The notes under the pieces: model-generated
Databases searched by the model: none
What the model was told of the DNA's origin: nothing
The model's input: the letters and a program-made list of their open reading frames with translations, nothing else
Position numbers and translations under genes: made by a program
From: Hyphomonas jannaschiana VP2
GTDB lineage: Bacteria; Pseudomonadota; Alphaproteobacteria; Caulobacterales; Hyphomonadaceae
Assembly: GCF_000685215.1 (NCBI RefSeq)
Contig: NZ_ARYJ01000008.1
Coordinates: forward strand, 62,001 to 126,000
Reading direction: 5' to 3'
Length of the DNA stretch: 64,000 nucleotides
Shown here: positions 1 through 64,000 of the stretch, piece by piece
How positions within the stretch are numbered: position 1 is the stretch's first letter
How the letters are laid out: each line of letters starts with the position of its first letter

Positions 1-235
1 CCCAGAGATATTTGAACGAGTACCCGATGGCGACGAGAGACAGGACACCAATCGTGTCTGTGTCGATACCTTCCTGCGTCAACCAGGCTGTCAGCACGCC
101 AACAATGGCGCCATAAGGTATGCTGGCCGCGAAGGCGAGGATCAGCATCGCCGCCATGCGCCGGTCTTTCAGCGCCCGGAAAGCGCGCGCCGCCCGGGAG
201 GGCTGATTCACCGGAAGCGCGGCATTGCCGCTCAT
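1..235 (-). CDS. AmpG-type MFS permease, 5' part only
   Basis: The gene runs off the left edge; only about 78 N-terminal residues are visible. Translation from the ATG at 235 gives a short charged N-terminus, then a membrane segment (MLILAFAASIPYGAIVG), then TAWLTQEGIDTDTIGVLS and a second hydrophobic stretch. That pattern is typical of the start of AmpG, the inner-membrane importer of anhydro-muropeptides used in cell-wall recycling. The start overlaps the stop of the upstream kinase gene (ATGA), so the two are probably co-transcribed. The family call rests on the N-terminus only; another MFS transporter is possible. Confidence 0.6.
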   Translation of the reverse strand, partial: MSGNAALPVNQPSRAARAFRALKDRRMAAMLILAFAASIPYGAIVGVLTAWLTQEGIDTDTIGVLSLVAIGYSFKYLW

Positions 236-1716
236 GCAGCGCCGGCCTTCTCGGCAGCGCCGGTCCATTTGATCGCCAGGGTGCGCAGAGCCTGAGGCTC
301 GATCGGCTTGGCAACCACATCATTCGCCCCGGCAGTCCTGGCCTGACGTTCGATGTCGGCGTTCACTTCGGCGGAGACGGCGATGACCGGCACGTCCGAA
401 CCGCCGGCACGCAACTGGCGCATGGCTTCGAACCCATCCATTTCGGGCATACGGAGATCCATCAGGACCAGGGCGGGATTCATGCTTTTCGCGGCCTCCA
501 GCGCTTCTATACCTGTGGACGCGACTGTGACGGTAAATCCGGCCGATTCCAAGGCGCGCCGTGCAATCATCGCATTGACCGGATTGTCGTCCGCAATCAG
601 CACCCGTCCGGCACCTGTCAGCTTTTCAGGCTCTTCGACCGGCAAGCCGCCCGTTTTCACGACAAAAATACGCTCAATCAGCGACGAGGCTCTCAGCGGA
701 CGCACGAGCCATCCGGCACAGCCCATCGCCTTGAAACGCGCAATGGCGCCCCGGTCTTCGGGTCTCAGCACGATCAGGGCCGGCGCCTTGCGGGCGAGCG
801 CGCGCACCGTTTCCTCCGGCTGCTCCGCCCCGATCAGCAGCACATCGACGTCCGGCGGCACATAGCCGGATGACACATCGATCCGCACAGGCCGGGCGGA
901 GGCATTGATGAGGGCCGCCGTCGTCGACAGGCAGGTCGCGGGCGGCAGGCCCGCAATTCCGACCACAGCATCCAGGACCGGCAGGTCATGCGTCGCTGGC
1001 AAGTCCGCCTTTTCCAGGGGAAGAAATACGGAAAAACAGGTGCCAAGGCCGGGTTCCCCGGTGACTTCGATCTTCCCGCCCAGCAGGTCTGTCAGGCGCT
1101 TGACGATGGCAAGGCCAAGTCCGACGCCGCCATCCTTGTAAGCGTCCTGCCGGCTGGTCTGGCGGAAGGCTTCGAAAAGGCGCTCCCGGTCTTCCGGGGC
1201 AATGCCCGGGCCGGTGTCGATGATGCGGTATTCCAGCCCGTCCTCATGCGCGCAGATGTCGAGCAGGACAGCGCCGCTTTCGGTAAACTTCAGCGCATTG
1301 CCCACGAGATTGAACAGGATCTGGCGGATCCGGCCGGCATCGCCCGAATAGGACGGCATCGGCAGGACCGAGGCACGCGCAGCGATGTCCAGCCCCGCAG
1401 CATGGGCGCGCGGGCTCAGCAATTCCATCACTTCCCGGCCAAGCCGGACCGGGCAGAATGCCTCGGTTTCCAGTTCGATGGCTGAGGCATCGAGGCGCGC
1501 ATAATCGAGCACATTGTTCAGGAGATCCAGCAGACGGGAACCGCTGAGCCGGATGGCTTCGGCATATTCCCGCTGGGCCGGTTCCAGTTCCGTTTCCAGC
1601 AACAAGGACACTGTGCCGAGAATCCCGTTCAGCGGCGTGCGGATTTCATGGCTCGCAGCGGCGAGGAATGTCTCTTGCGGGCGATGCTCGCCCGGCGGCA
1701 GGGGGGACTTGGTCAT
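232..1716 (-). CDS. Cytoplasmic hybrid histidine kinase (HisKA-HATPase-pseudo-REC-REC)
   Basis: A 494-residue kinase with no transmembrane segment and no PAS/GAF sensor. The H-box SHEIRTPLNG starts near residue 22 with His23 as phospho-acceptor. The N-box (QILFNLVGNALKF) and G-boxes (DTGPGIAP, GGVGLGLAIVKRL) follow to about residue 240. Residues about 250-355 look like a receiver fold without a recognisable phospho-acceptor motif. A canonical receiver then begins at VLIADDNPVN, with Asp in LMDLRMPEMDG near 420 and Lys in AKP near 470. I chose the ATG at 1716 over a TTG 15 bp upstream because AGGA lies 7 nt before it. No cognate regulator is adjacent, so the partner and signal are unknown. A CtrA-like box lies just upstream. 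Confidence 0.85.
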   Translation of the reverse strand: MTKSPLPPGEHRPQETFLAAASHEIRTPLNGILGTVSLLLETELEPAQREYAEAIRLSGSRLLDLLNNVLDYARLDASAIELETEAFCPVRLGREVMELLSPRAHAAGLDIAARASVLPMPSYSGDAGRIRQILFNLVGNALKFTESGAVLLDICAHEDGLEYRIIDTGPGIAPEDRERLFEAFRQTSRQDAYKDGGVGLGLAIVKRLTDLLGGKIEVTGEPGLGTCFSVFLPLEKADLPATHDLPVLDAVVGIAGLPPATCLSTTAALINASARPVRIDVSSGYVPPDVDVLLIGAEQPEETVRALARKAPALIVLRPEDRGAIARFKAMGCAGWLVRPLRASSLIERIFVVKTGGLPVEEPEKLTGAGRVLIADDNPVNAMIARRALESAGFTVTVASTGIEALEAAKSMNPALVLMDLRMPEMDGFEAMRQLRAGGSDVPVIAVSAEVNADIERQARTAGANDVVAKPIEPQALRTLAIKWTGAAEKAGAA

Positions 1717-1739
1717 GGCCGTATCCTGCAACAGACGCT

Positions 1740-1754
1740 TTAGGATTTGTTTAA
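1740..1754 (-). promoter_or_regulatory. CtrA-like box upstream of the hybrid kinase
   Basis: The sequence reads TTAG-N7-TTAA on the plus strand (TTAA-N7-CTAA towards the kinase). This is one mismatch from the alphaproteobacterial CtrA consensus TTAA-N7-TTAA with the correct spacing, 24-38 bp upstream of the kinase ATG. CtrA control is inferred from the motif only. Confidence 0.35.
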
Positions 1755-1782
1755 ATCCGCCGCATGTTTCAACGGCCGTTTG

Positions 1783-3330
1783 CTAACGGGCCATGGCCTC
1801 CGCATTGACCCCCTCGCCCTGACCCGCCGGACGCTGGCGGTAAGAGAGTGCTTCAGCAATGTGTACGCGGCGTACAGCATCTGATCCGTCCAGGTCCGCA
1901 ATGGTCCGGGCCACTTTCAGCACGCGGGAATAACCTCGCGCCGTCAGATTCAGCCGGGACGCGGCATCGGCCAGCAGCGTGGCGCCCGGCTGGTCCGGCC
2001 GGGCCACCTTTTCCAGTTCGGGAAGCGGCGCATCCGCATTGACCGGCCGGCGCGTGTCGTCGCCCGTCTCGCCGAACCGGTCAGCCTGGATGTCCCGCGC
2101 GGCAGCCACACGGGCCCGGGCTTCAGCAGTGCCCTCTGTGGGCGGCGGCAAAGCAAGGTCCACAGCTGTGACCGGTGGGGTGTCGAAATACAGGTCGATC
2201 CGGTCAAGAAACGGGCCTGACAAGCGGGACTGGTACTGCTGGGCGCATTTCGGACCGCGTGTACAGGCGGCCGCGCCGGGACCACCCCCGCACCGGCAGG
2301 GATTCATGGCCGCGATCAGCTGAAAGCGCGCCGGATACCGCACATGCCGGTTCGCCCGGGCCACCACGGCCTCCCCCGCCTCCAGCGGCTGGCGCAAACT
2401 GTCCAGCACATGGGCCGGGAATTCCGGCAGCTCATCCAGGAACAGAACGCCATGATGCGCCAGCGACACTTCTCCCGGCTTCGCCTTGATCCCGCCACCG
2501 ACAAGCGCCGCCATGGAAGCAGAGTGGTGCGGCGCCCGAAACGGCCGGGTCCGCGACAGGCGTCCCCTTTCCAGGAGGCCGGAAATCGACTGGATCTGCG
2601 AGACTTCCAGCAATTCCCGGGCACTAAGTGGCGGCAGCAGGCCAGGCAGGCGCTGAGCGAGCATCGATTTGCCCGATCCTGGCGGACCACAAAACAGGAG
2701 ATTGTGCCCCCCCGCAGCGGCGATCTCCAGCACGCGTTTGGCCCCCTCCTGCCCTTTCACATCCCTAAGGTCCGGACCCGGCGGCGGCTCTGCCAGCTGG
2801 CCTGCCTTCGGCGCACCAATTGCTTCGCGTCCGGTGAAATGATTGATCAGGGCAATAAGGCTGCGCGCCGCAATCACACTGCCGCCAGCCCAGGCTGCTT
2901 CGGCCCCGCAAATTTCCGGACAGATCAGGCGCAAATCCATGGCCTCGGCCGCCATGGCCGCAGGCAAGACACCAACCGTCTCCCCGAGGCTCCCATCCAG
3001 GGAGAGCTCACCAATCGCCGCATAGCCTTCCAACTGGTCAGCCGGGATCACGCCCATGATGGCCAGCATGGCAAGCGCGATGGCAAGATCATAATGGCTG
3101 CCTTCTTTCGGCAAGTCTGCTGGGGCGAGGTTCACGATCACCCGTTTCGGCGGCAAAGCGAGCCCGAGGGATGCGAACGCGGCGCGCACACGCTCCCGGC
3201 TTTCGCCCACAGCCTTGTCAGGCAGGCCGACGATATGGAAGTTCGGATTTCCGCCCGTGAGTTGCACCTGAACGTCGACAGGCTGCGCCTCGACGCCCTC
3301 GAATGCAAATGTGGTAACCCTGCAGACCAT
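1783..3330 (-). CDS. comM: YifB/ComM-family Mg-chelatase-like AAA+ ATPase
   Basis: A 515-residue protein of normal family length. Residues 1-170 form the Lon-protease-like N-terminal domain typical of YifB (SHYDLAIALAMLA). The AAA+ core has Walker A GPPGSGKS at 215-222 and Walker B LFLDE at 296-300. A Cys-rich stretch, CRCGGGPGAAACTRGPKC, lies between. The C-terminal Mg-chelatase domain includes LNLTARGYSRVLKVARTIADL. In naturally competent bacteria ComM is a helicase that drives branch migration of incoming DNA; its role in non-competent species is unclear. A longer reading frame exists upstream, but family alignment favours the start at MVCRVTTFAF. Confidence 0.92.
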   Translation of the reverse strand: MVCRVTTFAFEGVEAQPVDVQVQLTGGNPNFHIVGLPDKAVGESRERVRAAFASLGLALPPKRVIVNLAPADLPKEGSHYDLAIALAMLAIMGVIPADQLEGYAAIGELSLDGSLGETVGVLPAAMAAEAMDLRLICPEICGAEAAWAGGSVIAARSLIALINHFTGREAIGAPKAGQLAEPPPGPDLRDVKGQEGAKRVLEIAAAGGHNLLFCGPPGSGKSMLAQRLPGLLPPLSARELLEVSQIQSISGLLERGRLSRTRPFRAPHHSASMAALVGGGIKAKPGEVSLAHHGVLFLDELPEFPAHVLDSLRQPLEAGEAVVARANRHVRYPARFQLIAAMNPCRCGGGPGAAACTRGPKCAQQYQSRLSGPFLDRIDLYFDTPPVTAVDLALPPPTEGTAEARARVAAARDIQADRFGETGDDTRRPVNADAPLPELEKVARPDQPGATLLADAASRLNLTARGYSRVLKVARTIADLDGSDAVRRVHIAEALSYRQRPAGQGEGVNAEAMAR

Positions 3331-3399
3331 CGCCTTTTCCCTTCCAGCGAGAAAAGGGTTAACACGCACCCGCGAACAAATAAAGAACAAATTAAAGGG

Positions 3400-4374
3400 T
3401 CAGACTGGCGCCCGTTCGGTCACAGCTTCCAGCGCGGCGTCGAGAACTTCCAGCCCTGCCCCGGCGCGTGGGGCGCGCTCAGACAAGGTCCGCCGCCAGA
3501 GGCGCGCGCCCGGCCGGCCGTTAAAGAGGCCCAGCATATGCCGCGTCATACCGTGCAGGCCGACACCCTCGGCCAAACGCGCGGCCATATAGGGGCGGTA
3601 AGCCTCCACCGCTTCGAATGGCGAGCGCACCTCCCCCTCCCCGAACAGTACGGCATCGACTTCGCCGAGCAGGGCGGGCGTCTGGTAAGCGGCCCGACCG
3701 AGCATGACCCCGTCGAACCGCGTCAGGTGTTCTGTACACGCCTCAATATCGGGAATACCGCCATTCAGGATGATGGTCAGGTCCGGCCGCGCGGCCTTCA
3801 GTTCCGCGACCAGATCATAGTCGAGTGGCGGGATGTCCCGGTTTTCCTTTGGCGACAGGCCTTTCAGCCAAGCCTTTCGGGCATGCACTGTGAAGATGCT
3901 GCACCCAGCCGCAGAGACCTTGTCGATGAAGGTGAACAACGTCTCCCGCGCGGGCAGGTCGTCAATGGCAATCCGGCACTTCACCGTCACCGGGATCGAC
4001 ACCGCTGCCTTCATCGCCGCGATGCAGTCCGCCACAAGATCGGGCTCCGCCATCAGGCAGGCCCCAAACGCGCCGGACTGCACCCGTTCTGACGGGCAAC
4101 CGCAATTAAGGTTCACCTCATCATAGCCGAAGCCTTCGGCGATGCGCGCCGCCTCGGCCAGCTTCTGCGGCTCACTCCCGCCAAGCTGTAGAACCACTGT
4201 ATGCTCTGCCTCATTAAACCCGATCAGCCTTTGGCGATCCCCATGGATCACGGCGTCTGCGGTCACCATTTCCGTCCACAGCAAGGCGCGCTTTGACAGG
4301 CACCGGTGAAACGCCCGGCAATGCCGGTCGGTCCAGTCCATCATCGGGGCCACGGAGAAACGATAGTCGAGCAT
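3400..4374 (-). CDS. dusA: tRNA-dihydrouridine(20/20a) synthase DusA
   Basis: FMN-dependent enzyme that reduces uridines in the tRNA D-loop. It follows the DusA sequence closely along its whole 324 residues: FSVAPMMDWTDRHCR at the start, TEMVTADAVIHG, LQLGGSEP, the catalytic-cysteine region CGCPSERVQSGAFGACLM, HARKAWLKGLSPKENR, NGGIPDIEA, and MTRHMLGLFNGRPGARLWRR near the end. The ATG at 4374 places FSVAPMMDW at the usual distance from the N-terminus; a TTG 36 bp upstream would add an unusual leader. It sits between comM and the flagellar genes and is not expected to take part in motility. Confidence 0.95.
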   Translation of the reverse strand: MLDYRFSVAPMMDWTDRHCRAFHRCLSKRALLWTEMVTADAVIHGDRQRLIGFNEAEHTVVLQLGGSEPQKLAEAARIAEGFGYDEVNLNCGCPSERVQSGAFGACLMAEPDLVADCIAAMKAAVSIPVTVKCRIAIDDLPARETLFTFIDKVSAAGCSIFTVHARKAWLKGLSPKENRDIPPLDYDLVAELKAARPDLTIILNGGIPDIEACTEHLTRFDGVMLGRAAYQTPALLGEVDAVLFGEGEVRSPFEAVEAYRPYMAARLAEGVGLHGMTRHMLGLFNGRPGARLWRRTLSERAPRAGAGLEVLDAALEAVTERAPV

Positions 4375-4419
4375 GGGCGGTCTTGTGGCGATCTGGCCGT
4401 CAAAGATCAAGCATCGGGG

Positions 4420-4755
4420 TCAGAGCCGTCCGGCTTCCCGGCGCAGCCGCTCTTCTGAATCGAAGGCCCGTTTGAGCGCTTCGCGCGCCGCCAGAAACTC
4501 GGCTTCCTTCTCGGTGATCTTTGCGCGGCAGGCCTGAATGGCGAAAGTCTGGCGCTGGGCGTAGCCATGCTCATAGGACAGAATATGGGACTCGATCCCG
4601 CCCGCCTCGCCATTCAGGGAGGCAAGATCGGCTTCGAGGCGGTGCAAGTCTGCTTTAAGGGCGGTGAGTTCCTGCTGAACGCTCAGCAGGTCCTGCTCCG
4701 CCCGCTGGCGTTTGAGAGCGACAAGCTTCTGCAGCGGCGGACCTTTCTGCGCCAT
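4420..4755 (-). CDS. FliJ-like coiled-coil protein
   Basis: A 111-residue, charged, almost entirely helical protein starting 3 bp after the flhB stop. The N-terminal PPLQKLVALKRQRAEQDL and the long heptad-rich coiled coil resemble FliJ, the export-apparatus stalk protein that links the FliI ATPase ring to FlhA. No other FliJ candidate is present although fliI and fliH are. FliJ is normally about 145 residues and poorly conserved, so this is a shortened candidate. The assignment rests on position and coiled-coil character, not on a diagnostic motif. Confidence 0.5.
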   Translation of the reverse strand: MAQKGPPLQKLVALKRQRAEQDLLSVQQELTALKADLHRLEADLASLNGEAGGIESHILSYEHGYAQRQTFAIQACRAKITEKEAEFLAAREALKRAFDSEERLRREAGRL

Positions 4756-4758
4756 CCC

Positions 4759-5835
4759 CTACTCCATATGCCGCTTTACGCGCTCGACGAAATTGATCGC
4801 GGCGGCCACGGCAGCGAAGTGTTCAGGGCGAATTTCCTCGTCCACTTCGACAAGACTGTACATGGACCGCGCCGCCGGCGGATCACGATAGATCGGCACA
4901 TTGTTGGCGGTTGCCACTTCGCGGATGCGAGCCGCGAGATGATCAACGCCCTTGGCCACGCAGACCGGCGCCTTGCTGGACTCCGGGTCCCATTTCAGGG
5001 CCACGGCGTAATGCTCCGGGTTCACCATAACGACGGTGGCATCCTTCACATTGGTCAGCATCTGGCCGCGGGTGATTTTCTGCGCCTTCTGCCGGCGTTG
5101 CTGTTTCAGCTGCGGGTCACCTTCGGACTGTTTCAGTTCCTTTTTCATCTCCTCGCGCGTCATCTTCAGCTGGTTGGCATGGAGACGACGCTGAAGCGGC
5201 AGGTCGATCGCCGCAAGTACGAACTGGAACAGAAGAAACCAGAAGATCAGTTTCAGCACCTGGCTGAAAGTGAATTCCGCAAACTGCCCCTGTTGGATCG
5301 CGCTGGATGAATAATAATCCTGAGCGAGCTGTATCAGGAAGACGACGGCAATTGTGGCCGCGAAGACCAGCTTGACCGTGTCCTTCAGGAAATCCAGCAG
5401 CCCTCTGGCGCCATACTTCTTCTTGAGGTTCTCGACAGGCGACAGCTTTTTTGGATCCGCCTGAATTTTCTTGGCGGAAAAGGAAATCGAACGCTGTGCG
5501 ACCAGGGCCAGCAGCACGATGGCACCCAGGATCAGGAGGATCGGCGCGAACTTGACCAGCGTGCTGGAAAACCAGCTGCGCGTTTCCGCGCCGCCCGAAT
5601 CGAAGATGTCCTCCGAAAACGCATCAGCGTGGTAGAGCATGGACGAAAAGTCCTGGAACACCGAATTGCCGATTGCGACCTGCAGGACGACCGCCGCGAC
5701 CATCGCCCCGACAATCAGGGCCAGCGTGTTGGCTTCCTTTGACTGCGGAACATTGCCTTCCTCGCGCGCCTGCTGGCGGCGCTGCTCGGTGGCCTCGAAT
5801 TCCTTTTCACCGCTATCTGTGTCCTGCTCGGCCAT
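4759..5835 (-). CDS. flhB: Flagellar export switch protein FlhB
   Basis: A 358-residue inner-membrane component of the flagellar type III export gate. The N-terminus (EKEFEATEQRRQQAREEGNV) and four hydrophobic segments between about 35 and 215 are typical, followed by a charged cytoplasmic domain. FlhB normally cleaves itself at the motif NPTH to switch export from rod/hook to filament substrates. Here residues 272-275 read NPEH. The catalytic Asn and the His are kept but Thr is replaced by Glu. The rest of the cleavage domain (HYAVAL, PVCVAKGVDHLA, IREVATANNVPIYRDPP) is well conserved. It lies 8 bp after fliR. Confidence 0.95.
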   Translation of the reverse strand: MAEQDTDSGEKEFEATEQRRQQAREEGNVPQSKEANTLALIVGAMVAAVVLQVAIGNSVFQDFSSMLYHADAFSEDIFDSGGAETRSWFSSTLVKFAPILLILGAIVLLALVAQRSISFSAKKIQADPKKLSPVENLKKKYGARGLLDFLKDTVKLVFAATIAVVFLIQLAQDYYSSSAIQQGQFAEFTFSQVLKLIFWFLLFQFVLAAIDLPLQRRLHANQLKMTREEMKKELKQSEGDPQLKQQRRQKAQKITRGQMLTNVKDATVVMVNPEHYAVALKWDPESSKAPVCVAKGVDHLAARIREVATANNVPIYRDPPAARSMYSLVEVDEEIRPEHFAAVAAAINFVERVKRHME

Positions 5836-5843
5836 GGTCTACC

Positions 5844-6599
5844 TCACTGCCAGACCACAATATCAGGGATGCGGCCTTCCCACACCACCAGCATACCCAT
5901 GATCGACAGGGCCAGCAGGATGATGCCCGCACCGATCATCAGCGGTGCACCGACAAAGGCCACCATCAGCGAAGGCAACGCCTTGTTGATGAAGCCGAGG
6001 CAGATATTGTACAGCAAGTTCACCGCCACAAAGGGCCAGGCCAGCATGATGGCCAGCCCGAAGGCAGACAGAAAGGCCTGGACGAGCATGTCCTGGTTCA
6101 TGGCTTCCAGTGCGCCGATCGGCACGTCCGTATAGAGGCGCAAAAGGCTGGCAATCGCCTTGATGTGGAAGTCTGCGGAGAGCAGCAGCGCTGCCCCGGC
6201 CATCGACAGAAGATTCGCGGTCATCGTCTGCTGTTCGTGTTCAAGCGCCACACCCAGCAGCTGCGACAGGCCGATAGCCTGTGAAATTACAGTTCCGGCG
6301 ATGCTGAGCATCCAGATCGTGACTCTCAGAACAACGCCCAGCGCGAAACCGATGGCGACTTCTGTCGAGAGCACACCGGCATAAGACGCGAACGACTCTG
6401 TCGGCGGCGGAGACACAAAACCTGAAATCGAGAACATGGCGGACAGCGCCAGCAGGATCATCACCCGCATCTGAACCGGAATTGTCTGCTCACCAATCCC
6501 CGGCATGAAGAAGATGATGAAGCTGAGCCGGGCAACAATCACCATGACCAGCGCGATCCAGGCAGACAGCGCGTCCGGAACGGGCATGCCCAAAAGCAT
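5844..6599 (-). CDS. fliR: Flagellar export gate protein FliR
   Basis: A 251-residue, highly hydrophobic protein with six or so membrane segments, of normal length for FliR, a subunit of the FliPQR export gate. Recognisable parts are FFMPGIGEQTIPVQMRVMILLALS, FALGVVLRVTIWMLSIAGTVISQAIGLS and the C-terminal NKALPSLMVAFVGAPLMIGAGI. The start codon overlaps the flhA stop by one base (TGATG), indicating translational coupling in the operon flgB-flgC-fliE-fliQ-flhA-fliR-flhB. Confidence 0.93.
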   Translation of the reverse strand: MLLGMPVPDALSAWIALVMVIVARLSFIIFFMPGIGEQTIPVQMRVMILLALSAMFSISGFVSPPPTESFASYAGVLSTEVAIGFALGVVLRVTIWMLSIAGTVISQAIGLSQLLGVALEHEQQTMTANLLSMAGAALLLSADFHIKAIASLLRLYTDVPIGALEAMNQDMLVQAFLSAFGLAIMLAWPFVAVNLLYNICLGFINKALPSLMVAFVGAPLMIGAGIILLALSIMGMLVVWEGRIPDIVVWQ

Positions 6600-8677
6600 C
6601 AGACAACGCCGATGATATAGGGCTTCGTCTTGGCGTTGATTTCTTCATAGGCCAACACGGCATTGCGAATGCCCTTGCTGACAAGCACGGTCTGCAGGAA
6701 GCGGCGGCGGCGGGATGTGGTTGCGACAGCGGCGATCACGCCTTTCCGGGCAGCTTCATTCAGTTTCGACTGGACCGAATTCGTCAGTTCGCCGAACAGT
6801 TCCGGCGGCAGCGCGATGTCGCTGCTACCACTCTCATTGGTGATTTCATACTGGGCAAACTTCTGTTCCCAATTGGTGGATAGCTGGACCAGCGGCAGGC
6901 GCCCCTGTTCGTCCTGCAGGCGGTCCACGATCTGGAAGGCGAGCCGCTGGCGCACCATTTCCACAGACCGCTGGATATTCGCCCCTGCCTGTTTGGCCTC
7001 TGCGAGCGTCTCGATGATGAGGAAGAGATTGCGGATCGACACCCGCTCTTCAAGCAGGAGACGAACAACAGACAAGAGCAGTTCCGGAGTGACCTTGCCG
7101 GGAATGTATTCGTCCAGGAAGCGCCGGTTGGCAGCGGCCCGATCCGGATCGGATACCTTGGTCAGAGCATCAAGTGTGTCGAGCATCACCATGCGGGTAA
7201 AGATCAGCGAGAAGTTCGACTGGATGACTTCCAGCATATGGGTGGCCAGCACTTCGATCGGCTCAACCGCCGGAATGCCGGACGCTGCCAGTTCCTGCTT
7301 CTTGCCGGAGGCAAGCCAGCGCGCAGCCGCCTTGTAGACCGGCTCCTTGACTTTTTCTCCATCGAGATGGGGCAGCTGGTCATCCTCAAGCAGGGCGAGA
7401 ACAGACCCAGGCCGCAGGAAACCGGAATCGATCCGCACGCCCTGGATGCGGATACGGTATTCGTTTTTCTTCAGGATCGGATTGTCCGTCATCCGGATCG
7501 GCGGAAGGACAAACCCATATTCTTCGGCAATGTACCTTCGGATCTTCTGGATCCGGCTTTCGAATCCGTTGTCGCCAAGCAAGACGAGGTTCACGAGGTC
7601 CGGCGCGACTTCGAGATGGATTTCGTCAGAGTGGATGGAGTCGCCAAACTTGACCGGTTCCGGTGCCTCATCCTCAAGGGCGAGCTCCTTGTCGGCTTCA
7701 GCCTTCTGATGCTGCTGATGGATGAACCAGGCAGCCGTGGCGAACCCGACGGCAGCCACCATGAACGGGAGGAATGGCAGGCCCGGGAACAGGGCAAACA
7801 CGCCGAGAATCCCTGCAACGATAAACAGCGCAGTTGCGTTGGCACCCAGCTGGGCCACGAGCGCGAGGTCGATTGCTCCATCTTCCCTGCCCTTCGAGAG
7901 CAGAAGCGCGGCAGCGACGGACACGATCACGGCGGGGATCTGCGAGACGAGACCATCACCAACCGTCAGGATCGAATAATTGCTGAGCGCTTCAGAAAAG
8001 CTGAGATGATGCACCGTAAGGCCGATGCCGATCCCCGCAACGAGGTTCAGTGCCGTGATCAGCAGACCGGCAATCGCATCGCCCTTAACGAATTTCGACG
8101 CACCGTCCAGGGACCCGAGAAAGGCGGCTTCTTCCTGTTCCTTCTGACGGCGCTTCTTTGCCTCTTCGTGAGAAATTGCGCCGACTGCGAGATCGGAGTC
8201 GATGGCCAGCTGCTTGCCCGGCATGGCATCGAGGGCGAAACGGGCACCGACTTCAGCCATCCGGCCCGCACCCTTTGTGATGACCATGAAGTTCACAATT
8301 ACCAGAACGCCAAACACCACAAGACCCACGAACAGATTTCCGCCCATGATGAACATGGCGAAGCCCTGGATAACCCCGCCGGCGGCGTCCGTTCCGGTAT
8401 GACCATCACCGATGATCAGCTTCGTCGAAGACACGTTCAGCGCAAGGCGCAGGATCAGCGATGCGAGCAGTACGCTCGGAAAGGAGGAGAAATCCAGAGG
8501 TTTCTCGATGAAGATCGACGTGGTGAAGATCAGGATCGCAAAGGCGAACGAACAGGTCAGGCCGATGTCCATCACCCAGGCCGGAACCGGCAGGATCATG
8601 ACCAGGATGACCATCATCAGGCCGATCGCCAGAAGCGCGGTAGGGTTCGACAGGCCAAAGAGTTTCTGAGTTTCCAC
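6599..8677 (-). CDS. flhA: Flagellar export gate protein FlhA
   Basis: A 692-residue protein of standard FlhA length with a GTG start. The N-terminal half has about eight membrane segments and the conserved cytoplasmic FHIPEP-type loop (VVITKGAGRMAEVGARFALDAMPGKQLAIDSDL). The C-terminal half is the cytoplasmic substrate- and chaperone-docking nonamer ring, with IRRYIAEEYGFVLPPIRM and HLLEVIQ-type stretches. It forms the ion-conducting export channel core with FlhB and FliPQR. The Shine-Dalgarno before the GTG is weak. The 3' end overlaps fliR by one base. Confidence 0.97.
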   Translation of the reverse strand: METQKLFGLSNPTALLAIGLMMVILVMILPVPAWVMDIGLTCSFAFAILIFTTSIFIEKPLDFSSFPSVLLASLILRLALNVSSTKLIIGDGHTGTDAAGGVIQGFAMFIMGGNLFVGLVVFGVLVIVNFMVITKGAGRMAEVGARFALDAMPGKQLAIDSDLAVGAISHEEAKKRRQKEQEEAAFLGSLDGASKFVKGDAIAGLLITALNLVAGIGIGLTVHHLSFSEALSNYSILTVGDGLVSQIPAVIVSVAAALLLSKGREDGAIDLALVAQLGANATALFIVAGILGVFALFPGLPFLPFMVAAVGFATAAWFIHQQHQKAEADKELALEDEAPEPVKFGDSIHSDEIHLEVAPDLVNLVLLGDNGFESRIQKIRRYIAEEYGFVLPPIRMTDNPILKKNEYRIRIQGVRIDSGFLRPGSVLALLEDDQLPHLDGEKVKEPVYKAAARWLASGKKQELAASGIPAVEPIEVLATHMLEVIQSNFSLIFTRMVMLDTLDALTKVSDPDRAAANRRFLDEYIPGKVTPELLLSVVRLLLEERVSIRNLFLIIETLAEAKQAGANIQRSVEMVRQRLAFQIVDRLQDEQGRLPLVQLSTNWEQKFAQYEITNESGSSDIALPPELFGELTNSVQSKLNEAARKGVIAAVATTSRRRRFLQTVLVSKGIRNAVLAYEEINAKTKPYIIGVV

Positions 8678-8685
8678 GGCGGGGC

Positions 8686-8949
8686 CTATTCTGAAATGAG
8701 CGGCAGGACGTAATTATTGAAAAGGTCGAGCGCGATACGGGTCATGTAGCCAAGCGACAGGAAGAACACGACGACGACCGCAAAGATCTTCGGGATGAAG
8801 GTAAGGGTCATCTCCTGAATGGAGGTCAGCGCCTGAAGGAGACCAATGACGAAACCGAGGATGAGCGTCGTGATCAGGATCGGCATGGCCATCATGGCCG
8901 CGCCCCAGATATGCGCTCTCAGAACCTCGAAGATCTCCGCTTCAGACAT
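8686..8949 (-). CDS. fliQ: Flagellar export gate protein FliQ
   Basis: An 87-residue protein with two transmembrane helices, the usual size and layout of FliQ. Characteristic residues include PILITTLILGFVIGLLQALTSIQEMTLTFIPKI. FliQ packs around FliP and FliR to form the closed export gate in the MS ring. The gene is 16 bp downstream of fliE and 8 bp upstream of flhA in the same operon. Confidence 0.95.
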   Translation of the reverse strand: MSEAEIFEVLRAHIWGAAMMAMPILITTLILGFVIGLLQALTSIQEMTLTFIPKIFAVVVVFFLSLGYMTRIALDLFNNYVLPLISE

Positions 8950-8965
8950 GCCGTATTCTCAGGCC

Positions 8966-9271
8966 TCAGACCGGCATCCGCAGCAGTTCCTGATAAGCCT
9001 CGACCACCTTGTCACGGATGGTCACTGCCGCATCCAGCATCATCTCTGCATTTGCCAGCGCTTCGACCATGGCATGCGGGTCTGCCCCGGATACCGCCGT
9101 CTCCATGGCAGAGCCTTCCGCCTGCTGAAGGGCAGCTCGGAAATCGGAAATTCCTTCAGCGACGACGTTCTTGCCGTCACCAGTTTTTGCTGCAGCGCCC
9201 GCTGAACCGGCGGCATCTGCAGGACGCGTTGTGTTAAGCGCTGTATAAGCGCTGAACCCCACTGTCGACAT
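8966..9271 (-). CDS. fliE: Basal-body protein FliE
   Basis: A 101-residue protein matching FliE, the adaptor between the MS ring/export gate and the proximal rod. The disordered Ala/Gly-rich N-terminus is followed by FRAALQQAEGSAMETAVSGADPHAMVEALANAE and VTIRDKVVEAYQELLRMPV, the conserved C-terminal helices. It lies between flgC (23 bp) and fliQ (16 bp), the usual alphaproteobacterial order flgB-flgC-fliE-fliQ. Confidence 0.93.
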   Translation of the reverse strand: MSTVGFSAYTALNTTRPADAAGSAGAAAKTGDGKNVVAEGISDFRAALQQAEGSAMETAVSGADPHAMVEALANAEMMLDAAVTIRDKVVEAYQELLRMPV

Positions 9272-9294
9272 TACCCATCTCCCCTCTTACCGCG

Positions 9295-9678
9295 TCAGCG
9301 GCGTAGAACATCCAGCAAAGACTGGTACATTGTGCGGGCCTGCTGAAACGAATTCAGGTTGGCCTCATACGTCCGGTTTGCGTCGCGTAAGTCCGCCATT
9401 TCCGTAATCAGGGAAACATTGGACATGGTGATGTAACCGTCCTGATCAGCCATCGGATGGGACGGGTCATACTCCCTCTGACCCGGTGTCTCATCCAGCA
9501 TGACCTTGGTGGCAGCGAAGTCCGCGCCCTGTCCGGGCATGGCTTCCTGCAACAAGAGCTTGCGACGGTATCCCGGTGTGTCGACGTTGGAGATGTTCTC
9601 CGACGCGACGGTTACACGCCGCTGCTCCAGCGACATGCCGGAAACGGCCTGCATCATGATTTGCTTGAGCGGGTTCAT
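9295..9678 (-). CDS. flgC: Proximal rod protein FlgC
   Basis: A 127-residue rod protein. It has the N-terminal rod/hook-family motif (SENISNVDTPGYRRKLL), the central VMLDETPGQREYDPSHPMADQDGYI, and the C-terminal helix NRTYEANLNSFQQARTMYQSLLDVLRR used for axial-protein packing. It is exported by the flagellar type III system into the periplasm. It is 11 bp downstream of flgB. Confidence 0.95.
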   Translation of the reverse strand: MNPLKQIMMQAVSGMSLEQRRVTVASENISNVDTPGYRRKLLLQEAMPGQGADFAATKVMLDETPGQREYDPSHPMADQDGYITMSNVSLITEMADLRDANRTYEANLNSFQQARTMYQSLLDVLRR

Positions 9679-9689
9679 TCAGACCTCCC

Positions 9690-10046
9690 TCAATATTTGC
9701 CAAGTGCCGTACGGAGCAGGTCGAGCGATTTGGAATAGACCGTCATTGCCTGTTCATGCTGCCCGGCGGCTTCTGCAGAGCGGAACATTTCCATTTCGAT
9801 GCTGACCGAGTTGCCACTGGGCGACACGGGCGTGCCCGACTCGACAACTTTGAAAGACGTGTTGAGCCCGGTGTGAGACGCACTATTGGCCGCGCGGGAG
9901 AGGTAAGCCTCAAAGGATTCAAGCTCCTTGGCCTTGTATCCAGGCTCATCGGCATGCGCGATATTGGTCGCGCTGACCTTCTGGCTCTCTGCGGCGTAAC
10001 GGGCCATCGCGCCGTAGATTTCAAAAAGCGGAAGCTGGGAAATCAT
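9690..10046 (-). CDS. flgB: Proximal rod protein FlgB
   Basis: A 118-residue rod protein and the first gene of the operon flgB-flgC-fliE-fliQ-flhA-fliR-flhB-fliJ-like. The N-terminus has SATNIAHADEPGYKAKEL and the C-terminal part has the typical GNSVSIEMEMFRSAEAAGQHEQA motif. It is slightly shorter than enterobacterial FlgB. The region upstream is a divergent promoter shared with fliI and carries several TTAAC motifs. Confidence 0.93.
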   Translation of the reverse strand: MISQLPLFEIYGAMARYAAESQKVSATNIAHADEPGYKAKELESFEAYLSRAANSASHTGLNTSFKVVESGTPVSPSGNSVSIEMEMFRSAEAAGQHEQAMTVYSKSLDLLRTALGKY

Positions 10047-10155
10047 GACAGACTCGTCTTGGTTAACTCGTTAACAAGACTTCAAGGGATAAGTTGAAGA
10101 AAGAGTTAACCGATTGCCCCGTTTTGTTAGGAATTATGTTGGCCACGCCAGACCT
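10047..10155. promoter_or_regulatory. Divergent flgB/fliI control region with TTAAC motifs
   Basis: The region holds GGTTAAC at about 10061-10067, TTAAC at 10071-10075 and GTTAACC at 10105-10111. The first pair sits in the near-palindrome CTTGGTTAACTCGTTAACAAG, whose half-site spacing (N4) differs from the classical CtrA N7. No GG-N10-GC sigma-54 element was found. Control of both divergent flagellar operons by a CtrA-type regulator is inferred. Confidence 0.4.
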
Positions 10156-11496
10156 ATGACCAACGCATCACCTTCCTTCACGCTTTACAGTATCTGGGGC
10201 ACAGTCACCGAAGTCGCCCCCGGGATGATACGGATCGCCGGCATCAGCGAACTGGCTGGCGTGGGCAATGAAATCATCATCCAGAAGCAAGGAACCAGCA
10301 TTCTCGGCGAAATCCTGTCGATTGCCGGGGACAGCGTCACAGCCTTGCTCTATTCCCCTTGCGACGCCATCCGGATTGGCGATGCGGTCCAGATACAACA
10401 GGAACCCCGGATCGAACCCGGCGACCACTGGCTGGGACAAATCATCAATTACCGCGGAGACGTCACGGGCACTTCCGCTCAGATTGCGCCTCTGCGGGCA
10501 ACCAATCGCCGCCTGCACGCAGCCCCCCTGCCCGCACACGCCCGGCGCGGCATTGGCAACCGGCTGGCAACAGGCTGGATGGTCACCGATACGATGCTAC
10601 CGGTCTGCCAGGGGCAAAGACTTGGCCTGTTTGCCGGTTCCGGGGTCGGAAAATCGACCTTCCTGGGATCACTTGCCGCTGGGCTGGAAGCTGACCGGGT
10701 CGTCATCGCGCTGATTGGCGAGCGCTCGCGGGAAGTGAACGAGTTTGTGCGCAATGTCCTGCCGCAATCCATCATGTCCAAGACGGTTGTGGTCGCTGCG
10801 ACGGCCAGCGAGCCGCCTGGCGCCAAGAAGCGCGCGGCTTACTGCGCCATCACTGCCGCCGAACACTTTCGGGACGAAGGGCACAATGTCCTCTTCCTGT
10901 TCGACTCGATTACCCGTTTTGCGGAAGCGCACCGGGAAACGGCCCTTATGGCCGGAGAGACTCCGGCTCTGAACGCTTTCCCTCCTTCAACCGTCCGGGT
11001 TATCTCCGAACTGGCCGAACGTGCCGGGCCAGGCCTTGACGATAAAGGCGACATCACGGCGATTTATTCCGTACTCGTCGCCGGGTCTGACATGGAAGAG
11101 CCGGTGGCTGACATGATCCGAGGCATCCTCGACGGACATATCATTCTCTCGCGCCAAATCGCCGAACGCCAGCGCTATCCTGCAATAGATGTTCTCCGGT
11201 CGGTCTCCCGCGCCCTGCCCCATGCAGCAACGGATCAAGAAAATGCCCTTATCCGCCGTTGCCGCCGGACACTCGCGCTGTACGAAGAACTCGAACCCAT
11301 GCTGAGGGCCAACCTCTACGAGTTTGGCAAGGACGCCGAAGGCGACAATGCAATCGCTCTTTTCCCGGCACTCGACAAATTCATGGGAACGAAAAACCAG
11401 AATGGGATCGAGAGCGCATTCCAGATGCTGAATACCATCCTGGGGCCGGACGCCTCGTCGGCACAGCCGGAGTCACCGCCTACTTCAGAAGGCTGA
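10156..11496 (+). CDS. fliI: Flagellar export ATPase FliI
   Basis: A 446-residue F1-beta-like ATPase that energises unloading of substrates and chaperones at the flagellar export gate. Walker A AGSGVGKST is at 160-168, followed by VVIALIGERSREVNEFV, the Walker B-like VLFLFDSITRFAEAHRE, and GSDMEEPVADMIRGILDGHIILSR. I chose the ATG at 10156, giving MTNASPSFTLYSIWG, over a TTG 42 bp upstream. It is transcribed alone and divergently from flgB. The 3' end overlaps the converging DUF1217 gene by 17 bp. Confidence 0.96.
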   Translation: MTNASPSFTLYSIWGTVTEVAPGMIRIAGISELAGVGNEIIIQKQGTSILGEILSIAGDSVTALLYSPCDAIRIGDAVQIQQEPRIEPGDHWLGQIINYRGDVTGTSAQIAPLRATNRRLHAAPLPAHARRGIGNRLATGWMVTDTMLPVCQGQRLGLFAGSGVGKSTFLGSLAAGLEADRVVIALIGERSREVNEFVRNVLPQSIMSKTVVVAATASEPPGAKKRAAYCAITAAEHFRDEGHNVLFLFDSITRFAEAHRETALMAGETPALNAFPPSTVRVISELAERAGPGLDDKGDITAIYSVLVAGSDMEEPVADMIRGILDGHIILSRQIAERQRYPAIDVLRSVSRALPHAATDQENALIRRCRRTLALYEELEPMLRANLYEFGKDAEGDNAIALFPALDKFMGTKNQNGIESAFQMLNTILGPDASSAQPESPPTSEG

Positions 11497-12310
11497 TGAA
11501 CAGGTTCTGGCTGGCCTGGCTACCCACCCCGTTGCCGAGCAAAGTCAGGGCTGCAGATGCCGAAGAGTAAGACGTCGATCCGTTTTCAATCGTCTCCATC
11601 GCCAGGTACCGGTGAATGAGCTTTTCAGTTACGTCCGGTTCTGCAAGTTCGGACAGATCGTTGATCCCAAGGACAGACGTGATCTTTTCCTTGAAGATGT
11701 CCGCCTGCCGATCGAGATCGAGACTGCTGATCCCCTGCGGCAGACTGAAGGCTGTCTCAAAAACGGTCCGGACCGGTACGTCTCCGAGAATCCTGTAAAG
11801 AATCGTCTTGTCCGACGCATCATTGCCGGTCATCTCAGGAATTTCGGCCTGAAAATTCAGCGCGAGCCGCATGGAGTCGTCGACCTCCCCTACGGCTGTC
11901 CGGAACGACTGGGCTTCAAAATTGACGGCAATCTTTGCCAATTCACCTGACGACATGATGATGCTGCCATCAATGGGTGCCAGGGCTTCGGCGAATTTCG
12001 TGTATTTGGTGTTGTTGAGGCGCGCGAGGAACGTGCTCTCCGGATCTCCCACCTCTTCAAGCGCTTTGCGGATAAAGCCACCCTTCCACTCTTCACCTCC
12101 CAGGCCGAACGCTGTCATCGTGACTCGCAAGAGACGCCGGTCACTCATGAACTCATCGACGGTCAGGCGGTGAGACAATTTCTCCAGCATATAGTCCCGG
12201 TCATTCCGGACCTGAGGAGAATCGCTGAAGGAATCGAGTTGGCGGGAATAAGTGTCCTGGAGAAATCTCCATCCACCTATTCCGGGCAGAGGGATCGCCG
12301 GCTGAAACAT
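11480..12310 (-). CDS. DUF1217-family flagellar-cluster protein
   Basis: A 276-residue protein without signal peptide or membrane segments. The segment from about residue 40 (RDYMLEKLSHRLTVDEFMSDRRLLRVTMTAFGLGGEEWKGGFIRKALEEG-type) with FLARLNNTKYTKFAEA, and a later repeat of it (ILGINDLSELAEPDVTEKLIHRYL), resembles DUF1217, a family found in alphaproteobacterial flagellar regions and of unknown function. The ATG at 12310 lies 5 bp after the flbT stop, so the gene is the last of flagellin-flaF-flbT-DUF1217. A cytosolic, export-related or regulatory role is plausible but unproven. Confidence 0.65.
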   Translation of the reverse strand: MFQPAIPLPGIGGWRFLQDTYSRQLDSFSDSPQVRNDRDYMLEKLSHRLTVDEFMSDRRLLRVTMTAFGLGGEEWKGGFIRKALEEVGDPESTFLARLNNTKYTKFAEALAPIDGSIIMSSGELAKIAVNFEAQSFRTAVGEVDDSMRLALNFQAEIPEMTGNDASDKTILYRILGDVPVRTVFETAFSLPQGISSLDLDRQADIFKEKITSVLGINDLSELAEPDVTEKLIHRYLAMETIENGSTSYSSASAALTLLGNGVGSQASQNLFISLLK

Positions 12311-12315
12311 GGACG

Positions 12316-12750
12316 TCAGGCGACCCGCGCCTGGTGAACTGGCTCGCTGCGACCGCCCGGCAAGGCCAGAAGCTCCGCTTCGATCGGCATGATCTGGCGC
12401 AAATGGCACATTGCTGAATAGTAGTTGCCCCGGCCAATCATGGAACGGAGCACAGGGATGAGTTCCGCATCGATGTGACTGAACACATCTTCCAGGCGCT
12501 CGCATTCAGCATCAATTGCCGGCACGGTATCGTCTTCTTTCAGGTCGCCCGTCACCAGGAGCTGGATAGCGTAGTAAACCTGTTTGAGCGGTGTGTTGAC
12601 TTCGCTCGGATGCATCGCATCCCGGCAGCGCAGGACACGGGCGTCCCCCTCGACAACACGGATACGGGCGGGCTTGTCACCATTTTCCAGCGTAGCCCCA
12701 TTGATGATGAAGCGCTCACCCGGCGCCACTTTAAACACGAGACCAGACAT
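12316..12750 (-). CDS. flbT: Flagellin mRNA regulator FlbT
   Basis: A 144-residue protein that matches FlbT over its length: LVFKVAPGERFIINGATLENGDKPARIRV, MHPSEVNTPLKQVYYAIQLLVTGD and the helical second half. In Caulobacter, FlbT binds the 5' leader of flagellin mRNA and lowers its stability until the hook is built. The start overlaps the flaF stop by one base (TGATG). The position next to the flagellin and FlaF is the classical arrangement. Confidence 0.93.
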   Translation of the reverse strand: MSGLVFKVAPGERFIINGATLENGDKPARIRVVEGDARVLRCRDAMHPSEVNTPLKQVYYAIQLLVTGDLKEDDTVPAIDAECERLEDVFSHIDAELIPVLRSMIGRGNYYSAMCHLRQIMPIEAELLALPGGRSEPVHQARVA

Positions 12751-13139
12751 CAGGCACCCTCCCCGGTCGCCTCCTGGGCAGCAACGCCCGCAAGGCCTTT
12801 CATGATGGATTGGTTGACTTCGATCAGATCGGCGATGTCACCTTCGCCGCCCATGATCTTCATGCTGGTCTGCCGGACAAACTCGGCGAGATACAAAAGG
12901 CTCCGCTTCATCTCATCTGGCAGGCTATTGCCAGGGTGAAGCAGGTCGATCGCGATAGTTGTCCACAATTGTTGATTTCGGTGAATTGCTTCAGCCCAAT
13001 CAGTTGGCTGTACATCTTCACTTCCGGAAACCTGTTCAAGCGCATCCGTAATCTGCCGGAAAAGCGCAAATTCAATTTCCTTCTCTCCCGCAGTGCGTTG
13101 CTTGACCTCCCCATAAGCTTTGAAAGCCAGTGATTGCAA
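12750..13139 (-). CDS. flaF: Flagellin biosynthesis factor FlaF
   Basis: A 129-residue helical protein resembling FlaF (AYGEVKQRTAGEKEIEFALFRQITDALE, WTTIAIDLLHPGNSLPDEMKRSLLYLAEFVRQTSMKI). FlaF is required for flagellin secretion or synthesis in Caulobacter and works in opposition to FlbT. The gene follows the flagellin at 69 bp, with a strong hairpin in between, and is translationally coupled to flbT. Confidence 0.93.
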   Translation of the reverse strand: MQSLAFKAYGEVKQRTAGEKEIEFALFRQITDALEQVSGSEDVQPTDWAEAIHRNQQLWTTIAIDLLHPGNSLPDEMKRSLLYLAEFVRQTSMKIMGGEGDIADLIEVNQSIMKGLAGVAAQEATGEGA

Positions 13140-13165
13140 TGCACCCTCCCCGGGACAGTAGGAAT

Positions 13166-13201
13166 GATAGCCCGGGAACCGCCATTGGCCCCCGGGCTAT
13201 C
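13166..13201 (-). terminator. Strong hairpin between flagellin and flaF
   Basis: A perfect 11-bp inverted repeat (GATAGCCCGGG ... CCCGGGCTATC) with a 14-nt loop lies directly after the flagellin stop. There is no clear U-run on the transcribed strand. It could be a partial terminator or a 3' mRNA-stabilising element that sets the flagellin level above that of flaF-flbT. Confidence 0.6.
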
Positions 13202-13208
13202 GGTCATA

Positions 13209-14456
13209 TTAGCGGAACAGCGACAGCAGAGTCTGCGGCGCCTGGTTAGCAATTGACAGAGACTGGACGCCCAGCTGCTGCTGGACCTGAAGGGCCTGCA
13301 GTTTAGCCGAAGCAGCTTCCATGTCGGCGTCTACCAGACCACCGATACCGGAGGTCATGGAGTCGATCAGGGAGCTGACGAAATCCGTCTGGTTTTCGAT
13401 ACGGGTCTGCGAAGAACCGAAGCCGGCAGCAGCGTCGATCGACGTCTGCAGCAGGGATTCGATCGAGGTCAGAGCAGCCGTTGCACCTGCATCCGTCGTA
13501 ACGTCGATGCTGGCAACGTTACCGAGACCGCCAGCCGTAGCAGCAGCCGTACCACCCGTTGCCGAAGCAGCCGTGATCGACAGGTTGGCGCCCGAATTGT
13601 TCGTAATGGAGATCACGTCGTCGGTGCGGGAAACCGTGTAGTTCGTCTCGCCAGTTGCAGAGAAGAACGTGCTGATCTGGTTGGCAAGGTTTGCAGCAAC
13701 AGAGTTCAGGCTGTCATCCGTGCCGGCGACATACTCGAACGTGCGCTGGCCGAGGCTGTTGGTCGTAGCCGAGTCATCGAGAACGATGCGGTAGGAGTTG
13801 CCATCTGCGACAGCAGCGATGGTGATGTCCTGCGTTGCGCTATCGGCAAGCGTATCAGCCGTACCAGCGTTCGTACCACCGTTGTTGATGATGGTCAGGT
13901 CGGTCACAGCGGAGCCGCCGAAGGTGGCGCCAGACGCCGTGTTGCTGATCGACAGGTCATGACGTGCAACGTCGATGAAGGCTGCCGTGACCGTGCCGGA
14001 AGAGCTGCGGTCGAGCGACGACAGGATCTGCATATCGGCGGAAGAAGAACCATCAACCAGGTTCAGGCCGTTGAACTGAGCAGCGCCGACAACCGAAGCG
14101 ATGTTTTCGCGGATCTCACCGATTTCGGTCTGGATCTTGGTGCGGTCAACGTTCGCGCCCTGAGCCGTAACAATCAGTTCTTTCATGTCCTGAAGAAGCT
14201 CGGTGACTTTTTCAGAAGCAACGCGGGCCACACCGACCGTGGAAGAACCGAGGTTCAGCGAGTCGGAGATCTGCTTGAAGCTTTCAACGTCGGTCGACAT
14301 GACCGTCGAGATCGCCCAGATTGCCGCGTTGTCTTTGGCGCTGGAAACAGACTTGCCCGTCGAAATTTCGTTCTGGACCGATGCAAGGTCTTTGTTGATG
14401 TTGCGAAGCGTGTCGAGCGCGACCATTGCGCTGTTATTAGTCAGAATACTGGACAT
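13209..14456 (-). CDS. Flagellin
   Basis: Filament subunit of 415 residues. The conserved N-terminal D0/D1 region covers about 1-140 (SILTNNSAMVALDTLRNIN, STGKSVSSAKDNAAIW, SLNLGSSTVGVARV). The C-terminal D0/D1 region begins near 330 and ends in LGVQSLSIANQAPQTLLSLFR. Between them is an Ala/Thr/Ser/Gly-rich surface domain of about 170 residues. Caulobacter flagellins are near 275 residues and lack such an insert. Only one flagellin gene is in the window. The first gene of flagellin-flaF-flbT-DUF1217; flbT in the same unit points to post-transcriptional control through its leader. Confidence 0.95.
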   Translation of the reverse strand: MSSILTNNSAMVALDTLRNINKDLASVQNEISTGKSVSSAKDNAAIWAISTVMSTDVESFKQISDSLNLGSSTVGVARVASEKVTELLQDMKELIVTAQGANVDRTKIQTEIGEIRENIASVVGAAQFNGLNLVDGSSSADMQILSSLDRSSSGTVTAAFIDVARHDLSISNTASGATFGGSAVTDLTIINNGGTNAGTADTLADSATQDITIAAVADGNSYRIVLDDSATTNSLGQRTFEYVAGTDDSLNSVAANLANQISTFFSATGETNYTVSRTDDVISITNNSGANLSITAASATGGTAAATAGGLGNVASIDVTTDAGATAALTSIESLLQTSIDAAAGFGSSQTRIENQTDFVSSLIDSMTSGIGGLVDADMEAASAKLQALQVQQQLGVQSLSIANQAPQTLLSLFR

Positions 14457-14603
14457 TATATACCCATCCCTTAAGGACCGAGGCCAGCGAACCTTGTCGC
14501 GGCCTGATTAAATTACGTGTCGTCCTGACTGCGGAAAAGACCGCCAACCCCTCCAGGTTTCCAGAACGTGTTACAATCGGGGAGTGTACAAGCAGTTAAC
14601 CAG
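14457..14603 (-). promoter_or_regulatory. Flagellin upstream region and mRNA leader
   Basis: 147 bp between the FlgN-like gene and the flagellin ATG. It carries a TTAACCAG motif at about 14596-14603, next to the upstream gene's stop. The segment near the start codon is short on Shine-Dalgarno character (GGGATGGG, about 10 nt upstream). This would be the FlbT target leader by analogy with Caulobacter. I saw no correctly spaced sigma-54 element. Confidence 0.4.
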
Positions 14604-14984
14604 TCAGGCCTTTTTCAGGAAATGACCAGTAACTTCCGTAAACGCGACCTTCCCACCTGTTTGGGTATAAGAGCCGACATAAGCATTCGCATGCTGAGAC
14701 CCGACACGCTCAATCGCACGCCGCAAGCCGTTCTGGATCGCTTCGAAGTGAACAGCATTCTCTTTCGCCATCATGACAACTTCGGCCATGTCCGCCCGAT
14801 AGACATGCGGCACTGAGCCAAGGTCGAACGAACCAAAAGCGGTCTCCAGCGAATTCATTGCTGAGAGTTTTGCTTCTGTAAGCGCCAGCGTTTCGCGTGC
14901 GCGGCCAGCAAGCAGATACTCTCTCTCAAGGGTCAGCGTTTCTTTCAGGCCCTCAATTTCAGACTGGATGCTGGCCTGGCTCAT
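14604..14984 (-). CDS. FlgN-like flagellar chaperone
   Basis: A 126-residue, mainly helical soluble protein. SQASIQSEIEGLKETLTLEREYLLAGRARETLALTEAKLSAM resembles the N-terminal helix pair of FlgN, the export chaperone for the hook-filament junction proteins FlgK and FlgL, both encoded in this window. It overlaps the end of the FlgJ-type gene by 4 bp (ATGA). FlgN proteins are weakly conserved, so the call rests on size, helical pattern and position. Confidence 0.6.
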   Translation of the reverse strand: MSQASIQSEIEGLKETLTLEREYLLAGRARETLALTEAKLSAMNSLETAFGSFDLGSVPHVYRADMAEVVMMAKENAVHFEAIQNGLRRAIERVGSQHANAYVGSYTQTGGKVAFTEVTGHFLKKA

Positions 14985-15301
14985 GCGACGTCATCCTGTT
15001 GTGTTGATTGGCGCGCCGCAACAGAGCGGTCTACGGCCTCTCCAAGTCCCATCGGATGACTTTCCGCAAGATCTGCAGCGATGGACTCAACGACATAGCG
15101 TGAAAAGGTCTCGGCTGCCTGGCCACCGTCCTGGGCGAATGCCTTGTCGAGGCCCGCATAGGAGAGCATTTCCGTCCAGAGCATCTGTTCAAATCGCTTA
15201 CCGATGTCTGAGGCCTGTGCCCCTTCCCCACCAATTGCAGGCCGGTTTGAAAGCTCCGCAGCTGTGGGCATCACAGTCCGAGCTGAGATAGGCTGGGTCA
15301 T
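14981..15301 (-). CDS. flgJ: FlgJ-type rod-binding protein (CheL-like)
   Basis: A 106-residue protein containing only the rod-binding domain of FlgJ (ASDIGKRFEQMLWTEMLSYAGLDKAFAQDGG, ESHPMGLGEAVDRSV). It lacks the C-terminal muramidase domain of enterobacterial FlgJ, the usual state in alphaproteobacteria, where a separate lytic transglycosylase opens the wall. The start at 15301 is supported by a GGAGG 7 nt upstream; the longer frame upstream has no such signal. It acts as cap or scaffold for rod assembly in the periplasm. Confidence 0.8.
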   Translation of the reverse strand: MTQPISARTVMPTAAELSNRPAIGGEGAQASDIGKRFEQMLWTEMLSYAGLDKAFAQDGGQAAETFSRYVVESIAADLAESHPMGLGEAVDRSVAARQSTQQDDVA

Positions 15302-15421
15302 CTGATCCTCCGGGTTCGGATCGGGAAAATTTATTCGCCGGACTGACCGGCGCGTTAACGCTGTTTTCATGTCCTTTCGTTGTAACTTGGTTAATATTGG
15401 GACAGGGAATCGTAACCGATC
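15302..15421. promoter_or_regulatory. Divergent flgJ/fliK control region
   Basis: Contains the perfect 10-bp palindrome GCGTTAACGC at 15352-15361 and TTGGTTAATA at about 15387-15396. Both fit CtrA-type half-sites seen elsewhere in the flagellar island. A GG-N9-GC stretch is present but is one base short of sigma-54 spacing. Confidence 0.35.
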
Positions 15422-16840
15422 ATGACATTTCTGATTGAATCGGAACCGGCGTTTTCGTCAGCAGGCACGAAACCAGGGCGCACAGCCAACAAGGCTGGGA
15501 CGAGTGATGCCGGTGCAGATTTCTCCCGCACGCTGAAGCAGGAAAGCGGCGCCGACTCTTCCGAAGAAGTGTCCCGGGCATCAGCGGAAAGAAACAATGT
15601 CAGCGAAGCGTATGGCCTCATGCTTCCGGCTGAGGAGTCAGGAACTGCTGCCGCAAACGAGCTTGACGATTATCCTGCCGAGACAACAGACGTAGCAGAC
15701 CTCGGCTTCTTACCGGAAGAAGCTGATATGGATGCGGCCCCCGGAACAACCACTTCGCACAACGGCCACGAGGCGAAGCTCGAAGACACAACTCAGGCCG
15801 AAACAGAGCAAGAGACACCGTCAGACTCATGCCTTGTGACCGTCGCGATTCAGCCCCCAGAAGACAGCGCACCGCCGAATACGGAGTCTACTTCCGCCTC
15901 CTCACCGGCTGACCCAGCCGCAGAACTCCGGACCGACACAAAAGGGCACGAGGCTCAACAAGCCCCCCCACCTGCCGGTGCTGACAAGCAAGCTGAAATG
16001 GCGCCCGCGATTGGCACAAGCCAGACGGCACAAACCTCTTTCAAAGACGGAACGGACGCCCGATCGCTTCTGCAGCGTCCTCCCGAGGCAAATGCGCCGG
16101 CCCCTGCGCCAGCAGATCAGACGAGCCCCCCTGTGACGGCGACCTCGCCGCAAGCGGAAGATCTGGCAGGCGTATCAGTAAACTCGCCGGATAGCGTGAC
16201 AGAGAAGCGGCCCTCAATCGCCAGCCTTTTCGTCGACTCGGCTGAAGGGAAAGCCGATACCAGCGCGCCCGGCAATTCAACTCAGACCACCCACGCTCCG
16301 GAGACAGGCCAGCAATCGACGCCGCCTGCTTTCGGCGCCCTCCCCTCTTCCCAGGCGCCGGCACAAACCAGCCAGCCCCAGATTCAGATGGCGCCAACCC
16401 AGGCAATCATTACCGCCAGCCCGGCTGAGACGGTCCGGATCATCACCGATGCCGTTGCATCGCCCGATGATACGCCTGACCGGGTCACAGTTCAGCTGGA
16501 TCCCCCGGAACTCGGCCGTGTGTCAATTGACTTTAAATTCGACGCAAACGGTCTTCAGCACATCACAGTCACCGGAGATTCTCCGGAAGCGCTGAAACAG
16601 CTACGTCTCATGCACTTCGAGCTGACTCAGGCTTTGGAACGAAATGGTCTATCCAGCCAGAACATGACATTCCAGCAGCAACAATCCGGCCAGCAACATG
16701 CGCACACACCTATGCCAGGGCGCATGTTTGGAGACCGTGGCACAGGCTCGGACGTACCGCCCCTGACCACGCCAAACCTCACTGCAGACGCGCTTCGCCC
16801 GGCCCGCACGGCGAGCGGCGGTCTTGATATCAGACTTTAA
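15422..16840 (+). CDS. fliK: Flagellar hook-length control protein FliK
   Basis: A 472-residue secreted ruler protein. The first 330 residues are low-complexity and rich in Ala, Pro, Thr, Gln and Glu, as expected for the extended ruler part. The C-terminal hook-length domain (about 355-440) includes VTVQLDPPELGRVSIDFKFDANGLQHITVTGDS and ALERNGLSSQNMTFQQQ. FliK signals to FlhB to change substrate class. The gene is followed after 11 bp by flgD, the hook cap. Rhizobial homologues were formerly called MotD. Confidence 0.88.
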   Translation: MTFLIESEPAFSSAGTKPGRTANKAGTSDAGADFSRTLKQESGADSSEEVSRASAERNNVSEAYGLMLPAEESGTAAANELDDYPAETTDVADLGFLPEEADMDAAPGTTTSHNGHEAKLEDTTQAETEQETPSDSCLVTVAIQPPEDSAPPNTESTSASSPADPAAELRTDTKGHEAQQAPPPAGADKQAEMAPAIGTSQTAQTSFKDGTDARSLLQRPPEANAPAPAPADQTSPPVTATSPQAEDLAGVSVNSPDSVTEKRPSIASLFVDSAEGKADTSAPGNSTQTTHAPETGQQSTPPAFGALPSSQAPAQTSQPQIQMAPTQAIITASPAETVRIITDAVASPDDTPDRVTVQLDPPELGRVSIDFKFDANGLQHITVTGDSPEALKQLRLMHFELTQALERNGLSSQNMTFQQQQSGQQHAHTPMPGRMFGDRGTGSDVPPLTTPNLTADALRPARTASGGLDIRL

Positions 16841-16851
16841 GGATCAGCCAC

Positions 16852-17481
16852 ATGTCCGACGTATCTGGCGCCACAACACAAACCATCGGCAGCGAGTTCA
16901 ATGCATTCATCAAACTGCTGACCGCTCAGATCAGAAACCAGGACCCGTTGTCACCGATGGACTCCACGCAGTTCGTTGACCAACTGGCGACGTTTTCGAC
17001 CCTGGAACAACAAGTTGCGTCGAATACGCATCTGGAAGGCATAGCCAGTATGATCGGCGGATTGCATTCCAGCATTCTTGCGGGCCAATGGCTGGGGGAG
17101 ACGGTCGCTATCGATACGTCGTGGGCCCCCTATTCAGGCGAAGGCGTGGACCTTGTGGTCGATATTCCGGAATCCACGGACGAAACCATCCTGAAAGTCC
17201 GGGATGCAGACGGAAACGAGATCTGGTCGAAAACTCTGGATCCTGAAGCAGGCACCTACACCTGGAATGGTGAAACCTCCACCGGAGACCAGATGGCGGA
17301 AGACGGCGTCTACCAACTGGAAATTCAGATGTACAAGGATGGTGAGCTACAGCGCACAACGTCTCCTCGCCTCATCGGAACAGTCACCGGTGTCACGGTA
17401 GATGAAAGCGGGACATTGCTGCTGGAAACGTCACTCGACCTGACCACCGAAATGGCAAACGTCGAAAAGTACAATCGCTAG
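16852..17481 (+). CDS. flgD: Hook-capping protein FlgD
   Basis: A 209-residue hook scaffold, transiently placed at the tip of the growing hook. The N-terminal export and assembly region has FIKLLTAQIRNQDPLSPMDSTQFVDQLATFSTLEQQV, the FlgD signature. The C-terminal part is the tudor/Ig-like region with VDLVVDIPESTDE and GTYTWNGETSTGD. It is co-transcribed with fliK. The gene converges on the FliL-like gene with a 29-bp gap. Confidence 0.95.
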   Translation: MSDVSGATTQTIGSEFNAFIKLLTAQIRNQDPLSPMDSTQFVDQLATFSTLEQQVASNTHLEGIASMIGGLHSSILAGQWLGETVAIDTSWAPYSGEGVDLVVDIPESTDETILKVRDADGNEIWSKTLDPEAGTYTWNGETSTGDQMAEDGVYQLEIQMYKDGELQRTTSPRLIGTVTGVTVDESGTLLLETSLDLTTEMANVEKYNR

Positions 17482-17510
17482 GTTTTATGAACGGCTATTT
17501 GCCCAGCCGA

Positions 17511-18080
17511 TTAAAGATCCTGCTGTGCAATGTCGACAATAAGGACATTCTGAATTCCTGTTGGCACCGCCTTTTGCAGGTTCATCAGAACCATGGCGCG
17601 GATGGTCTCATAGCTTTCAACATCAGTGATGTTCTCAAAAGTCCGGTCATCATTGCTGAGTTCAATCAGCGTTGTCATGATGTTGTCCCGGATCTTGGGC
17701 TCCATGGAAAACAGCTTCTGGGAAATGCTCGAGTCTGCTTCCAGGTTGATATTCAGAATGACGAGGCTCTCAACCTTCCGGTCATGCATGACCGGGACGA
17801 TAAACTCACGCGTGAACTTGAAGTAGACGACCCCTCCGGCCGCAGTATCGCTGCCATGGCCACCGCCTCCATGACCGGAAGTCTCCTTTTTTGCGCCGTG
17901 AGACTCTTTCTTCTCACTGCCATGGCTATCCGCTGCCCCGTGTCCCCCATCAGACTTTGAGGATGCCTCATGGGCGCTCGGACTGGCCGCTGCCGACAGA
18001 CCCGTCTTAACAAAATGTCCGGTAATGCCGCCGATCAGAATGCATACGACCGCGACCACTGCAGAGATGACATGCTTCAT
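17511..18080 (-). CDS. FliL-like basal-body protein with His/Gly-rich linker
   Basis: A 189-residue protein with one N-terminal membrane anchor (MKHVISAVVAVVCILIGGITGHFV), a periplasmic linker of about 50 residues containing six His among Gly, Ser and Lys, and a FliL-type domain (REFIVPVMHDRKVESLVILNINLEAD, IRDNIMTTLIELSNDD). FliL proteins ring the stator and support torque or surface sensing. It is last in the operon fliM-like-motA-helical repeat-flgF-flgG-flgA-flgH, which supports a stator or ring role. A second FliL lies at 34721-35245. Confidence 0.65.
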   Translation of the reverse strand: MKHVISAVVAVVCILIGGITGHFVKTGLSAAASPSAHEASSKSDGGHGAADSHGSEKKESHGAKKETSGHGGGGHGSDTAAGGVVYFKFTREFIVPVMHDRKVESLVILNINLEADSSISQKLFSMEPKIRDNIMTTLIELSNDDRTFENITDVESYETIRAMVLMNLQKAVPTGIQNVLIVDIAQQDL

Positions 18081-18095
18081 GCCGGTCTCCCACCC

Positions 18096-18803
18096 CTAGA
18101 ATGGCAGCACCTTGTCCAGAAGCTTCGGCACCGCTTTGCGCCCGTTGGGACCGGTTGTGTCACCCTGATTGACGTAGGAAAGCTGGGCATCGGCGATCTT
18201 GTCATATGTTACAGTGTTGGTCCGGGTAATGTCCTGGGCGCGAATGACGCCCGAGACGCTCAGATAGCGGATCTCGTTACTGACCCGTGTCTGCTGATAC
18301 CCCTGAATGATTAAGTTCCCGTTGGGCTCAACCCCGACCACGCGCGCGGCAAGTGTAAACGTGACCTTTTCAGCCCGGTTCACTGCGCCATTGCCCGCCA
18401 TATTCGAATTGCGCTTGAAGTCGATTGCTGGCGACACGCTGGCCGATCCCGGCAGCGCATTGTTCAGGACGTCCGGAAGACCCAGTAACGCATCGATGCT
18501 CATGTCTTCACTGGACCCGTGGCTGCGTGAAAGAGAACTCTTCAGGCTCGCCTGATCATCCATTTCCACAACGACGGTCAGGAGATCTCCGACAGCCTTC
18601 GCCCGGCGCATGCTAAGCAGCGCATTCGGCGAGGTTGCCCACAGGGACGGGTTTGGTTCGCTGACCGCATCCATATCAACCCCTGCCCCAGCCCACGGCC
18701 CGGCATAGAGTGGAACAGGCTCGGGTTTGGGGTCTGAAAGCGGAGACCCGGCACAAGCCGTTGCGGCAGTTGCAATCAGCGCGGTTGAAAGAAAGTTTCT
18801 CAT
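18096..18803 (-). CDS. flgH: L-ring lipoprotein FlgH
   Basis: A 235-residue outer-membrane ring protein. The signal peptide ends in the lipobox-like ATAC, which is suboptimal at -3 but followed by AGS, as in FlgH. The conserved core is visible: AKAVGDLLTVVVEMDDQASLKSSLSRSH, NRAEKVTFTLAARVVGVEPNGNLIIQG and RYLSVSGVIRAQDITRTNTV. The start at 18803 overlaps the flgA stop (ATGA); a longer start 15 bp upstream is less likely. It follows flgF-flgG-flgA in the usual order. Confidence 0.95.
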   Translation of the reverse strand: MRNFLSTALIATAATACAGSPLSDPKPEPVPLYAGPWAGAGVDMDAVSEPNPSLWATSPNALLSMRRAKAVGDLLTVVVEMDDQASLKSSLSRSHGSSEDMSIDALLGLPDVLNNALPGSASVSPAIDFKRNSNMAGNGAVNRAEKVTFTLAARVVGVEPNGNLIIQGYQQTRVSNEIRYLSVSGVIRAQDITRTNTVTYDKIADAQLSYVNQGDTTGPNGRKAVPKLLDKVLPF

Positions 18804-19210
18804 TGTGCCAATACCCATCCGCTTTCCTGAACGATGCCCTGCACCATTTGCTTCGACTGTTGATTAAGCACCGTCACCGGATCATTTACCCCCGCATCTC
18901 CGAGAGCACGGCCAGACGCCGTGATTTCCAGGCCGCCCTTGATATATTTTACCGAGACAACCTGATTGCGCCGGACGATGACAGGGGCCCGCGTGTTTTC
19001 GAACGTTATGGGCTTTCCCGCATAAACTGTGCGAAGGACTTCACGACCGACGAGAGGATCACCGGAGGCGCTTTCTCCCTCTTCAGTCATCGCATTGTAA
19101 GCCGTAACGGGATCTCCAGCTCGGATAACTTCCGAAGCGACCAGGGATGATGAACCGGCAAACGCCGCCATCACACCAAACCCGAAGGCAAACACCGACA
19201 TCATTATCAC
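18800..19210 (-). CDS. flgA: P-ring assembly chaperone FlgA
   Basis: A short FlgA of 136 residues with an N-terminal export sequence and the SAF-type domain (VIRAGDPVTAYNA, VGREVLRTVYAGKPITFENTRAPVIVRRNQVVSVKYIKGGLEITASGRAL). The C-terminal VLNQQSKQMVQGIVQESGWV is the family end. It helps FlgI assemble into the periplasmic P ring. A GTG at 19210 overlaps the flgG stop (GTGA) and has AAGGG upstream; an ATG six bases in is the alternative. Enterobacterial FlgA is larger; only the C-terminal half is kept here. Confidence 0.88.
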   Translation of the reverse strand: MIMMSVFAFGFGVMAAFAGSSSLVASEVIRAGDPVTAYNAMTEEGESASGDPLVGREVLRTVYAGKPITFENTRAPVIVRRNQVVSVKYIKGGLEITASGRALGDAGVNDPVTVLNQQSKQMVQGIVQESGWVLAQ

Positions 19211-19992
19211 TTCACCCTTGTCGTCGCCGCGAGCATTTCGTCCGAAGCGGTGATGACCTTGGAGTTGAGCTCATATCCGCGTTGAGCTTCGATCAGTTCA
19301 GAGATTTCCTTCACGACATCAACACCAGACCCTTCCAGGAAACCCTGACGGATATAACCTGCGCCCTCAGTGCCGGGCACCAGCTGGGTCGGTGTTCCAG
19401 AGGCCTCTGTTTCGCGGAACAGGTTGTCCCCCATTGCCTCAAGGCCTTTTTCATTCACGAAACGGACAAGCTGGATATTTCCGATGGCCTGCCCTTCTGT
19501 CACGCCGTCAAAATAGGCAACCACTTCGCCGTCACGGCTGATCGATATGCTCTGAGCATCATCCGGAATGATCACACCATCGGCGAGTGGGAAGCCATCC
19601 ATGGTGACAATTTCACCTGCCTGACCGCGATTGAACTTTCCATCCCGGGTATAGGCAGACTCGCCGGATGGCAGCGTGATTTCAAAATAGCCTGATCCGT
19701 CGATTGCCAGGTCCAGTTCCGCATCGGTCGGGTTCAGGGCGCCTTGCGTCAATTCCATAGAGACCGTTGACGGACGAACGCCCGTACCGATCTGTATACC
19801 GGCTGGCACCAGTGTGCCGACCTGTGACGTCGATGTTCCGGGGGTCAGGTATTGTTGGTAGACCAGATCCGAAAACTCTGCAGTCCGCGGCCGGTAAGCC
19901 GCCGTGCTCATATTCGCGATATTGTTGGAGATGACGTCGACCCGCATCTGTTGTGCGGCCATCCCTGTCGCGGCGATTTGTAGAGATTTCAC
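19207..19992 (-). CDS. flgG: Distal rod protein FlgG
   Basis: A 261-residue distal rod protein of normal length. The N-terminus MKSLQIAATGMAAQQMRVDVISNNIANMSTAAYR and the central GTGVRPSTVSMELTQGALNPTDAELDLAIDGSGYFEI are diagnostic. The C-terminal ELIEAQRGYELNSKVITASDEMLAA is the axial-protein helix. It is 35 bp downstream of flgF in the large operon that starts at the fliM-like gene. Confidence 0.97.
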   Translation of the reverse strand: MKSLQIAATGMAAQQMRVDVISNNIANMSTAAYRPRTAEFSDLVYQQYLTPGTSTSQVGTLVPAGIQIGTGVRPSTVSMELTQGALNPTDAELDLAIDGSGYFEITLPSGESAYTRDGKFNRGQAGEIVTMDGFPLADGVIIPDDAQSISISRDGEVVAYFDGVTEGQAIGNIQLVRFVNEKGLEAMGDNLFRETEASGTPTQLVPGTEGAGYIRQGFLEGSGVDVVKEISELIEAQRGYELNSKVITASDEMLAATTRVK

Positions 19993-20027
19993 GTCCTGCT
20001 CCTTCTCTTACCGGCTGTTTGCCTGTC

Positions 20028-20765
20028 TTATCCGTTGCGTACTGCGCTGATGATCTTGCTGATGCGCTGATCTTCGCGTTCAAAAAGGGCTTGTCCGGCC
20101 TCATAGGCGCGCTGCACTTCAATCATGCGCGCGACCTCCAGCACTGGAGAAACATTCGACTGCTCAAGCGCGCCCTGAACGATTTCATTGTTCTCTGCCG
20201 GCCTGTGGCCATCGGGTGCGGAAAAATAGGAATTGGAATCGCGGACTAAAGTCGCTTCCTGATCGACAGTCACAATGCCCACCTGCCCGACTTCCTGGGG
20301 TGGGAGGCCATCGCCTGCGCTGATCGTGATCGTGCCATCCGAAGCAATGCGAACCTGACTGGCATTCGGGGGGATATTGATCGGCGCGCCCCCCGCATTG
20401 AGGACCGGGCTGCCATTCATGTCCACCAGTTGGCCATCAGCGGACAGCTGGAAATGACCGGCGCGGGTCAGGCGCTGCCCTTGCTCTGTATTGACCAGGA
20501 AAAACCCGTCGCCCTGGATCGCCAGGTCCAGTTCCCCGCCGGTGATTTTCAGCGCCCCCTGCTCCATGGCAAAGCTGTGCCCAGCCAATCCGCCCATCGA
20601 CAGGGAAGAGGATTGAGATCCGGTTGCGACAAGAAACTCGCCAAAGAGCGCGCGGTCGGATTTATACCCGGTCGTGCTGGAGTTGGCGATGTTATTCGCC
20701 ACCACCTGCATTTCCTGCATCAGGCCCTGTTGACGGCCAAGCATAGCGTAAATAGCGCTCGACAT
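20028..20765 (-). CDS. flgF: Rod protein FlgF
   Basis: A 245-residue rod protein with the axial N-terminal motif (VVANNIANSSTTGYKSDRALF), the central ELDLAIQGDGFFLVNTEQGQRLTRAGHFQLSADG and the C-terminal EVARMIEVQRAYEAGQALFEREDQRI. It joins the proximal and distal rod. Its start codon overlaps the stop of the upstream helical-repeat gene by one base (TGATG), so these two unlike proteins are translationally coupled. Confidence 0.95.
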   Translation of the reverse strand: MSSAIYAMLGRQQGLMQEMQVVANNIANSSTTGYKSDRALFGEFLVATGSQSSSLSMGGLAGHSFAMEQGALKITGGELDLAIQGDGFFLVNTEQGQRLTRAGHFQLSADGQLVDMNGSPVLNAGGAPINIPPNASQVRIASDGTITISAGDGLPPQEVGQVGIVTVDQEATLVRDSNSYFSAPDGHRPAENNEIVQGALEQSNVSPVLEVARMIEVQRAYEAGQALFEREDQRISKIISAVRNG

Positions 20766-22513
20766 CAGTGCGCTCCTCCGGTGACCTGTTCTGAAGGCTG
20801 TCCAAGGACGGACGAAACCTGTCCCATGGCGAGCTTCGACTTTCTGGGCTTAGCCAACTCCCGGGCTGAGGAGCGCATCGCAAACACCCGGTCCGCTCGC
20901 TGTCTCAGGAGGGGGTCTTCCAGGGCTGCCGCCGCCGCATAGATTTCATCCGAGACAATCCACCGATTTGTCGCGGCATCCAGTTCGATCAGTGACAAGA
21001 CAGCTTCCGGGTCCATCTCCATCCGGTCTTCATAAATACGAAGACCAACCAGGTTGCCCTGCCGGATCGCACTTTGCGCGGCGAGGAGGTTGAGTGGTGC
21101 ATTTTCCGGATAAGCCTGAGCCCAATTGGTGACCGCATCATAGTCCCCCGCGCGGAACTCCAACCGTGCGAGCTCTGCGATCACGGCATCATCCGTTTCG
21201 TCCTGCTTCATCAACACACGCGTCATGGATACGAGACCGAACCGAACCGACAAGGATGCCCCGGACCGGTAAAGCTTTGTCCGCTCTGGAGCCGATGCCA
21301 AAATCCCCGGGTCCGAGACGAGTGCATTTAGCGCGGCAAGGTTCCGAAGCCGGTTATCGCTGGTCAAATCCCGTTCCAACCCTTTGATGAACTGGCGCCG
21401 GATTTCTTTTTGCGCTGGCTCATTCTGAAGTGCCGGCATGCCAGCGAGCTCCATTATCGGCTGATAGTTGGAGCTGCCACTCAGTTCCTGCAACGCATAC
21501 TGAAGGCTAGCGGCCAGCGCCCGGTCATCTCCTGTCTGGCCGAACTTCTTCATCAGTTCGCCCATCAGGATTTCTTCCTGCACGCTGTTCAGCGGTTTGC
21601 CATGCCGCATAAGGACGGCAAGCGCCTGCTCCTGGAATTGCGGTTCACTGAGAAATCTCCGCAAGTTCTTTTCCGCGTCGGGCCGTTGCTCCCCAAGGTC
21701 GATAATGGACTTCGCGAACTGCAATTGTGTTGTGTCAGAAATCTGGGCGGGTGTGAAATCCGCGAGGAGTTTCACAGGCAGAATACGTTCACCGCGCCTG
21801 TCCAGCTCCGGCACAACCATGGCGGTCAGATCGGCGCGCAAGCGAAACGGCAACTTGCGGAAGGCATTGATGCTCTCACCGAAGACGTCCACGCCCGCAT
21901 CACGATCGCTTGCCAGCAGTGCAGCGCCATACCAGATTCCCGCTTCTTCCCGGCACTCAGCGAGCTTTTGGAAGTAATCCACATCCACAGCGGTCCGGTT
22001 TTCCATCAGGCGGCTGACCTTCAGGTACGCGGTCGCCACAGGTCCGGGCGTAGATTTCAAAACCATACCAGCTTCGGAGTAGAGTCCGAGCGCGAGGTAG
22101 GCTTTGGCGAGCTCAACCCCAGCAAGTTCCTCACCTTGCCCGGGCTGCTGGCGGGCCTTCTCCTGAAAGGTGTAGATTTGCTGATAACGGTCAAACGCTT
22201 CGAATTCACCAAAGTCGAGGGGGTTTTGGCCATCGCAGTCCACCTCGACAGGAAACGGCGCTGCCTGGCGCGGCCTTACGCCGGCAGGCAGACCAGGACG
22301 ATCGGCAACCATTTCTTCCGGCGCGGCATCTACGTCCCCGGCCGGGGTCAGCAATCCCTCATCGATAGCATCGCGAACAAACTGATCCAGCTCATTCGCC
22401 AGCTGGACCGGCTTACCTTCTTCTACTTTGGACTCAGCTGTTGCGCCTTCCTGCGCCAGCGAAGCCGGCGCAAGGAGACAGCCAAGAAGCAGAAGGAGGG
22501 CAAATCGCGTCAT
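20765..22513 (-). CDS. Large periplasmic helical-repeat protein of the motor operon (MotC-like candidate)
   Basis: A 582-residue protein not assignable to a named family from sequence alone. It has a clear signal peptide (MTRFALLLLLGCLLAPASLAQ, cleavage after ASLA) and no further membrane segment. Most of the mature chain is alpha-helical with TPR-like features, such as ELAGVELAKAYLALGLYSEAGMVLKS, LARLEFRAGDYDAVTNWAQAYPENAPLNLLAAQSAIRQGN. It overlaps motA by 4 bp and flgF by 1 bp. Rhizobial MotC is a periplasmic motility protein linked to the stator genes; this could be a functional counterpart, which the MotE-like gene at 35745-36365 supports. It could also help the rod or P/L rings. Confidence 0.55.
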   Translation of the reverse strand: MTRFALLLLLGCLLAPASLAQEGATAESKVEEGKPVQLANELDQFVRDAIDEGLLTPAGDVDAAPEEMVADRPGLPAGVRPRQAAPFPVEVDCDGQNPLDFGEFEAFDRYQQIYTFQEKARQQPGQGEELAGVELAKAYLALGLYSEAGMVLKSTPGPVATAYLKVSRLMENRTAVDVDYFQKLAECREEAGIWYGAALLASDRDAGVDVFGESINAFRKLPFRLRADLTAMVVPELDRRGERILPVKLLADFTPAQISDTTQLQFAKSIIDLGEQRPDAEKNLRRFLSEPQFQEQALAVLMRHGKPLNSVQEEILMGELMKKFGQTGDDRALAASLQYALQELSGSSNYQPIMELAGMPALQNEPAQKEIRRQFIKGLERDLTSDNRLRNLAALNALVSDPGILASAPERTKLYRSGASLSVRFGLVSMTRVLMKQDETDDAVIAELARLEFRAGDYDAVTNWAQAYPENAPLNLLAAQSAIRQGNLVGLRIYEDRMEMDPEAVLSLIELDAATNRWIVSDEIYAAAAALEDPLLRQRADRVFAMRSSARELAKPRKSKLAMGQVSSVLGQPSEQVTGGAH

Positions 22514-23376
22514 GCCGCTTTTTTCAGCTCCCGAATTGCCTGTTCCACATCATCGAAACTCGGACGCACCCGGGCCGGGGCATGGCGGCGGGCAACCTCG
22601 ACCGAAATATTCACCGGGTTGTGGTGCAGATTCGACACAAGAAGACCGCCAATGGTGGCATAGAAGAAATGCTCTTCAGTCCGATTGTGCTTCACCTTGT
22701 TTGCAAACGGCCCCACGATACCGTAGGCGAGAAACACGCCAAGAAATGTTCCGACGAGAGCGCCGCCGATCATCCCACCCAGAATTTCCGGTGGCTTATC
22801 GATTGCGGCCATCGTTTTGATGACCCCCAGAACGGCGGCGACAATGCCAAGGGCCGGCAAGGCATCAGCCATATTCTGCAAGGCATGCGCGCCGTGCAGG
22901 CTGTCTTCCTGCAAGCCTTCCAGCTGCGCTTCGAGGAGTTCCTCAACCTGATGAACATTGTCGAAGTTCATGATCATTGAACGGATCGTATCGCAGATCA
23001 TTTCGACCGCCGCATGGTCCTTAAGGATCTTCGGATACTTGGCAAAAATGTCAGACTCGTTCGGCGCTTCAATATGTGGTTCGATGTCGACCGGGTTTTG
23101 CTTGAGCACATTCAGCAGCTCATGCATCAGGCAAAGCAGATCCTGATAGTCCTGCTTTTTCCATTTCGGTCCCTTGAACACGGAGACGATGTCACCGACC
23201 GTATGCTTGATCGTCGTCAGGTCGTTGGCCGCCAGAAAGGCGCCGATCGCCGCACCACCGATCATCATGCCCTCAAACGGGAGCGCATGCGTGATGATTT
23301 CCATTTTGCCGCCAGCCAACAGATAACCGCCAAAAACCATGGCAACTGTCACCAGCATCCCAATAATTGCGTTCAC
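22510..23376 (-). CDS. motA: Stator protein MotA
   Basis: A 288-residue H+-type stator subunit with four membrane segments. The conserved parts are VTVAMVFGGYLLAGGKM, FEGMMIGGAAIGAFLAAN, the cytoplasmic loop (residues about 70-175), ALPALGIVAAVLGVIKTMA with the functional Pro, and GTFLGVFLAYGIVGPFANK. MotA couples ion flow to FliG. Unusually, motA is followed by a periplasmic repeat protein and the rod genes, while motB is on the opposite strand across the fliM-like gene. Confidence 0.96.
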   Translation of the reverse strand: MNAIIGMLVTVAMVFGGYLLAGGKMEIITHALPFEGMMIGGAAIGAFLAANDLTTIKHTVGDIVSVFKGPKWKKQDYQDLLCLMHELLNVLKQNPVDIEPHIEAPNESDIFAKYPKILKDHAAVEMICDTIRSMIMNFDNVHQVEELLEAQLEGLQEDSLHGAHALQNMADALPALGIVAAVLGVIKTMAAIDKPPEILGGMIGGALVGTFLGVFLAYGIVGPFANKVKHNRTEEHFFYATIGGLLVSNLHHNPVNISVEVARRHAPARVRPSFDDVEQAIRELKKAA

Positions 23377-23416
23377 TTCTCAACTCCCCTCTAGCAATCT
23401 CCACACGGAGCGATTG

Positions 23417-24310
23417 CTAAGAATCCACGATTTCCTGCGCAAAATTTTCCGAAATTGGTGTTGTCAGCTTCAGCGCTCGCTGCCGCTTCCAGACCCCCAG
23501 TTCGCCCGAACCTATATCGACGCACCCATTCAACGTATCCGCTGACAAGGACAACTTGCCTGCGTCCGCTCCGGACAGCGGCAGCACAGTGCCGACTTCA
23601 AGCTTGGCGCACTCACCGATTGTCAGGGACAATCGGTCCAGAACGGCATCCAGGGTGGTCGTGGACGCCAGCACGCTGTCGCTGAGCGATTTACGGCTGT
23701 GATGACGGGCCTGGGCTTTATTATCGGCCGCGTCGCGCAAGCTTGATGCGATAAATTTCTGCAAATAATCAAAGGCAAATACGAACCAGACCCGGGTGAC
23801 ATCTTCATTCAGCTGCAGCTTGTATTCAATGAGCAGATAGCGGTTTGCCGCGCTGAAACTGCCAGCCGCCCCTGCCGAGTCGGCCGTCGAAGCTACCCCC
23901 TGCTCTATCCTGAACAGGCCCGCCGAGACGGATTGGGCCAGATCGAGGCCAGCCTGTTCGGCCAGCAACTTGAGAAACAGGGGCGAAGCATCAGCAAGGC
24001 TGTCGACGTCCTGGTCCATGCGGACCGCAGCATTACGGACAGCGCCGGCAGAATCCAACGCAAGGCCAGCAAGCCCTGGCGACAGATTGGCAGAGAAAAA
24101 GAATCCGGCTTCCTGGTCCAGCGTCTGCCGCGCTTCAACGCCACTGACAGTACGCCGGCTGGCGAGCGTAATATCCGGCTGAATTCCATAAGTGTCTGCC
24201 GCCCACTCACGGGTACAGGTCTGCAACTTCAGCCAGAATGACTGCAGCCGCAGCATGCTGGGTGGAATACCTGCCCCAGCTTCTATCTTTTTCCGCAGAA
24301 CTGCAGACAC
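23417..24310 (-). CDS. Divergent FliM-type switch protein with C-terminal SPOA domain
   Basis: A 297-residue protein whose C-terminal part (about 220-285: LDRLSLTIGECAKLEVGTVLPL, LSADTLNGCVDIGSGELGVWKRQRALKL) is a FliM/FliN SPOA domain; the remainder has the size of the FliM middle domain. I see no N-terminal CheY-binding motif of the LSQDEIDALL type and no GGxG FliG-binding loop. The GTG at 24310 is preferred because AGGTGG lies upstream; the ATG at 24406 lies in a TTAACCAT motif. It starts the operon that continues with motA, 40 bp downstream. No other FliM is in the window. Confidence 0.65.
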   Translation of the reverse strand: MSAVLRKKIEAGAGIPPSMLRLQSFWLKLQTCTREWAADTYGIQPDITLASRRTVSGVEARQTLDQEAGFFFSANLSPGLAGLALDSAGAVRNAAVRMDQDVDSLADASPLFLKLLAEQAGLDLAQSVSAGLFRIEQGVASTADSAGAAGSFSAANRYLLIEYKLQLNEDVTRVWFVFAFDYLQKFIASSLRDAADNKAQARHHSRKSLSDSVLASTTTLDAVLDRLSLTIGECAKLEVGTVLPLSGADAGKLSLSADTLNGCVDIGSGELGVWKRQRALKLTTPISENFAQEIVDS

Positions 24311-24473
24311 AGTTTGCCACCTATTAAAAAAACGTACCGTCCCGTTAACCAGTGATGGTCGGTGACCGGTTGAAAAACCATTAACGAGGCGGGGCAAGTT
24401 AACCATCGCCTCCGCAGCGTTCCTTCACAGCTGTCTGTTAGAGAATGCCCACTGCCTCAAATGGTTAGGGTTA
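24311..24473. promoter_or_regulatory. Divergent fliM-like/motB control region with TTAACC motifs
   Basis: Holds TTAACCAG at about 24345-24352, ATTAACG at about 24380-24386, the exact 8-mer TTAACCAT at about 24399-24406 and ATGGTTAG..GTTAATGG shortly before motB. TTAACCAT is an alphaproteobacterial CtrA-associated motif. This is the densest cluster in the window and probably controls both divergent motor operons. Confidence 0.45.
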
Positions 24474-25286
24474 ATGGGTACTAAGCAACAACCAGTCGTC
24501 CACACGACAATCATCAAGCGGAAGAAGGTCGTTAAAGCCGACGGACACCATGGTGGTGCCTGGAAGGTTGCCTATGCCGACTTCGTGACCGCGATGATGG
24601 CGTTCTTCCTTCTGATGTGGCTCCTCAACGCCACGACAGAGGAACAGCGCAAGGGTATTGCAGACTATTTCAACCCGACCATTCCGATCAGCCGCATCTC
24701 TGGCGGCGGCTCCGATGGGCTGAATGGTTCATCCATTTTCACCGAAGAAACCTACGCGAAGATGGGCACAGGCGCATCGCGCTCGAAATCCATCGACTCG
24801 CACGGGTCAAAGGACAAAACAGACGAGCGTGCGATCACTGCGCAACTGGAAGATCTCAAAAAAGGTCTCACCGAAGACGGACACCAGATTTCGGAACACA
24901 TGCTGATCAAGATGTCCCCGGAAGGAATCGTGGTGGAAATCACGGACTCTGCGCAGACTCCCCTCTTCCCGGTCGGGTCGAGTTACCCTTCCGAACTTCT
25001 GGCCGACCTGATGAGTCAGGTCGCAGGCTCGTTCGGCAGCTTTGAAAACCAGGTTAAGATCGTCGGACATACAGATAACCGCACCTACCGGAACGCCGCA
25101 GTCTACGATAACTGGAACCTGTCGGCAGATCGCGCCAACACAGCACGCCGCCTGCTGGTTCGTTCCGGTATGCCGGCTGATCGGATCCGCGAAGTGTCAG
25201 GCAAGGCGGACTCCGAACCCCTGATCCCGGACGATCCGTCCGCACCTCAGAACAGGCGAATCTCGATTACCATCCTGACCCAATAA
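24474..25286 (+). CDS. motB: Stator protein MotB
   Basis: A 270-residue stator subunit. A short basic cytoplasmic N-terminus (IIKRKKVVK) precedes a single membrane helix with the ion-binding Asp36 (YADFVTAMMAFFLLMWLLN). The plug/linker and an OmpA-like peptidoglycan-binding domain follow (VKIVGHTDN, WNLSADRANTARRLLVRSGMPADRIREVSGKADSEPL, NRRISITIL). The strand divergence from motA, with the fliM-like gene between them, is unusual. The hook gene flgE lies 82 bp downstream and may be read through. Confidence 0.96.
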   Translation: MGTKQQPVVHTTIIKRKKVVKADGHHGGAWKVAYADFVTAMMAFFLLMWLLNATTEEQRKGIADYFNPTIPISRISGGGSDGLNGSSIFTEETYAKMGTGASRSKSIDSHGSKDKTDERAITAQLEDLKKGLTEDGHQISEHMLIKMSPEGIVVEITDSAQTPLFPVGSSYPSELLADLMSQVAGSFGSFENQVKIVGHTDNRTYRNAAVYDNWNLSADRANTARRLLVRSGMPADRIREVSGKADSEPLIPDDPSAPQNRRISITILTQ

Positions 25287-25368
25287 ATTTACGGGGTTAA
25301 GCGGAGTTATCTCGTCATTAACCAAGGAGAATTACTCATGGTTGCGTCACTTTGCAGGAGCAACCGAC
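25287..25368 (+). promoter_or_regulatory. motB-flgE intergenic region with TTAACC-type motifs
   Basis: Contains GGTTAA at about 25295-25300 and ATTAACCAA at about 25317-25325. A strong Shine-Dalgarno AAGGAG then precedes an out-of-frame ATG at 25338. The hook gene has its own AGGAG at about 25357-25361. Confidence 0.35.
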
Positions 25369-25448
25369 ATGAGCATTTCTTCGTCCCTGAACGCAGGGGT
25401 GATGGGGTTGAATGTAAACTCCGCCCGCCTCTCCACGATTTCCGATAA
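25338..25448 (+). CDS. Possible 36-codon leader ORF overlapping flgE start
   Basis: ATG preceded by AAGGAG at 8-nt spacing, a better ribosome site than many real genes here. The encoded peptide begins MVASLCRSNRHEHFFVPERR and ends at a TAA at 25446-25448. It overlaps the first 80 bases of flgE in another frame. It resembles no known protein and may be a regulatory leader peptide or chance. Confidence 0.2.
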   Translation: MVASLCRSNRHEHFFVPERRGDGVECKLRPPLHDFR

Positions 25449-26673
25449 CATCGCCAATTCGTCGACCTACGGATACAAACGCAGTCAGGTCGATTTTTCG
25501 AGCATGGTTCTCCAGCAACGCAGCTCCGCCTATGCGGCAGGCGGTGTGCGGGTGAGTTCTTTCAAGGATATTTCGGCAACGGGCTCGCTGACAGGAACAG
25601 GTAACGCGACGGATATTGCTGTCGGAGGCCGCGGCCTGATCCCGGTTACGAATGAAGGTGGCGTCGGCGCAGTTCCGTCGGAACGCTCGCTCATGCTCCT
25701 GCCCACCGGCTCATTCCATACTGACCAGAACGGTTATCTCCGTACTCAGAGCGGTATGTTTTTGCTGGGCTGGCCAGCAGACTCCTCAGGTGACATCGGC
25801 AATGTTAGTCGCAACAGCGGCCTGAACCTTGAGCCAGTGAACATCGCGACATCCCAGTTCACCGCCTCCCCAACGACGAGTATGGAACTCGGCATCAACC
25901 TGCCAGCAGACGCCACGAATGCCGGTGGGTCGGGCGAGCCCTATTCGCTGCCGATTGAGTACTTTGACAATCTCGGCCGTGCCCAGACGCTGACGATGGA
26001 ATTTACGCCGTCTGTTCCCGGCAGCGGTTCCTCAAATGAATGGGACGTTCAGTTCTTCGACAGTGCTGGCAATCCGGCGACTTCGATCGGCAGCCTGAAC
26101 CTCGTGTTTGACGATACCGCAGCAAATGGTGGCCGGATTGACACGGCAACAGCTGGCGGCGGCGTCAGCTATAATCCTGCCACCGGCAAACTTTCCATGA
26201 CACTCGAACACGGTCCGGTCGATATTTTCATCGGCCGCCCTGACGACAGCGCAGGGATCACGCAGCTGGCTGGCCCCTACTCTCCGACGGCAGTAACCAA
26301 AGACGGCGCGCCGCTCGGCGACCTTGCATCGGTCGAAATCGATGAAAACGGCTATCTGCAGGCCGTCTACGACACAGGCCTGCGTCGTACACTTTATCAG
26401 ATCCCGGTTGGTGACGTTCCGAACATGAACGGTCTCACCGCGCTCGACGGTCAGGCATTCTCTGTCTCCTCCTCTTCCGGCAGCCTCTATCTCTGGGACG
26501 CCGGCACAGGCCCGGTTGGAACTGTATCAGGTTACTCTCTGATGGAGTCGACGACGGATATTGCCGCAGAACTGACAGACCTCATCGAAACGCAGCGGGC
26601 CTATTCTTCGAACGCGAAGATCGTCCAGACGGTCGATGAGATGCTGCAGGAAACCACCAACCTTAAGCGCTGA
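25369..26673 (+). CDS. flgE: Flagellar hook protein FlgE
   Basis: A 434-residue hook subunit. The N-terminal axial motif (SSLNAGVMGLNVNSARLSTISDNIANSSTYGYKRSQVDF) and C-terminal LTDLIETQRAYSSNAKIVQTVDEMLQETTNLKR frame an Asp/Gly-rich surface region with the flagellar basal-body FlgE D2-type stretch (YSLPIEYFDNLGRAQTLTMEFTP). It is shorter than the roughly 590-residue Caulobacter hook protein. The ATG at 25369 has AGGAG 8 nt upstream; a TTG 27 bp earlier is less likely. It heads flgE-flgK-flgL-flgI. Confidence 0.92.
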   Translation: MSISSSLNAGVMGLNVNSARLSTISDNIANSSTYGYKRSQVDFSSMVLQQRSSAYAAGGVRVSSFKDISATGSLTGTGNATDIAVGGRGLIPVTNEGGVGAVPSERSLMLLPTGSFHTDQNGYLRTQSGMFLLGWPADSSGDIGNVSRNSGLNLEPVNIATSQFTASPTTSMELGINLPADATNAGGSGEPYSLPIEYFDNLGRAQTLTMEFTPSVPGSGSSNEWDVQFFDSAGNPATSIGSLNLVFDDTAANGGRIDTATAGGGVSYNPATGKLSMTLEHGPVDIFIGRPDDSAGITQLAGPYSPTAVTKDGAPLGDLASVEIDENGYLQAVYDTGLRRTLYQIPVGDVPNMNGLTALDGQAFSVSSSSGSLYLWDAGTGPVGTVSGYSLMESTTDIAAELTDLIETQRAYSSNAKIVQTVDEMLQETTNLKR

Positions 26674-26699
26674 TCCGGGCCTGAGGGGGCGGCACGCAA

Positions 26700-28148
26700 G
26701 TGACCATATCTAGCGCCATCCAGGCGGCACAGTCCGGCCTTCGGATTACCAGTCAGAAGGCCGACATTGTCGCCGCGAACGTTTCGAACTCGACGACGGC
26801 GGGCTATGTCCGCCGTTCGTTGATTGTTTCCGAAAACATTATTGCCGGCCAAAGCTCCGGCGTACGGTCTGTCGGGGTCGCTCGCGCAGGGAACGAAGCC
26901 CTGTCAACTGAACGCCGCTCGATTGGCAGTGACCTCTCTCAGGCAGACCTCTTTGCCGCCACCTGGAATACGATTTCAACTCGCGTCGGAAGCACGGCCG
27001 ATGGGGCGAGCCTGTTCGGTCTGTTTTCGAATTTCGAGAGCGCCCTCTCCAATCTGGCTGTGTCGCCCGAATCCGGATCCGACATGACGGCAACGCTTCA
27101 GGCTGCGGTCTCGCTGGTCAACGAGTTCAACGCCCTCTCGGACTTCGCTACGTCCCTGCGCGCAGACGCGGACAATGAAATCGCTATCGGCGTCGACACG
27201 GTGAACTCTGCCCTGAAGGGGATAGAGGAAATCAACGCCAAACTGGCAAAAATCGATCAGTCGTCCGGCCAGGCGGCAGCTCTTATGGATGAGCGCGGCC
27301 GACTGCTGGACCAGATCGCCGAATATATGCCGATCCAGACCGTGCCACGCCAGAGTGGCGGAATCGACATTGTCACGCAGGAAGGCGTCTACCTCCTGCA
27401 ATCCACGGCAAGACAAATCGAATTTTCCCCATCGACGGCTTTCGGCCCCACGCAAACCCTTGCAGGCGGCGGATTGTCAGGCATGACCGTTGACGGGATC
27501 TCTATCACGCCGGGAACGTCATCCTATGGCGCTGTCTCAAGCGGCATGTTCGGTGCGCTGTTTACACTCCGCGATACGGACCTGCCCGCCTTCAGCGACC
27601 AGCTCGATACACTCGCTGGCGATCTCATCACACGCCTGTCCGACGATTCCATAGACCCGACCAAGACACCCGGCACCCAAGGCTTGTTTGTGGATTCCGA
27701 CGGCTCAGGGGATCCCGGCCTTGCCGGCCGGCTTGCCCTCAACCCGGCTATCGACCCGGCTCAGGGAGGCAATATGTGGCGGCTGCGGGATGGCATCGGA
27801 GCCACGAGCGAAGGCGCCTCGGGCGATACCACCATCCTGCAGAACATGCTGGATGCCATCACCAACGTCAGTCCAATGAATTCTGGCGGCTTCCAGGGCA
27901 GCTACTCCTCAAGCGAGCTTCTCGCACAGTTTGCCTCAATGAATGGTCAGAAACGGGTCAGCCACGAGGCCATCCTCTCGTCGACGGCTTCACAATACAC
28001 GATCATGGCGGAAGCCGAAGTCTCAGAGACCGGAGTCGATGTCGACCAGCAGATGCAGGACCTCCTGATCATCGAACAGGCTTACGCTGCCAATGCACGT
28101 GTCATTGAAATTGCCAGCAATATGATCGACAGGCTGATGGAGATTTGA
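26700..28148 (+). CDS. flgK: Hook-filament junction protein FlgK
   Basis: A 482-residue hook-associated protein 1 with a GTG start preceded by a GA-rich GAGGGGGCGG. N-terminal SSAIQAAQSGLRITSQKADIVAANVSNSTTAGYVRRS and C-terminal VDVDQQMQDLLIIEQAYAANARVIEIASNMIDRLMEI are characteristic. Central helices (VNSALKGIEEINAKLAKIDQSSGQAAALMDERGRLLDQIAEYM) match the D1 domain. It lies 26 bp after flgE and is expected to need a FlgN-type chaperone. Confidence 0.93.
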   Translation: MTISSAIQAAQSGLRITSQKADIVAANVSNSTTAGYVRRSLIVSENIIAGQSSGVRSVGVARAGNEALSTERRSIGSDLSQADLFAATWNTISTRVGSTADGASLFGLFSNFESALSNLAVSPESGSDMTATLQAAVSLVNEFNALSDFATSLRADADNEIAIGVDTVNSALKGIEEINAKLAKIDQSSGQAAALMDERGRLLDQIAEYMPIQTVPRQSGGIDIVTQEGVYLLQSTARQIEFSPSTAFGPTQTLAGGGLSGMTVDGISITPGTSSYGAVSSGMFGALFTLRDTDLPAFSDQLDTLAGDLITRLSDDSIDPTKTPGTQGLFVDSDGSGDPGLAGRLALNPAIDPAQGGNMWRLRDGIGATSEGASGDTTILQNMLDAITNVSPMNSGGFQGSYSSSELLAQFASMNGQKRVSHEAILSSTASQYTIMAEAEVSETGVDVDQQMQDLLIIEQAYAANARVIEIASNMIDRLMEI

Positions 28149-28152
28149 TGAC

Positions 28153-29130
28153 ATGCGACTAACTCTCCCTCTCACTCATCTTTCAGGCGGCCTCAGCGAG
28201 ACAATTGTCCGGCTGCGCGAGCGCATCGACACAACGTCGGAAGAAGCCGTTACCGGGCGCTACAAGGATATGACCGCACATTTGTCCGGCCGCATCGGGA
28301 AGGCGATGCTGGGACAGAAGGCCATTGATGATGTGTCGAACGAGCGAACGCAGCTGGTTCTGAAGGAAAGCCGGCTCGAAATCATCCAGCAGTCCCTTAC
28401 GGCGATTGATGACAATATCGGGCAACTCGGCGTCCGCATGAAAGCGGCCCTTGGCTCTGAGGATTTTACGGCAAGGGAAGCCGTCGTCAGAGATGCGCAG
28501 GCGGCGCTCGCATCCACTTTTTCGGTGCTCAACACCCGGCATGGGGAGCGGTATCTCTTTTCCGGAAACGCAACGAACACCAAGCCCTTTGCCGATGCGG
28601 ATGAATTTCTGGACGACGTCCGCGCAATGGCCGCTTCTGCAACTGACGCAGCAGACTTTGCCGCGCAGATGGACACATATTTCAATACGCCCGGCGGTGG
28701 CTGGCAGGCAGACATCTATGCGGGCACGCCAACATCGTCTGACCCTGCCGGCGTCACCGGAACAGACCCCGCCATCATCCAGTCCGTCTGGGGACTTGCC
28801 GTTCTGGCCCTTTCCGGATCAAATGAGACACTGGCGCTGCTCGATGGAAACAGCGATGCCTTGATCCAGGCAACCGACACCATCGCAGATGGTCAGGCAG
28901 CGCTGACAAATGCTCGCGCCGAACGAGGTATCCTGCAGGCGCAGATCGAAACCTCAAAAAGCGCACTGGATGTGGAAGAAACGGTTCTCACCCACGCCTT
29001 CAATCAAATGACAGCCCGAGACCAGTACGAAGCAGCTTCGGAACTGAAGCAGCTGGAAACCAGCCTCGAAGCGTCTTACACTCTTACAGCCCGGCTCGCG
29101 AATCTCAGCCTGCTGAATTATATGAGGTAG
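28153..29130 (+). CDS. flgL: Hook-filament junction protein FlgL
   Basis: A 325-residue flagellin-related junction protein. The N-terminal half matches flagellin-type helices (LRERIDTTSEEAVTGRYKDMTAHLSGRIGKAM, VVRDAQAALASTFSVLNTRHGERYLFSGNATNTKPF), the last motif being typical of FlgL. The C-terminal helix carries VLTHAFNQMTARDQYEAASELKQLETSLEASYTLTARLANLSLLNYMR. It begins 4 bp after the flgK stop. Confidence 0.92.
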   Translation: MRLTLPLTHLSGGLSETIVRLRERIDTTSEEAVTGRYKDMTAHLSGRIGKAMLGQKAIDDVSNERTQLVLKESRLEIIQQSLTAIDDNIGQLGVRMKAALGSEDFTAREAVVRDAQAALASTFSVLNTRHGERYLFSGNATNTKPFADADEFLDDVRAMAASATDAADFAAQMDTYFNTPGGGWQADIYAGTPTSSDPAGVTGTDPAIIQSVWGLAVLALSGSNETLALLDGNSDALIQATDTIADGQAALTNARAERGILQAQIETSKSALDVEETVLTHAFNQMTARDQYEAASELKQLETSLEASYTLTARLANLSLLNYMR

Positions 29131-29134
29131 CGAC

Positions 29135-30238
29135 ATGAAATGGTCCGCTCTTATTCTGGCCGCATTCTCTGTCGCGGCAATGGCTCTTACAGCAAGCGCT
29201 GAGACCCGCATTCGCGACATCGTTGACGTTGAAGGCATCCGGCAGAATGACCTGGTCGGCTACGGCATCGTCGTTGGCCTCAACGGCACCGGTGACACGG
29301 TCAAAAATGCTCCATTTACGGAGGACTCCCTCTCCTACATGCTTGAACGCCTCGGCGTGAATGTTCAGGGGGAAGAAATCAAGCCCAAGAACGTGGCCGC
29401 GGTTCTTGTGACCGCGACCCTGCCCTCTTTCTCCCGGTCGGGGTCTAGTATCGATGTGACTGTGGCCTCAATCGGCGATGCAAAGAGCCTTGAAGGCGGC
29501 ACGCTGATCCTCACACCACTCAAAGGCGCAGACAACGAGATCTACGCGGTTGCCCAGGGGTCTATAATTGTCAGCGGTATCGATGTTCAGGCTCAGGGCG
29601 CGCGGGAAACGCGAGGGACACCGACAACCGGTGCGATCCCGAACGGTGCGCGCGTCGAGCGTGAACTGGCCTATGATTTCAACGACCGCAGCGAACTGAC
29701 ACTGGCCCTACGCAGCCCTGATTTCACAACCGCCGCCCGGATTGAAGACGTGATCAATGGGCGCGTTGGAATGCCTGTCGCTTCAATGCGGGATCCAGGC
29801 ACTGTTGAGCTGAACTTTGCGTCTCTGCAGGTCTCCCCTGCCCGGCTCCTGGCCGAAATCGAGAACCTGACCGTGCCGGTCAATGCCCCGGCGCGGATTG
29901 TGATCGATGAAAAATCCGGAACCATTGTGCTCGGTGAGGATGTTACCATTTCCCGCGTGGCAATTGCCCAGGGAAATATTTCTATCAAGATTTCCGAGAC
30001 GCCTGTCGCCTCTCAGCCCGGCCCATTCTCGAATGGCGAAACACAGGTTTTGCCTCGATCGGAGATTTCCATCGGGCAGACCGGCAGCAGCAACATCGCC
30101 ATGCTGCAACCGAATGTAACCCTGTCGGAACTGATTTCCGGGCTTAACGCGTTAGGCGTGACGCCGCAGGAAATGGCAGACATTATCCGGTCCATGAAAA
30201 CGGCCGGTGCCATTCATGCCGAACTGGTCATCCGATAG
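29135..30238 (+). CDS. flgI: P-ring protein FlgI
   Basis: A 367-residue periplasmic ring protein with a signal peptide (MKWSALILAAFSVAAMALTASA-E). The core is strongly conserved: TRIRDIVDVEGIRQNDLVGYGIVVGLNGTGD, RLGVNVQGEEIKPKNVAAVLVTATLP, and C-terminal LNALGVTPQEMADIIRSMKTAGAIHAELVIR. FlgI forms the P ring around the rod with help from FlgA. It is the last gene of the flgE-flgK-flgL-flgI unit and converges on fliG with a 35-bp gap. Confidence 0.97.
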   Translation: MKWSALILAAFSVAAMALTASAETRIRDIVDVEGIRQNDLVGYGIVVGLNGTGDTVKNAPFTEDSLSYMLERLGVNVQGEEIKPKNVAAVLVTATLPSFSRSGSSIDVTVASIGDAKSLEGGTLILTPLKGADNEIYAVAQGSIIVSGIDVQAQGARETRGTPTTGAIPNGARVERELAYDFNDRSELTLALRSPDFTTAARIEDVINGRVGMPVASMRDPGTVELNFASLQVSPARLLAEIENLTVPVNAPARIVIDEKSGTIVLGEDVTISRVAIAQGNISIKISETPVASQPGPFSNGETQVLPRSEISIGQTGSSNIAMLQPNVTLSELISGLNALGVTPQEMADIIRSMKTAGAIHAELVIR

Positions 30239-30273
30239 AGCTTGTCTGTGAGAGTTAAGCCGGGCGGAGCGCC

Positions 30274-31386
30274 TCAGGCGTTTTCCTCGGCGTTGCGCTC
30301 AAGGACGATCAGTCCGCGGCGCTTGAGGCCCATCAGCACATTTAGAAACTCGCGCTGCACCTGCTCCACGGCTTCCGGAGCCATTGGCTTCATGGTCCCC
30401 AGATCGTCGCGGTACTGGTCTGCCATACGCGATGAAATATTGCCGAGCAGGTAATCGGATACGGCGCTATTGCCGCCCTGCAACGTGCTCAGGAGTTTCA
30501 GCAGGAAGGATTGGTCGACCTCGCGGAATACGACCGGAACCGCATTTTTCGGAAGAAGGTCCGGCAAGCCTTCGATTGTAAAGATCGACTTTTCGATGCC
30601 TTCGAGTTTGTCCTCATGCTTGGCCCGGAGGAAAGCCACCAGGCTGTCACGCTTCTCGGTCGAGATGAGGCTCAGCAACTCTCCAACCGAAGCCAGGTTG
30701 TTGCCTTCATCTGCATCCTCTTCCTGCACAGCATTCAGGAATTCCATCTCGACCATCCGGCCAAGTACCTGGTCGACACCCGGGTCTGTCTTGCGTGGCT
30801 CAACCATGTGCCCGATCATCGGCCCGAGTTTTTCGCCTTCCATATGCCCCAGGATTTCGGAGGAAACTGACACATCCAGTTTCTGGAGGATCAAGGCAAT
30901 GAGGTTGGGCGACAGACGCGACAGATAGGTGGCAATCTGCTTGGGGTCCTTTCGCTCCAGACGCTCCCAGACGCTTAGTTCCTCATCGTCCTCATCGCCG
31001 ACCGTATCCGGCTGATCTTCCTTAAACAACAGGTTCAGGCGGCCGGAATCGACGACACCAGACAAAACTTCTTTCGCCCGGGTACGTCCACCACGCAGCG
31101 CACCATTGGTTTTGCGAAGGTGAGCAATGAAGTCCATGACGATCTCTATGAGCTCGTCACGGGTCAGCATGGAGAGATTTTCGAGCGCGGTGGCGACTTT
31201 GGCTAGCGCCGCATCGTCGAGCTTTTCGACAATCGGCTTCGCAGCGCTCTCCCCCAGCAGGGCAATGATCACGGCAGCGCGCTGGGCCGAGCTTATCGGT
31301 GCGGGCTGAGGCACGACAGCAGCCATCTTCTGCGCGCGCCGCGCTGGCAGGCTTTCAACGTTTGAGGCGGGACGGGCTGAGCTCAT
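30274..31386 (-). CDS. fliG: Motor switch protein FliG, with altered FliM-binding motif
   Basis: A 370-residue rotor protein. The N-terminal domain (AQRAAVIIALLGESAAKPIVEKLDDAALAKVATALE), middle domain and C-terminal torque domain (SLLKLLSTLQ-type, SRMADQYRDDLGTMKPM with conserved charged residues) are present. The middle-domain motif usually EHPQ is KDPK at residues 146-149. That motif contacts the GGxG loop of FliM, which is also missing in the FliM-like protein here. An acidic insert (DTVGDEDDEELS) precedes it. It overlaps fliP (ATGA) in the operon fliF-fliH-fliN-fliP-fliG. Confidence 0.92.
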   Translation of the reverse strand: MSSARPASNVESLPARRAQKMAAVVPQPAPISSAQRAAVIIALLGESAAKPIVEKLDDAALAKVATALENLSMLTRDELIEIVMDFIAHLRKTNGALRGGRTRAKEVLSGVVDSGRLNLLFKEDQPDTVGDEDDEELSVWERLERKDPKQIATYLSRLSPNLIALILQKLDVSVSSEILGHMEGEKLGPMIGHMVEPRKTDPGVDQVLGRMVEMEFLNAVQEEDADEGNNLASVGELLSLISTEKRDSLVAFLRAKHEDKLEGIEKSIFTIEGLPDLLPKNAVPVVFREVDQSFLLKLLSTLQGGNSAVSDYLLGNISSRMADQYRDDLGTMKPMAPEAVEQVQREFLNVLMGLKRRGLIVLERNAEENA

Positions 31387-32168
31387 CCTGCATATCCGCG
31401 CAAAATGGCTTCCGTAATCTTAAGCCAGCCATCCGCCAGCACAAAAAAACCGAGCTTGAACGGCAGGGACACCACGGTGGGCGGAACCATCATCATGCCA
31501 ACCGCCATCAGGACAGAGGCAACCACAAGGTCGATCACCATGAAGGGCAGGAAAATCACGAAGCCGATCTGAAATGCATGCTTGACTTCCGACAGCATGA
31601 AGCCGGTCGCAAGCAGCGGGAACGAAGGTGCCTCCCCTTCTGCCAGCGGCCGGTTCAGGGCATCGCTGAGGACGAAAAGTGTTTCCGGCTCGGTGCGGCT
31701 CGTCATGAAGGTCCGGAACGGGTCAGTGGTCATCACCCAGGCCTGTTCCTCTGTCAGCACGCCATCCATGTAGGGGGAGATGCCACTGTCCCAGGCATCG
31801 GTGAAAACCGGCTCCATGACGAAGAATGTCAGGAACATGGCCAGCGCCATGATCATCATGTTGGGCGGGGCCTGAGGGACGCCGATCGCCTGGCGCATAA
31901 ACGAGAACACGATGACCATGAACGGCAAACAGGTCACCATCATGGCGATGGCCGGAACCAGACTGAGCACAGAGACCAGCAGGAACAGCTGAATGACCGA
32001 CCGGCTGAGCCCCCCCTGCCCGTTTCCGTTCAGGACATCATTCAGACTCGGCACCGGGTCCAGCGCCGGCGCACCCTGTGCATGCGCGGCGAACCCAAGG
32101 CTCGCCGCGGCAATCAGGATAAGAATGCTGAAGCGGAGGAAACCTCCCCCGGCCTTAGCCAAGATCAT
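31383..32168 (-). CDS. fliP: Flagellar export gate protein FliP
   Basis: A 261-residue membrane protein with signal-like N-terminus and four membrane segments, the core of the FliPQR export pore. It shows the family blocks SLVPAIAMMVTCLPFMVIVFSFMRQAIGVPQAPPNMMIMALAMFLTFFVMEPV and the C-terminal FLPFMVIDLVVASVLMAVGMMMVPPTVVSLPFKLGFFVLADGW. The start overlaps fliN by 14 bp and the end overlaps fliG by 4 bp, so translation is probably coupled. Confidence 0.95.
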   Translation of the reverse strand: MILAKAGGGFLRFSILILIAAASLGFAAHAQGAPALDPVPSLNDVLNGNGQGGLSRSVIQLFLLVSVLSLVPAIAMMVTCLPFMVIVFSFMRQAIGVPQAPPNMMIMALAMFLTFFVMEPVFTDAWDSGISPYMDGVLTEEQAWVMTTDPFRTFMTSRTEPETLFVLSDALNRPLAEGEAPSFPLLATGFMLSEVKHAFQIGFVIFLPFMVIDLVVASVLMAVGMMMVPPTVVSLPFKLGFFVLADGWLKITEAILRGYAG

Positions 32169-32478
32169 CGTAGGATTGCTCCGGTATCTCCGTGATTTTC
32201 ACGCCCAGGGAACCGTCCTCGGTCTCAACCAGTTCGCCTTTGGCAATGATCTTGTTGTCGATGGTCAGATCGACAGGGTCCTCAATCCGGGAGGTCAGCG
32301 GCACGATGGATTCGGGCTGCAGCTCAAGGATCTCCGACACGCTCAACCGGGCCTGCCCGATCGAGACCGTCACGGTGACCGGAACACTGAAAATGGTCCG
32401 GCGGTGCTGGTTCGCCGATGAAGGATCCCGACGTTCGACATCGGCAGGCTTGGGTTCGGCTTCCATAGGGGCGGCCAT
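32155..32478 (-). CDS. fliN: Motor switch protein FliN
   Basis: A 107-residue protein with a charged N-terminal tail and a single SPOA domain (VPVTVTVSIGQARLSVSEILELQPESIVPL, DLTIDNKIIAKGELVETEDGSLGVKITEI). It forms the bottom of the C ring and docks FliH-FliI. The ATG at 32478 is preferred because GAGGAG precedes it at 7 nt; this Shine-Dalgarno lies in the last codons of fliH. Confidence 0.92.
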   Translation of the reverse strand: MAAPMEAEPKPADVERRDPSSANQHRRTIFSVPVTVTVSIGQARLSVSEILELQPESIVPLTSRIEDPVDLTIDNKIIAKGELVETEDGSLGVKITEIPEQSYDDLG

Positions 32479-32482
32479 GCGT

Positions 32483-33088
32483 CTACTCCTCAATCATCGT
32501 GTGGGAGGGGTCCAGGTGGCTCAGACAAGCAGCCAGCAACCCCTCAAAATCAAACGTTACACCGCCGGTCTGCCAGGAAACCTGCACGCGGGGCTCATCC
32601 GCGGTCGCCGCAGGTGTCATCTTGCAGCGCTCTGAAAGTGACGGATCATGCGCGATAAACGGTTCCAGCCTGTTCAACACTTCCTGCCGCGCACGGATCT
32701 CGATAGATGGCACAGATGCCGGAATGAGTTGCGGAAGATGCTGAGCGATCTCGGCAGCCAGGAAGCGTTGGGAAAGTTCCGGAAACAGCCGGGCCGCAAG
32801 CGCCTGGGTGACCTGCATCGCTTGGTCACGCGCCTCGTTCTCGATACGGCCCAATACGGCAGAAAGCTGCCCGGCGAGGCTCTCAATTTCGGCAAGCGAA
32901 GGGCCGAGGTCGACCGGCTCAGGCGATTGCACTTCTTCCTCGACTGATTCACCCGTGGGTTCAGGAGCCGGTTTCGTCCGTGCAGCCGCTTCCTGCATCT
33001 GCCCCAGCATACGCTTCAGCTGTTCGGCCGGATGCGTCTGATCTCCCTGGTCGAACCGAGGGAGGTTGGAAAGCAGAGCACTACTCAT
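32483..33088 (-). CDS. fliH: FliH-type export ATPase regulator (FlbE-like)
   Basis: A 201-residue protein between fliF and fliN, the usual place of fliH (called flbE in Caulobacter). A Pro/Glu-rich N-terminal region is followed by a helix (IESLAGQLSAVLGRIENEARDQAMQVTQALAARLFPELSQRF) and a C-terminal domain ending WQTGGVTFDFEGLLAACLSHLDP. FliH stalks bind the FliI ATPase and dock on FliN. Sequence conservation in this family is low; position and overall pattern give the call. It overlaps fliF by 8 bp. Confidence 0.75.
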   Translation of the reverse strand: MSSALLSNLPRFDQGDQTHPAEQLKRMLGQMQEAAARTKPAPEPTGESVEEEVQSPEPVDLGPSLAEIESLAGQLSAVLGRIENEARDQAMQVTQALAARLFPELSQRFLAAEIAQHLPQLIPASVPSIEIRARQEVLNRLEPFIAHDPSLSERCKMTPAATADEPRVQVSWQTGGVTFDFEGLLAACLSHLDPSHTMIEE

Positions 33089-34592
33089 TAACGGCGACCT
33101 TCCGGTCTTCGCTCAGCCATTCCTGCAGGATCGCAGCGGCGTCATCCTGACGTTCGGTCGCGTAGTCCTTCAGGGAGACGAAGGGATCGGCCGCAATCGC
33201 GTCGAGGCTACCTGGCTCGTCATCGTCAAGCGCAAGTGCCCCGGTCTTTGGCTGTTTGAGCATCGGCCGGATCACGCCCAGCGCAAGCACAATGACCACG
33301 AGGCCAAGCACCAGGATCTGGATACCGGACCAGAAATACCGCTCCATCAGCTGATCCATCATGCTCGGTGCAGCGACAAGGTCTTCGACCGGAGCTGCCT
33401 GGAACGGCATGAATTCGACCGTCAGATTGTCTCCCCTGCCCTGATCGAGACCTACAGCAGACATTACCAGCTGACGGAAATTGGCGACCATTTCATCATT
33501 AACCGATGCAGCATCCGGCGCAGCCGGATCCAGACCAAGCACCTGGTCGTTGACGAGGACAGCAACGGAGATCCGCTCGACCTGTCCGGGCAGACGTTCG
33601 GTTTCGGTCCGTGTTTCATTGATCTCGTAAGAGACCGACTCCGACGAATTCTTGACAGAGCTATTGCTCTGGCTACCGGCAGGCGCAGCGCCCTGAGGCA
33701 GGTTGCTGGAAACCGTCAACGCGCCTGATGTTCCGCCGCTGGTTTCCGCCACATCCCCAGTTGTCCGGCTACGGACAACCCGGGAATCGGGATCATAGGT
33801 CACCGCAGATGTGCGCTGACGCTCATGGCTGACGTCTACGGAAACCGAGACACGCGCGTTTCCGGGTCCCACACGCGCTTCCAGCAGGCGCAGGATCTTC
33901 TGCTCGAGCTGCGCTTCCTGTGTTTCGGCTTTGACGCCCGCTTGTTCTGCGTTGGCAACACCGGGACCGGCAAGAATGCCCTTGTTGAGGTCGATCACGG
34001 CCACTTCGTCCGGGCTCAGGCCTGAAACAGCCAGCGCCACCAAGTACTGAATGCCCTGCGCTTGGCTGTTCGTCAGGTCGTGTGCGGAAGAGAGCGTAAC
34101 AGATGCCGTTTGGGCCGGGTCGGAACGGGCAAAGCCGGATCTGAGGCTCGCCCCGATATGGACCCGCGCAGACTGGATGCCGGGGACCGCCAGGATGGTG
34201 CGGGTCAACTCCCCCTCTTTCGCGCGCCAGTAAGCGGCGTTGTACATTTCGGAAGTCACCGAAAAACCGTTTACATTGTCCAGCAGCTCATACCCCTGAA
34301 CCGACTGCTTCGGTAGTCCGTCCCGGGCCAGCGCAAAGCGAACTGAGTCGCGATCATTCTGAGGCACCAGGATGGCATCCCCTTTGATCTCGTACCTGGT
34401 TCCGCGCTTGTCGAGTTCATCGATGATTTCGCCGGTCACCGAGGCATCAAGGCCCGAATACAGCAGGCTCATCGGCTGTTTCATCGCCCCCTGGATCATG
34501 ACGCTCATGATGCCGACGACCCCCAGAACGGCGACAGCCAGCATGATTTGCCGGCTGACGGGCAGGGCTCGGAGATTGGCGATAAAACTCAT
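33081..34592 (-). CDS. fliF: MS-ring protein FliF
   Basis: A 503-residue inner-membrane ring protein, first gene of fliF-fliH-fliN-fliP-fliG. Two membrane segments flank the periplasmic part, one near 17-35 and one near 425-445. The YscJ/FliF domain contains MSLLYSGLDASVTGEIIDELDKRGTRYEIKGDAILVP and RTILAVPGIQSARVHI. The cytoplasmic C-terminus (DYATERQDDAAAILQEWLSED) is the FliG-binding helix pair. The upstream region is shared with fliL. Confidence 0.96.
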   Translation of the reverse strand: MSFIANLRALPVSRQIMLAVAVLGVVGIMSVMIQGAMKQPMSLLYSGLDASVTGEIIDELDKRGTRYEIKGDAILVPQNDRDSVRFALARDGLPKQSVQGYELLDNVNGFSVTSEMYNAAYWRAKEGELTRTILAVPGIQSARVHIGASLRSGFARSDPAQTASVTLSSAHDLTNSQAQGIQYLVALAVSGLSPDEVAVIDLNKGILAGPGVANAEQAGVKAETQEAQLEQKILRLLEARVGPGNARVSVSVDVSHERQRTSAVTYDPDSRVVRSRTTGDVAETSGGTSGALTVSSNLPQGAAPAGSQSNSSVKNSSESVSYEINETRTETERLPGQVERISVAVLVNDQVLGLDPAAPDAASVNDEMVANFRQLVMSAVGLDQGRGDNLTVEFMPFQAAPVEDLVAAPSMMDQLMERYFWSGIQILVLGLVVIVLALGVIRPMLKQPKTGALALDDDEPGSLDAIAADPFVSLKDYATERQDDAAAILQEWLSEDRKVAVNE

Positions 34593-34720
34593 TAATCAGG
34601 TCTTCCCGTATCTGGGCGGATCAGTGGAATGGTTAATATCTGGCCGAAAATTCTTAACGCTTCCTTTACCCGAAGCCTTGTTTAACGAGGCTTGGGAGTC
34701 TTGGGATAGCCGGGAAGTTG
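34593..34720. promoter_or_regulatory. Divergent fliF/fliL control region
   Basis: Contains ATGGTTAA (reverse complement of TTAACCAT) at 34629-34636, TTAAC at 34654-34658 and TTTAACG at 34682-34687. The last is in the loop of an 8-bp inverted repeat, AAGCCTTG-TTTAA-CGAGGCTT at 34673-34693 with one G-T pair, in the probable fliL leader. CtrA-type control is inferred. Confidence 0.45.
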
Positions 34721-35245
34721 ATGGCTAAAAAAGGTGCTGCGAAAGCTGGCGAACAAGCTGCGGACGGCGGCGATGGGACCAGCAAGAAGAAGTCGGGCGG
34801 CGGGTTCGTCGGCCTGGCGATTCTTGCTGTGGGCGCAATGACAAGCTCGTTTGCAACCGTTTATGTCCTTGCATCCGACCCGCCGACGGGGCCGGCCTGC
34901 CCGGCGCCGGAAGCAGGCCCGGCCGTCGAGCCCATTGCCCAGAAAGACCAGGCCTATGTCGAGCTGCAGGACATTCTCATTACAATCGGCAGCGAGCCGG
35001 CGACGCGATACCTGAAAATGAAAGTCTCCATCGTCACCGACAATGAAGGCTCTGCCATGGTTGAGAAAGCCGAACCGGTGCTGATCGACGCATTTACCAA
35101 CTACCTGCGTTCGGTCGAACTCAGCGATTTCGAGAATCCGGATTTTTACGCCCATATGCGCGAACAGCTGAGCCGGCGGTCGGAACTTGTGCTCGGCGGC
35201 GGCGTCTCCCAGGGCGTCCTGATTACAGAATTCCTGTTGAGGTGA
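34721..35245 (+). CDS. fliL: Flagellar basal-body protein FliL
   Basis: A 174-residue protein with a basic, Lys/Gly-rich cytoplasmic N-terminus, one membrane helix (FVGLAILAVGAMTSSFATVYVLA) and a periplasmic FliL domain (AYVELQDILITIGSEPATRYLKMKVSIVTDNE, LLIDAFTNYLRSVEL-type, QGVLITEFLLR). FliL associates with the stator at the MS ring. In many alphaproteobacteria fliL precedes fliM; here it is followed instead by DUF6468-like and MotE-like genes. The ATG is preferred to a TTG three bases upstream. Confidence 0.85.
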   Translation: MAKKGAAKAGEQAADGGDGTSKKKSGGGFVGLAILAVGAMTSSFATVYVLASDPPTGPACPAPEAGPAVEPIAQKDQAYVELQDILITIGSEPATRYLKMKVSIVTDNEGSAMVEKAEPVLIDAFTNYLRSVELSDFENPDFYAHMREQLSRRSELVLGGGVSQGVLITEFLLR

Positions 35246-35250
35246 GCCCC

Positions 35251-35715
35251 ATGCAAATTCAAGCCACCGACATCGCCATCATTCTCGTGTCCTTCGCAGC
35301 CTGCGTGTACTGTTTCGTTCTGAATCGCCGCCTGAAGGCCCTCCAGGACACACGTGACGGCCTCGGCGCCACCATTATGGCGATGTCAAAATCCATTGCT
35401 GCGATGTCCAATTCGACCAGGGAAACCCGCTCGCATGTCGGCGAGATGGCGGCGCGCCTGGCAACCCAGCTGGAAGATGCAAAACAAACCTGCGCCCGGA
35501 TGGAAGAGCTGAAAGCCTCCCTTGAAGCGTCGCAGAAGGATGCCGTCGATCAGGTCACGGCTTCTCAGGCAGAGCTCAGCACGATGATGCGGATCATCCT
35601 GGATCAGTCCAAGACACGCATTATGGAAATGAACCGCGTCATGCATGACATGCGCGAAATGACCGAAGCTGCCGACGAAGATTATCGCCCTCTCGCCCAG
35701 ACCACCGGGCGCTGA
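35251..35715 (+). CDS. DUF6468-like membrane-anchored coiled-coil protein
   Basis: A 154-residue protein with one N-terminal membrane helix (IAIILVSFAACVYCFVLNRRL) and a long cytoplasmic or periplasmic coiled coil (LATQLEDAKQTCARMEELKASLEASQKDAVDQV). Proteins of this layout (DUF6468) are common beside fliL in alphaproteobacterial flagellar regions; no function is known. The ATG at 35251 is 5 nt after GAGGTGAG; a GTG at 35242 that overlaps the fliL stop is the alternative. It lies between fliL and the MotE-like gene. Confidence 0.6.
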   Translation: MQIQATDIAIILVSFAACVYCFVLNRRLKALQDTRDGLGATIMAMSKSIAAMSNSTRETRSHVGEMAARLATQLEDAKQTCARMEELKASLEASQKDAVDQVTASQAELSTMMRIILDQSKTRIMEMNRVMHDMREMTEAADEDYRPLAQTTGR

Positions 35716-35744
35716 CCCGCAGAAAACGAAACTGGTTGCCTGCC

Positions 35745-36365
35745 ATGAAATCGCTCAACAACAGCCGATCCTACGTCCTGCTCACCCTCGGGTTCCTGTT
35801 TACTCTGGGAGCCGCCGTAAGATTCCTGCCGAGCAATCTGGCCATAGCGGAAAGCCCTCAGACGCCTGCACATCCCGCCGAAGCGGAGGATCATTCACCT
35901 TCTGCAGAGGCATCATTGCCGAACACAAAACAGGTCGATCAGGTCTGCTTTACCGCAGAAACGGCCGCGCTTCTGGCGGATGATCAGCGAAAGCTGAAAG
36001 AACAGCAGGCCGCTCTGCAGGAACTGGAACTGGAACTGCTCGCCCGGCAACAGGAACTTGACCGGCGCGCAGCAGACCTGCAGGCGGTGGAAGCCACCCT
36101 GCAGGACCGTTGGGTCCAGCTTCAGGATGTTTCCAATGACGACATGGAACACTTGGCACGCATGTACGGCACAATGAAACCGGATCAGGCGGCTTCAATC
36201 TTCAACCAGATGGATTCCGATTTCGCGGCCGGCTTCCTGCGCCTGATGCGGTCCGAACAGGCCGGCATGATTCTCGCGGGCATGGAAACCAAGAAGGCCT
36301 ATGCCGTCAGCCTCCGTCTTGCTGCCCTGAACGAAGACGTCCGGAACTCCACAAAAGCAGAATAA
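35745..36365 (+). CDS. MotE-like protein (MgtE-N-type domain)
   Basis: A 206-residue protein with an N-terminal membrane anchor or signal (YVLLTLGFLFTLGAAVRFL), a coiled coil at about 75-120 (RKLKEQQAALQELELELLARQQELDRRAADLQ) and a C-terminal MgtE-N-like module (LARMYGTMKPDQAASIFNQMDSDFAAGFLRLMRSEQAGMIL). This matches the MotE family; rhizobial MotE is a periplasmic chaperone for the motility protein MotC. It is third in fliL-DUF6468-motE. Its presence suggests a MotC-like client, perhaps the protein at 20765-22513. The start is the ATG at 35745; a TTG nine bases upstream is possible. Confidence 0.7.
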   Translation: MKSLNNSRSYVLLTLGFLFTLGAAVRFLPSNLAIAESPQTPAHPAEAEDHSPSAEASLPNTKQVDQVCFTAETAALLADDQRKLKEQQAALQELELELLARQQELDRRAADLQAVEATLQDRWVQLQDVSNDDMEHLARMYGTMKPDQAASIFNQMDSDFAAGFLRLMRSEQAGMILAGMETKKAYAVSLRLAALNEDVRNSTKAE

Positions 36366-36468
36366 AATCGTAGGCCTCCTATTTCGAAGATGGACTCTTT
36401 CTGTCTCCCGATGTAATAGTAGTATTTGCTATCTTATTATATCACCGGGTCGATAAGAGGGGAGAGAC
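36366..36468 (+). promoter_or_regulatory. AT-rich spacer, probable promoter of the cytochrome-oxidase-PLP unit
   Basis: A 103-bp gap at the right end of the flagellar island. It is much richer in A+T than its surroundings (TAATAGTAGTATTTGCTATC near 36413-36432, TTATTATATC after it) and ends in a strong GAGGGGAGAG ribosome site. A promoter is likely but no exact -35/-10 pair was defined. Confidence 0.35.
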
Positions 36469-36855
36469 ATGGTGAGGTATGCTCCGGTCGCGCTGCTGCT
36501 CATATGCGCGGGCGCCTGCTCTGAAGGCGCAAGTGAGAACTCAGCCCCGGAAATCATCGAACCGGATGCCCGGCATATTGCCATGGCAGAAGAGCTCACC
36601 CCCTCAGATCCTGAACTCAGCGCAGTGTATGACCGGTCCTGCCGTGCTTGCCACGCTCTGAATGGGCTGGGCGCCCCGCTCACAGGTCATTCGGCCGCCT
36701 GGGCACAGCGTTTCGAGGCGCGCGGCCTGGACGGCATGCTGGCGTCTGTCCACTCCGGCCGCGGCGCCATGCCGGCAATGGGCTACTGCCCGGACTGTAC
36801 GGACGACACTTTTGAAGCCCTGATCGACTTCATGTCCACCGAGGGTCAATCATGA
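36469..36855 (+). CDS. Lipoprotein c-type cytochrome
   Basis: A 128-residue protein with a lipoprotein signal (LLLICAGAC, Cys near 17) and one haem-binding motif CRACH near residue 60, with distal Met ligand candidates in RGAMPAMGYC. Two further Cys (YCPDC) near the C-terminus are typical of c5-type or related small cytochromes. It would act as an electron carrier on the periplasmic side of a membrane. Its stop overlaps the start of the flavin oxidase gene (ATGA), making it the probable electron acceptor of that enzyme. Confidence 0.85.
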   Translation: MVRYAPVALLLICAGACSEGASENSAPEIIEPDARHIAMAEELTPSDPELSAVYDRSCRACHALNGLGAPLTGHSAAWAQRFEARGLDGMLASVHSGRGAMPAMGYCPDCTDDTFEALIDFMSTEGQS

Positions 36856-38276
36856 GCACGACACGCCGGGCCATACTGTTCGGAACTGCCGGACTTGCCG
36901 CAGCTGCCGCCATTCCCGGCGTGCAATATGCCAGCTGGAGCATGAAGGACTTCACACGCGACGGATACAGTCCCGGCCTTCCCCCTGCTCCGGAGGGAGA
37001 AGTGGCCTGGTCGAACTGGTCCGGCATTCAGCAATCCACCCCCCGGCAAATTGCCGTGCCAGCCACGGAATCAGATCTTTCGGCTGCGCTATCAGGCGCC
37101 CGGCGTGTCCGGCCTGTCGGCAGCGGCCATTCTTTCACTGCACTGGTTCCATCCGAGCATCTGATTGTGGATGCCAGCCGTTTTTCAGGCCTCATCTCAG
37201 CAGATAAAGAGACTGGCCTCGCCACGGTCGGTGCCGGCACACGTATCCGCCAAGCCGCGCGGGAACTGGACCAGGCCGGGCTCGCCCTGCAGAACCTTCC
37301 GGATGTCGATGTGCAGACTCTGGCGGGGTCCTTCTCGACCTCAACCCATGGAACGGGGCGGACGCTTCAACCCATCCATTCCCACATTGAGGGCTTCCGG
37401 ATGATCACGGCGGATGGAACGGCCCGGGATGTGACCGCAAGCTCCGATCCCGCCCTTTTCAATGCCGGCCGCGTGTCGCTCGGCGCTCTGGGCGTGATCA
37501 CGCAATACACGCTGAAATGCGTCCCATCCTACAAGCTCAAGCGCCGTGTCTGGGTCGATACGCTGGACAGTATCATGGACCAGGCGATGGACCTGTCTCA
37601 GCAGCATCGGAACTTCGAATTTTATTATTTCCCCTTCACAGGTCTGGCTGCCGGCATCTCACACGACGTGTACGACGGCGAAGTGACGGGGCGCATCTCC
37701 GACGAGGACGAGGACACACTCGCCGGACTGCAGTCGCTGCGCGATATGTTCGGCTGGGCCCCCTGGCTGCGTCGGCGGATTGCACAGGGCAGCCTGCCAA
37801 AGGGGCTCGTGGAAGAAAGTACGGACACCTACTGGAAACTGCTTGCGACGGCCCGCCCTACCAAATTCAACGAGATGGAATATCACATCCCGCTGGATAA
37901 CGGCCTCGCCTGCCTTCGCGAAATCGTTGCGGCCCTTGAGACCCGTAAGGACGCGTTTTTCCCGGTAGAGGTCCGCATGACCGCTCAGGATGATGCGTGG
38001 CTGAGCCCGTTCAATGACGGTCCGCGTCTGTCCATCGCCACACACGCCGCGGTGGACGAGCCGTACGATTATTTCTTCAACATGCTGGAACCCATTCACC
38101 GGTCTCATGGCGGACGGCCTCACTGGGGCAAACTGCATTCGCTGGGAAAGGAAGACCTGGTCGGTCTCTATCCGGATTTCGGGAATTTCCTCGAATTGCG
38201 CGCCGCGCTCGATCCAGGTGGGAAATTCCTCAACCCGCATCTTGCACACCTGTTCGGAGTAGACTTCGATGCCTGA
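36852..38276 (+). CDS. Tat-exported FAD-linked oxidase of the D-arabinono-1,4-lactone oxidase (ALO) family
   Basis: A 474-residue VAO/ALO-type flavoprotein. The N-terminus is a twin-arginine signal (TTRRAILFGTAGLAAAA). The FAD domain has RPVGSGHSFTALV, with His as possible covalent flavin site, then GAGTRIRQAARELDQAGLALQNLPDVDVQTLAGSFSTSTHGTG. The C-terminal ALO domain contains the HWGK motif and ELRAALDPGGKFLNPHL. Relatives oxidise sugar lactones or alditols. The substrate here is unknown. Overlap with a cytochrome c gene suggests dehydrogenase rather than O2-using activity. Confidence 0.85.
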   Translation: MSTTRRAILFGTAGLAAAAAIPGVQYASWSMKDFTRDGYSPGLPPAPEGEVAWSNWSGIQQSTPRQIAVPATESDLSAALSGARRVRPVGSGHSFTALVPSEHLIVDASRFSGLISADKETGLATVGAGTRIRQAARELDQAGLALQNLPDVDVQTLAGSFSTSTHGTGRTLQPIHSHIEGFRMITADGTARDVTASSDPALFNAGRVSLGALGVITQYTLKCVPSYKLKRRVWVDTLDSIMDQAMDLSQQHRNFEFYYFPFTGLAAGISHDVYDGEVTGRISDEDEDTLAGLQSLRDMFGWAPWLRRRIAQGSLPKGLVEESTDTYWKLLATARPTKFNEMEYHIPLDNGLACLREIVAALETRKDAFFPVEVRMTAQDDAWLSPFNDGPRLSIATHAAVDEPYDYFFNMLEPIHRSHGGRPHWGKLHSLGKEDLVGLYPDFGNFLELRAALDPGGKFLNPHLAHLFGVDFDA

Positions 38277-39552
38277 TCTGTCGCGCCGTACCCTGTTTCT
38301 GGGCGGCGCCGCCGTCGCCGCCGGAGGAGCCGTCCTGATGAACAAGCCGCATGATCATAGCGGACCTAGAGACCCCTACTTCATGAGCATGCAGGCAGCC
38401 CTGATCGGCGCTGGCATTGCCTGGCCGACACTGGTGATCGACAAGACGCGCCTTTCGGAAAATATCCGGACTCTCAAAACCCACCTCCCCCCGGGCATGG
38501 GCTACCGCATCGTCGCCAAGTCGCTGCCCTCCATCGATCTCATCTCGTACATCCGGGACCTGTCGGGCACAGACCGGTTGATGACGTTCAATCAGCCCAT
38601 GTTGTCCAAGCTCTCAATTGACATGCCGGAAGCCAGCCAACTGCTCGGCAAACCGCTGCCAGTCCGGGCGGCGCGGCACTATTTTGAGACCCTGCCGGCT
38701 ACGTCCACGACAGCAGCAGACAATGTCGAGTGGCTGATCGATACACCGGCACGGCTGCAGCAATATGCGTCGCTCGCTTCTGACATCGGACGCCCCCTGA
38801 AACTTGTCCTGGAGCTGGATGTTGGACTGCACCGCGGCGGCTTCACCCCCGGCCCGGAACTCGGCGCGGCGATCGAAGCGATCGAGGCTGATCCGAATCT
38901 CGAATTCTCCGGCTTCATGGGATACGAGCCGCACATCCCTTCGCTGCCTACAACCCTCGGCTGGCGCGACAAGGCGCTGAAAAGTGCATGGAACACATAC
39001 ACGGCCGCACTCGAGCAGGCCTCGGCCCTGATCGGCGCAGACCGCATGGCTGGCCTGACCCGCAATGCCGCCGGCAGCCCGACCTACAGGTATTACCAGT
39101 CCACCGACATTGCGAATGAAGTTTCGGCCGGGTCCTGCCTGGTCAAGCCGACGCATTTCGACACCGAACTGCTGGAACCCCACAAACCCGCGAGCTTCAT
39201 AGCAACACCGGTGATCAAGTCTCTCGACAAGACCCGCCTGCCCGGCCTTGAGTTCGCAAGCGGGGCCGCCTCTGCCTGGAACCCCAATTCGAAGAAAACA
39301 GTCTTCATCCATGGCGGCCACTGGCTGGCTGACCCGGTGGATCCGCCAGGCCTTGAATACAACAAGACGTTCGGGCGTTCCTCGAACCAGGAAATGCTGA
39401 ATGGCGGGCCGGAACTCTCGATCCAGCCGGACGAATTCGTTTTCTTCCGTCCCCAGCAAAGCGAGGCCGTCTTCCTGCAATTCGGAGACATCGCCCTTTA
39501 CGAGGACGGCGCCATCGTCGACACGTGGCCGGTCTTCCCCGTGTCGGCCTGA
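38269..39552 (+). CDS. Tat-exported PLP enzyme of the D-threonine aldolase / D-serine dehydratase-like (DSD1) family
   Basis: A 427-residue fold-type III (alanine-racemase-like) enzyme. The N-terminus has a Tat motif, SRRTLFLGGAAVAAGGAV. The PLP lysine is in YRIVAKSLPSIDLI; the barrel follows with LVLELDVGLHRGGFTPG, and the second domain with EVSAGSCLVKP and FIHGGHW, where metal-binding His/Cys are usual in DSD1 proteins. Family members cleave or dehydrate D-hydroxy amino acids. Export is unusual for a PLP enzyme and implies folding with cofactor before Tat transport. The start overlaps the oxidase stop by 8 bp. Confidence 0.78.
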   Translation: MPDLSRRTLFLGGAAVAAGGAVLMNKPHDHSGPRDPYFMSMQAALIGAGIAWPTLVIDKTRLSENIRTLKTHLPPGMGYRIVAKSLPSIDLISYIRDLSGTDRLMTFNQPMLSKLSIDMPEASQLLGKPLPVRAARHYFETLPATSTTAADNVEWLIDTPARLQQYASLASDIGRPLKLVLELDVGLHRGGFTPGPELGAAIEAIEADPNLEFSGFMGYEPHIPSLPTTLGWRDKALKSAWNTYTAALEQASALIGADRMAGLTRNAAGSPTYRYYQSTDIANEVSAGSCLVKPTHFDTELLEPHKPASFIATPVIKSLDKTRLPGLEFASGAASAWNPNSKKTVFIHGGHWLADPVDPPGLEYNKTFGRSSNQEMLNGGPELSIQPDEFVFFRPQQSEAVFLQFGDIALYEDGAIVDTWPVFPVSA

Positions 39553-39714
39553 TTGGGCCCGGCAGTACCGAACCCTCCCGCAGGCTTCGTCCATTTTTCG
39601 CCACGAATCTGGTGTTTGTGCCGCCCCTGCGCACCGAGTGGGATGTCTATCGCAGCCCATCAGCGCATGCTAAGGCCACATCCGCGCGACAGCTCAGGAA
39701 GGAGGGGATCCCCC

Positions 39715-40239
39715 GTGAAATTGTTGAGACTGCCAATCTATGCCGCCCTCTTTATGGCGCTGGTCCCGTCACCAGCGTTCGCCGAACGTGAAGGGCGCGA
39801 TGACATGACAGTTCTGGGCTATGTCGAAGATGTGCACGTAGGCAAGTTAGGCCTTGAAATGAAAGGGAAACTTGATACCGGCGCCGACTCCTCCTCTGTC
39901 TATGGGCGCGATGTGAAGGTCTACAAAAAGTCCGGCAAGGATGATTGGGTGACGTTCCGCCTGCGCGGCAAGAATGGCCGCACTGTGCGGTATGACCAGG
40001 ATGTGCGCCGCTTCGCGCTGATCAAGTTGAAGACGGGCGGCACGATCCGTCGCCCGGTCATTCATCTTCCCATTTGCGTTGGAGGCGTTCGCGGTCTGGC
40101 TGAAGTCAATCTTGCCGACCGGGAAGACTTTGAATACGACATCCTGATTGGCCGCGAATTCCTCGCGTCCCGGGTCCTGGTCGATTCTGCATCGACTTTC
40201 ATTGCAGACGACGAATGTAACGTATCCGAGCGTGACTAG
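39715..40239 (+). CDS. Secreted retropepsin-like protease (RimB-type)
   Basis: A 174-residue protein with a signal peptide (LLRLPIYAALFMALVPSPAFA) and an aspartic-protease half-domain with the active site LDTGADSSSVYG. It continues with VTFRLRGKNGRTVRYDQDVRRFALIK and ILIGREFLASRVLVDSAS, the RimB/Zn_protease family pattern. Such proteins form dimeric retropepsins and are found beside ATP-grasp peptide ligases, where RimB degrades the polyglutamate added by RimK. The GTG at 39715 is supported by AAGGAGGGG upstream. Intergenic 39553-39714 (162 bp) holds nothing recognisable. Confidence 0.8.
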   Translation: MKLLRLPIYAALFMALVPSPAFAEREGRDDMTVLGYVEDVHVGKLGLEMKGKLDTGADSSSVYGRDVKVYKKSGKDDWVTFRLRGKNGRTVRYDQDVRRFALIKLKTGGTIRRPVIHLPICVGGVRGLAEVNLADREDFEYDILIGREFLASRVLVDSASTFIADDECNVSERD

Positions 40240-41767
40240 CACTTTTCACACCCGACTTCTGGCCTTTGTGCTGACCGCGATCGCCCTGACGATCTTCGGC
40301 ATCAAAGTATTCCAGTACAACTACCCGCTGACCCCGGGGACCCAGACCACAACCTGGGATTTCGAGATCTATCTCGACTTCGACACGGCCAATCAGCCCG
40401 TACGGATCGAGACCTTCATTCCGGCAAACAGCGACACCCGCCGCGTTTCCCAGGAACAATATTATAATGGCGCCTTCGGCCTTCGCCTTGAGAGCGACAA
40501 CGACAATGGCCGCAAGGCGATCTGGACCTATCGTTACCCGAACGACCGCAAAGTGCTGCGCTATCGCGCACGCCTCGAGGGCGAAACCCAGCGCTCTCCC
40601 CTGCCTGCAGAGATGCACCGTCCCGCGGACCGCGAGCCGCCAGAATCCCTTAATGACCTGGAGCGCCAGGCCTTCCTCGTCTGGTCTTCCGACATGCGCC
40701 GCCGGTCCGCTGATGACGACTCGCTGGCCGAACTGATCCTGCAGGAAATCTTTGTTCAGAAAGATGCCGACGAGATCGAGGCGCTGCTGCCTGTGCTGCC
40801 CCCGCCGCTGGACCGGCTGACCCTCGCCGCCGAGGCCCTGCAGAGCCAAGGCATCCGTGCGCGCGTGGCCAATGGCGTCTACCTCGATGAGGCCCGCCGC
40901 CGCACCGAAATCCAGCACTGGCTGGAATATCATGTCGATGGCCGCGACAAGCGCTATTTCCTCGGGCCCGATCCGAAGGAGTTCTTCACGATCTGGTATG
41001 GCACCGAGGAAATGATCCGCGCCGATGGCGTGTTTGATTTTGAGCCTCAGGTCTCCATCCAGCCGATCGACTCATCCGCATCAGACGTCGTACGCAAGGC
41101 CGCCCGGGCAGACCGCACACCTGTGGAACTCTTCAGTTTCGACCGCCTGCCCGTCACGACCCAGCTTGTTTACCAGGTCCTGATCACCATCCCGGCCGGC
41201 ATTGTCCTGCTGGTGTTCATGCGCCAGTTCGTCGGGATCGAGACGCTGGGTACGTTCATGCCGATCCTGATCGGGATCGCGTTCCGCGAAACGGCTCTGC
41301 TGAACGGACTCATCCTGTTCACCATGCTGGTCGCCCTCGGTCTCGCAATGCGGTTTTATCTCGAAAAGCTCCGATTGCTGCTCGTACCGCGGCTGGCCGT
41401 TGTGCTGATCTTCATCGTGATCTGTATGGCGGTGATCGCACAGGTCATGAATGGCGCCAATATGCGCATGGGCCTGTCGATCTCGCTGTTCCCGATGGTG
41501 ATCCTGACCATGACCATCGAGCGTATGTCGATCATGTGGGAAGAATATTCCGCCGAAGATGCCATCAAGGCCGGCGCCGGATCCATGCTGGTTGCTTCGA
41601 TTTCCTATCTGGTGATGACGAACAAGCACATTGAGTACCTTCTGTTCAATTTCCCTGAACTGCTTCTGGTCCTGATGGCGCTCTGTCTGCTGATGGGCAA
41701 ATATACCGGCCTGCGTCTCAGCGAAATCATCCGCTTTCGTGAACTGGCCAAGCAGGCAGAGAAATGA
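40232..41767 (+). CDS. Inactive transglutaminase fused to a 7-TM domain (UUP1-type)
   Basis: A 511-residue membrane protein. A membrane helix at about 8-28 precedes a large periplasmic domain (to about 320) with a transglutaminase-like part (LAAEALQSQGIRARVANGVYLDEARR) lacking a Cys-His-Asp triad. About seven membrane segments follow (VLITIPAGIVLLVFMRQFVGIETLGTFMPILIGIAFRE). The family occurs with a retropepsin and an ATP-grasp enzyme, as here. It may present or transport a ligated peptide. The GTG at 40232 overlaps the protease stop by 8 bp; a longer upstream frame is less likely. Confidence 0.8.
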   Translation: MTSTFHTRLLAFVLTAIALTIFGIKVFQYNYPLTPGTQTTTWDFEIYLDFDTANQPVRIETFIPANSDTRRVSQEQYYNGAFGLRLESDNDNGRKAIWTYRYPNDRKVLRYRARLEGETQRSPLPAEMHRPADREPPESLNDLERQAFLVWSSDMRRRSADDDSLAELILQEIFVQKDADEIEALLPVLPPPLDRLTLAAEALQSQGIRARVANGVYLDEARRRTEIQHWLEYHVDGRDKRYFLGPDPKEFFTIWYGTEEMIRADGVFDFEPQVSIQPIDSSASDVVRKAARADRTPVELFSFDRLPVTTQLVYQVLITIPAGIVLLVFMRQFVGIETLGTFMPILIGIAFRETALLNGLILFTMLVALGLAMRFYLEKLRLLLVPRLAVVLIFIVICMAVIAQVMNGANMRMGLSISLFPMVILTMTIERMSIMWEEYSAEDAIKAGAGSMLVASISYLVMTNKHIEYLLFNFPELLLVLMALCLLMGKYTGLRLSEIIRFRELAKQAEK

Positions 41768-42732
41768 TCAGCACCTGGATCGCCCTGCGCAAGGCCGGTC
41801 TGCTTGGCATCAATGAGCGGAACCTCCGCCTCGTGAACGATCTGAACCCACGCCGCCTCATGCGGCTGGTGAACGACAAGACGGAAACCAAGCGTCTTGC
41901 GATCGAAGCAGGTATTCCGACGCCTGAACTCTATGGCCTGATCCGCAATCCGCTCGACATGCGCAACCTGGAGACGCTGTTGGACAAGCCAGACGGCTGT
42001 GTCATCAAGCCGGCCAATGGCTCTCAGGGCAATGGCATTCAGGTGATCCTCGGCCCGATGCGTGGCGGATGGCGCCGGTCGAATGGCCAGCGCGCCCTCT
42101 TCGAAGACCTGAAATTCCACGTCAACAACATCCTGTCAGGAATGTACTCCCTGTCCGGCCAGCCTGATGTCGCGATGATCGAATACCGGGTCAAATTCGA
42201 CGAAGTGTTCGACCCCATCAGCTTCGGCGGCGTGCCGGATATTCGGATCATCGTGCTGCGCGGCATTCCCTTTGTCGCCATGGTCCGCCTGCCAACTGCT
42301 GAATCCGACGGAAAGGCCAACCTACACAAGGGCGGCGTCGGCGTAGGGCTAGACCTTGTCACCGGTCGCACCATGCATGGCATGCAGAACGGCAAGACGA
42401 CGGAAATCCATCCGGACACAGCCAATCCACTCAGCAATTTTTCCGTGCCTCACTGGGACGCGATGCTGCTCATGGCAGCCAAGGCCTATGAAGTGACAGG
42501 ACTCGGCTATCTCGGTGCCGACATCGTGCTCGACAAGGGCAAGGGTCCCCTGCTTCTGGAGCTGAATGCCCGGCCGGGCCTTGCCATCCAGATTGCCAAT
42601 CGCATGGGCATCCGGCCGCTGGTCAACGCCGCGCTGACAGCCGACACAGAAGGGCTCGACGCGGAAGGCCGCGTGGATCTGGCGAAAAAGCTATATCGCC
42701 AGCACGCACCTGCCCATCCGGTAAATGCCTAA
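41764..42732 (+). CDS. Alpha-L-glutamate ligase-like ATP-grasp protein
   Basis: A 322-residue cytoplasmic ATP-grasp enzyme. Visible elements are the lid/ATP region CVIKPANGSQGNGIQVILGP, the Glu/Arg region IEYRVKFDEVFDPISFGGVPDIRIIVLRGIPFVAMVRLPT and the metal site LLELNARPGLAIQIANRMG. It belongs to the RimK-like group linked to sugar- or peptide-transfer ATP-grasp proteins and should form an amide bond to a carboxylate activated by ATP. Its acceptor is unknown. It overlaps the 7-TM gene (ATGA) and the converging Anbu gene by 4 bp. Confidence 0.82.
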   Translation: MISTWIALRKAGLLGINERNLRLVNDLNPRRLMRLVNDKTETKRLAIEAGIPTPELYGLIRNPLDMRNLETLLDKPDGCVIKPANGSQGNGIQVILGPMRGGWRRSNGQRALFEDLKFHVNNILSGMYSLSGQPDVAMIEYRVKFDEVFDPISFGGVPDIRIIVLRGIPFVAMVRLPTAESDGKANLHKGGVGVGLDLVTGRTMHGMQNGKTTEIHPDTANPLSNFSVPHWDAMLLMAAKAYEVTGLGYLGADIVLDKGKGPLLLELNARPGLAIQIANRMGIRPLVNAALTADTEGLDAEGRVDLAKKLYRQHAPAHPVNA

Positions 42733-43478
42733 GCCTGGTCGTCCGGCCCGAACGTGAAGTCCGGAAGTGACTTGAAGGCGAGCTTCAGCGCATCACCCCA
42801 GCTACTGGAAACGGTCTGGAAATAAGGGTCGTCGTCTTCGACGCGGCGCCGGTGCCCGACCTGCATCGTTCCCGTTTCGACTACCTGCAGGTCCAGCGGC
42901 ATGCCGACAGACAGATTGGCTTTCAGGGTCGAGTCGAATGAGACGTACAGCAACTTGACCGCTTCTTCGAAGCTCATGTCCGGGTCATAGGCGCGCAGCA
43001 GGATCGGCCGCCCATACTTGGTCTCACCGATCTGGAAGAAGGGTGTCTCTTCGCTCGCTTCGATGAAATTGCCTTCCGGATAGACCATGAACAGGCGCGG
43101 CTCGATCCCCGTGATCTGCCCCCCCACAATCATGGTGGCGCCATAGTCCGCCTCTGATTCCGGGCCGGTCATCTTCTGCGTCTTGATGACTTCCTTGAGC
43201 GTATCGCCGATAATATTTGCAACCTGGAACATTGTCGGCGCTTCCAGCAGGCTGGGACGGCGCTCCTTCGGCGCTTTTGTCCGCTCATCTAGCAGGCTGA
43301 TAACGGCCTGAGAGGTCGCAAGGTTGCCTGCCGTCAGGACGGTGATGACCCGTTCCCCCGGTTCTTCCCAGGTAAACATCTTCCGGAACCGGGATATGTT
43401 GTCGACACCGGCATTTGTACGCGTGTCGGACATGAAGATGAGCCCCGCGTTGAGCCGCATCGCCACGCAATATGTCAC
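42729..43478 (-). CDS. Proteasome-like peptidase Anbu
   Basis: A 249-residue Ntn-hydrolase of the Anbu (ancestral beta subunit) family. The start is GTG followed directly by Thr (TYCVAMRLNAGLIFMSDTRTNAG), so removal of Met exposes the Thr nucleophile without a propeptide, as in other Anbu proteins. FRKMFTWE and GDTLKEVIKTQKM follow. Anbu forms large open rings, and no partner unfoldase is seen. It is last in a unit with circularly permuted ATP-grasp, alpha-E and transglutaminase genes, the known genomic context of Anbu. It may process short peptides made by the ligase. Confidence 0.88.
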   Translation of the reverse strand: MTYCVAMRLNAGLIFMSDTRTNAGVDNISRFRKMFTWEEPGERVITVLTAGNLATSQAVISLLDERTKAPKERRPSLLEAPTMFQVANIIGDTLKEVIKTQKMTGPESEADYGATMIVGGQITGIEPRLFMVYPEGNFIEASEETPFFQIGETKYGRPILLRAYDPDMSFEEAVKLLYVSFDSTLKANLSVGMPLDLQVVETGTMQVGHRRRVEDDDPYFQTVSSSWGDALKLAFKSLPDFTFGPDDQA

Positions 43479-43502
43479 TTCGAACCTCTTCGGACCCGTT
43501 GA

Positions 43503-44303
43503 TTATTGTTGAACCTGGACATTGACGGACAGCACTTCCTGCTCTCCGCCATACATCACCCCTGTCATGGGACCAGCTTCGCGATAGTCGAGCCCGGTTG
43601 CAACCTGAATATACCGTTCGTCAGGACAAACACGGTTGGCTGCATCAAATCCGACCCATCCCAGGCCATCGACCCAGGCCTCTGCCCAGGCATGCCCTGC
43701 GTCCTGGTCCACACGGTCCAGCATCATCATGTATCCACTGACATAACGGGCCGGGAACCCCAGAAGCCGGGCAGCGGATGTGAAGACGTGAGCGTGATCC
43801 TGACAAACGCCATGGCCGATCGCCAGCGCCTCCTCGGCGCTTGTATCCGGCCCGGTCGGCTCAGTATCATACACCACGGCCTCAGCGATGAGGTTCATCA
43901 GCGTGTGCAGGGTTTCCAGGCTGAGGTCCGGGTCCCGGCCGAGCTGGGAGACGAGAGCCCGCACACCCTTCCCCACCTTCGTCAGCGGCGTAAAACGGCG
44001 ATAAAGCCAGAGCGGCGGCACCAGCCGGTCGTTGGAGAGTACGCCTGCGGTATCGCGCGTTTCCACTTCGCCTTTGCAGGAGATCGATACACGCCTCGCA
44101 TCCGGCTCAATGGAGACCAGCTCAACATGGTTGCCATGATGGTCAACATACCTTGCTTCGCTCCTGGCACCTTCCAGAACCAGGTCCCAGGAGATCACCG
44201 TCTGCGCGTCCGTATCGTGCGGGCGCTTGCGAACCTGATGCAGCGCATAAGTCGCTGCCTTCTCGTAATCATAAACCGTGGTGTGATCGATGCGCAGTCT
44301 CAT
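43503..44303 (-). CDS. Transglutaminase-like cysteine peptidase
   Basis: A 266-residue protein with an N-terminal beta domain (LRIDHTTVYDYEKAATYALHQVRKRP) and a C-terminal transglutaminase fold. The catalytic triad can be seen as Cys in GHGVCQDHAHVF, His in DAGHAWAEAWV and Asp in WVGFDAAN, so the enzyme should be active as peptidase or amidase. It has no signal peptide. It belongs to the bacterial transglutaminase family found next to alpha-E and permuted ATP-grasp genes, 3 bp after alpha-E and 24 bp before Anbu. Confidence 0.88.
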   Translation of the reverse strand: MRLRIDHTTVYDYEKAATYALHQVRKRPHDTDAQTVISWDLVLEGARSEARYVDHHGNHVELVSIEPDARRVSISCKGEVETRDTAGVLSNDRLVPPLWLYRRFTPLTKVGKGVRALVSQLGRDPDLSLETLHTLMNLIAEAVVYDTEPTGPDTSAEEALAIGHGVCQDHAHVFTSAARLLGFPARYVSGYMMMLDRVDQDAGHAWAEAWVDGLGWVGFDAANRVCPDERYIQVATGLDYREAGPMTGVMYGGEQEVLSVNVQVQQ

Positions 44304-44306
44304 GGC

Positions 44307-45248
44307 TTACTCATTGAACCTGTAATCGGTTTCGATCTGGGCGGAGAATGCCGCATTCTGAGCCATGAAACTTGTCAGGAATTCGTGCAGGCCCTCCTCG
44401 AAGACGAGGGCAATATTCAGCGCTGTCAGCCGGTTCTCCTGCCGGATCGCCAGCTCATGCGCGGGTGTGCTTCCCCCGTACTCTTCCGCCAGGCGCCCCA
44501 GGTACTCCGTGATCATATCATAGCAGAAAGCCAGGGAACGCGGCAGGCGGGCGTCAAAGATCAGGAAGTCCGCAATAGCCGGTGGGCTGACCGTTCCGCC
44601 GTTCAGCCAGTAGAAGCTGCGCTCAGCTGAAGCTGAGCGCAGGATCATTTCCCACTGCACATTATCTAGTGACGAACCGATCGAGGAACTCGACGGCAGC
44701 AGGACATAATATTTCGCATCCAGAATACGGGACGTATTGTCCGCCCGCTCCACCAACGTGCCGATCTGCATGAAATTGTAGATGTCATTGCGCAACATCG
44801 TGCCGGTGACGGCCCCGCGCACCTGCGCCCCCTGCCCCCGCACGAGAGAGAGGACTTCCGGCAGGTCCCGCTCAGATACTGGCCGGCGCAAGGCATCCCG
44901 CACGCTCATCCAGGCATCATTGATCGCTTCCCAGACCTCCCGCGTCAGCGCGGTCCGGGTCATCCGCGCATTTTCCCGGGCGGCATGGAAGCCGCACAGG
45001 ACGCTGTTGGGATTCTCCTTGTCACGCAGAAGGAAGTCCAGAATCTTTTCTGAACGTATCGTCTCATGCTTTTCCAGATAGGCCTGCTGGCAGCCTGCCG
45101 TGGTGATGACAGAGCCCCACTCCTCTGTGTTGGACTCCGCCCGCGTCAGCGCCATACGGAACCCGGCCTCCGCCAGGCGTGCGGTGTTTTCCGCTCTTTC
45201 CATATAGCGGGTCAGCCAGAAGAGGCCGGCAGCTGTACGACCCAGCAT
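44307..45248 (-). CDS. Alpha-E domain protein
   Basis: A 313-residue all-helical protein with the typical start LGRTAAGLFWLTRYMERAENTARLAEAGFRM and repeated helical E-rich blocks (AHELAIRQENRLTALNIALVFEEGLHEF). The alpha-E domain has no known catalytic activity and is linked in genomes to circularly permuted ATP-grasp and transglutaminase proteins, where it may be a scaffold. The ATG at 45248 is preferred over a GTG three bases upstream. Confidence 0.88.
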   Translation of the reverse strand: MLGRTAAGLFWLTRYMERAENTARLAEAGFRMALTRAESNTEEWGSVITTAGCQQAYLEKHETIRSEKILDFLLRDKENPNSVLCGFHAARENARMTRTALTREVWEAINDAWMSVRDALRRPVSERDLPEVLSLVRGQGAQVRGAVTGTMLRNDIYNFMQIGTLVERADNTSRILDAKYYVLLPSSSSIGSSLDNVQWEMILRSASAERSFYWLNGGTVSPPAIADFLIFDARLPRSLAFCYDMITEYLGRLAEEYGGSTPAHELAIRQENRLTALNIALVFEEGLHEFLTSFMAQNAAFSAQIETDYRFNE

Positions 45249-45251
45249 CAC

Positions 45252-46685
45252 CTATTCCCCCTTCAGGACCCAGGTGTCCTTGGTTCCGCCGCCCTGACTG
45301 GAATTTACGACCAGGGAGCCCTTTTTCATTGCCACGCGGGTCAGCCCACCCGGTGTCACCTTCACCCCTTCCGGAGAGACCAGAACGAATGGCCGCAAGT
45401 CGACATGTCTCGGCGCAAGCCCTGACTTTGTCAGCACAGGAACGGTAGAGAGCGCGAGCGTCGGCTGGGCAATATAGTTCTCCGGCTTGTCTACCAGTTT
45501 TGCGCGGAAGGCTTTCAGCTCCGCCTTGCTGGCGGCCGGCCCGACCAGCATTCCGTACCCGCCAGACCCGTGCACTTCCTTGACCACCAGCTCTTGCAGG
45601 TGTTCCAGCACATAGGCCAGCGCGTCCTTCTCGGCACACCGCCAGGTCGGCACGTTCTGCAGGATCGGCTTCTGGCCGGTGTAGAATTCAACGATGTCCG
45701 GCATGTAGGAATAGATCGCCTTGTCATCGGCAATCCCTGTGCCCGGCGCATTTGCGATCGTGATGCCGCCAGCGCGATAAATATCGAAAATGCCCGCGAC
45801 CCCCAGCAGGGAGTCCGACCGGAAATTTAACGGGTCGAGGAAATCATCATCGATCCGGCGATAGATCACATCGATCGGTTCATAGCCGCGCGTCGTGCGC
45901 ATGGCGATCCGGCCATCGGTGACCCGAAGGTCATGCCCTTCAACCAGTTCGACCCCCATCTGGTCTGCCAGAAAGGCATGTTCGAAATAGGCAGAGTTGT
46001 GGATGCCAGGCGTGAGCACCGCGACGGTCGGACGGTGACCATCCGCAGCCGGCGGGCCGCACTGCTCAAGCGAGCGCCGCAGCATCGCCGGGTACTGCTG
46101 AACCGGTTCGACACGGATATGCGAGAAAAGTTCCGGAAACATCTTCAGCATCGTCTCACGGTTTTCCAGCATGTAGGACACGCCGCTTGGCGTGCGCGCA
46201 TTGTCTTCCAGTACGAAGAATTCGTTGGGGCCGGTGCGGACAAGGTCCACGCCGACAATATGGGTATAGATACCTCCCGGCGGATCCACACCGATCATTC
46301 TCGGCAGGAAGGCGTCGTTCTCGCGGATCAGACGTTCGGGCACGCGGCCGGCCCGGATGATCTCCTGCCGGTGATAGATGTCGTGCAGGAAAGCATTGAT
46401 CGCCTTCACCCGCTGCTCGATACCGCGCACCAGGTTCGCCCATTCTCCTGCCCCGATAATGCGCGGGATCAGGTCAAACGGGATCAGCCGTTCGTCGGCT
46501 TCCGCTTCGCCATAGACGTTGAAAGTGATGCCAGTTCGCCGGAAGAAAGCTTGCGCTTCGACAGACTTCTTGAGCAGCGCGGGCCGGCTCATATTCTGAA
46601 GCCACTCCGCATAAGTCTCGTAAGGGGCTCGCACGTTGCCGTCGAACCCGTCCATTTCATCAAAGAATTGAGGTGCCTCTCCCAT
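45252..46685 (-). CDS. Circularly permuted ATP-grasp type 2 protein
   Basis: A 477-residue amidoligase-type protein. Characteristic segments are FFDEMDGFDGNVRAPYETYAEWL at the start, LIPFDLIPRIIGAGEWANLVRGIEQRVKAINAFLHDIYHRQEIIRAG, VLEDNARTPSGVSYMLENRETMLKMFPELF, and EVHGSGGYGMLVGPAASKAE near the end. The family is expected to form peptide bonds on an unknown small-molecule or peptide substrate. It heads the unit ATP-grasp-alpha-E-transglutaminase-Anbu. A TTG 36 bp upstream with GAGGCGGG before it is an alternative start. Confidence 0.88.
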   Translation of the reverse strand: MGEAPQFFDEMDGFDGNVRAPYETYAEWLQNMSRPALLKKSVEAQAFFRRTGITFNVYGEAEADERLIPFDLIPRIIGAGEWANLVRGIEQRVKAINAFLHDIYHRQEIIRAGRVPERLIRENDAFLPRMIGVDPPGGIYTHIVGVDLVRTGPNEFFVLEDNARTPSGVSYMLENRETMLKMFPELFSHIRVEPVQQYPAMLRRSLEQCGPPAADGHRPTVAVLTPGIHNSAYFEHAFLADQMGVELVEGHDLRVTDGRIAMRTTRGYEPIDVIYRRIDDDFLDPLNFRSDSLLGVAGIFDIYRAGGITIANAPGTGIADDKAIYSYMPDIVEFYTGQKPILQNVPTWRCAEKDALAYVLEHLQELVVKEVHGSGGYGMLVGPAASKAELKAFRAKLVDKPENYIAQPTLALSTVPVLTKSGLAPRHVDLRPFVLVSPEGVKVTPGGLTRVAMKKGSLVVNSSQGGGTKDTWVLKGE

Positions 46686-46788
46686 GGAGACATGAACACA
46701 TGCAAGCGTATGCCCGGTCAACCCGCCTCAGCGGGCATAACCTTGCGCCACTGAGGTCGCCCGGCTTTGAAGAATGCGCCATCCGCGC

Positions 46789-46805
46789 TGCCCAAAAATT
46801 GGGCA
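46789..46805 (-). terminator. Hairpin after the GH15 gene
   Basis: TGCCCAA-AAA-TTGGGCA, a perfect 7-bp stem, lies 6 bases after the GH15 stop. There is no long U-run, so it may be a weak terminator or mRNA 3' end. A second nested repeat around CCCGC-CTCA-GCGGG lies near 46721-46734. Confidence 0.4.
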
Positions 46806-46811
46806 CCCTGC

Positions 46812-48581
46812 CTAGATCGACTCGCCCCAGGACCGCGAAAGCAGAGCCGCAGAATTGATAATACCCACCATGCAATAGGTTTGCGGGAAATTCCCCCAGA
46901 GCTCGCCTGTTTCAGTATCCACGTCTTCAGACAAGAGGCCGAGATGGTTGCGAGCGGCCAGCAGCGCCTCGAAAACGCGCCGGGCTTCTTCGGCCTCACC
47001 GATCCGGTAAAGGGCATCGACCAGCCAGAACGTGCACGCAGTGAAGGCGGTTTTCGGTTTCCCGAAATCGTCCGTCACCTTGTAGCGATAGACATGGTCA
47101 CCTTCGCGCAGGTCGCGATTGATGACCTGAACGGTTGAGATGTACCGCGGGTCATCCGCCTCGATAAACCCGATCTCCGCCATCAGCAGGACAGACGCAT
47201 CAAGGTCTTCCCCGCCGAAGGCTGCGGTAAAGGCGCCGACCTCTTCGTTCCACGCTTTTTCCAGAATGGTGCCGCGAATGATGTCTGCCCGCTCGCGCCA
47301 GTAATCCGCCCGCGCCGGCAAACCGAGATGCCCGGCGATTTTTGACAGGCGGTCACACGCGGCCCAGCACATGATGGCCGACGAGGTGTGGACATGAGCG
47401 ATCGTGCGGAACTCCCAGATACCGGCATCCGGAGTGTCGTGGACCGCAAAGGCCCGCTCCCCCACCGGCTCGAGTTGTTCAAACTCCGCCAGCCCCGGCC
47501 GCTTCATCAAACGGGTATCGAAAAAGCTTTGCGCGACGCCCAGAACAACCTGTCCATAGACGTCATGCTGAACATGTTCGGCAGCCTGGTTCCCAACGCG
47601 CACCGGCCCCATTCCCCGATAACCGGGCAATTGCTTTGCGAAGTCCTCCGTGAGGTCCGCCTCAAGCCCGATGCCATACACCGGCTGGATATGCCCGCCC
47701 TTGGACTGGGCCACGATATTCCGGACCCAGCGCATATAGTGCTCCAGAGTCCCCATACCCGAGAGGCGGTTCAGCGCTGTCACGGTAAAATAGGCGTCCC
47801 GGATCCAGCAATAACGGTAATCCCAGTTCCGCTCCGATCCTTCGTGTTCAGGGACAGAGGTCGTCAGCGCCGCGACGATGCCGCCGGTTTCCTCATACAC
47901 GCAGAGCTTCAGCGTAATCGCCGCGCGGATGACGGCCTGCTGCCACTCGAACGGTACCGCCAGGCTGCGCGCCCAACGCTTCCAGTATAGCCGCGTACGC
48001 TCCTCCCAATCGCGGGCAATGACTTCCGGATGGTCGGACAGGGATTCGTCTGCCCCCAGGATGAAAGCAGCCTCCCTGTCGAGTATGAAACTGGTGCCAG
48101 ACAGGATGTAGGAAACCGGCGCGTCCGTGGTGACGCGGAAACCCAGTTCTTCATCGATGAACCGGACGTGATTGACACCCCGGACCGGCTTCAGCTTGCG
48201 TCCACCCCAGTCAGTTTCCGGTGTCAGCGTGATACGCATCCGCGGCGTGCCTGCCAGAACTCGGAAGCGGCGCACAAGAGCAGCCGGGCGGAACATACGG
48301 CCCTGGTTTTCAAAACGGGGCGCGAAGTCGACGATTTCGACAACCGCGCCGTCACGCGATTCAAGACGTGTCCGCAGAATGGCACTGTTGTGATCGTAGG
48401 ATTGCGTACGGGACGCGAGGTCTTCCATCCAGACGGAAAACGCGCCGCCCCCGCCCAGCAGCTGGTTGAACACAGGCTGGCCATCGAACCTTGGCAGACA
48501 CGCCCACTGGTAATCGCCGCGAGAATTGATCAGGGCAGCAATCGTGCCGTTCCCCACGATGCCAAGGTCCAGTCCGCTCAT
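46812..48581 (-). CDS. GH15-family glycoside hydrolase (glucoamylase/trehalase type)
   Basis: A 589-residue cytoplasmic GH15 protein of normal length. An N-terminal beta-sandwich (LGIVGNGTIAALINSRGDYQWACLPRFD) is followed by an (alpha/alpha)6 barrel with the family motif RNWDYRYCWIRDAYFTV. Putative catalytic Glu residues are in GIWEFR and in the region SEDVDTETGELWGNFPQTY. Bacterial GH15 enzymes act on starch-like glucans or, in some groups, on trehalose. Coupling with otsA and otsB, with a 4-bp overlap to otsB, favours trehalose or glucan turnover linked to trehalose synthesis. Confidence 0.85.
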   Translation of the reverse strand: MSGLDLGIVGNGTIAALINSRGDYQWACLPRFDGQPVFNQLLGGGGAFSVWMEDLASRTQSYDHNSAILRTRLESRDGAVVEIVDFAPRFENQGRMFRPAALVRRFRVLAGTPRMRITLTPETDWGGRKLKPVRGVNHVRFIDEELGFRVTTDAPVSYILSGTSFILDREAAFILGADESLSDHPEVIARDWEERTRLYWKRWARSLAVPFEWQQAVIRAAITLKLCVYEETGGIVAALTTSVPEHEGSERNWDYRYCWIRDAYFTVTALNRLSGMGTLEHYMRWVRNIVAQSKGGHIQPVYGIGLEADLTEDFAKQLPGYRGMGPVRVGNQAAEHVQHDVYGQVVLGVAQSFFDTRLMKRPGLAEFEQLEPVGERAFAVHDTPDAGIWEFRTIAHVHTSSAIMCWAACDRLSKIAGHLGLPARADYWRERADIIRGTILEKAWNEEVGAFTAAFGGEDLDASVLLMAEIGFIEADDPRYISTVQVINRDLREGDHVYRYKVTDDFGKPKTAFTACTFWLVDALYRIGEAEEARRVFEALLAARNHLGLLSEDVDTETGELWGNFPQTYCMVGIINSAALLSRSWGESI

Positions 48582-49309
48582 GTCCCTGCCAGCTCCTTCA
48601 GATACGCATGCACGGCCTCGACATCCTTCAGCCGGTACTGGGCGACGGTGTCACCTGCGCCGACCTTGATCGTCAACCCGCCAAGGTCATTGGCCGTCCG
48701 GAAAGCATCCTCATCGGTCGTATCGTCACCAATCATGACCGGACGCCGCCCGGAAAACGGAACGTCTTGCATCATACGGGCCAGTGCGCGGCCCTTGTTT
48801 GCATCTTCAGGTTTGGCCTCAAAAACGAACTTGCCATGCTGTATACGGTAACCTTCGGCAGACAGCCCGGCATCTGCGAGCGCCACGCCGATTTCTTCTG
48901 CAAAATCTGGGGCTTGTCGGTAATGCAGCGCCAAAACCGGTCCTTTGGTTTCCACGCGCGTGCCGTGAAACATGGCGCTGATCTTCTCAATCGCGTGACG
49001 AACGGCATCCGGTGCAGCAGCCCGCGCTTCCGGCGGCTTCGCCTCTGGCGCCAGAGGGATAAGTCCGTGATTGCCGATCCGCCATAACCCGCCCGGCACG
49101 CGGCGGGCGAGATCCCCTGCATCCCGTCCGGAGAGAATCGCCAGCGCCCCGTCCAGCTGGTCACCGATCGTCTCCAGGACCGTATCCATGCCAGACGCCA
49201 GAAAGACCGTATCCGGATCGTCCTGCAAACCGGCCAGCGTTCCATCAAAGTCCAGAAACAGCGCATCTTCCGCCCGGAGCGGCGGCGGCGCGGCACCCTG
49301 CCCCGTCAT
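48578..49309 (-). CDS. otsB: Trehalose-6-phosphate phosphatase OtsB
   Basis: A 243-residue HAD phosphatase that dephosphorylates trehalose-6-phosphate to trehalose. Motif I is FLDFDGTLAGL, motif II lies in LAILSGRDAGDLA, and motif IV is MIGDDTTDEDAFR. The ATG at 49309 overlaps the otsA stop by one base (TGATG); a longer frame upstream lies inside otsA. The last gene of the pathway pair and directly followed by GH15 with an ATGA overlap. Confidence 0.93.
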   Translation of the reverse strand: MTGQGAAPPPLRAEDALFLDFDGTLAGLQDDPDTVFLASGMDTVLETIGDQLDGALAILSGRDAGDLARRVPGGLWRIGNHGLIPLAPEAKPPEARAAAPDAVRHAIEKISAMFHGTRVETKGPVLALHYRQAPDFAEEIGVALADAGLSAEGYRIQHGKFVFEAKPEDANKGRALARMMQDVPFSGRRPVMIGDDTTDEDAFRTANDLGGLTIKVGAGDTVAQYRLKDVEAVHAYLKELAGT

Positions 49310-50727
49310 CACGCTGCAGATACCTCGGAACCGGCAGGAACAGCATTCAGAAAACGTTCGCGCCACCAAATCAGGTCCTGCGACTGGATACCGTCCATGA
49401 GCGCCCGCCAGCGTGCCTGCCGCTCGTCGAGCGGCATGTGAATGGCCCGGTAGACCGCTTCGGCAATCGCGCTTGCATCATAAGGGTTTACGATCAGGGC
49501 CTCCAGCATCTGCTCCGCTGCGCCTGCGAACTGCGACAGGACAAGAACGCCGGGATCTTCCGGATCCTGCGCAGCGACAAATTCCTTGGCAACCAGATTC
49601 ATCCCGTCCTGCAGAGGCGTCACCAGGCATACCTTGGCCTGCCGGTAGAGACCCGCGATCTGGTCCCGGTCGTACCCGCGGGCAAGATACCGGATCGGAA
49701 TCCAGTCCAGATCCCCATAGTCGCCATTGATCCGGCCGGACAGCTCATCCAGCTGCTGGCGGAGCTGCTGGTATTCCTCAACTACGGAGCGCGAAGGCGG
49801 CGCAATCTGAGTAAAGGAAATATGCCCATGCACATCCGGGTGGCGGTCAAACAGGTCCGCCATCCCCTCGAAGCGTTGAATGAGCCCCTTGGAATAATCC
49901 ATCCGGTCGACCCCCAGCACGAGCTGGCGATTGCCAAGGAATTTGTTGAGCTTGGACGCCGCCAGCCGGGCTTCATCGCAGGTGGAGGCCTCCACAAACG
50001 CATCCACATCAATCCCGATGGGACAGTGCAGAAGACGAACCGTCCGCTCACCAACCTTAAAACGCCCATCCGGCAGCTCTTCCGCTCCGAATTCTTCTTC
50101 CAGATAGCGGGCGAGATTGTAGAGATCTTTTCCCGTCTGAACGCCCACCACATCATAGGCGCACATCGCTTCGCCCAGTTCCCGGTGCTGCGGGATCGCA
50201 CGGAAGGCATCCGGCGCAGGGAACGGAATGTGGAGGAACCAGCCGAGGCGCCCCTGCCATCCCCGCTGGCGCATCATCCGCCCCAGCAGGAAGAAATGAT
50301 AATCATGTACCCAGACAAAATCTTCCTGCCGGGCCTCCTGCACGGCAATCCGTGCAAACTTCTCATTCACGGAGCGGTAATTGCGATAGGTGTCTGCCTC
50401 GAACACGGCAAGATCGATCCGGTTGTGCATGACCGGCCAGAGAACGGAATTGGCGTAGGCAAGATAGAAACCGTCATATTGCCGGCGTGAAAGGTCGCTG
50501 AGGGCAAACTGAACTCCCTCTTCCTCCACATAATTGACCCGGGCGGTTTCGAAATCGAGGACCCGGCCGGACCAGCCGATCCAGAGGCCTTTGGTCTCCA
50601 CCAGGGTATCCCAGAGTGCGACGGCCAGCCCGCCTGCTTTGCTTTCGCTGCCTGCAGCGGTCCGGTTTGAAATGGCGACCAGACGCCCTGACGGCTCTGC
50701 CGATGTGTCTGCCTTGGCGCTTGTCAT
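49309..50727 (-). CDS. otsA: Trehalose-6-phosphate synthase OtsA
   Basis: A 472-residue GT20 enzyme that makes trehalose-6-phosphate from UDP-glucose (or another NDP-glucose) and glucose-6-phosphate. N-terminal [62 protein letters not shown] and [20 protein letters not shown] are conserved. The ATG at 50727 has GGAAGG upstream; an earlier start 24 bp away is possible. First gene of otsA-otsB-GH15, likely an osmotic or desiccation response unit. Confidence 0.95.
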
Positions 50728-50865
50728 CGGTTCCTTCCTGTTAGGTTCCATGTAGGCCGCTCTGCCGGAAGACCCAACCTCCGGAGGCCATTTTCCCCGG
50801 GAAAATTTCCAGCCTGCTCAGGATTGAGCCAATGATGGCGCCCCCGGATGAGGGATTAACGACAG

Positions 50866-50879
50866 ACCGCCCGGGCGGT
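50866..50879 (-). terminator. GC palindrome after AGE-family gene
   Basis: ACCGCCCGGGCGGT, a perfect 14-bp palindrome, lies 24 bases after the stop of the AGE gene. A second palindrome-like stretch, TTTTCCCCGGGAAAA, is at 50791-50805. One or both may end the polysaccharide operon before otsA. No U-run follows on the minus strand. Confidence 0.35.
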
Positions 50880-50902
50880 TCCCCAAGGCATGTGCAGCTG
50901 CG

Positions 50903-52042
50903 TCAGCGGCGCAGGGCTTCGATCCGGTCCTGAAGACGCAGCACTTCCGTGAATGCCAGGAAGATATGATAGAGCGTTGAAGCGGGCACATCATCCGCGT
51001 CCGGCTGGCCATCCGCCGTGAACCGTTCCAGCCACACGGCCGGTATCGGCGTGCTCAGATACTGATCCAGCAGCAAGCGGGCACTGGCGGCCACGGCCGG
51101 GCGCGGGTCACGGCCTGTTGCCTCAAACAGGGCAAGGTGCGCCTTGATCCGCTCTGTGTTCGGCCAGGTGCGCGCGCCCGCATCGACGGGTGTACCATCA
51201 TCCAGAACCACCTGCAGGGTACGGGCAGTCTGGGTGTCGACCCCATGATCTTCCGGGAACCTTACCAGGCTCTCTGCCAGCGGGGTCATGTCTTCCCCGA
51301 CCACCTTGCCATATTGAACAAGGATCCAGGCCCACTCCAGCATATGACCCGGCTCGACCAGCCGCCCGTCCTGCCCTTCGGCCCGGTTCCAGTCGGTGTC
51401 GAAATATTCTGCCAGCGTGGTACCGTCGAACAGCTTTTCGCGGAACAGGGCCACCAGCTCCCGCGCGGTCGAAAGAAAGCGCGTTTCGCCTGTCGCCTCA
51501 TAGGCAACAAGAGAAGCTTCCAGCAGGTGCATGTGAGGGTTCTGCAGACGCCAGCCTTCCGGCGGCATTTCATGCCAGAACCCGGTTTCGGCCCGCAAAT
51601 GTGTGTCGATAAAATCCATCGCGCGATGCATGCCGGCCCGCGAAGCCTCATCCCTTGCCGCTTTGTGCCGCCAGGCATAGCCGAACAGGACAAACGCCAG
51701 GTCATAGAGGTCCGGCGTGCCGTCCAGCACTTCGCCATTCGGTCCGGTCGTGCGCGGCCACCCCTTGTCCGGACCGAGATAAAGCTCATCCAGCTGCCGC
51801 GCCCCTTCGGCACACAAGGACAGGCCCCGGTCCCAGCCGAGGATCGCGGCGTGCGAAAACACATAAGTCTGGCGACCAATAACGCGGGTCCGGTGATACC
51901 CTGTATCGATGGGCTTTCCGGAATAATCCAGCTTCTCGACAAACCGCCTGCTTTGCAGGTCGTATCCCGCATCTCCCCAGAATGGCAGGGCGACATCAAA
52001 GGTCCAGCGACGGATTTCGTCGAACGGTATGGCCGCAGACAT
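50903..52042 (-). CDS. AGE-family sugar isomerase/epimerase
   Basis: A 379-residue (alpha/alpha)6-barrel protein of the N-acylglucosamine 2-epimerase family. The family blocks NPHMHLLEASLVAYEATGE, EPGHMLEWAWILVQYGK and RTWPNTERIKAHLALFEATG carry the usual catalytic His. Members interconvert mannose and glucose/fructose or their phosphates, or N-acyl-sugars, and are often linked to polysaccharide pathways. The ATG at 52042 is spaced well from GGAGGGGG; a GTG six bases upstream is too close. It lies 16 bp after the nucleotidyltransferase-phosphatase fusion, suggesting a phosphosugar substrate. Confidence 0.8.
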   Translation of the reverse strand: MSAAIPFDEIRRWTFDVALPFWGDAGYDLQSRRFVEKLDYSGKPIDTGYHRTRVIGRQTYVFSHAAILGWDRGLSLCAEGARQLDELYLGPDKGWPRTTGPNGEVLDGTPDLYDLAFVLFGYAWRHKAARDEASRAGMHRAMDFIDTHLRAETGFWHEMPPEGWRLQNPHMHLLEASLVAYEATGETRFLSTARELVALFREKLFDGTTLAEYFDTDWNRAEGQDGRLVEPGHMLEWAWILVQYGKVVGEDMTPLAESLVRFPEDHGVDTQTARTLQVVLDDGTPVDAGARTWPNTERIKAHLALFEATGRDPRPAVAASARLLLDQYLSTPIPAVWLERFTADGQPDADDVPASTLYHIFLAFTEVLRLQDRIEALRR

Positions 52043-52058
52043 CTTCACCCCCCTCCGG

Positions 52059-53267
52059 TCATTCCGGACCGATTATATCCGATACAAGCGCCTGCAAATT
52101 CCCGCCAGTGTAAAGATGCCCCGGCAATCCTGCCCGGCGGGCAGCTTCCATGTCGGAGGGCTTGTCACCGATCAGGAAACTCTTGTCCTTATCCACATGC
52201 CAATCCTTCAGCGCACGCAGGATCATGCCGGGGTTCGGCTTGCGGTCAGGGTGATCCTCCACCGTATAGGCCAGCACTTTCCCATCCGCATGGTACGGAC
52301 AATGATAAAAGGCATCCACAAACGCGCCCGCCTCTGCGAGCTGGACCTGCATGCCCGCATGGAAAATGCCGATAGCATCCTCATCATAGAAGCCGCGGGC
52401 GACGCCGGCCTGGTTGGTCACCACGATCACGCGGTAGCCGCGATCATTCAGCAAGCGGATTGCCTCCCGGGCGCCCGGCATCCAGGCGAGGTCATCCACG
52501 CGATGCGTGTATCCATGATCCTCGTTGAGCACGCCGTCACGATCCAGGAATGCAGCTGGCCGCACGCGCAGGGCCGCCGTTTCACGCTGGGCCTGTGCCA
52601 GGGTTTCGGGCAGTCCGATGTCCAGGAAGTATCCCTCAAAGGGCAGTCCTTCCAGACGCCCTTCCCGGACCAGTTCGGGAAACACATCGCTCTCGATCGA
52701 AGACGGTGCCTCAATCCGGCCGACCATGGCGCGGTCGAGATAGTAGATCCCGCCATTGATCAGCCCCGGTCCGGTGAGGTCCGGATTCTTCTCGACGAAG
52801 GCGGAGATCTTCGCATCGTTCAGCCGGACAGATCCATAGCGTGCCGTATCCTCCACCATCCGCAGTGCCAGCCGGCCGCCGCCTTCCGGCAGCGGTGCCG
52901 CCGTCAGGGCGCGCAAATTGATGTCGAAAAAGGAATCCCCGTTCAACAGCACGAAACGCTCATCCAGCGCTTCCGCCGCCTGAGCGAGCGCGCCGCCGGT
53001 GCCCATCGGCTGGCTCTCCCGCACAACGCGGATTGCCGCCTCGCCGACACGCCGGCCGTGATAGGCCGCCTCGACCTGATCACCCAGATGGCCCGCCAGC
53101 AGGACAAGATCCGCAAACCCCATCCGCGCGGCATTCTCCAGCAGCAGGTCGAGGAAGCGGACCCCCGGGGCGATTTCCTGCATCGGCTTCGGCGTATTGG
53201 CAGACAGGGCGCCCAGCCGCGTCCCCCTGCCGCCCACCAGAAAGAGCGCCTGTGTCGGACGCGTCAT
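52059..53267 (-). CDS. Fused sugar-1-phosphate nucleotidyltransferase and GmhB-type phosphatase
   Basis: A 402-residue two-domain protein. Residues 1-225 are a nucleotidyltransferase (FLVGGRGTRLGALSANTPKPM, VLLNGDSFFDIN, FLDIGLPETLAQAQ). Residues 235-400 are a HAD-IIIA phosphatase of the heptose bisphosphatase type (AAFLDRDGVLNEDHGYTHRVDDLAWMPGA, VVTNQAGVARGFYDEDA, HCPYHADG, FLIGDKPSDMEAARRAG). The pair matches successive or flanking steps of D-glycero-D-manno-heptose activation, with HddA-like kinase at 58664-59701. The nucleotide (GDP or ADP) is not fixed by sequence. It overlaps the GT4 gene by 4 bp. Confidence 0.85.
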   Translation of the reverse strand: MTRPTQALFLVGGRGTRLGALSANTPKPMQEIAPGVRFLDLLLENAARMGFADLVLLAGHLGDQVEAAYHGRRVGEAAIRVVRESQPMGTGGALAQAAEALDERFVLLNGDSFFDINLRALTAAPLPEGGGRLALRMVEDTARYGSVRLNDAKISAFVEKNPDLTGPGLINGGIYYLDRAMVGRIEAPSSIESDVFPELVREGRLEGLPFEGYFLDIGLPETLAQAQRETAALRVRPAAFLDRDGVLNEDHGYTHRVDDLAWMPGAREAIRLLNDRGYRVIVVTNQAGVARGFYDEDAIGIFHAGMQVQLAEAGAFVDAFYHCPYHADGKVLAYTVEDHPDRKPNPGMILRALKDWHVDKDKSFLIGDKPSDMEAARRAGLPGHLYTGGNLQALVSDIIGPE

Positions 53268-54520
53268 GCCGGGACCCGCACGGCCGCTGTTGCCAGCGCA
53301 TCTCTGAACACGTTCATCGTGCTGTCGAGCGTCGCATCCCAGCTGAAATATTTTTTCGTGAGGTCAACTGATCCAGCGCGCAGACGCGCAGCTAGAGCGG
53401 CATCTCTCAGGGTCCGCAACATGCCCTCCGCAAGCGCATCGGCATCTTTCGGCTGGACCAGCAACACGTTTTCCCCGTCAATGAACTCCGGCTCCGGACG
53501 ATCTCCCAGCGTGGTAATCACCGGCAGGTCATGAGCCGCGCACGCCGCGATGGAACTGTTGTTCAGCGCCGCCCCTTCGGAGAATGGCAGGACGGCATAG
53601 TCAGCCGCCCGGAGATACAGGGAGCCTGCGTCCGTATCAAAGGGGAACTCCCCTGTCCAGCTGATCACATCCTCGATCCCCTCTTCGCGGGCAATCGCGT
53701 GAAGATCGTCGACGCTCCAGCCCGACTTGAAATAATCGGGCGCTGCGCCGCCGATGATGGCGAGGCGCGCGTCCGGCACCTCTGCCCGGACTTTGGCAAA
53801 TCCCTTGATCAGGTATTCGAGCCCCTTGCCCACATAGAGGCGGCCGAAATAGGCAAACAGCGGTGCATCGGCCGGCACGCCGAGCATCTCCCGCCCCTTC
53901 AACCGGGAGGCCTCCCCCGGCATGCTCATCGGGATCAGCGGCGGCGGCGGAATGATGACGCTCTTGTCTTCCAGGCCTGGCAGATGTTCGGCAAAACGCT
54001 CCAGGTGCGGCTTCGCCATGGCGATCACGCGGTCACTGTCGCGCAGGATCGTGCCATATTCATAGCTGATATGGTCGCCGCCCAATGCACGTGCGGAGAG
54101 TTTCAAATTCAGCCGCGTCAGGAAAGGGTGGTCCTTTGGACGCACACCGACCGGCGCCGTGATCTGGGTGACGATCTGCGTGCCTGGCAGGGCCGCCTTC
54201 AGGCGCGTCGGGATCAGTGAAATCATCGGATGGAACTCGAACGCCATGCCGATGAACCAGATGAAGATCAGGTCCGGCTTCAGGTCCTGGGCAAAGCGCA
54301 GAACCTTGCCCTGAGACGCCCAGTTCCAATGCTCGATCTCGGGATGCACGCGGCAGCCTTTGACGCTTTTTCCATCCGCCTGCGTACTGGTCAGTACATC
54401 GACCGAATAGCCACGGTCCGCCAGCCCCTGGCTGAGCCGGGCGATATGGTCGCCCTCGGCGATCGGCATGGGCGGAAAGACGCCCGTGATGACCAGAACT
54501 CTCGTATTTTCGGGCTTCAT
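53264..54520 (-). CDS. Glycosyltransferase family 4 protein
   Basis: A 418-residue GT-B enzyme. N-terminal VLVITGVFPPMPIAEGDHIARLSQGLADRGY is the Rossmann-type acceptor domain. The C-terminal NDP-sugar domain includes LFAYFGRLYVGKGLEYLIKGFAKV, and VLPFSEGAALNNSSIAACAAHDLPVITT with the EX7E-type region (Glu in SEGAALNNSSIAA). It transfers a sugar during surface polysaccharide assembly at the cytoplasmic face. Donor and acceptor are unknown. It overlaps the neighbours on both sides by 4 bp, in an operon with a pyruvyltransferase. Confidence 0.85.
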   Translation of the reverse strand: MKPENTRVLVITGVFPPMPIAEGDHIARLSQGLADRGYSVDVLTSTQADGKSVKGCRVHPEIEHWNWASQGKVLRFAQDLKPDLIFIWFIGMAFEFHPMISLIPTRLKAALPGTQIVTQITAPVGVRPKDHPFLTRLNLKLSARALGGDHISYEYGTILRDSDRVIAMAKPHLERFAEHLPGLEDKSVIIPPPPLIPMSMPGEASRLKGREMLGVPADAPLFAYFGRLYVGKGLEYLIKGFAKVRAEVPDARLAIIGGAAPDYFKSGWSVDDLHAIAREEGIEDVISWTGEFPFDTDAGSLYLRAADYAVLPFSEGAALNNSSIAACAAHDLPVITTLGDRPEPEFIDGENVLLVQPKDADALAEGMLRTLRDAALAARLRAGSVDLTKKYFSWDATLDSTMNVFRDALATAAVRVPA

Positions 54521-55731
54521 CGAACACCACCCCCCAATTTCTGTCCGACCCGGCTGGCGGCATGCCGCACCCAGGTCTGCATTCCTACACCGCGCATGGC
54601 CTGCAACAGGGCTTCCAGCGCGATCTGGTTGTCCTCTGCCCGCACACGCATGACGGCAATCTTGTCCGCCAACTTCTTCAGGTCCGCAGCCGGATCAATA
54701 AGCAGTCGATCACCCGTTTTGGCAATATCTGTACCGGTCGCCGTATCCGGATCGACTGCCGCCTTCCAGCCGAGGTCACGGCACAGGTCGCTGACCTTGT
54801 CAGACCGCCGAATCCCCAGGAAAGGGACGCCCTGAAGCGCGGAAAAGACGCAGAAATGATAGCGCGTTGAGATCGTCATGGCACATTGTGCGATGATCGA
54901 CATCATTTCCTGCGGTGTCAGATAGTCAGACGGCCCCATCAGGACAGCATCCTTGCGTGACATCAGGGAACGGACCAGTTCAGCGGCGGCCTGATCATAG
55001 GTCTCGCCTTCCCGGACCTCGTTGAAGAGGAACAGGATGCGGGCCCCATGACTCTTGACCAGTTCGTCCAGCCCGGCGGCCAGTTCCGTGAACAGGCGCG
55101 GGGCCTTCTCGACCATATGGTCTTCAGCATTGATATTGACGCCGATCACCGGACGGCCGCCGAGCCCAAGGCGCTGCGTCACCTTACGGCCATAGGCTGG
55201 ATCTGCCGGATCCAGCAGCCAGGCCATGTCGGCGGCGACGGTAATCTGTTCCGGCGTAACACCCAGATCCAGCAATCGGTCCCGGTCGTGCACGCTGCGC
55301 ACGCTCCAGCACATGACATTCGGAATGATCTGTTCCTGCACGCGCTGGCGGGAAATATCATGGCGCAGCTGTTCGACACCGACCCCGACAAAGGCCGCCG
55401 GCTTGCCCCAGTTCCCGGCATGCTGGAGCATGCCGCCAAGGCTGAGAAGCGGCCAGTCGCCCAGATTGTCCATCAGCGGCGTGCCGCCCGGAATGATATA
55501 GCCCGCGCCCATATGCGCATGCAGCTTGGCCGGCAGGCCCATGATCCCGTCGACATACTGGTAATAGCGGAACGCTGGCTCCACCCTTTTGGTATGCGCC
55601 GGATCACTCGAGGCAACATCCACCCCGAGACCCCCGCCGAAACGTTCCATAAGGCGGCCAAAGCCCAGCAGCGTGGCCTCATCGCCGATATTGCCGCTGC
55701 CGTAGAAGCCGAAGGGAGCCACCAGTCTCAT
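54517..55731 (-). CDS. Polysaccharide pyruvyl transferase family protein
   Basis: A 404-residue protein of the CsaB/WcaK-like family. The start MRLVAPFGFYGSGNIGDEATLLGFGRLM and the end region TISTRYHFCVFSALQGVPFLGIRRSDKV are diagnostic. Such enzymes add a ketal-linked pyruvate to a sugar, creating a negative charge. The ATG at 55731 gives the canonical N-terminus; a longer frame upstream is improbable. It is the first gene of the minus-strand operon pyruvyltransferase-GT4-fusion-AGE. Confidence 0.85.
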   Translation of the reverse strand: MRLVAPFGFYGSGNIGDEATLLGFGRLMERFGGGLGVDVASSDPAHTKRVEPAFRYYQYVDGIMGLPAKLHAHMGAGYIIPGGTPLMDNLGDWPLLSLGGMLQHAGNWGKPAAFVGVGVEQLRHDISRQRVQEQIIPNVMCWSVRSVHDRDRLLDLGVTPEQITVAADMAWLLDPADPAYGRKVTQRLGLGGRPVIGVNINAEDHMVEKAPRLFTELAAGLDELVKSHGARILFLFNEVREGETYDQAAAELVRSLMSRKDAVLMGPSDYLTPQEMMSIIAQCAMTISTRYHFCVFSALQGVPFLGIRRSDKVSDLCRDLGWKAAVDPDTATGTDIAKTGDRLLIDPAADLKKLADKIAVMRVRAEDNQIALEALLQAMRGVGMQTWVRHAASRVGQKLGGGVR

Positions 55732-55978
55732 ATATACGCCGTCATGCCTGTGCTGTATGCGATCGCGTCCCATGGCAGGGCAGGCCGCAAAAACTTCGTT
55801 TTGGTTGCAAACCCTATTCCAGTAAACTTCCTGTTTCCACTAACACGGAATTTCAAGAAACGGCCTATAAAAGGACGATCCGATTGCATGAGACTTGCGT
55901 GCTGCGTCCAACTGTGGTGACGCGCACCCGGATATTTGAACAGGATCGATAAGATCACTCCAGGGAGGGGACAGGATT
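55732..55978. promoter_or_regulatory. Divergent AT-rich region between pyruvyltransferase and GT4 genes
   Basis: 247 bp, with lower G+C than the flanks between about 55790 and 55880 (TTCGTTTTGGTTGCAAACC, CGGCCTATAAAAGG). The TATAAAA at about 55866-55872 could be a -10 element. A GGGAGGGG ribosome site lies about 10-17 nt before the TTG start of the plus-strand gene. No protein-coding gene is supported. Confidence 0.35.
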
Positions 55979-57175
55979 TTGAAGGTTGGCATCATTGTAG
56001 ACGTCGAACCCGGCATTCACGGTGGTATTGCGACCGCCCTGCGCAGCCTCATCACCGCGCTGGGGCAGCTGGAGGGGCCGGAAACCTATGTCCTGATCGT
56101 CGAAAACCAGACCCAGGTGGACTGGCTTAGCCCGCTCGCCGCAAACCAGCGGTTCGAAATGCGTCCCGCCTCCTCCGGCAATCCGGTCCGCGACCTGCTG
56201 CGCAGCGTCAAAGGCATGGCCAACAAGGCGCTCGGCCGGGATGGCCGGGTCGGCTGGCCGCAGGTGCCGGTCTCGGATGGCTGGCTGGAAAGCCTCGGCC
56301 TCGATGTGCTGCACCAGCCCACACAAGGCTTCATCTATTGCGCCATCCCGACGGTCTATAACCCCCACGATTTGCAGCACCTGCACTACCCACAATTCTT
56401 CGACCTCTCGGACCTCACATGGCGCGAAACGATCTACCGTGCGGCCTGTCGGACATCCCACGCGATCATCGTGAACTCTCAATGGATCAAGGATGACGTC
56501 GTCGCCCAGTTCGCCGTCAGCCCGAACAAGGTGCAGATCATCCCGGAAGCGGCGCCGACGCAGTTGCTGGCCGAAGTGTCGGAAGAAGACAAAGCCGAAA
56601 CGCGCGCGAAGTACGTCCTGCCGGAACGCTATATTTTCTATCCGAACAATACCTGGCCGCACAAAAACCACCTCCGCCTGTTCGAGGCGATGGCCTGGCT
56701 ACGCGACGAAAAGGGCGTGACCGTGCCGCTCGTGTCCACCGGCGCCCGGCATGAACCGAGCCGTGAAGCTCTGGACAACCGGGTGCGCGAACTCGGCCTT
56801 GAGAACCAGGTTCAGTTCCTGGGCTTCGTCTCCAATGAGGAGCTCCGCGCGATCTATCAGATGGCCTGGGCCGAGGGCATCCCGGTCGCCAGTTCCAACG
56901 TCACCGCCCTGCCCGAACAGGTTGGCGATGCCGGCCTCCTGTTTGACCCGATGGATCCACACGACATGGGCACGGTCATAGAACGCTTGTTCACGGACGA
57001 TGCGCTCTGTGCAGACCTGATCGCTAAAGGCAAGGTCCGCCTGTCGGATTTCGACTTCCTGCGCACCGCCCGCGCAAACCGCGCCACCTACCGCCGGGCG
57101 GCAGGACGCCGTCTCGACGCAGAGGACGCAGCTCTTCTGGCGCATGACTGGATGCGTTATCCGATCCGGGACTAG
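55979..57175 (+). CDS. Glycosyltransferase family 4 protein
   Basis: A 398-residue GT-B enzyme with a TTG start giving MKVGIIVDVEPGIHGGIATALRSL. The acceptor domain has CAIPTVYNPHDLQHLHYPQFF. The donor domain includes YIFYPNNTWPHKNHLRLFEAMAWLRDEKG, VQFLGFVSNEELRAIYQMAWAEGIPVASSNVTALPEQVGDAGLLFDPMD, a typical GT4 end. It is transcribed alone and divergent from the pyruvyltransferase operon, and converges on the CBS-aminotransferase gene. Confidence 0.87.
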   Translation: MKVGIIVDVEPGIHGGIATALRSLITALGQLEGPETYVLIVENQTQVDWLSPLAANQRFEMRPASSGNPVRDLLRSVKGMANKALGRDGRVGWPQVPVSDGWLESLGLDVLHQPTQGFIYCAIPTVYNPHDLQHLHYPQFFDLSDLTWRETIYRAACRTSHAIIVNSQWIKDDVVAQFAVSPNKVQIIPEAAPTQLLAEVSEEDKAETRAKYVLPERYIFYPNNTWPHKNHLRLFEAMAWLRDEKGVTVPLVSTGARHEPSREALDNRVRELGLENQVQFLGFVSNEELRAIYQMAWAEGIPVASSNVTALPEQVGDAGLLFDPMDPHDMGTVIERLFTDDALCADLIAKGKVRLSDFDFLRTARANRATYRRAAGRRLDAEDAALLAHDWMRYPIRD

Positions 57176-57199
57176 GCTGGCATCACAGTTCAAACGAAA

Positions 57200-57211
57200 A
57201 CGGGGCCCCGT
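57200..57211 (-). terminator. Terminator after the CBS-aminotransferase gene
   Basis: ACGGGGCCCCGT, a perfect palindrome, is followed on the minus strand by TTTTCGTTTG. It lies about 40 bases after the stop of the aminotransferase gene, between converging genes. It may work in both directions. Confidence 0.5.
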
Positions 57212-57248
57212 CATGGAGCGCCCGCTTTGCTGTTCCGGCAAGCGTCGC

Positions 57249-58661
57249 TCAGGCTTTCTTGCCCAGCACACTTTCGAACACGGCAGCGATCCGGGCGACC
57301 ATGGCATCATCCACGCGGCGCGAGGTCGGCAGGTTCACGCCCGTGCGCGAAAGCCAGGTGCTGTTCGGACATTTGCGGGCATACTGACGATAGGCCGGCA
57401 TGGACGACAGGCCATGGAAGAACGGGCGCAGGTCGATGTTCGCTGCTTTGCACGCCGCAATCAGGTCTGCACGCTTGTCTTCCGGTACCTGCGCACAGGC
57501 AAACCAGGTCACGGGCTGGGCGCGCTGGTCCATGGCAGGCGGGAAAGACACGCCCGGAATGCCGGACAGCGCTTTGACATAGCGTTCATAGACATCTGCG
57601 CGCATCGCCAGCAGCTCATCCATCCGCTCGATCTGGGCACAGCCGATGGCGGCCTGCATATTGGTCATGCGGAAATTGAAGCCCGGCTCCTCGTGCCAGT
57701 AACGGCGTTCCGGCCGCATGCCATGGTCGCGCAACATGCGCATGCGCGTGGCAATATCCGCATCATTGGTCAGGCAGATACCGCCTTCACCGGTGGTGAT
57801 GATCTTGTTGGCAAAGAAGGAGAAGCTGGAAATATCGGAGAAGGACCCGATCGGCTGGCCGTCATATTTCGCGCCATGCGCCTCGGCGCAGTCTTCGATG
57901 ATGTAAAGGCCGCGGGCCTGCGCCAGTTCGACGATTTCCGTCATCTGCGCCGGACGTCCGAACACGTGCACCGGCATGATGGCACGTGTGCGCGGCGTGA
58001 TCGCCCGCTCGACGGCTTCAGCGGAGAGGCACCAGGTGTCCCGGTCCACATCGACCAGGACAGGCCGGGCGCCGACATGCATCACCGTGTTGATCGAAGC
58101 GGCGAAAGTCAGGTCCGGGACGATCACCTCGTCCCCTTCCCCGATCCCCAGAGTCGCCATGGCAAGGTGCAGCGAAACGGTTCCGTTCGAGGTCGCAACG
58201 CCATGGGCCATACCCATCTTGTCTGCAAACTCCTGCTCGAAGCGGCGGATATAATCGCCGGTCGAGGAGATCCAGGTGGACAGGAAGGCATCGAACGCAT
58301 TGCGCATTTCGCGGTGCGTCAGGTCTGGTTCGGACACCGGCAGGAAAGGCTGCGGGCCGGAGTCGTCGATCCCGCTGAGACGGCCTTCACCGTCCAGAAC
58401 GGGTTCAACACCCAGCGGTTCTTTCGCTGTTCCCCAAGGCGCCGCGACATCACCAACGGTCTGGCCGGAAAGATGCCCGCCTTTCATGAAAGCTTCTCGC
58501 ATCATGGCGAGATCGGCATAGCCAACCAGCTTGCCAGCCGCATCCGTGACGAAGACAAAGCCCCGTCCATTATCCAATGCCTTTTCCAGCCCGACGAACA
58601 AAGCGTCGCCTTGCGCGCAGGTCATGGCAGCTGTCTGTGCAGACACGTCAATATCAATCAT
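57249..58661 (-). CDS. CBS-like domain fused to a DegT/DnrJ/EryC1-type sugar aminotransferase
   Basis: A 470-residue protein. Residues 1-100 form CBS-like repeats (ALFVGLEKALDNGRGFVFVTDAAGKLVGYADLAMMREAF). Residues 105-470 are a PLP sugar aminotransferase: GVATSNGTVSLHLAMATLGIGEGDEVIVPDLTF, IIEDCAEAHGAKYDG, and Lys286 in SFFANKIITTGEGG as PLP site. The nearest functional class is 4-amino-sugar formation as in perosamine synthesis. The N-terminal extension adds about 100 residues to the normal 370. It lies 2 bp after the HddA-like kinase gene, suggesting a heptose- or hexose-derived amino sugar. Confidence 0.85.
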   Translation of the reverse strand: MIDIDVSAQTAAMTCAQGDALFVGLEKALDNGRGFVFVTDAAGKLVGYADLAMMREAFMKGGHLSGQTVGDVAAPWGTAKEPLGVEPVLDGEGRLSGIDDSGPQPFLPVSEPDLTHREMRNAFDAFLSTWISSTGDYIRRFEQEFADKMGMAHGVATSNGTVSLHLAMATLGIGEGDEVIVPDLTFAASINTVMHVGARPVLVDVDRDTWCLSAEAVERAITPRTRAIMPVHVFGRPAQMTEIVELAQARGLYIIEDCAEAHGAKYDGQPIGSFSDISSFSFFANKIITTGEGGICLTNDADIATRMRMLRDHGMRPERRYWHEEPGFNFRMTNMQAAIGCAQIERMDELLAMRADVYERYVKALSGIPGVSFPPAMDQRAQPVTWFACAQVPEDKRADLIAACKAANIDLRPFFHGLSSMPAYRQYARKCPNSTWLSRTGVNLPTSRRVDDAMVARIAAVFESVLGKKA

Positions 58662-58663
58662 GT

Positions 58664-59701
58664 TCAGGAAACCTTGGCCCCGGCGGGAAGATAGTTGGAA
58701 TCCAATTCCGGATCGTAAAGAACGACCTGCGTTCCGCTCCGCTCCATACGCAGCGGCACATGGGTCATGCCTTTCATCGCGGCCATCACAGCGGCGCGCT
58801 TCTCCGGCGGCACGAACATGAGCAGGAAGCCACCGCCGCCTGCGCCCAGCAGCTTTCCGCCAAGCGCGCCAGCCTTGAGAGCTGCTTCGTAGCGCTCGTC
58901 AATTTCAGGATTGGACACCGAAGCGTCCAGCGCCTTCTTGTTGAGCCAGGTCTGATGCAGCAGTGCCCCGAAATCATTGATGTCGCGGGACGGGTCCGTG
59001 AGGATGCGTTCGCCTTCTCCCACCATATCGTAGATTTCGCGCAGCTCTTTCGTCCGGTCACCGAACTTCGCCACCTTGCGCTTTTCGATCTCGTCAGCAA
59101 AGCGGGTAAAGCCGGTGAAGAAGAGCATCATCGAGTCTTCCAGCGCCGCGCGGCGCGCCGCCGGCAAACGGATCGGCGAGATGTCATAGTCGCCGTCTTC
59201 GGTAAACTCGATCCGGTTCAGGCCGCCATGAGCCGCCGCGATCTGGTCCTGGTAGCCGACGGTTTCACCCAGCAGCTTCTGCTCCACAAAGATGGCCTCC
59301 TTGGCCAGCTTCTTCTTGGAGCAGAGCATTTCCTGGTTGCCGTAGAAGGCATGCAGCAGCGACACGGTGAAGGAGGAAGATGATCCGAGGCCCGACTTGG
59401 ATGGCAGGTCGGAGTTGTGGATCACCTCATAACCCGTCTCATTGTCGCCGGCATAGTGTTTCAGCACTTCCCGGACGACCGGGTGCTGGATTTCGTTGAT
59501 CGTCGAAACCTCTTCCAGCATGCCCCAGGCGACACGGTAGTTGAAGTCGAACACCGCCGGCAGCCGGCGCAGCTGGATGTAAATATACTTATCGATCGAG
59601 GTCGACAGCACGGCCCCCTTCTCCCCGCGCTCCAGCCAGGAGGGGTGATCGGTACCGCCTCCGAAGAAGGAGACACGAAGCGGGCTGCGGACAATGATCA
59701 T
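58664..59701 (-). CDS. GHMP kinase of the heptose-7-phosphate kinase (HddA) type
   Basis: A 345-residue GHMP kinase. Substrate motif RSPLRVSFFGGGTDHPSW, ATP loop LPSKSGLGSSSSFTVSLLHAFYG, VGYQDQIAAAHGGLNRIEF, and motif 3 GGKLLGAGGGGFLLMFV match the HddA group, which makes heptose 1,7-bisphosphate or heptose-1-phosphate. It fits the GmhB-type phosphatase and nucleotidyltransferase at 52059-53267. No GmhA isomerase is in the window. It follows the epimerase by 9 bp. Confidence 0.82.
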   Translation of the reverse strand: MIIVRSPLRVSFFGGGTDHPSWLERGEKGAVLSTSIDKYIYIQLRRLPAVFDFNYRVAWGMLEEVSTINEIQHPVVREVLKHYAGDNETGYEVIHNSDLPSKSGLGSSSSFTVSLLHAFYGNQEMLCSKKKLAKEAIFVEQKLLGETVGYQDQIAAAHGGLNRIEFTEDGDYDISPIRLPAARRAALEDSMMLFFTGFTRFADEIEKRKVAKFGDRTKELREIYDMVGEGERILTDPSRDINDFGALLHQTWLNKKALDASVSNPEIDERYEAALKAGALGGKLLGAGGGGFLLMFVPPEKRAAVMAAMKGMTHVPLRMERSGTQVVLYDPELDSNYLPAGAKVS

Positions 59702-59710
59702 TACGAGACC

Positions 59711-60643
59711 TTAGACGTTCGAGTAGCGGGAGTTACGGATCATCTTGTAACCGCGCAGAAGCTCGGCGATGCCACGATCCAGCGACCAGTCCGGACGCCA
59801 GCCGGTCGCTTCCACTTTCTCATTGGACACGATGTAATCGCGTTTGTCAGGGTCTTCGCCAATCGGCGCTTCGAGATAAACGAAGCTCGGCACGTGCTCC
59901 TGGATCTTCTGGCACAGCTCGATCTTGGACAGGTTCGCGTCCGACAGACCGAGATTGTAGGCCTCCCCACGCATCGTGTCGAAGTTCTCGATGGCGTGCT
60001 CAAAGCCTTTCACCACGTCGCGGACGTGAATGTAGTTGCGCTTGAAGTGGCCTTCGAAGATCACGACGGCGCGGTCGGTGACGGCGCGCCAGGTGAAATC
60101 GTTTACCAGCAGGTCGAGGCGCATGCGCGGCGCCATACCGAACACGGTGGCCAGGCGCAGCGTCACGCCATTGCCATTGTCGAGCACGGCCTTTTCGGCT
60201 TCCACCTTGGTGACGCCATAGAGGGAGATCGGGTTCAGCGGGCTCTCTTCCGTGCAGAACTTGCCGCTCTCGCCGATGCCGTAGCCCGAATTGGTGACCG
60301 GGAAGACAACTTTCTGGTCCTTGGACGTGCGCTTCACGAGGTCCACGACGGCGTCCTGATTGAGGGTCTTCGCGGCAATCGGGTCCAGCTTGCAAAGCGG
60401 CGCGCCAACCAGCGCGGCCAGCGGGATCAGCACGTCGGCCTGCGGCACCAGTTCGTCCAGCAGGCGGGTGTCGCGGGCGTCGCCCTTCACGGGCACGAAG
60501 TTTTCGTTCGCGCAAACAGCGGCCAGTTCGGTCGTACCCCGTTCGAACGTATCGAGCACGGTCACTTCATGTCCCTGCTCCAGCAGACGCGGTACCATGG
60601 TGGAGCCGATATAACCCGCGCCGCCCGTAATCAGAATTTTCAT
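59711..60643 (-). CDS. NAD-dependent sugar-nucleotide epimerase/dehydratase
   Basis: A 310-residue extended SDR. Cofactor loop ITGGAGYIGSTMV, Ser in VTNSGYG and the catalytic YGVTK are present, with RLATVFGMAPRMRLDLLVNDFTW and KRNYIHVRDVVKGFEHAIENF. It should act on a nucleotide sugar, but the exact reaction (C4, C3/5 epimerisation, reduction or dehydration) cannot be read from sequence. The ATG at 60643 has GAGGGA upstream and gives the normal N-terminus. It is first of epimerase-HddA-like-aminotransferase. Confidence 0.83.
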   Translation of the reverse strand: MKILITGGAGYIGSTMVPRLLEQGHEVTVLDTFERGTTELAAVCANENFVPVKGDARDTRLLDELVPQADVLIPLAALVGAPLCKLDPIAAKTLNQDAVVDLVKRTSKDQKVVFPVTNSGYGIGESGKFCTEESPLNPISLYGVTKVEAEKAVLDNGNGVTLRLATVFGMAPRMRLDLLVNDFTWRAVTDRAVVIFEGHFKRNYIHVRDVVKGFEHAIENFDTMRGEAYNLGLSDANLSKIELCQKIQEHVPSFVYLEAPIGEDPDKRDYIVSNEKVEATGWRPDWSLDRGIAELLRGYKMIRNSRYSNV

Positions 60644-60753
60644 GTGTCCCTCAGATCCCAGTGTGTCTCTATCGCGCACCGATCATGCGCCCGGCTTTCC
60701 TATAGCAACTCTCGCACCACAGGAATCCAGCCCAAATCCACCAAAGCGGGACA

Positions 60754-60777
60754 AATCCGCCCCATTCAGGCGGGATT
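60754..60777 (-). terminator. Hairpin after acyltransferase gene
   Basis: AATCCGCC and GGCGGGATT form an inverted repeat with one bulged base around a 7-nt loop, about 40 bases after the acyltransferase stop. On the minus strand it is followed by TTGTCC, a weak U-rich end. The rest of 60644-60814 shows no gene. Confidence 0.35.
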
Positions 60778-60814
60778 CCCCAAATTGGTGTATCTGAATG
60801 AAACAGACTCCTGA

Positions 60815-62737
60815 TCAGGGAATCCGGTCCGTGAAGACAGCGCTGGCCGCCTCGGTGGAGCCGGCTTGGGTGAAATGGCCATAATCGAGATAAAAATCCT
60901 CCCCTGCCCGGCGGACCGGACACGTGCCATCCGGACAGAGCAGGGCGGCCGGGTCGAGGAAGGCAGCGCCGTTCTGCGTGGCAAGACGCGCCAGTCTTGC
61001 GTTCATCGCCCGGGCTTCGGCGCTGAGCGGCAGGCTTGCCTGCTGCGCCTCCGGCGGCACGGTCCGGGCGAGGATCATGTAAGGCGGAATATGGAAATTC
61101 GGCGACTGGCCGACCAGCGTTACCTCAATACCCGCGGCCTTGAACGCGGTTAACGTACTGTCTGCCTGCATGGAAATGCCGGTACCATATTCCAGCCAGC
61201 TGCCCGCGACGATCACATGATCCACCCCGAGGCGGCCAGCGAGTTCCACGGCCTGTGCGCGGAAGGCCCTGCAGGCTGGCGTGCCGGGACTGTCCGGCGC
61301 CAATGTCGGCGGGCATCCCTCCATGGCGTATTCAATGACAGGCGCGTCCTTAATCCCGCCCATCCGGACAAGGCCCGGCACATAGTGCGCGGCAAACGAG
61401 TCCCCGAAGAGGAGGACAGGTGCCCCCCCGCCGTCTCCGATTGTGCAGGCGCTGGCCTCCCAGTCCGTCCAGCTTTGACTGTCGCGCAGGAGACAGGTGC
61501 CGACACGCCAGGCCTGTTCGGCGGCGTGAAAATCGGGCACGCGCTGATAGGCAGGCTGACCCGCAAACAGGCGGGCATTCAGCTTTGCGCCCGCCCACCC
61601 GACCGCCGCCGTGCCAGTCGCGCAGACGAATGCAGCCACCAGCACAGTGGGAATTTTCCAACGGATCCGCCGCATCGGCGTCTCGACAAACCGGTAAACC
61701 AGCCAGGCGAGCAGGACACAGAGGCCAAGTGCAGCAACCGTCTCCGGAAGGGTCAGACAGCGCATCATCAGGAACGGCGCCAGCACCAGCACCGGCCAGT
61801 GGACAAGATACAGGGAATAGGAAATCCGCCCCGTCCAGACGACAGGGGCCCACGACAGAAGACGCGACGGGAACGGCACGCCCTCTTCCCCGGCTGGCTT
61901 GCCGAACCAGATCACCAGCCCGGCCCCGAGGCAGGGCCAGAGCGCCGCGACGCCCGGAAACGGGGTGGCCGGGCCGAACAGGAGCACCGAACCGGCGATC
62001 ATCGCGAGGCCTGCCAGCGTGCCCACTTCATTTATACCGCGCGGAAGCGCCGGGCGCGGCAGCAGCGCGATCAGCACACCCAGCAGGAATTCCCAGGCCC
62101 GCGTAAAAGGCAGGTAGAAGACCGCGTCGAAGTGGCCGTGGCGGATGGCATAAAGGTTCACCCCGAATGAGGCGACCAGGCAGAGCGCCACCACCAGCCG
62201 CCAGCGCCCGGCCAGGAAACGCTGGATCAGTAGCAAGAATACCGGCGCGGCAAGATAGAACTGCTCCTCCACCCCCAGCGACCAGGTGTGCAGCAGCGGC
62301 CGGAACGGCATGTCATTGTTGAAGTAGGAACTGGTCTGCCAGAAGTGCAGGTTCGAGACGAACAACGAGGCGGCGATCAGACTGTCCGCGAAAGGCTGAA
62401 AATAGACCGGCGGAACGATGGCCAGGCTGACCAGCAGCGTGCCCAGCAGGACCACCGTCAGCGCCGGCAGGATCCGCCGGGCCCGCCGGGCAAAGAAGCC
62501 GCTCAGCGAAAACCTACCGGCATCCAGATCCCGGAACAGGCTGAGCGCGATCACGAAACCGGATATGACGAAAAAGACGTCGACCCCGGCAAAGCCGCCG
62601 GAAAACCGGCTCCATCCCGCATGAAAGCAGAGGACCGCCACCACGGCGACAGCGCGCAGCCCGTCCACATCGGCCCGGTAGCCCGGTTTTGCACCGGGGT
62701 CCTGACGGGCCGGATTGCGAGGGGCATCAGCGCTCAT
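60815..62737 (-). CDS. OafA/YrhL-type membrane acyltransferase with SGNH domain
   Basis: A 640-residue protein. The N-terminal acyltransferase-3 domain has about ten membrane helices, starting YRADVDGLRAVAVVAVLCFHAG and including VDVFFVISGFVI, RRARRILPAL and HTWSLGVEEQFYL. The C-terminal SGNH hydrolase-like domain (from about 390) has Ser in VLLFGDSFAAHYVPGL and the Asp/His pair in DYGHFTQAG. Such proteins O-acetylate polysaccharide or peptidoglycan outside the membrane. It belongs to the surface polysaccharide region and may modify that polymer. Confidence 0.9.
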   Translation of the reverse strand: MSADAPRNPARQDPGAKPGYRADVDGLRAVAVVAVLCFHAGWSRFSGGFAGVDVFFVISGFVIALSLFRDLDAGRFSLSGFFARRARRILPALTVVLLGTLLVSLAIVPPVYFQPFADSLIAASLFVSNLHFWQTSSYFNNDMPFRPLLHTWSLGVEEQFYLAAPVFLLLIQRFLAGRWRLVVALCLVASFGVNLYAIRHGHFDAVFYLPFTRAWEFLLGVLIALLPRPALPRGINEVGTLAGLAMIAGSVLLFGPATPFPGVAALWPCLGAGLVIWFGKPAGEEGVPFPSRLLSWAPVVWTGRISYSLYLVHWPVLVLAPFLMMRCLTLPETVAALGLCVLLAWLVYRFVETPMRRIRWKIPTVLVAAFVCATGTAAVGWAGAKLNARLFAGQPAYQRVPDFHAAEQAWRVGTCLLRDSQSWTDWEASACTIGDGGGAPVLLFGDSFAAHYVPGLVRMGGIKDAPVIEYAMEGCPPTLAPDSPGTPACRAFRAQAVELAGRLGVDHVIVAGSWLEYGTGISMQADSTLTAFKAAGIEVTLVGQSPNFHIPPYMILARTVPPEAQQASLPLSAEARAMNARLARLATQNGAAFLDPAALLCPDGTCPVRRAGEDFYLDYGHFTQAGSTEAASAVFTDRIP

Positions 62738-62944
62738 GACAGTGGAATTTCTGCATCAGGCATGCCAGTCGACCGGAATCTCCCGGCAGGATCCCCGTGC
62801 TTTCGTCCACTCGCCTGACAAGTGTTCCGATTTGCACCAGACGCGGGCGAAGTTTCCTGTTTAAATGGCAAGGTTATTGCAGCTTTCTTCGCGTAATTCG
62901 CACAGACGCAACGCGCTGCACAGACTGGGGACAGGAGTATTCAT
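62738..62944. promoter_or_regulatory. Divergent region between acyltransferase and nucleotidyltransferase genes
   Basis: 207 bp without a convincing gene. CCTGTTTAAATGG at about 62858-62870 and a more AT-rich patch near 62870-62895 are the most promoter-like parts. GGGGACAGGAG precedes the plus-strand ATG at a good distance. Confidence 0.3.
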
Positions 62945-63664
62945 ATGAGCAACGACACCGGCCGCACAGCCGTCATTCTGGCGGGGGGCCTCGGATCGCG
63001 GCTGCGTCCTTATACGGTCGTGCTGCCGAAACCCCTGATGCCGGTTGGCGAGTCCCCGATTCTGGAAGTCATCATCAAACAGCTGGCCCGCAAAGGCTTC
63101 AGCCGCATCATCCTGGCGGTCAACCACCAGGCCGACATCCTGCGCGCCTATTTCGGCGATGGCAGCCAGCTCGGCGTCAGCATCGAATATTCGCTGGAAA
63201 CCAAACCGCTCGGCACGATGGGCCCGCTGCACCTGATGAAGGACCTGCCAAAGAATTTCATTGTCATGAATGGCGACATTCTCTGCGATCTCGATTTCGG
63301 CGACTTCTTCGCCCGCCATGCCGATGACGGCCGGCTTTTCACCATCGCCGCCTCCAAGCGCGAACAGCTGATCGACTATGGTGTGCTGGGCTGCGAGGAA
63401 GACCATCTGGTCTCCTTCACCGAGAAGCCGCGCACGCCTTATCTCGTGTCCATGGGCGTCTACTGTCTCAGCCGCCGCGTGCTGGAGTTCATCCCCGAAG
63501 ACCAGGCCTATGGCTTCGACCAGCTGATGCTCCGCTTCCTGGATGAAAAGCGTGATGTCAGCGTCCAGACGCATGAGGGCTACTGGCTCGACATCGGCCG
63601 GCCGGACGATTATTTCCGCGCCGTCGACGAATGGCCCGAGCTCAGCGAAAAGCTGGGACTCTGA
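62945..63664 (+). CDS. Sugar-1-phosphate nucleotidyltransferase
   Basis: A 239-residue nucleotidyltransferase with AVILAGGLGSRLRPYTVVLPKPLMPVGESP (nucleotide-binding and Lys motif), FIVMNGDILCDLDF (metal-binding Asp) and YWLDIGRPDDYFRAVDEW. It matches the short type related to mannose-1-phosphate guanylyltransferases and heptose-1-phosphate transferases. Relatives often carry CBS repeats at the N-terminus; here they are absent, but CBS repeats are fused to the aminotransferase nearby. It is followed after 1 bp by a reading frame for another SDR. Confidence 0.85.
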   Translation: MSNDTGRTAVILAGGLGSRLRPYTVVLPKPLMPVGESPILEVIIKQLARKGFSRIILAVNHQADILRAYFGDGSQLGVSIEYSLETKPLGTMGPLHLMKDLPKNFIVMNGDILCDLDFGDFFARHADDGRLFTIAASKREQLIDYGVLGCEEDHLVSFTEKPRTPYLVSMGVYCLSRRVLEFIPEDQAYGFDQLMLRFLDEKRDVSVQTHEGYWLDIGRPDDYFRAVDEWPELSEKLGL

Positions 63665-63665
63665 C

Positions 63666-64000
63666 GTGCCCGACCCTGTATCAAATTCAAAACACCCCCT
63701 CCCCGGCCGCATTGTTGTGACCGGGGAAACCGGTTTTGTGGGACGCCGCCTCACCGCGCGCCTCAGAGCGCTTGGCGTTGACGTCGCGGGCTTCTCCCGC
63801 TCGACCGGCGGCGACCTGCTGACCGGTGAGCTACCGCTGGAAGGCGCAGGCCATGTCTTCCATCTGGGTGCGCTCTCCTTCGTGCCGGACAGCTGGAATG
63901 ATCCTGCCACCTATCATCTTGTGAACACGCACGGCACCGTCCGCGTGCTGGACCAGTGCCGCCGCACCGGTGTGCCGGTTACCTTCATCAGCACTTTCGT
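63666..64000 (+). CDS. NAD-dependent epimerase/dehydratase, 5' part
   Basis: A GTG-started frame that continues past the right edge; about 111 residues are visible. The Rossmann loop RIVVTGETGFVGRRLTARLRALG and the downstream GHVFHLGALSFVPDSWNDPATYHLVNTHGTVRVLDQCRR are typical of extended SDR sugar dehydratases or epimerases. The family is clear, the reaction is not. If it is a 4,6-dehydratase it could supply the keto-sugar for the aminotransferase at 57249-58661. Confidence 0.8.
   Translation, partial: MPDPVSNSKHPLPGRIVVTGETGFVGRRLTARLRALGVDVAGFSRSTGGDLLTGELPLEGAGHVFHLGALSFVPDSWNDPATYHLVNTHGTVRVLDQCRRTGVPVTFISTF

Follow-up and report, generated by a model that had tools for sequence, protein, structure and literature searches.

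The contact between the EHPQ motif of FliG and the GGxG loop of FliM is regarded as a conserved hub that carries CheY binding to the torque helix. The locus described here raises the question of whether a flagellar motor can lose both halves of this contact, and whether the two losses are linked. The window analyzed is a 64,000-nucleotide stretch of a Hyphomonas jannaschiana VP2 contig that contains a fliG gene and a fliM-like gene. From the sequence alone, the original prediction held that EHPQ had been replaced by KDPK in this FliG, that the FliM-like protein showed a matching loss of GGxG, and that the two partners had co-evolved, perhaps in a whole lineage.

The EHPQ site of FliG

The fliG gene (30274..31386, minus strand) encodes a 370-residue motor switch protein of the fla1 clade. 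All three of its domains were matched over the Pfam cut-offs (FliG_N 58.7, FliG_M 44.9 and FliG_C 69.4 bits), its score of 98.4 bits against the NCBIfam equivalog TIGR00207 is under the cut-off of 226.7, and its AF2 model has a pLDDT of 77.8. In published accounts of studied motors, it is the EHPQ and GGXG motifs that make the FliG–FliM contact (PMC4642947, PMC7355467). KDPK does occupy residues 146-149 (30940..30951, minus strand), but reading it as the replacement of EHPQ put it in the wrong register. In a phmmer alignment with T. maritima FliG (1lkv/4fhr), KDPKQ pairs with tDPVQ and SRLSPN pairs with QSEHPQ, and a MAFFT alignment with E. coli FliG places MEPQ over KDPK and EHPQ over LSPN. 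The VIA-align structural alignment, in which residues 145-218 of the FliG model correspond to residues 113-186 of 3soh_B (74 aligned residues), agrees with this register at the level of ranges, not of single residues. KDPK is therefore the counterpart of DPxQ/MEPQ, and the true equivalent of EHPQ is LSPN, residues 158-161 (30904..30915, minus strand). In the AF2 model LSPN forms the turn entering helix 160-169, and KDPK lies at the opposite end of helix 148-155. No EHPQ motif was found in the FliG_M domain by the two sequence alignments and the structural alignment; EHPQ has been lost from this FliG, as predicted, with LSPN in its place.

Conservation was assessed at both sites in 48 Hyphomonadaceae FliGs. 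N161, the last residue of LSPN, is asparagine in all 48. At the KDPK site, position 146 has K in 7 FliGs and R in 29, an acidic D or E follows at 147 in 42, proline at 148 is shared by 38, and lysine at 149 by 20.

The altered form of the EHPQ column extends well beyond this genome. Among 49 named related loci (L107-L155), 47 carry [LM][STP][PA]N, distributed as LTPN (23), LSPN (14), LTAN (4), LPPN (3) and MTPN (3). The remaining two, with QRPQ and QRPE, come from one Parvularculaceae MAG and one Robiginitomaculum MAG. These 49 belong to 58 loci fetched with a FliG alignment; the other nine are eight Rhodobacteraceae, assigned by title or genus, and one Oscillospiraceae MAG, which has EHPQ. 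Rhodobacteraceae FliGs of the fla1 type differ from the L[STP]PN of the window's family, with ES[TVI]E in seven of the eight loci and EDTK in one. A plasmid search with the window FliG returned 41 records, each below 60% identity, and one with the window FliM returned no matches; a Rhodobacteraceae FliM matched one plasmid record at 31%. No title or abstract in the literature searched, which covered few subscription papers, describes a change at both sites.

A divergent FliM partner

The fliM-like gene (23417..24406, minus strand) was recognized by a PF01052 match, its FliM fold and homologue alignment. Its start is uncertain, lying either at ATG 24406 or near GTG 24310, where the homologues start. 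PF01052 is its sole Pfam match (27.8 bits), and its 21.1 bits against TIGR01397 fall below the cut-off of 219.6. The PF02154 profile found no match in the window's own genome, this protein included. In the 41 genomes searched with that profile, it matched none of the 25 from the genus (the own genome among them), compared with 14 of the 16 from other families of the order. Two Rhodobacteraceae FliMs that were scanned likewise lack PF02154. In a class-wide search, a FliM profile had matches in 31 of 289 genomes, full-length only in two of the window's genus and partial and C-terminal in the rest.

In an AF2 model built from 46 sequences, the middle domain scores mostly pLDDT 85-96 per ten-residue block, with one block at 62. 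This model aligns with 3soh_A and 4fhr_A, the FliMs of solved FliG–FliM complexes, with a VIA Z of 15.5 and an rmsd of 3.3 over 176 and 172 residues at 10% identity, and it matches both Salmonella FliM domains (the CheC-like middle domain and the C-terminal SpoA domain). By fold, synteny and tree the window protein is a divergent FliM; by the curated models it is not a member of the family.

At the place of GGxG, AF2 secondary structure and alignment put a loop of reduced length, spanning residues 99-109 in the numbering from GTG 24310 (23984..24016, minus strand). The conserved segment at the GG-equivalent position is RMDQD, residues 97-101 (24008..24022, minus strand), which reads R-[LM]-x-Q-D in the family. 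Its DQ closes helix 87-98, in the place of the canonical GG, and by the same alignment and secondary structure neither a GG doublet nor GGxG is present at the equivalent position. The loop to the next helix measures about 11 residues in the model, compared with about 17 in E. coli as read off its sequence. Across 44 FliMs of the Hyphomonadaceae, position 97 (R97) has arginine in 41 and lysine in the other 3, Q100 is shared by 38, and D101 by 29.

The N-terminus differs as well. The CheY-binding peptide of FliM has the form LSQxEIDALL, and a peptide of this type was found in E. coli FliM. In the window FliM the acidic peptide is absent, even with ATG 24406 as start, and VLRKKI is found there instead, within a conserved basic segment, SAVLRKKIE (24281..24307, minus strand), that homologue alignments place where canonical FliM has LSQAEIDALL. 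The regular expression for the peptide also fails on some canonical FliMs whose N-termini are extended or variant; its absence in other families was therefore not counted. Starts with a similar LRRK occur in several relatives outside Hyphomonadaceae, resembling the basic S-x-V-L-R-K-K-I start of the window FliM.

Pairing of the FliG and FliM sites

Absence of a literal GGxG says little by itself, because 62 of the 67 alphaproteobacterial FliMs whose partner FliG is canonical also lack it, mostly having GGRRG; only five carry it. The literal motif was dropped as a criterion for this reason and the GG doublet was used instead. By this comparison of sequences, a missing GGxG is in itself nothing unusual for the class; it is loss of the doublet that is unusual. 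The predicted absence of GGxG thus stands, and extends to GG at the equivalent position, but it does not serve as a change matching that in FliG.

With the doublet as the measure, the 80 genomes from which a single FliG and a single FliM were fetched were concordant throughout: 67 have E[HYN]PQ with GG, 13 have neither, and none is discordant. This set is non-random, combining best-scoring canonical matches with deliberately picked deviants, and the pairing is assumed, since many of the genomes hold further FliG_M matches. Rows were aligned with insertions stripped. Five of 85 genomes were left out, three in which FliG or FliM had multiple rows (G040, G097 and G161), one with a wrong FliM ORF (G084) and one whose FliM belonged to another set (G036). 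A 274-residue ORF in one locus (L381), aligned as a FliG with MKPK, was rejected as a MotE-like protein; the real second FliG there has EYPQ. Canonical alphaproteobacterial pairs (EYPQ with LLGGRRG) belong to the same protein families and to a neighbouring clade, and they keep both E[HY]PQ and the doublet.

A second flagellar set

The genome also holds a second flagellar set on other contigs (C4 and C1), with a 310-residue FliG carrying EHAQ, a FliN, and, on a separate contig, a FliM with LSAAEIEALL and CGGNG. A gene for an FlhF-like GTPase adjoins the second-set FliN. Seven Hyphomonadaceae genomes, this one and six reached via the named loci (G326-G331), have four SpoA proteins each. Their second-set FliG/FliM pairs are EHAQ/CGGNG, EHAQ/CGGNG, EHAQ/CGGGG, ERAA/CGG, EHPQ/CGGKP, EHPQ/CGALS and ESPQ/CGARG. 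Under strict labels five of the seven are discordant, namely this genome and two relatives with EHAQ and GG, the ERAA pair with CGG and the EHPQ pair with CGA. The two second-set sites thus vary loosely, which speaks against tight FliG–FliM coupling.

Origin of the altered sites

The trees were quick ones with SH-aLRT support only and long branches, so that the placement of single long rows is unsure. In the FliG tree (77 rows, motif columns removed), 35 altered first-set FliGs form one clade with an SH-aLRT of 100. The clade comprises the window FliG and other Hyphomonadaceae, Parvularculaceae-like rows, Rhodobacterales with three genomes that group with them, other relatives and one ERPQ form. 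The only altered sites outside it are those of the second Hyphomonadaceae set (EHAQ, ERAA, ESPQ). In the FliM tree (53 rows) the matching FliMs are grouped, 24 rows with a support of 88 and 22 of these with 95. Here, in contrast to the FliG tree, the neighbours of the altered group are the second-set FliMs and two GGSG FliMs (87).

Labels were assigned to 74 of the 77 FliG rows, with the GG state entered by hand and three rows without a paired FliM (L033, L162, L163) left out. Thirty-five rows are canonical with GG, 33 have neither, five are non-canonical with GG, and one is canonical without GG. Six rows are thus discordant by strict labels, five of them within the seven second-set rows. On the FliG tree each trait, the FliG site and the doublet, requires four changes. 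The test for coevolution had three independent pairs and gave a sign-test p of 1; fewer than six pairs cannot reach 0.05, so the test was powerless. With a single origin there is no statistical evidence for coevolution, and the first-set association appears to reflect one inherited event followed by divergence rather than proven coevolution.

These results separate the parts of the original prediction. Both partner sites are changed and the change is common to a whole lineage. That the two co-evolved was not demonstrated; the doublet agrees with the FliG site across the 80 chosen genomes, and in the second set the two sites do not track each other.

Two members of the first-set clade deserve mention. 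One (L030/L213) combines QRPQ with FGGEF. Another (L277), a basal branch of that clade, has ERPQ in an open frame of 628 residues; with six SpoA proteins and an LLGHAG-bearing FliM in its genome, it may represent an intermediate.

A fla1-type gene cluster

The fla1-type cluster of Rhodobacterales is described as motBflgEKLI opposed to fliFHNP (PMC11974857), and the window has this order, with motB-flgE-flgK-flgL-flgI opposed to fliF-fliH-fliN-fliP. Here motB (24474..25286, plus strand; MotB_plug and OmpA) is divergent from fliM, and motA (22510..23376, minus strand; TIGR03818 over cut-off) lies directly downstream of fliM. The fliN of the same set as the window fliG (32155..32493, minus strand) has a FliMN_C match of 69.8 bits, and fliF (33081..34592, minus strand) has a Pfam match and exceeds the TIGR00206 cut-off. 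Like motB, fliF and fliN, the genes flgE, flgI and fliP were identified by matches, flgK over its cut-off and flgL by weaker ones; fliH was assigned by its position and 15 bits, with no Pfam match.

The likeness to the Rhodobacterales fla1-type flagellum, as in P. inhibens, extends from gene order to the FliG clade and to a FliM without the GG doublet. This flagellum, which appears to correspond to Fla2 of Cereibacter sphaeroides, is described as swimming, and fliG transposon mutants as immotile (PMC11974857). The two systems differ in that fliG and fliM of C. sphaeroides are reported outside the cluster (PMC7277832), whereas those of the window are inside it. The idea that CP1 of P. inhibens is the FliM missing from the published gene list was dropped as the less probable one, because two Rhodobacteraceae FliM loci (L195, L197) adjoin a histidine kinase, not flbT/flaF, and because fliM of the C. 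sphaeroides system is reported elsewhere on the chromosome (PMC7277832).

Several further genes of the cluster may have fla1 counterparts. Two FliL-domain proteins are encoded in it (34721-35242 and 17514-18080). After the former fliL come a DUF948/DUF6468-like protein (35242-35712) and an MgtE_N/MotE-like protein (35736-36362), possible counterparts of CP2 and CP3. A 582-residue TPR-like protein (20765-22513; weak match) directly after motA is a possible counterpart of CP4/MotK of Rhodobacterales.

A probable variant contact and its alternatives

Like the FliG_M–FliM_M complexes of T. maritima and H. pylori (3soh, 4fhr, 4qrm, 4fq0), the window pair has both folds, with LSPN as the structural equivalent of EHPQ. 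Unlike them, it has LSPN itself in place of EHPQ, a shorter RMDQD loop in place of the GG loop, and a FliM of about 10% identity. We think it probable that this is a real, lineage-wide variant of the C-ring contact in the fla1-type flagellum of a Hyphomonas-like bacterium. FliM, with its fold kept, most likely still uses the usual faces to dock on the middle domain of FliG, and the loops differ: FliG has [LM][STP]PN where EHPQ would be, and FliM has the shortened R-[LM]-x-Q loop where the GG-containing loop would be. LSPN and RMDQD may then touch. The change would have arisen once, in the common ancestor of the FliG clade, and then diverged by family: Rhodobacterales mostly show ES[TVI]E with a single G, Parvularculaceae-like bacteria QRP[QE], and Hyphomonadaceae L[ST]PN with the shortened loop. 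Counting against this reading are the loose pairing in the second set, the clade member that joins QRPQ to FGGEF, and a FliM tree that only partly mirrors the FliG tree.

Purifying selection acts on both genes. In comparisons with two relatives, FliG has dN of 0.02 and 0.07 and dS of 0.54 and 1.56 (dN/dS about 0.04), and FliM has dN of 0.05 and 0.19 and dS of 0.53 and 1.23 (dN/dS 0.10-0.15), two of these four dS values being greater than 1. From this selection, the fla1-type gene order and the published swimming of this flagellar type, we infer that the motor works and that its FliG–FliM contact is of a different kind. It is very improbable that the set is degenerate and non-functional, with its changes the decay of genes that lie beside a second flagellar set, even though the genome does hold a second FliG, FliM and FliN. 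Ratios well below 1 argue against decay, as do the immotile fliG mutants of the swimming Rhodobacterales flagellum. Of the 25 genomes of the genus, 23 have a window-type fliG match without stops and 23 have a FliM match of the window type; three of the FliM matches (G012, G015, G021) have in-frame stops and retain open frames of 300, 300 and 305 residues from the conserved start.

A different possibility is that docking is ordinary, relying on the other conserved surfaces of the two proteins, and that a single founder change was followed by drift of the EHPQ and GG loops, which would then make no new specific contact. Retention of both folds at such low FliM identity, the single origin in the first set, and the ability of the sites to vary separately in the second set would all fit, and this account has a real though minor chance of being correct. 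The invariant N161 of FliG and the strongly conserved R97 and Q100 of FliM argue against pure drift. The shorter loop without GG could also mean that the contact between the two middle domains is gone and that FliM is held elsewhere, for example by the FliG ARM-C or by FliN; this is improbable, as FliG_M is retained and the FliM middle domain retains the fold of solved FliG-bound FliMs.

The variant contact may be part of a larger change. Tentatively, and with rather low confidence, the C-ring of the whole fla1 clade can be viewed as a rewired switch, in which basic VLR[RK]K replaces the acidic CheY-binding peptide and both halves of EHPQ–GGxG are replaced, such that signal entry and its transmission to FliG would be unlike those of every structurally studied motor. 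CheY and FliM sets of R. sphaeroides were reportedly treated by del Campo in 2007. Fla2 of C. sphaeroides is described as responding to CheY1, CheY2 and CheY5 (PMC7277832).

A large lineage with motile members lacking both halves would show that the EHPQ–GGxG hub is replaceable. The natural variants E[HY]PQ, ERPQ, QRPQ, ES.E and L[ST]PN offer material for testing which features of the contact switching needs. The variant contact also fits with the FliMs of this lineage escaping PF02154, and annotation may miss them.
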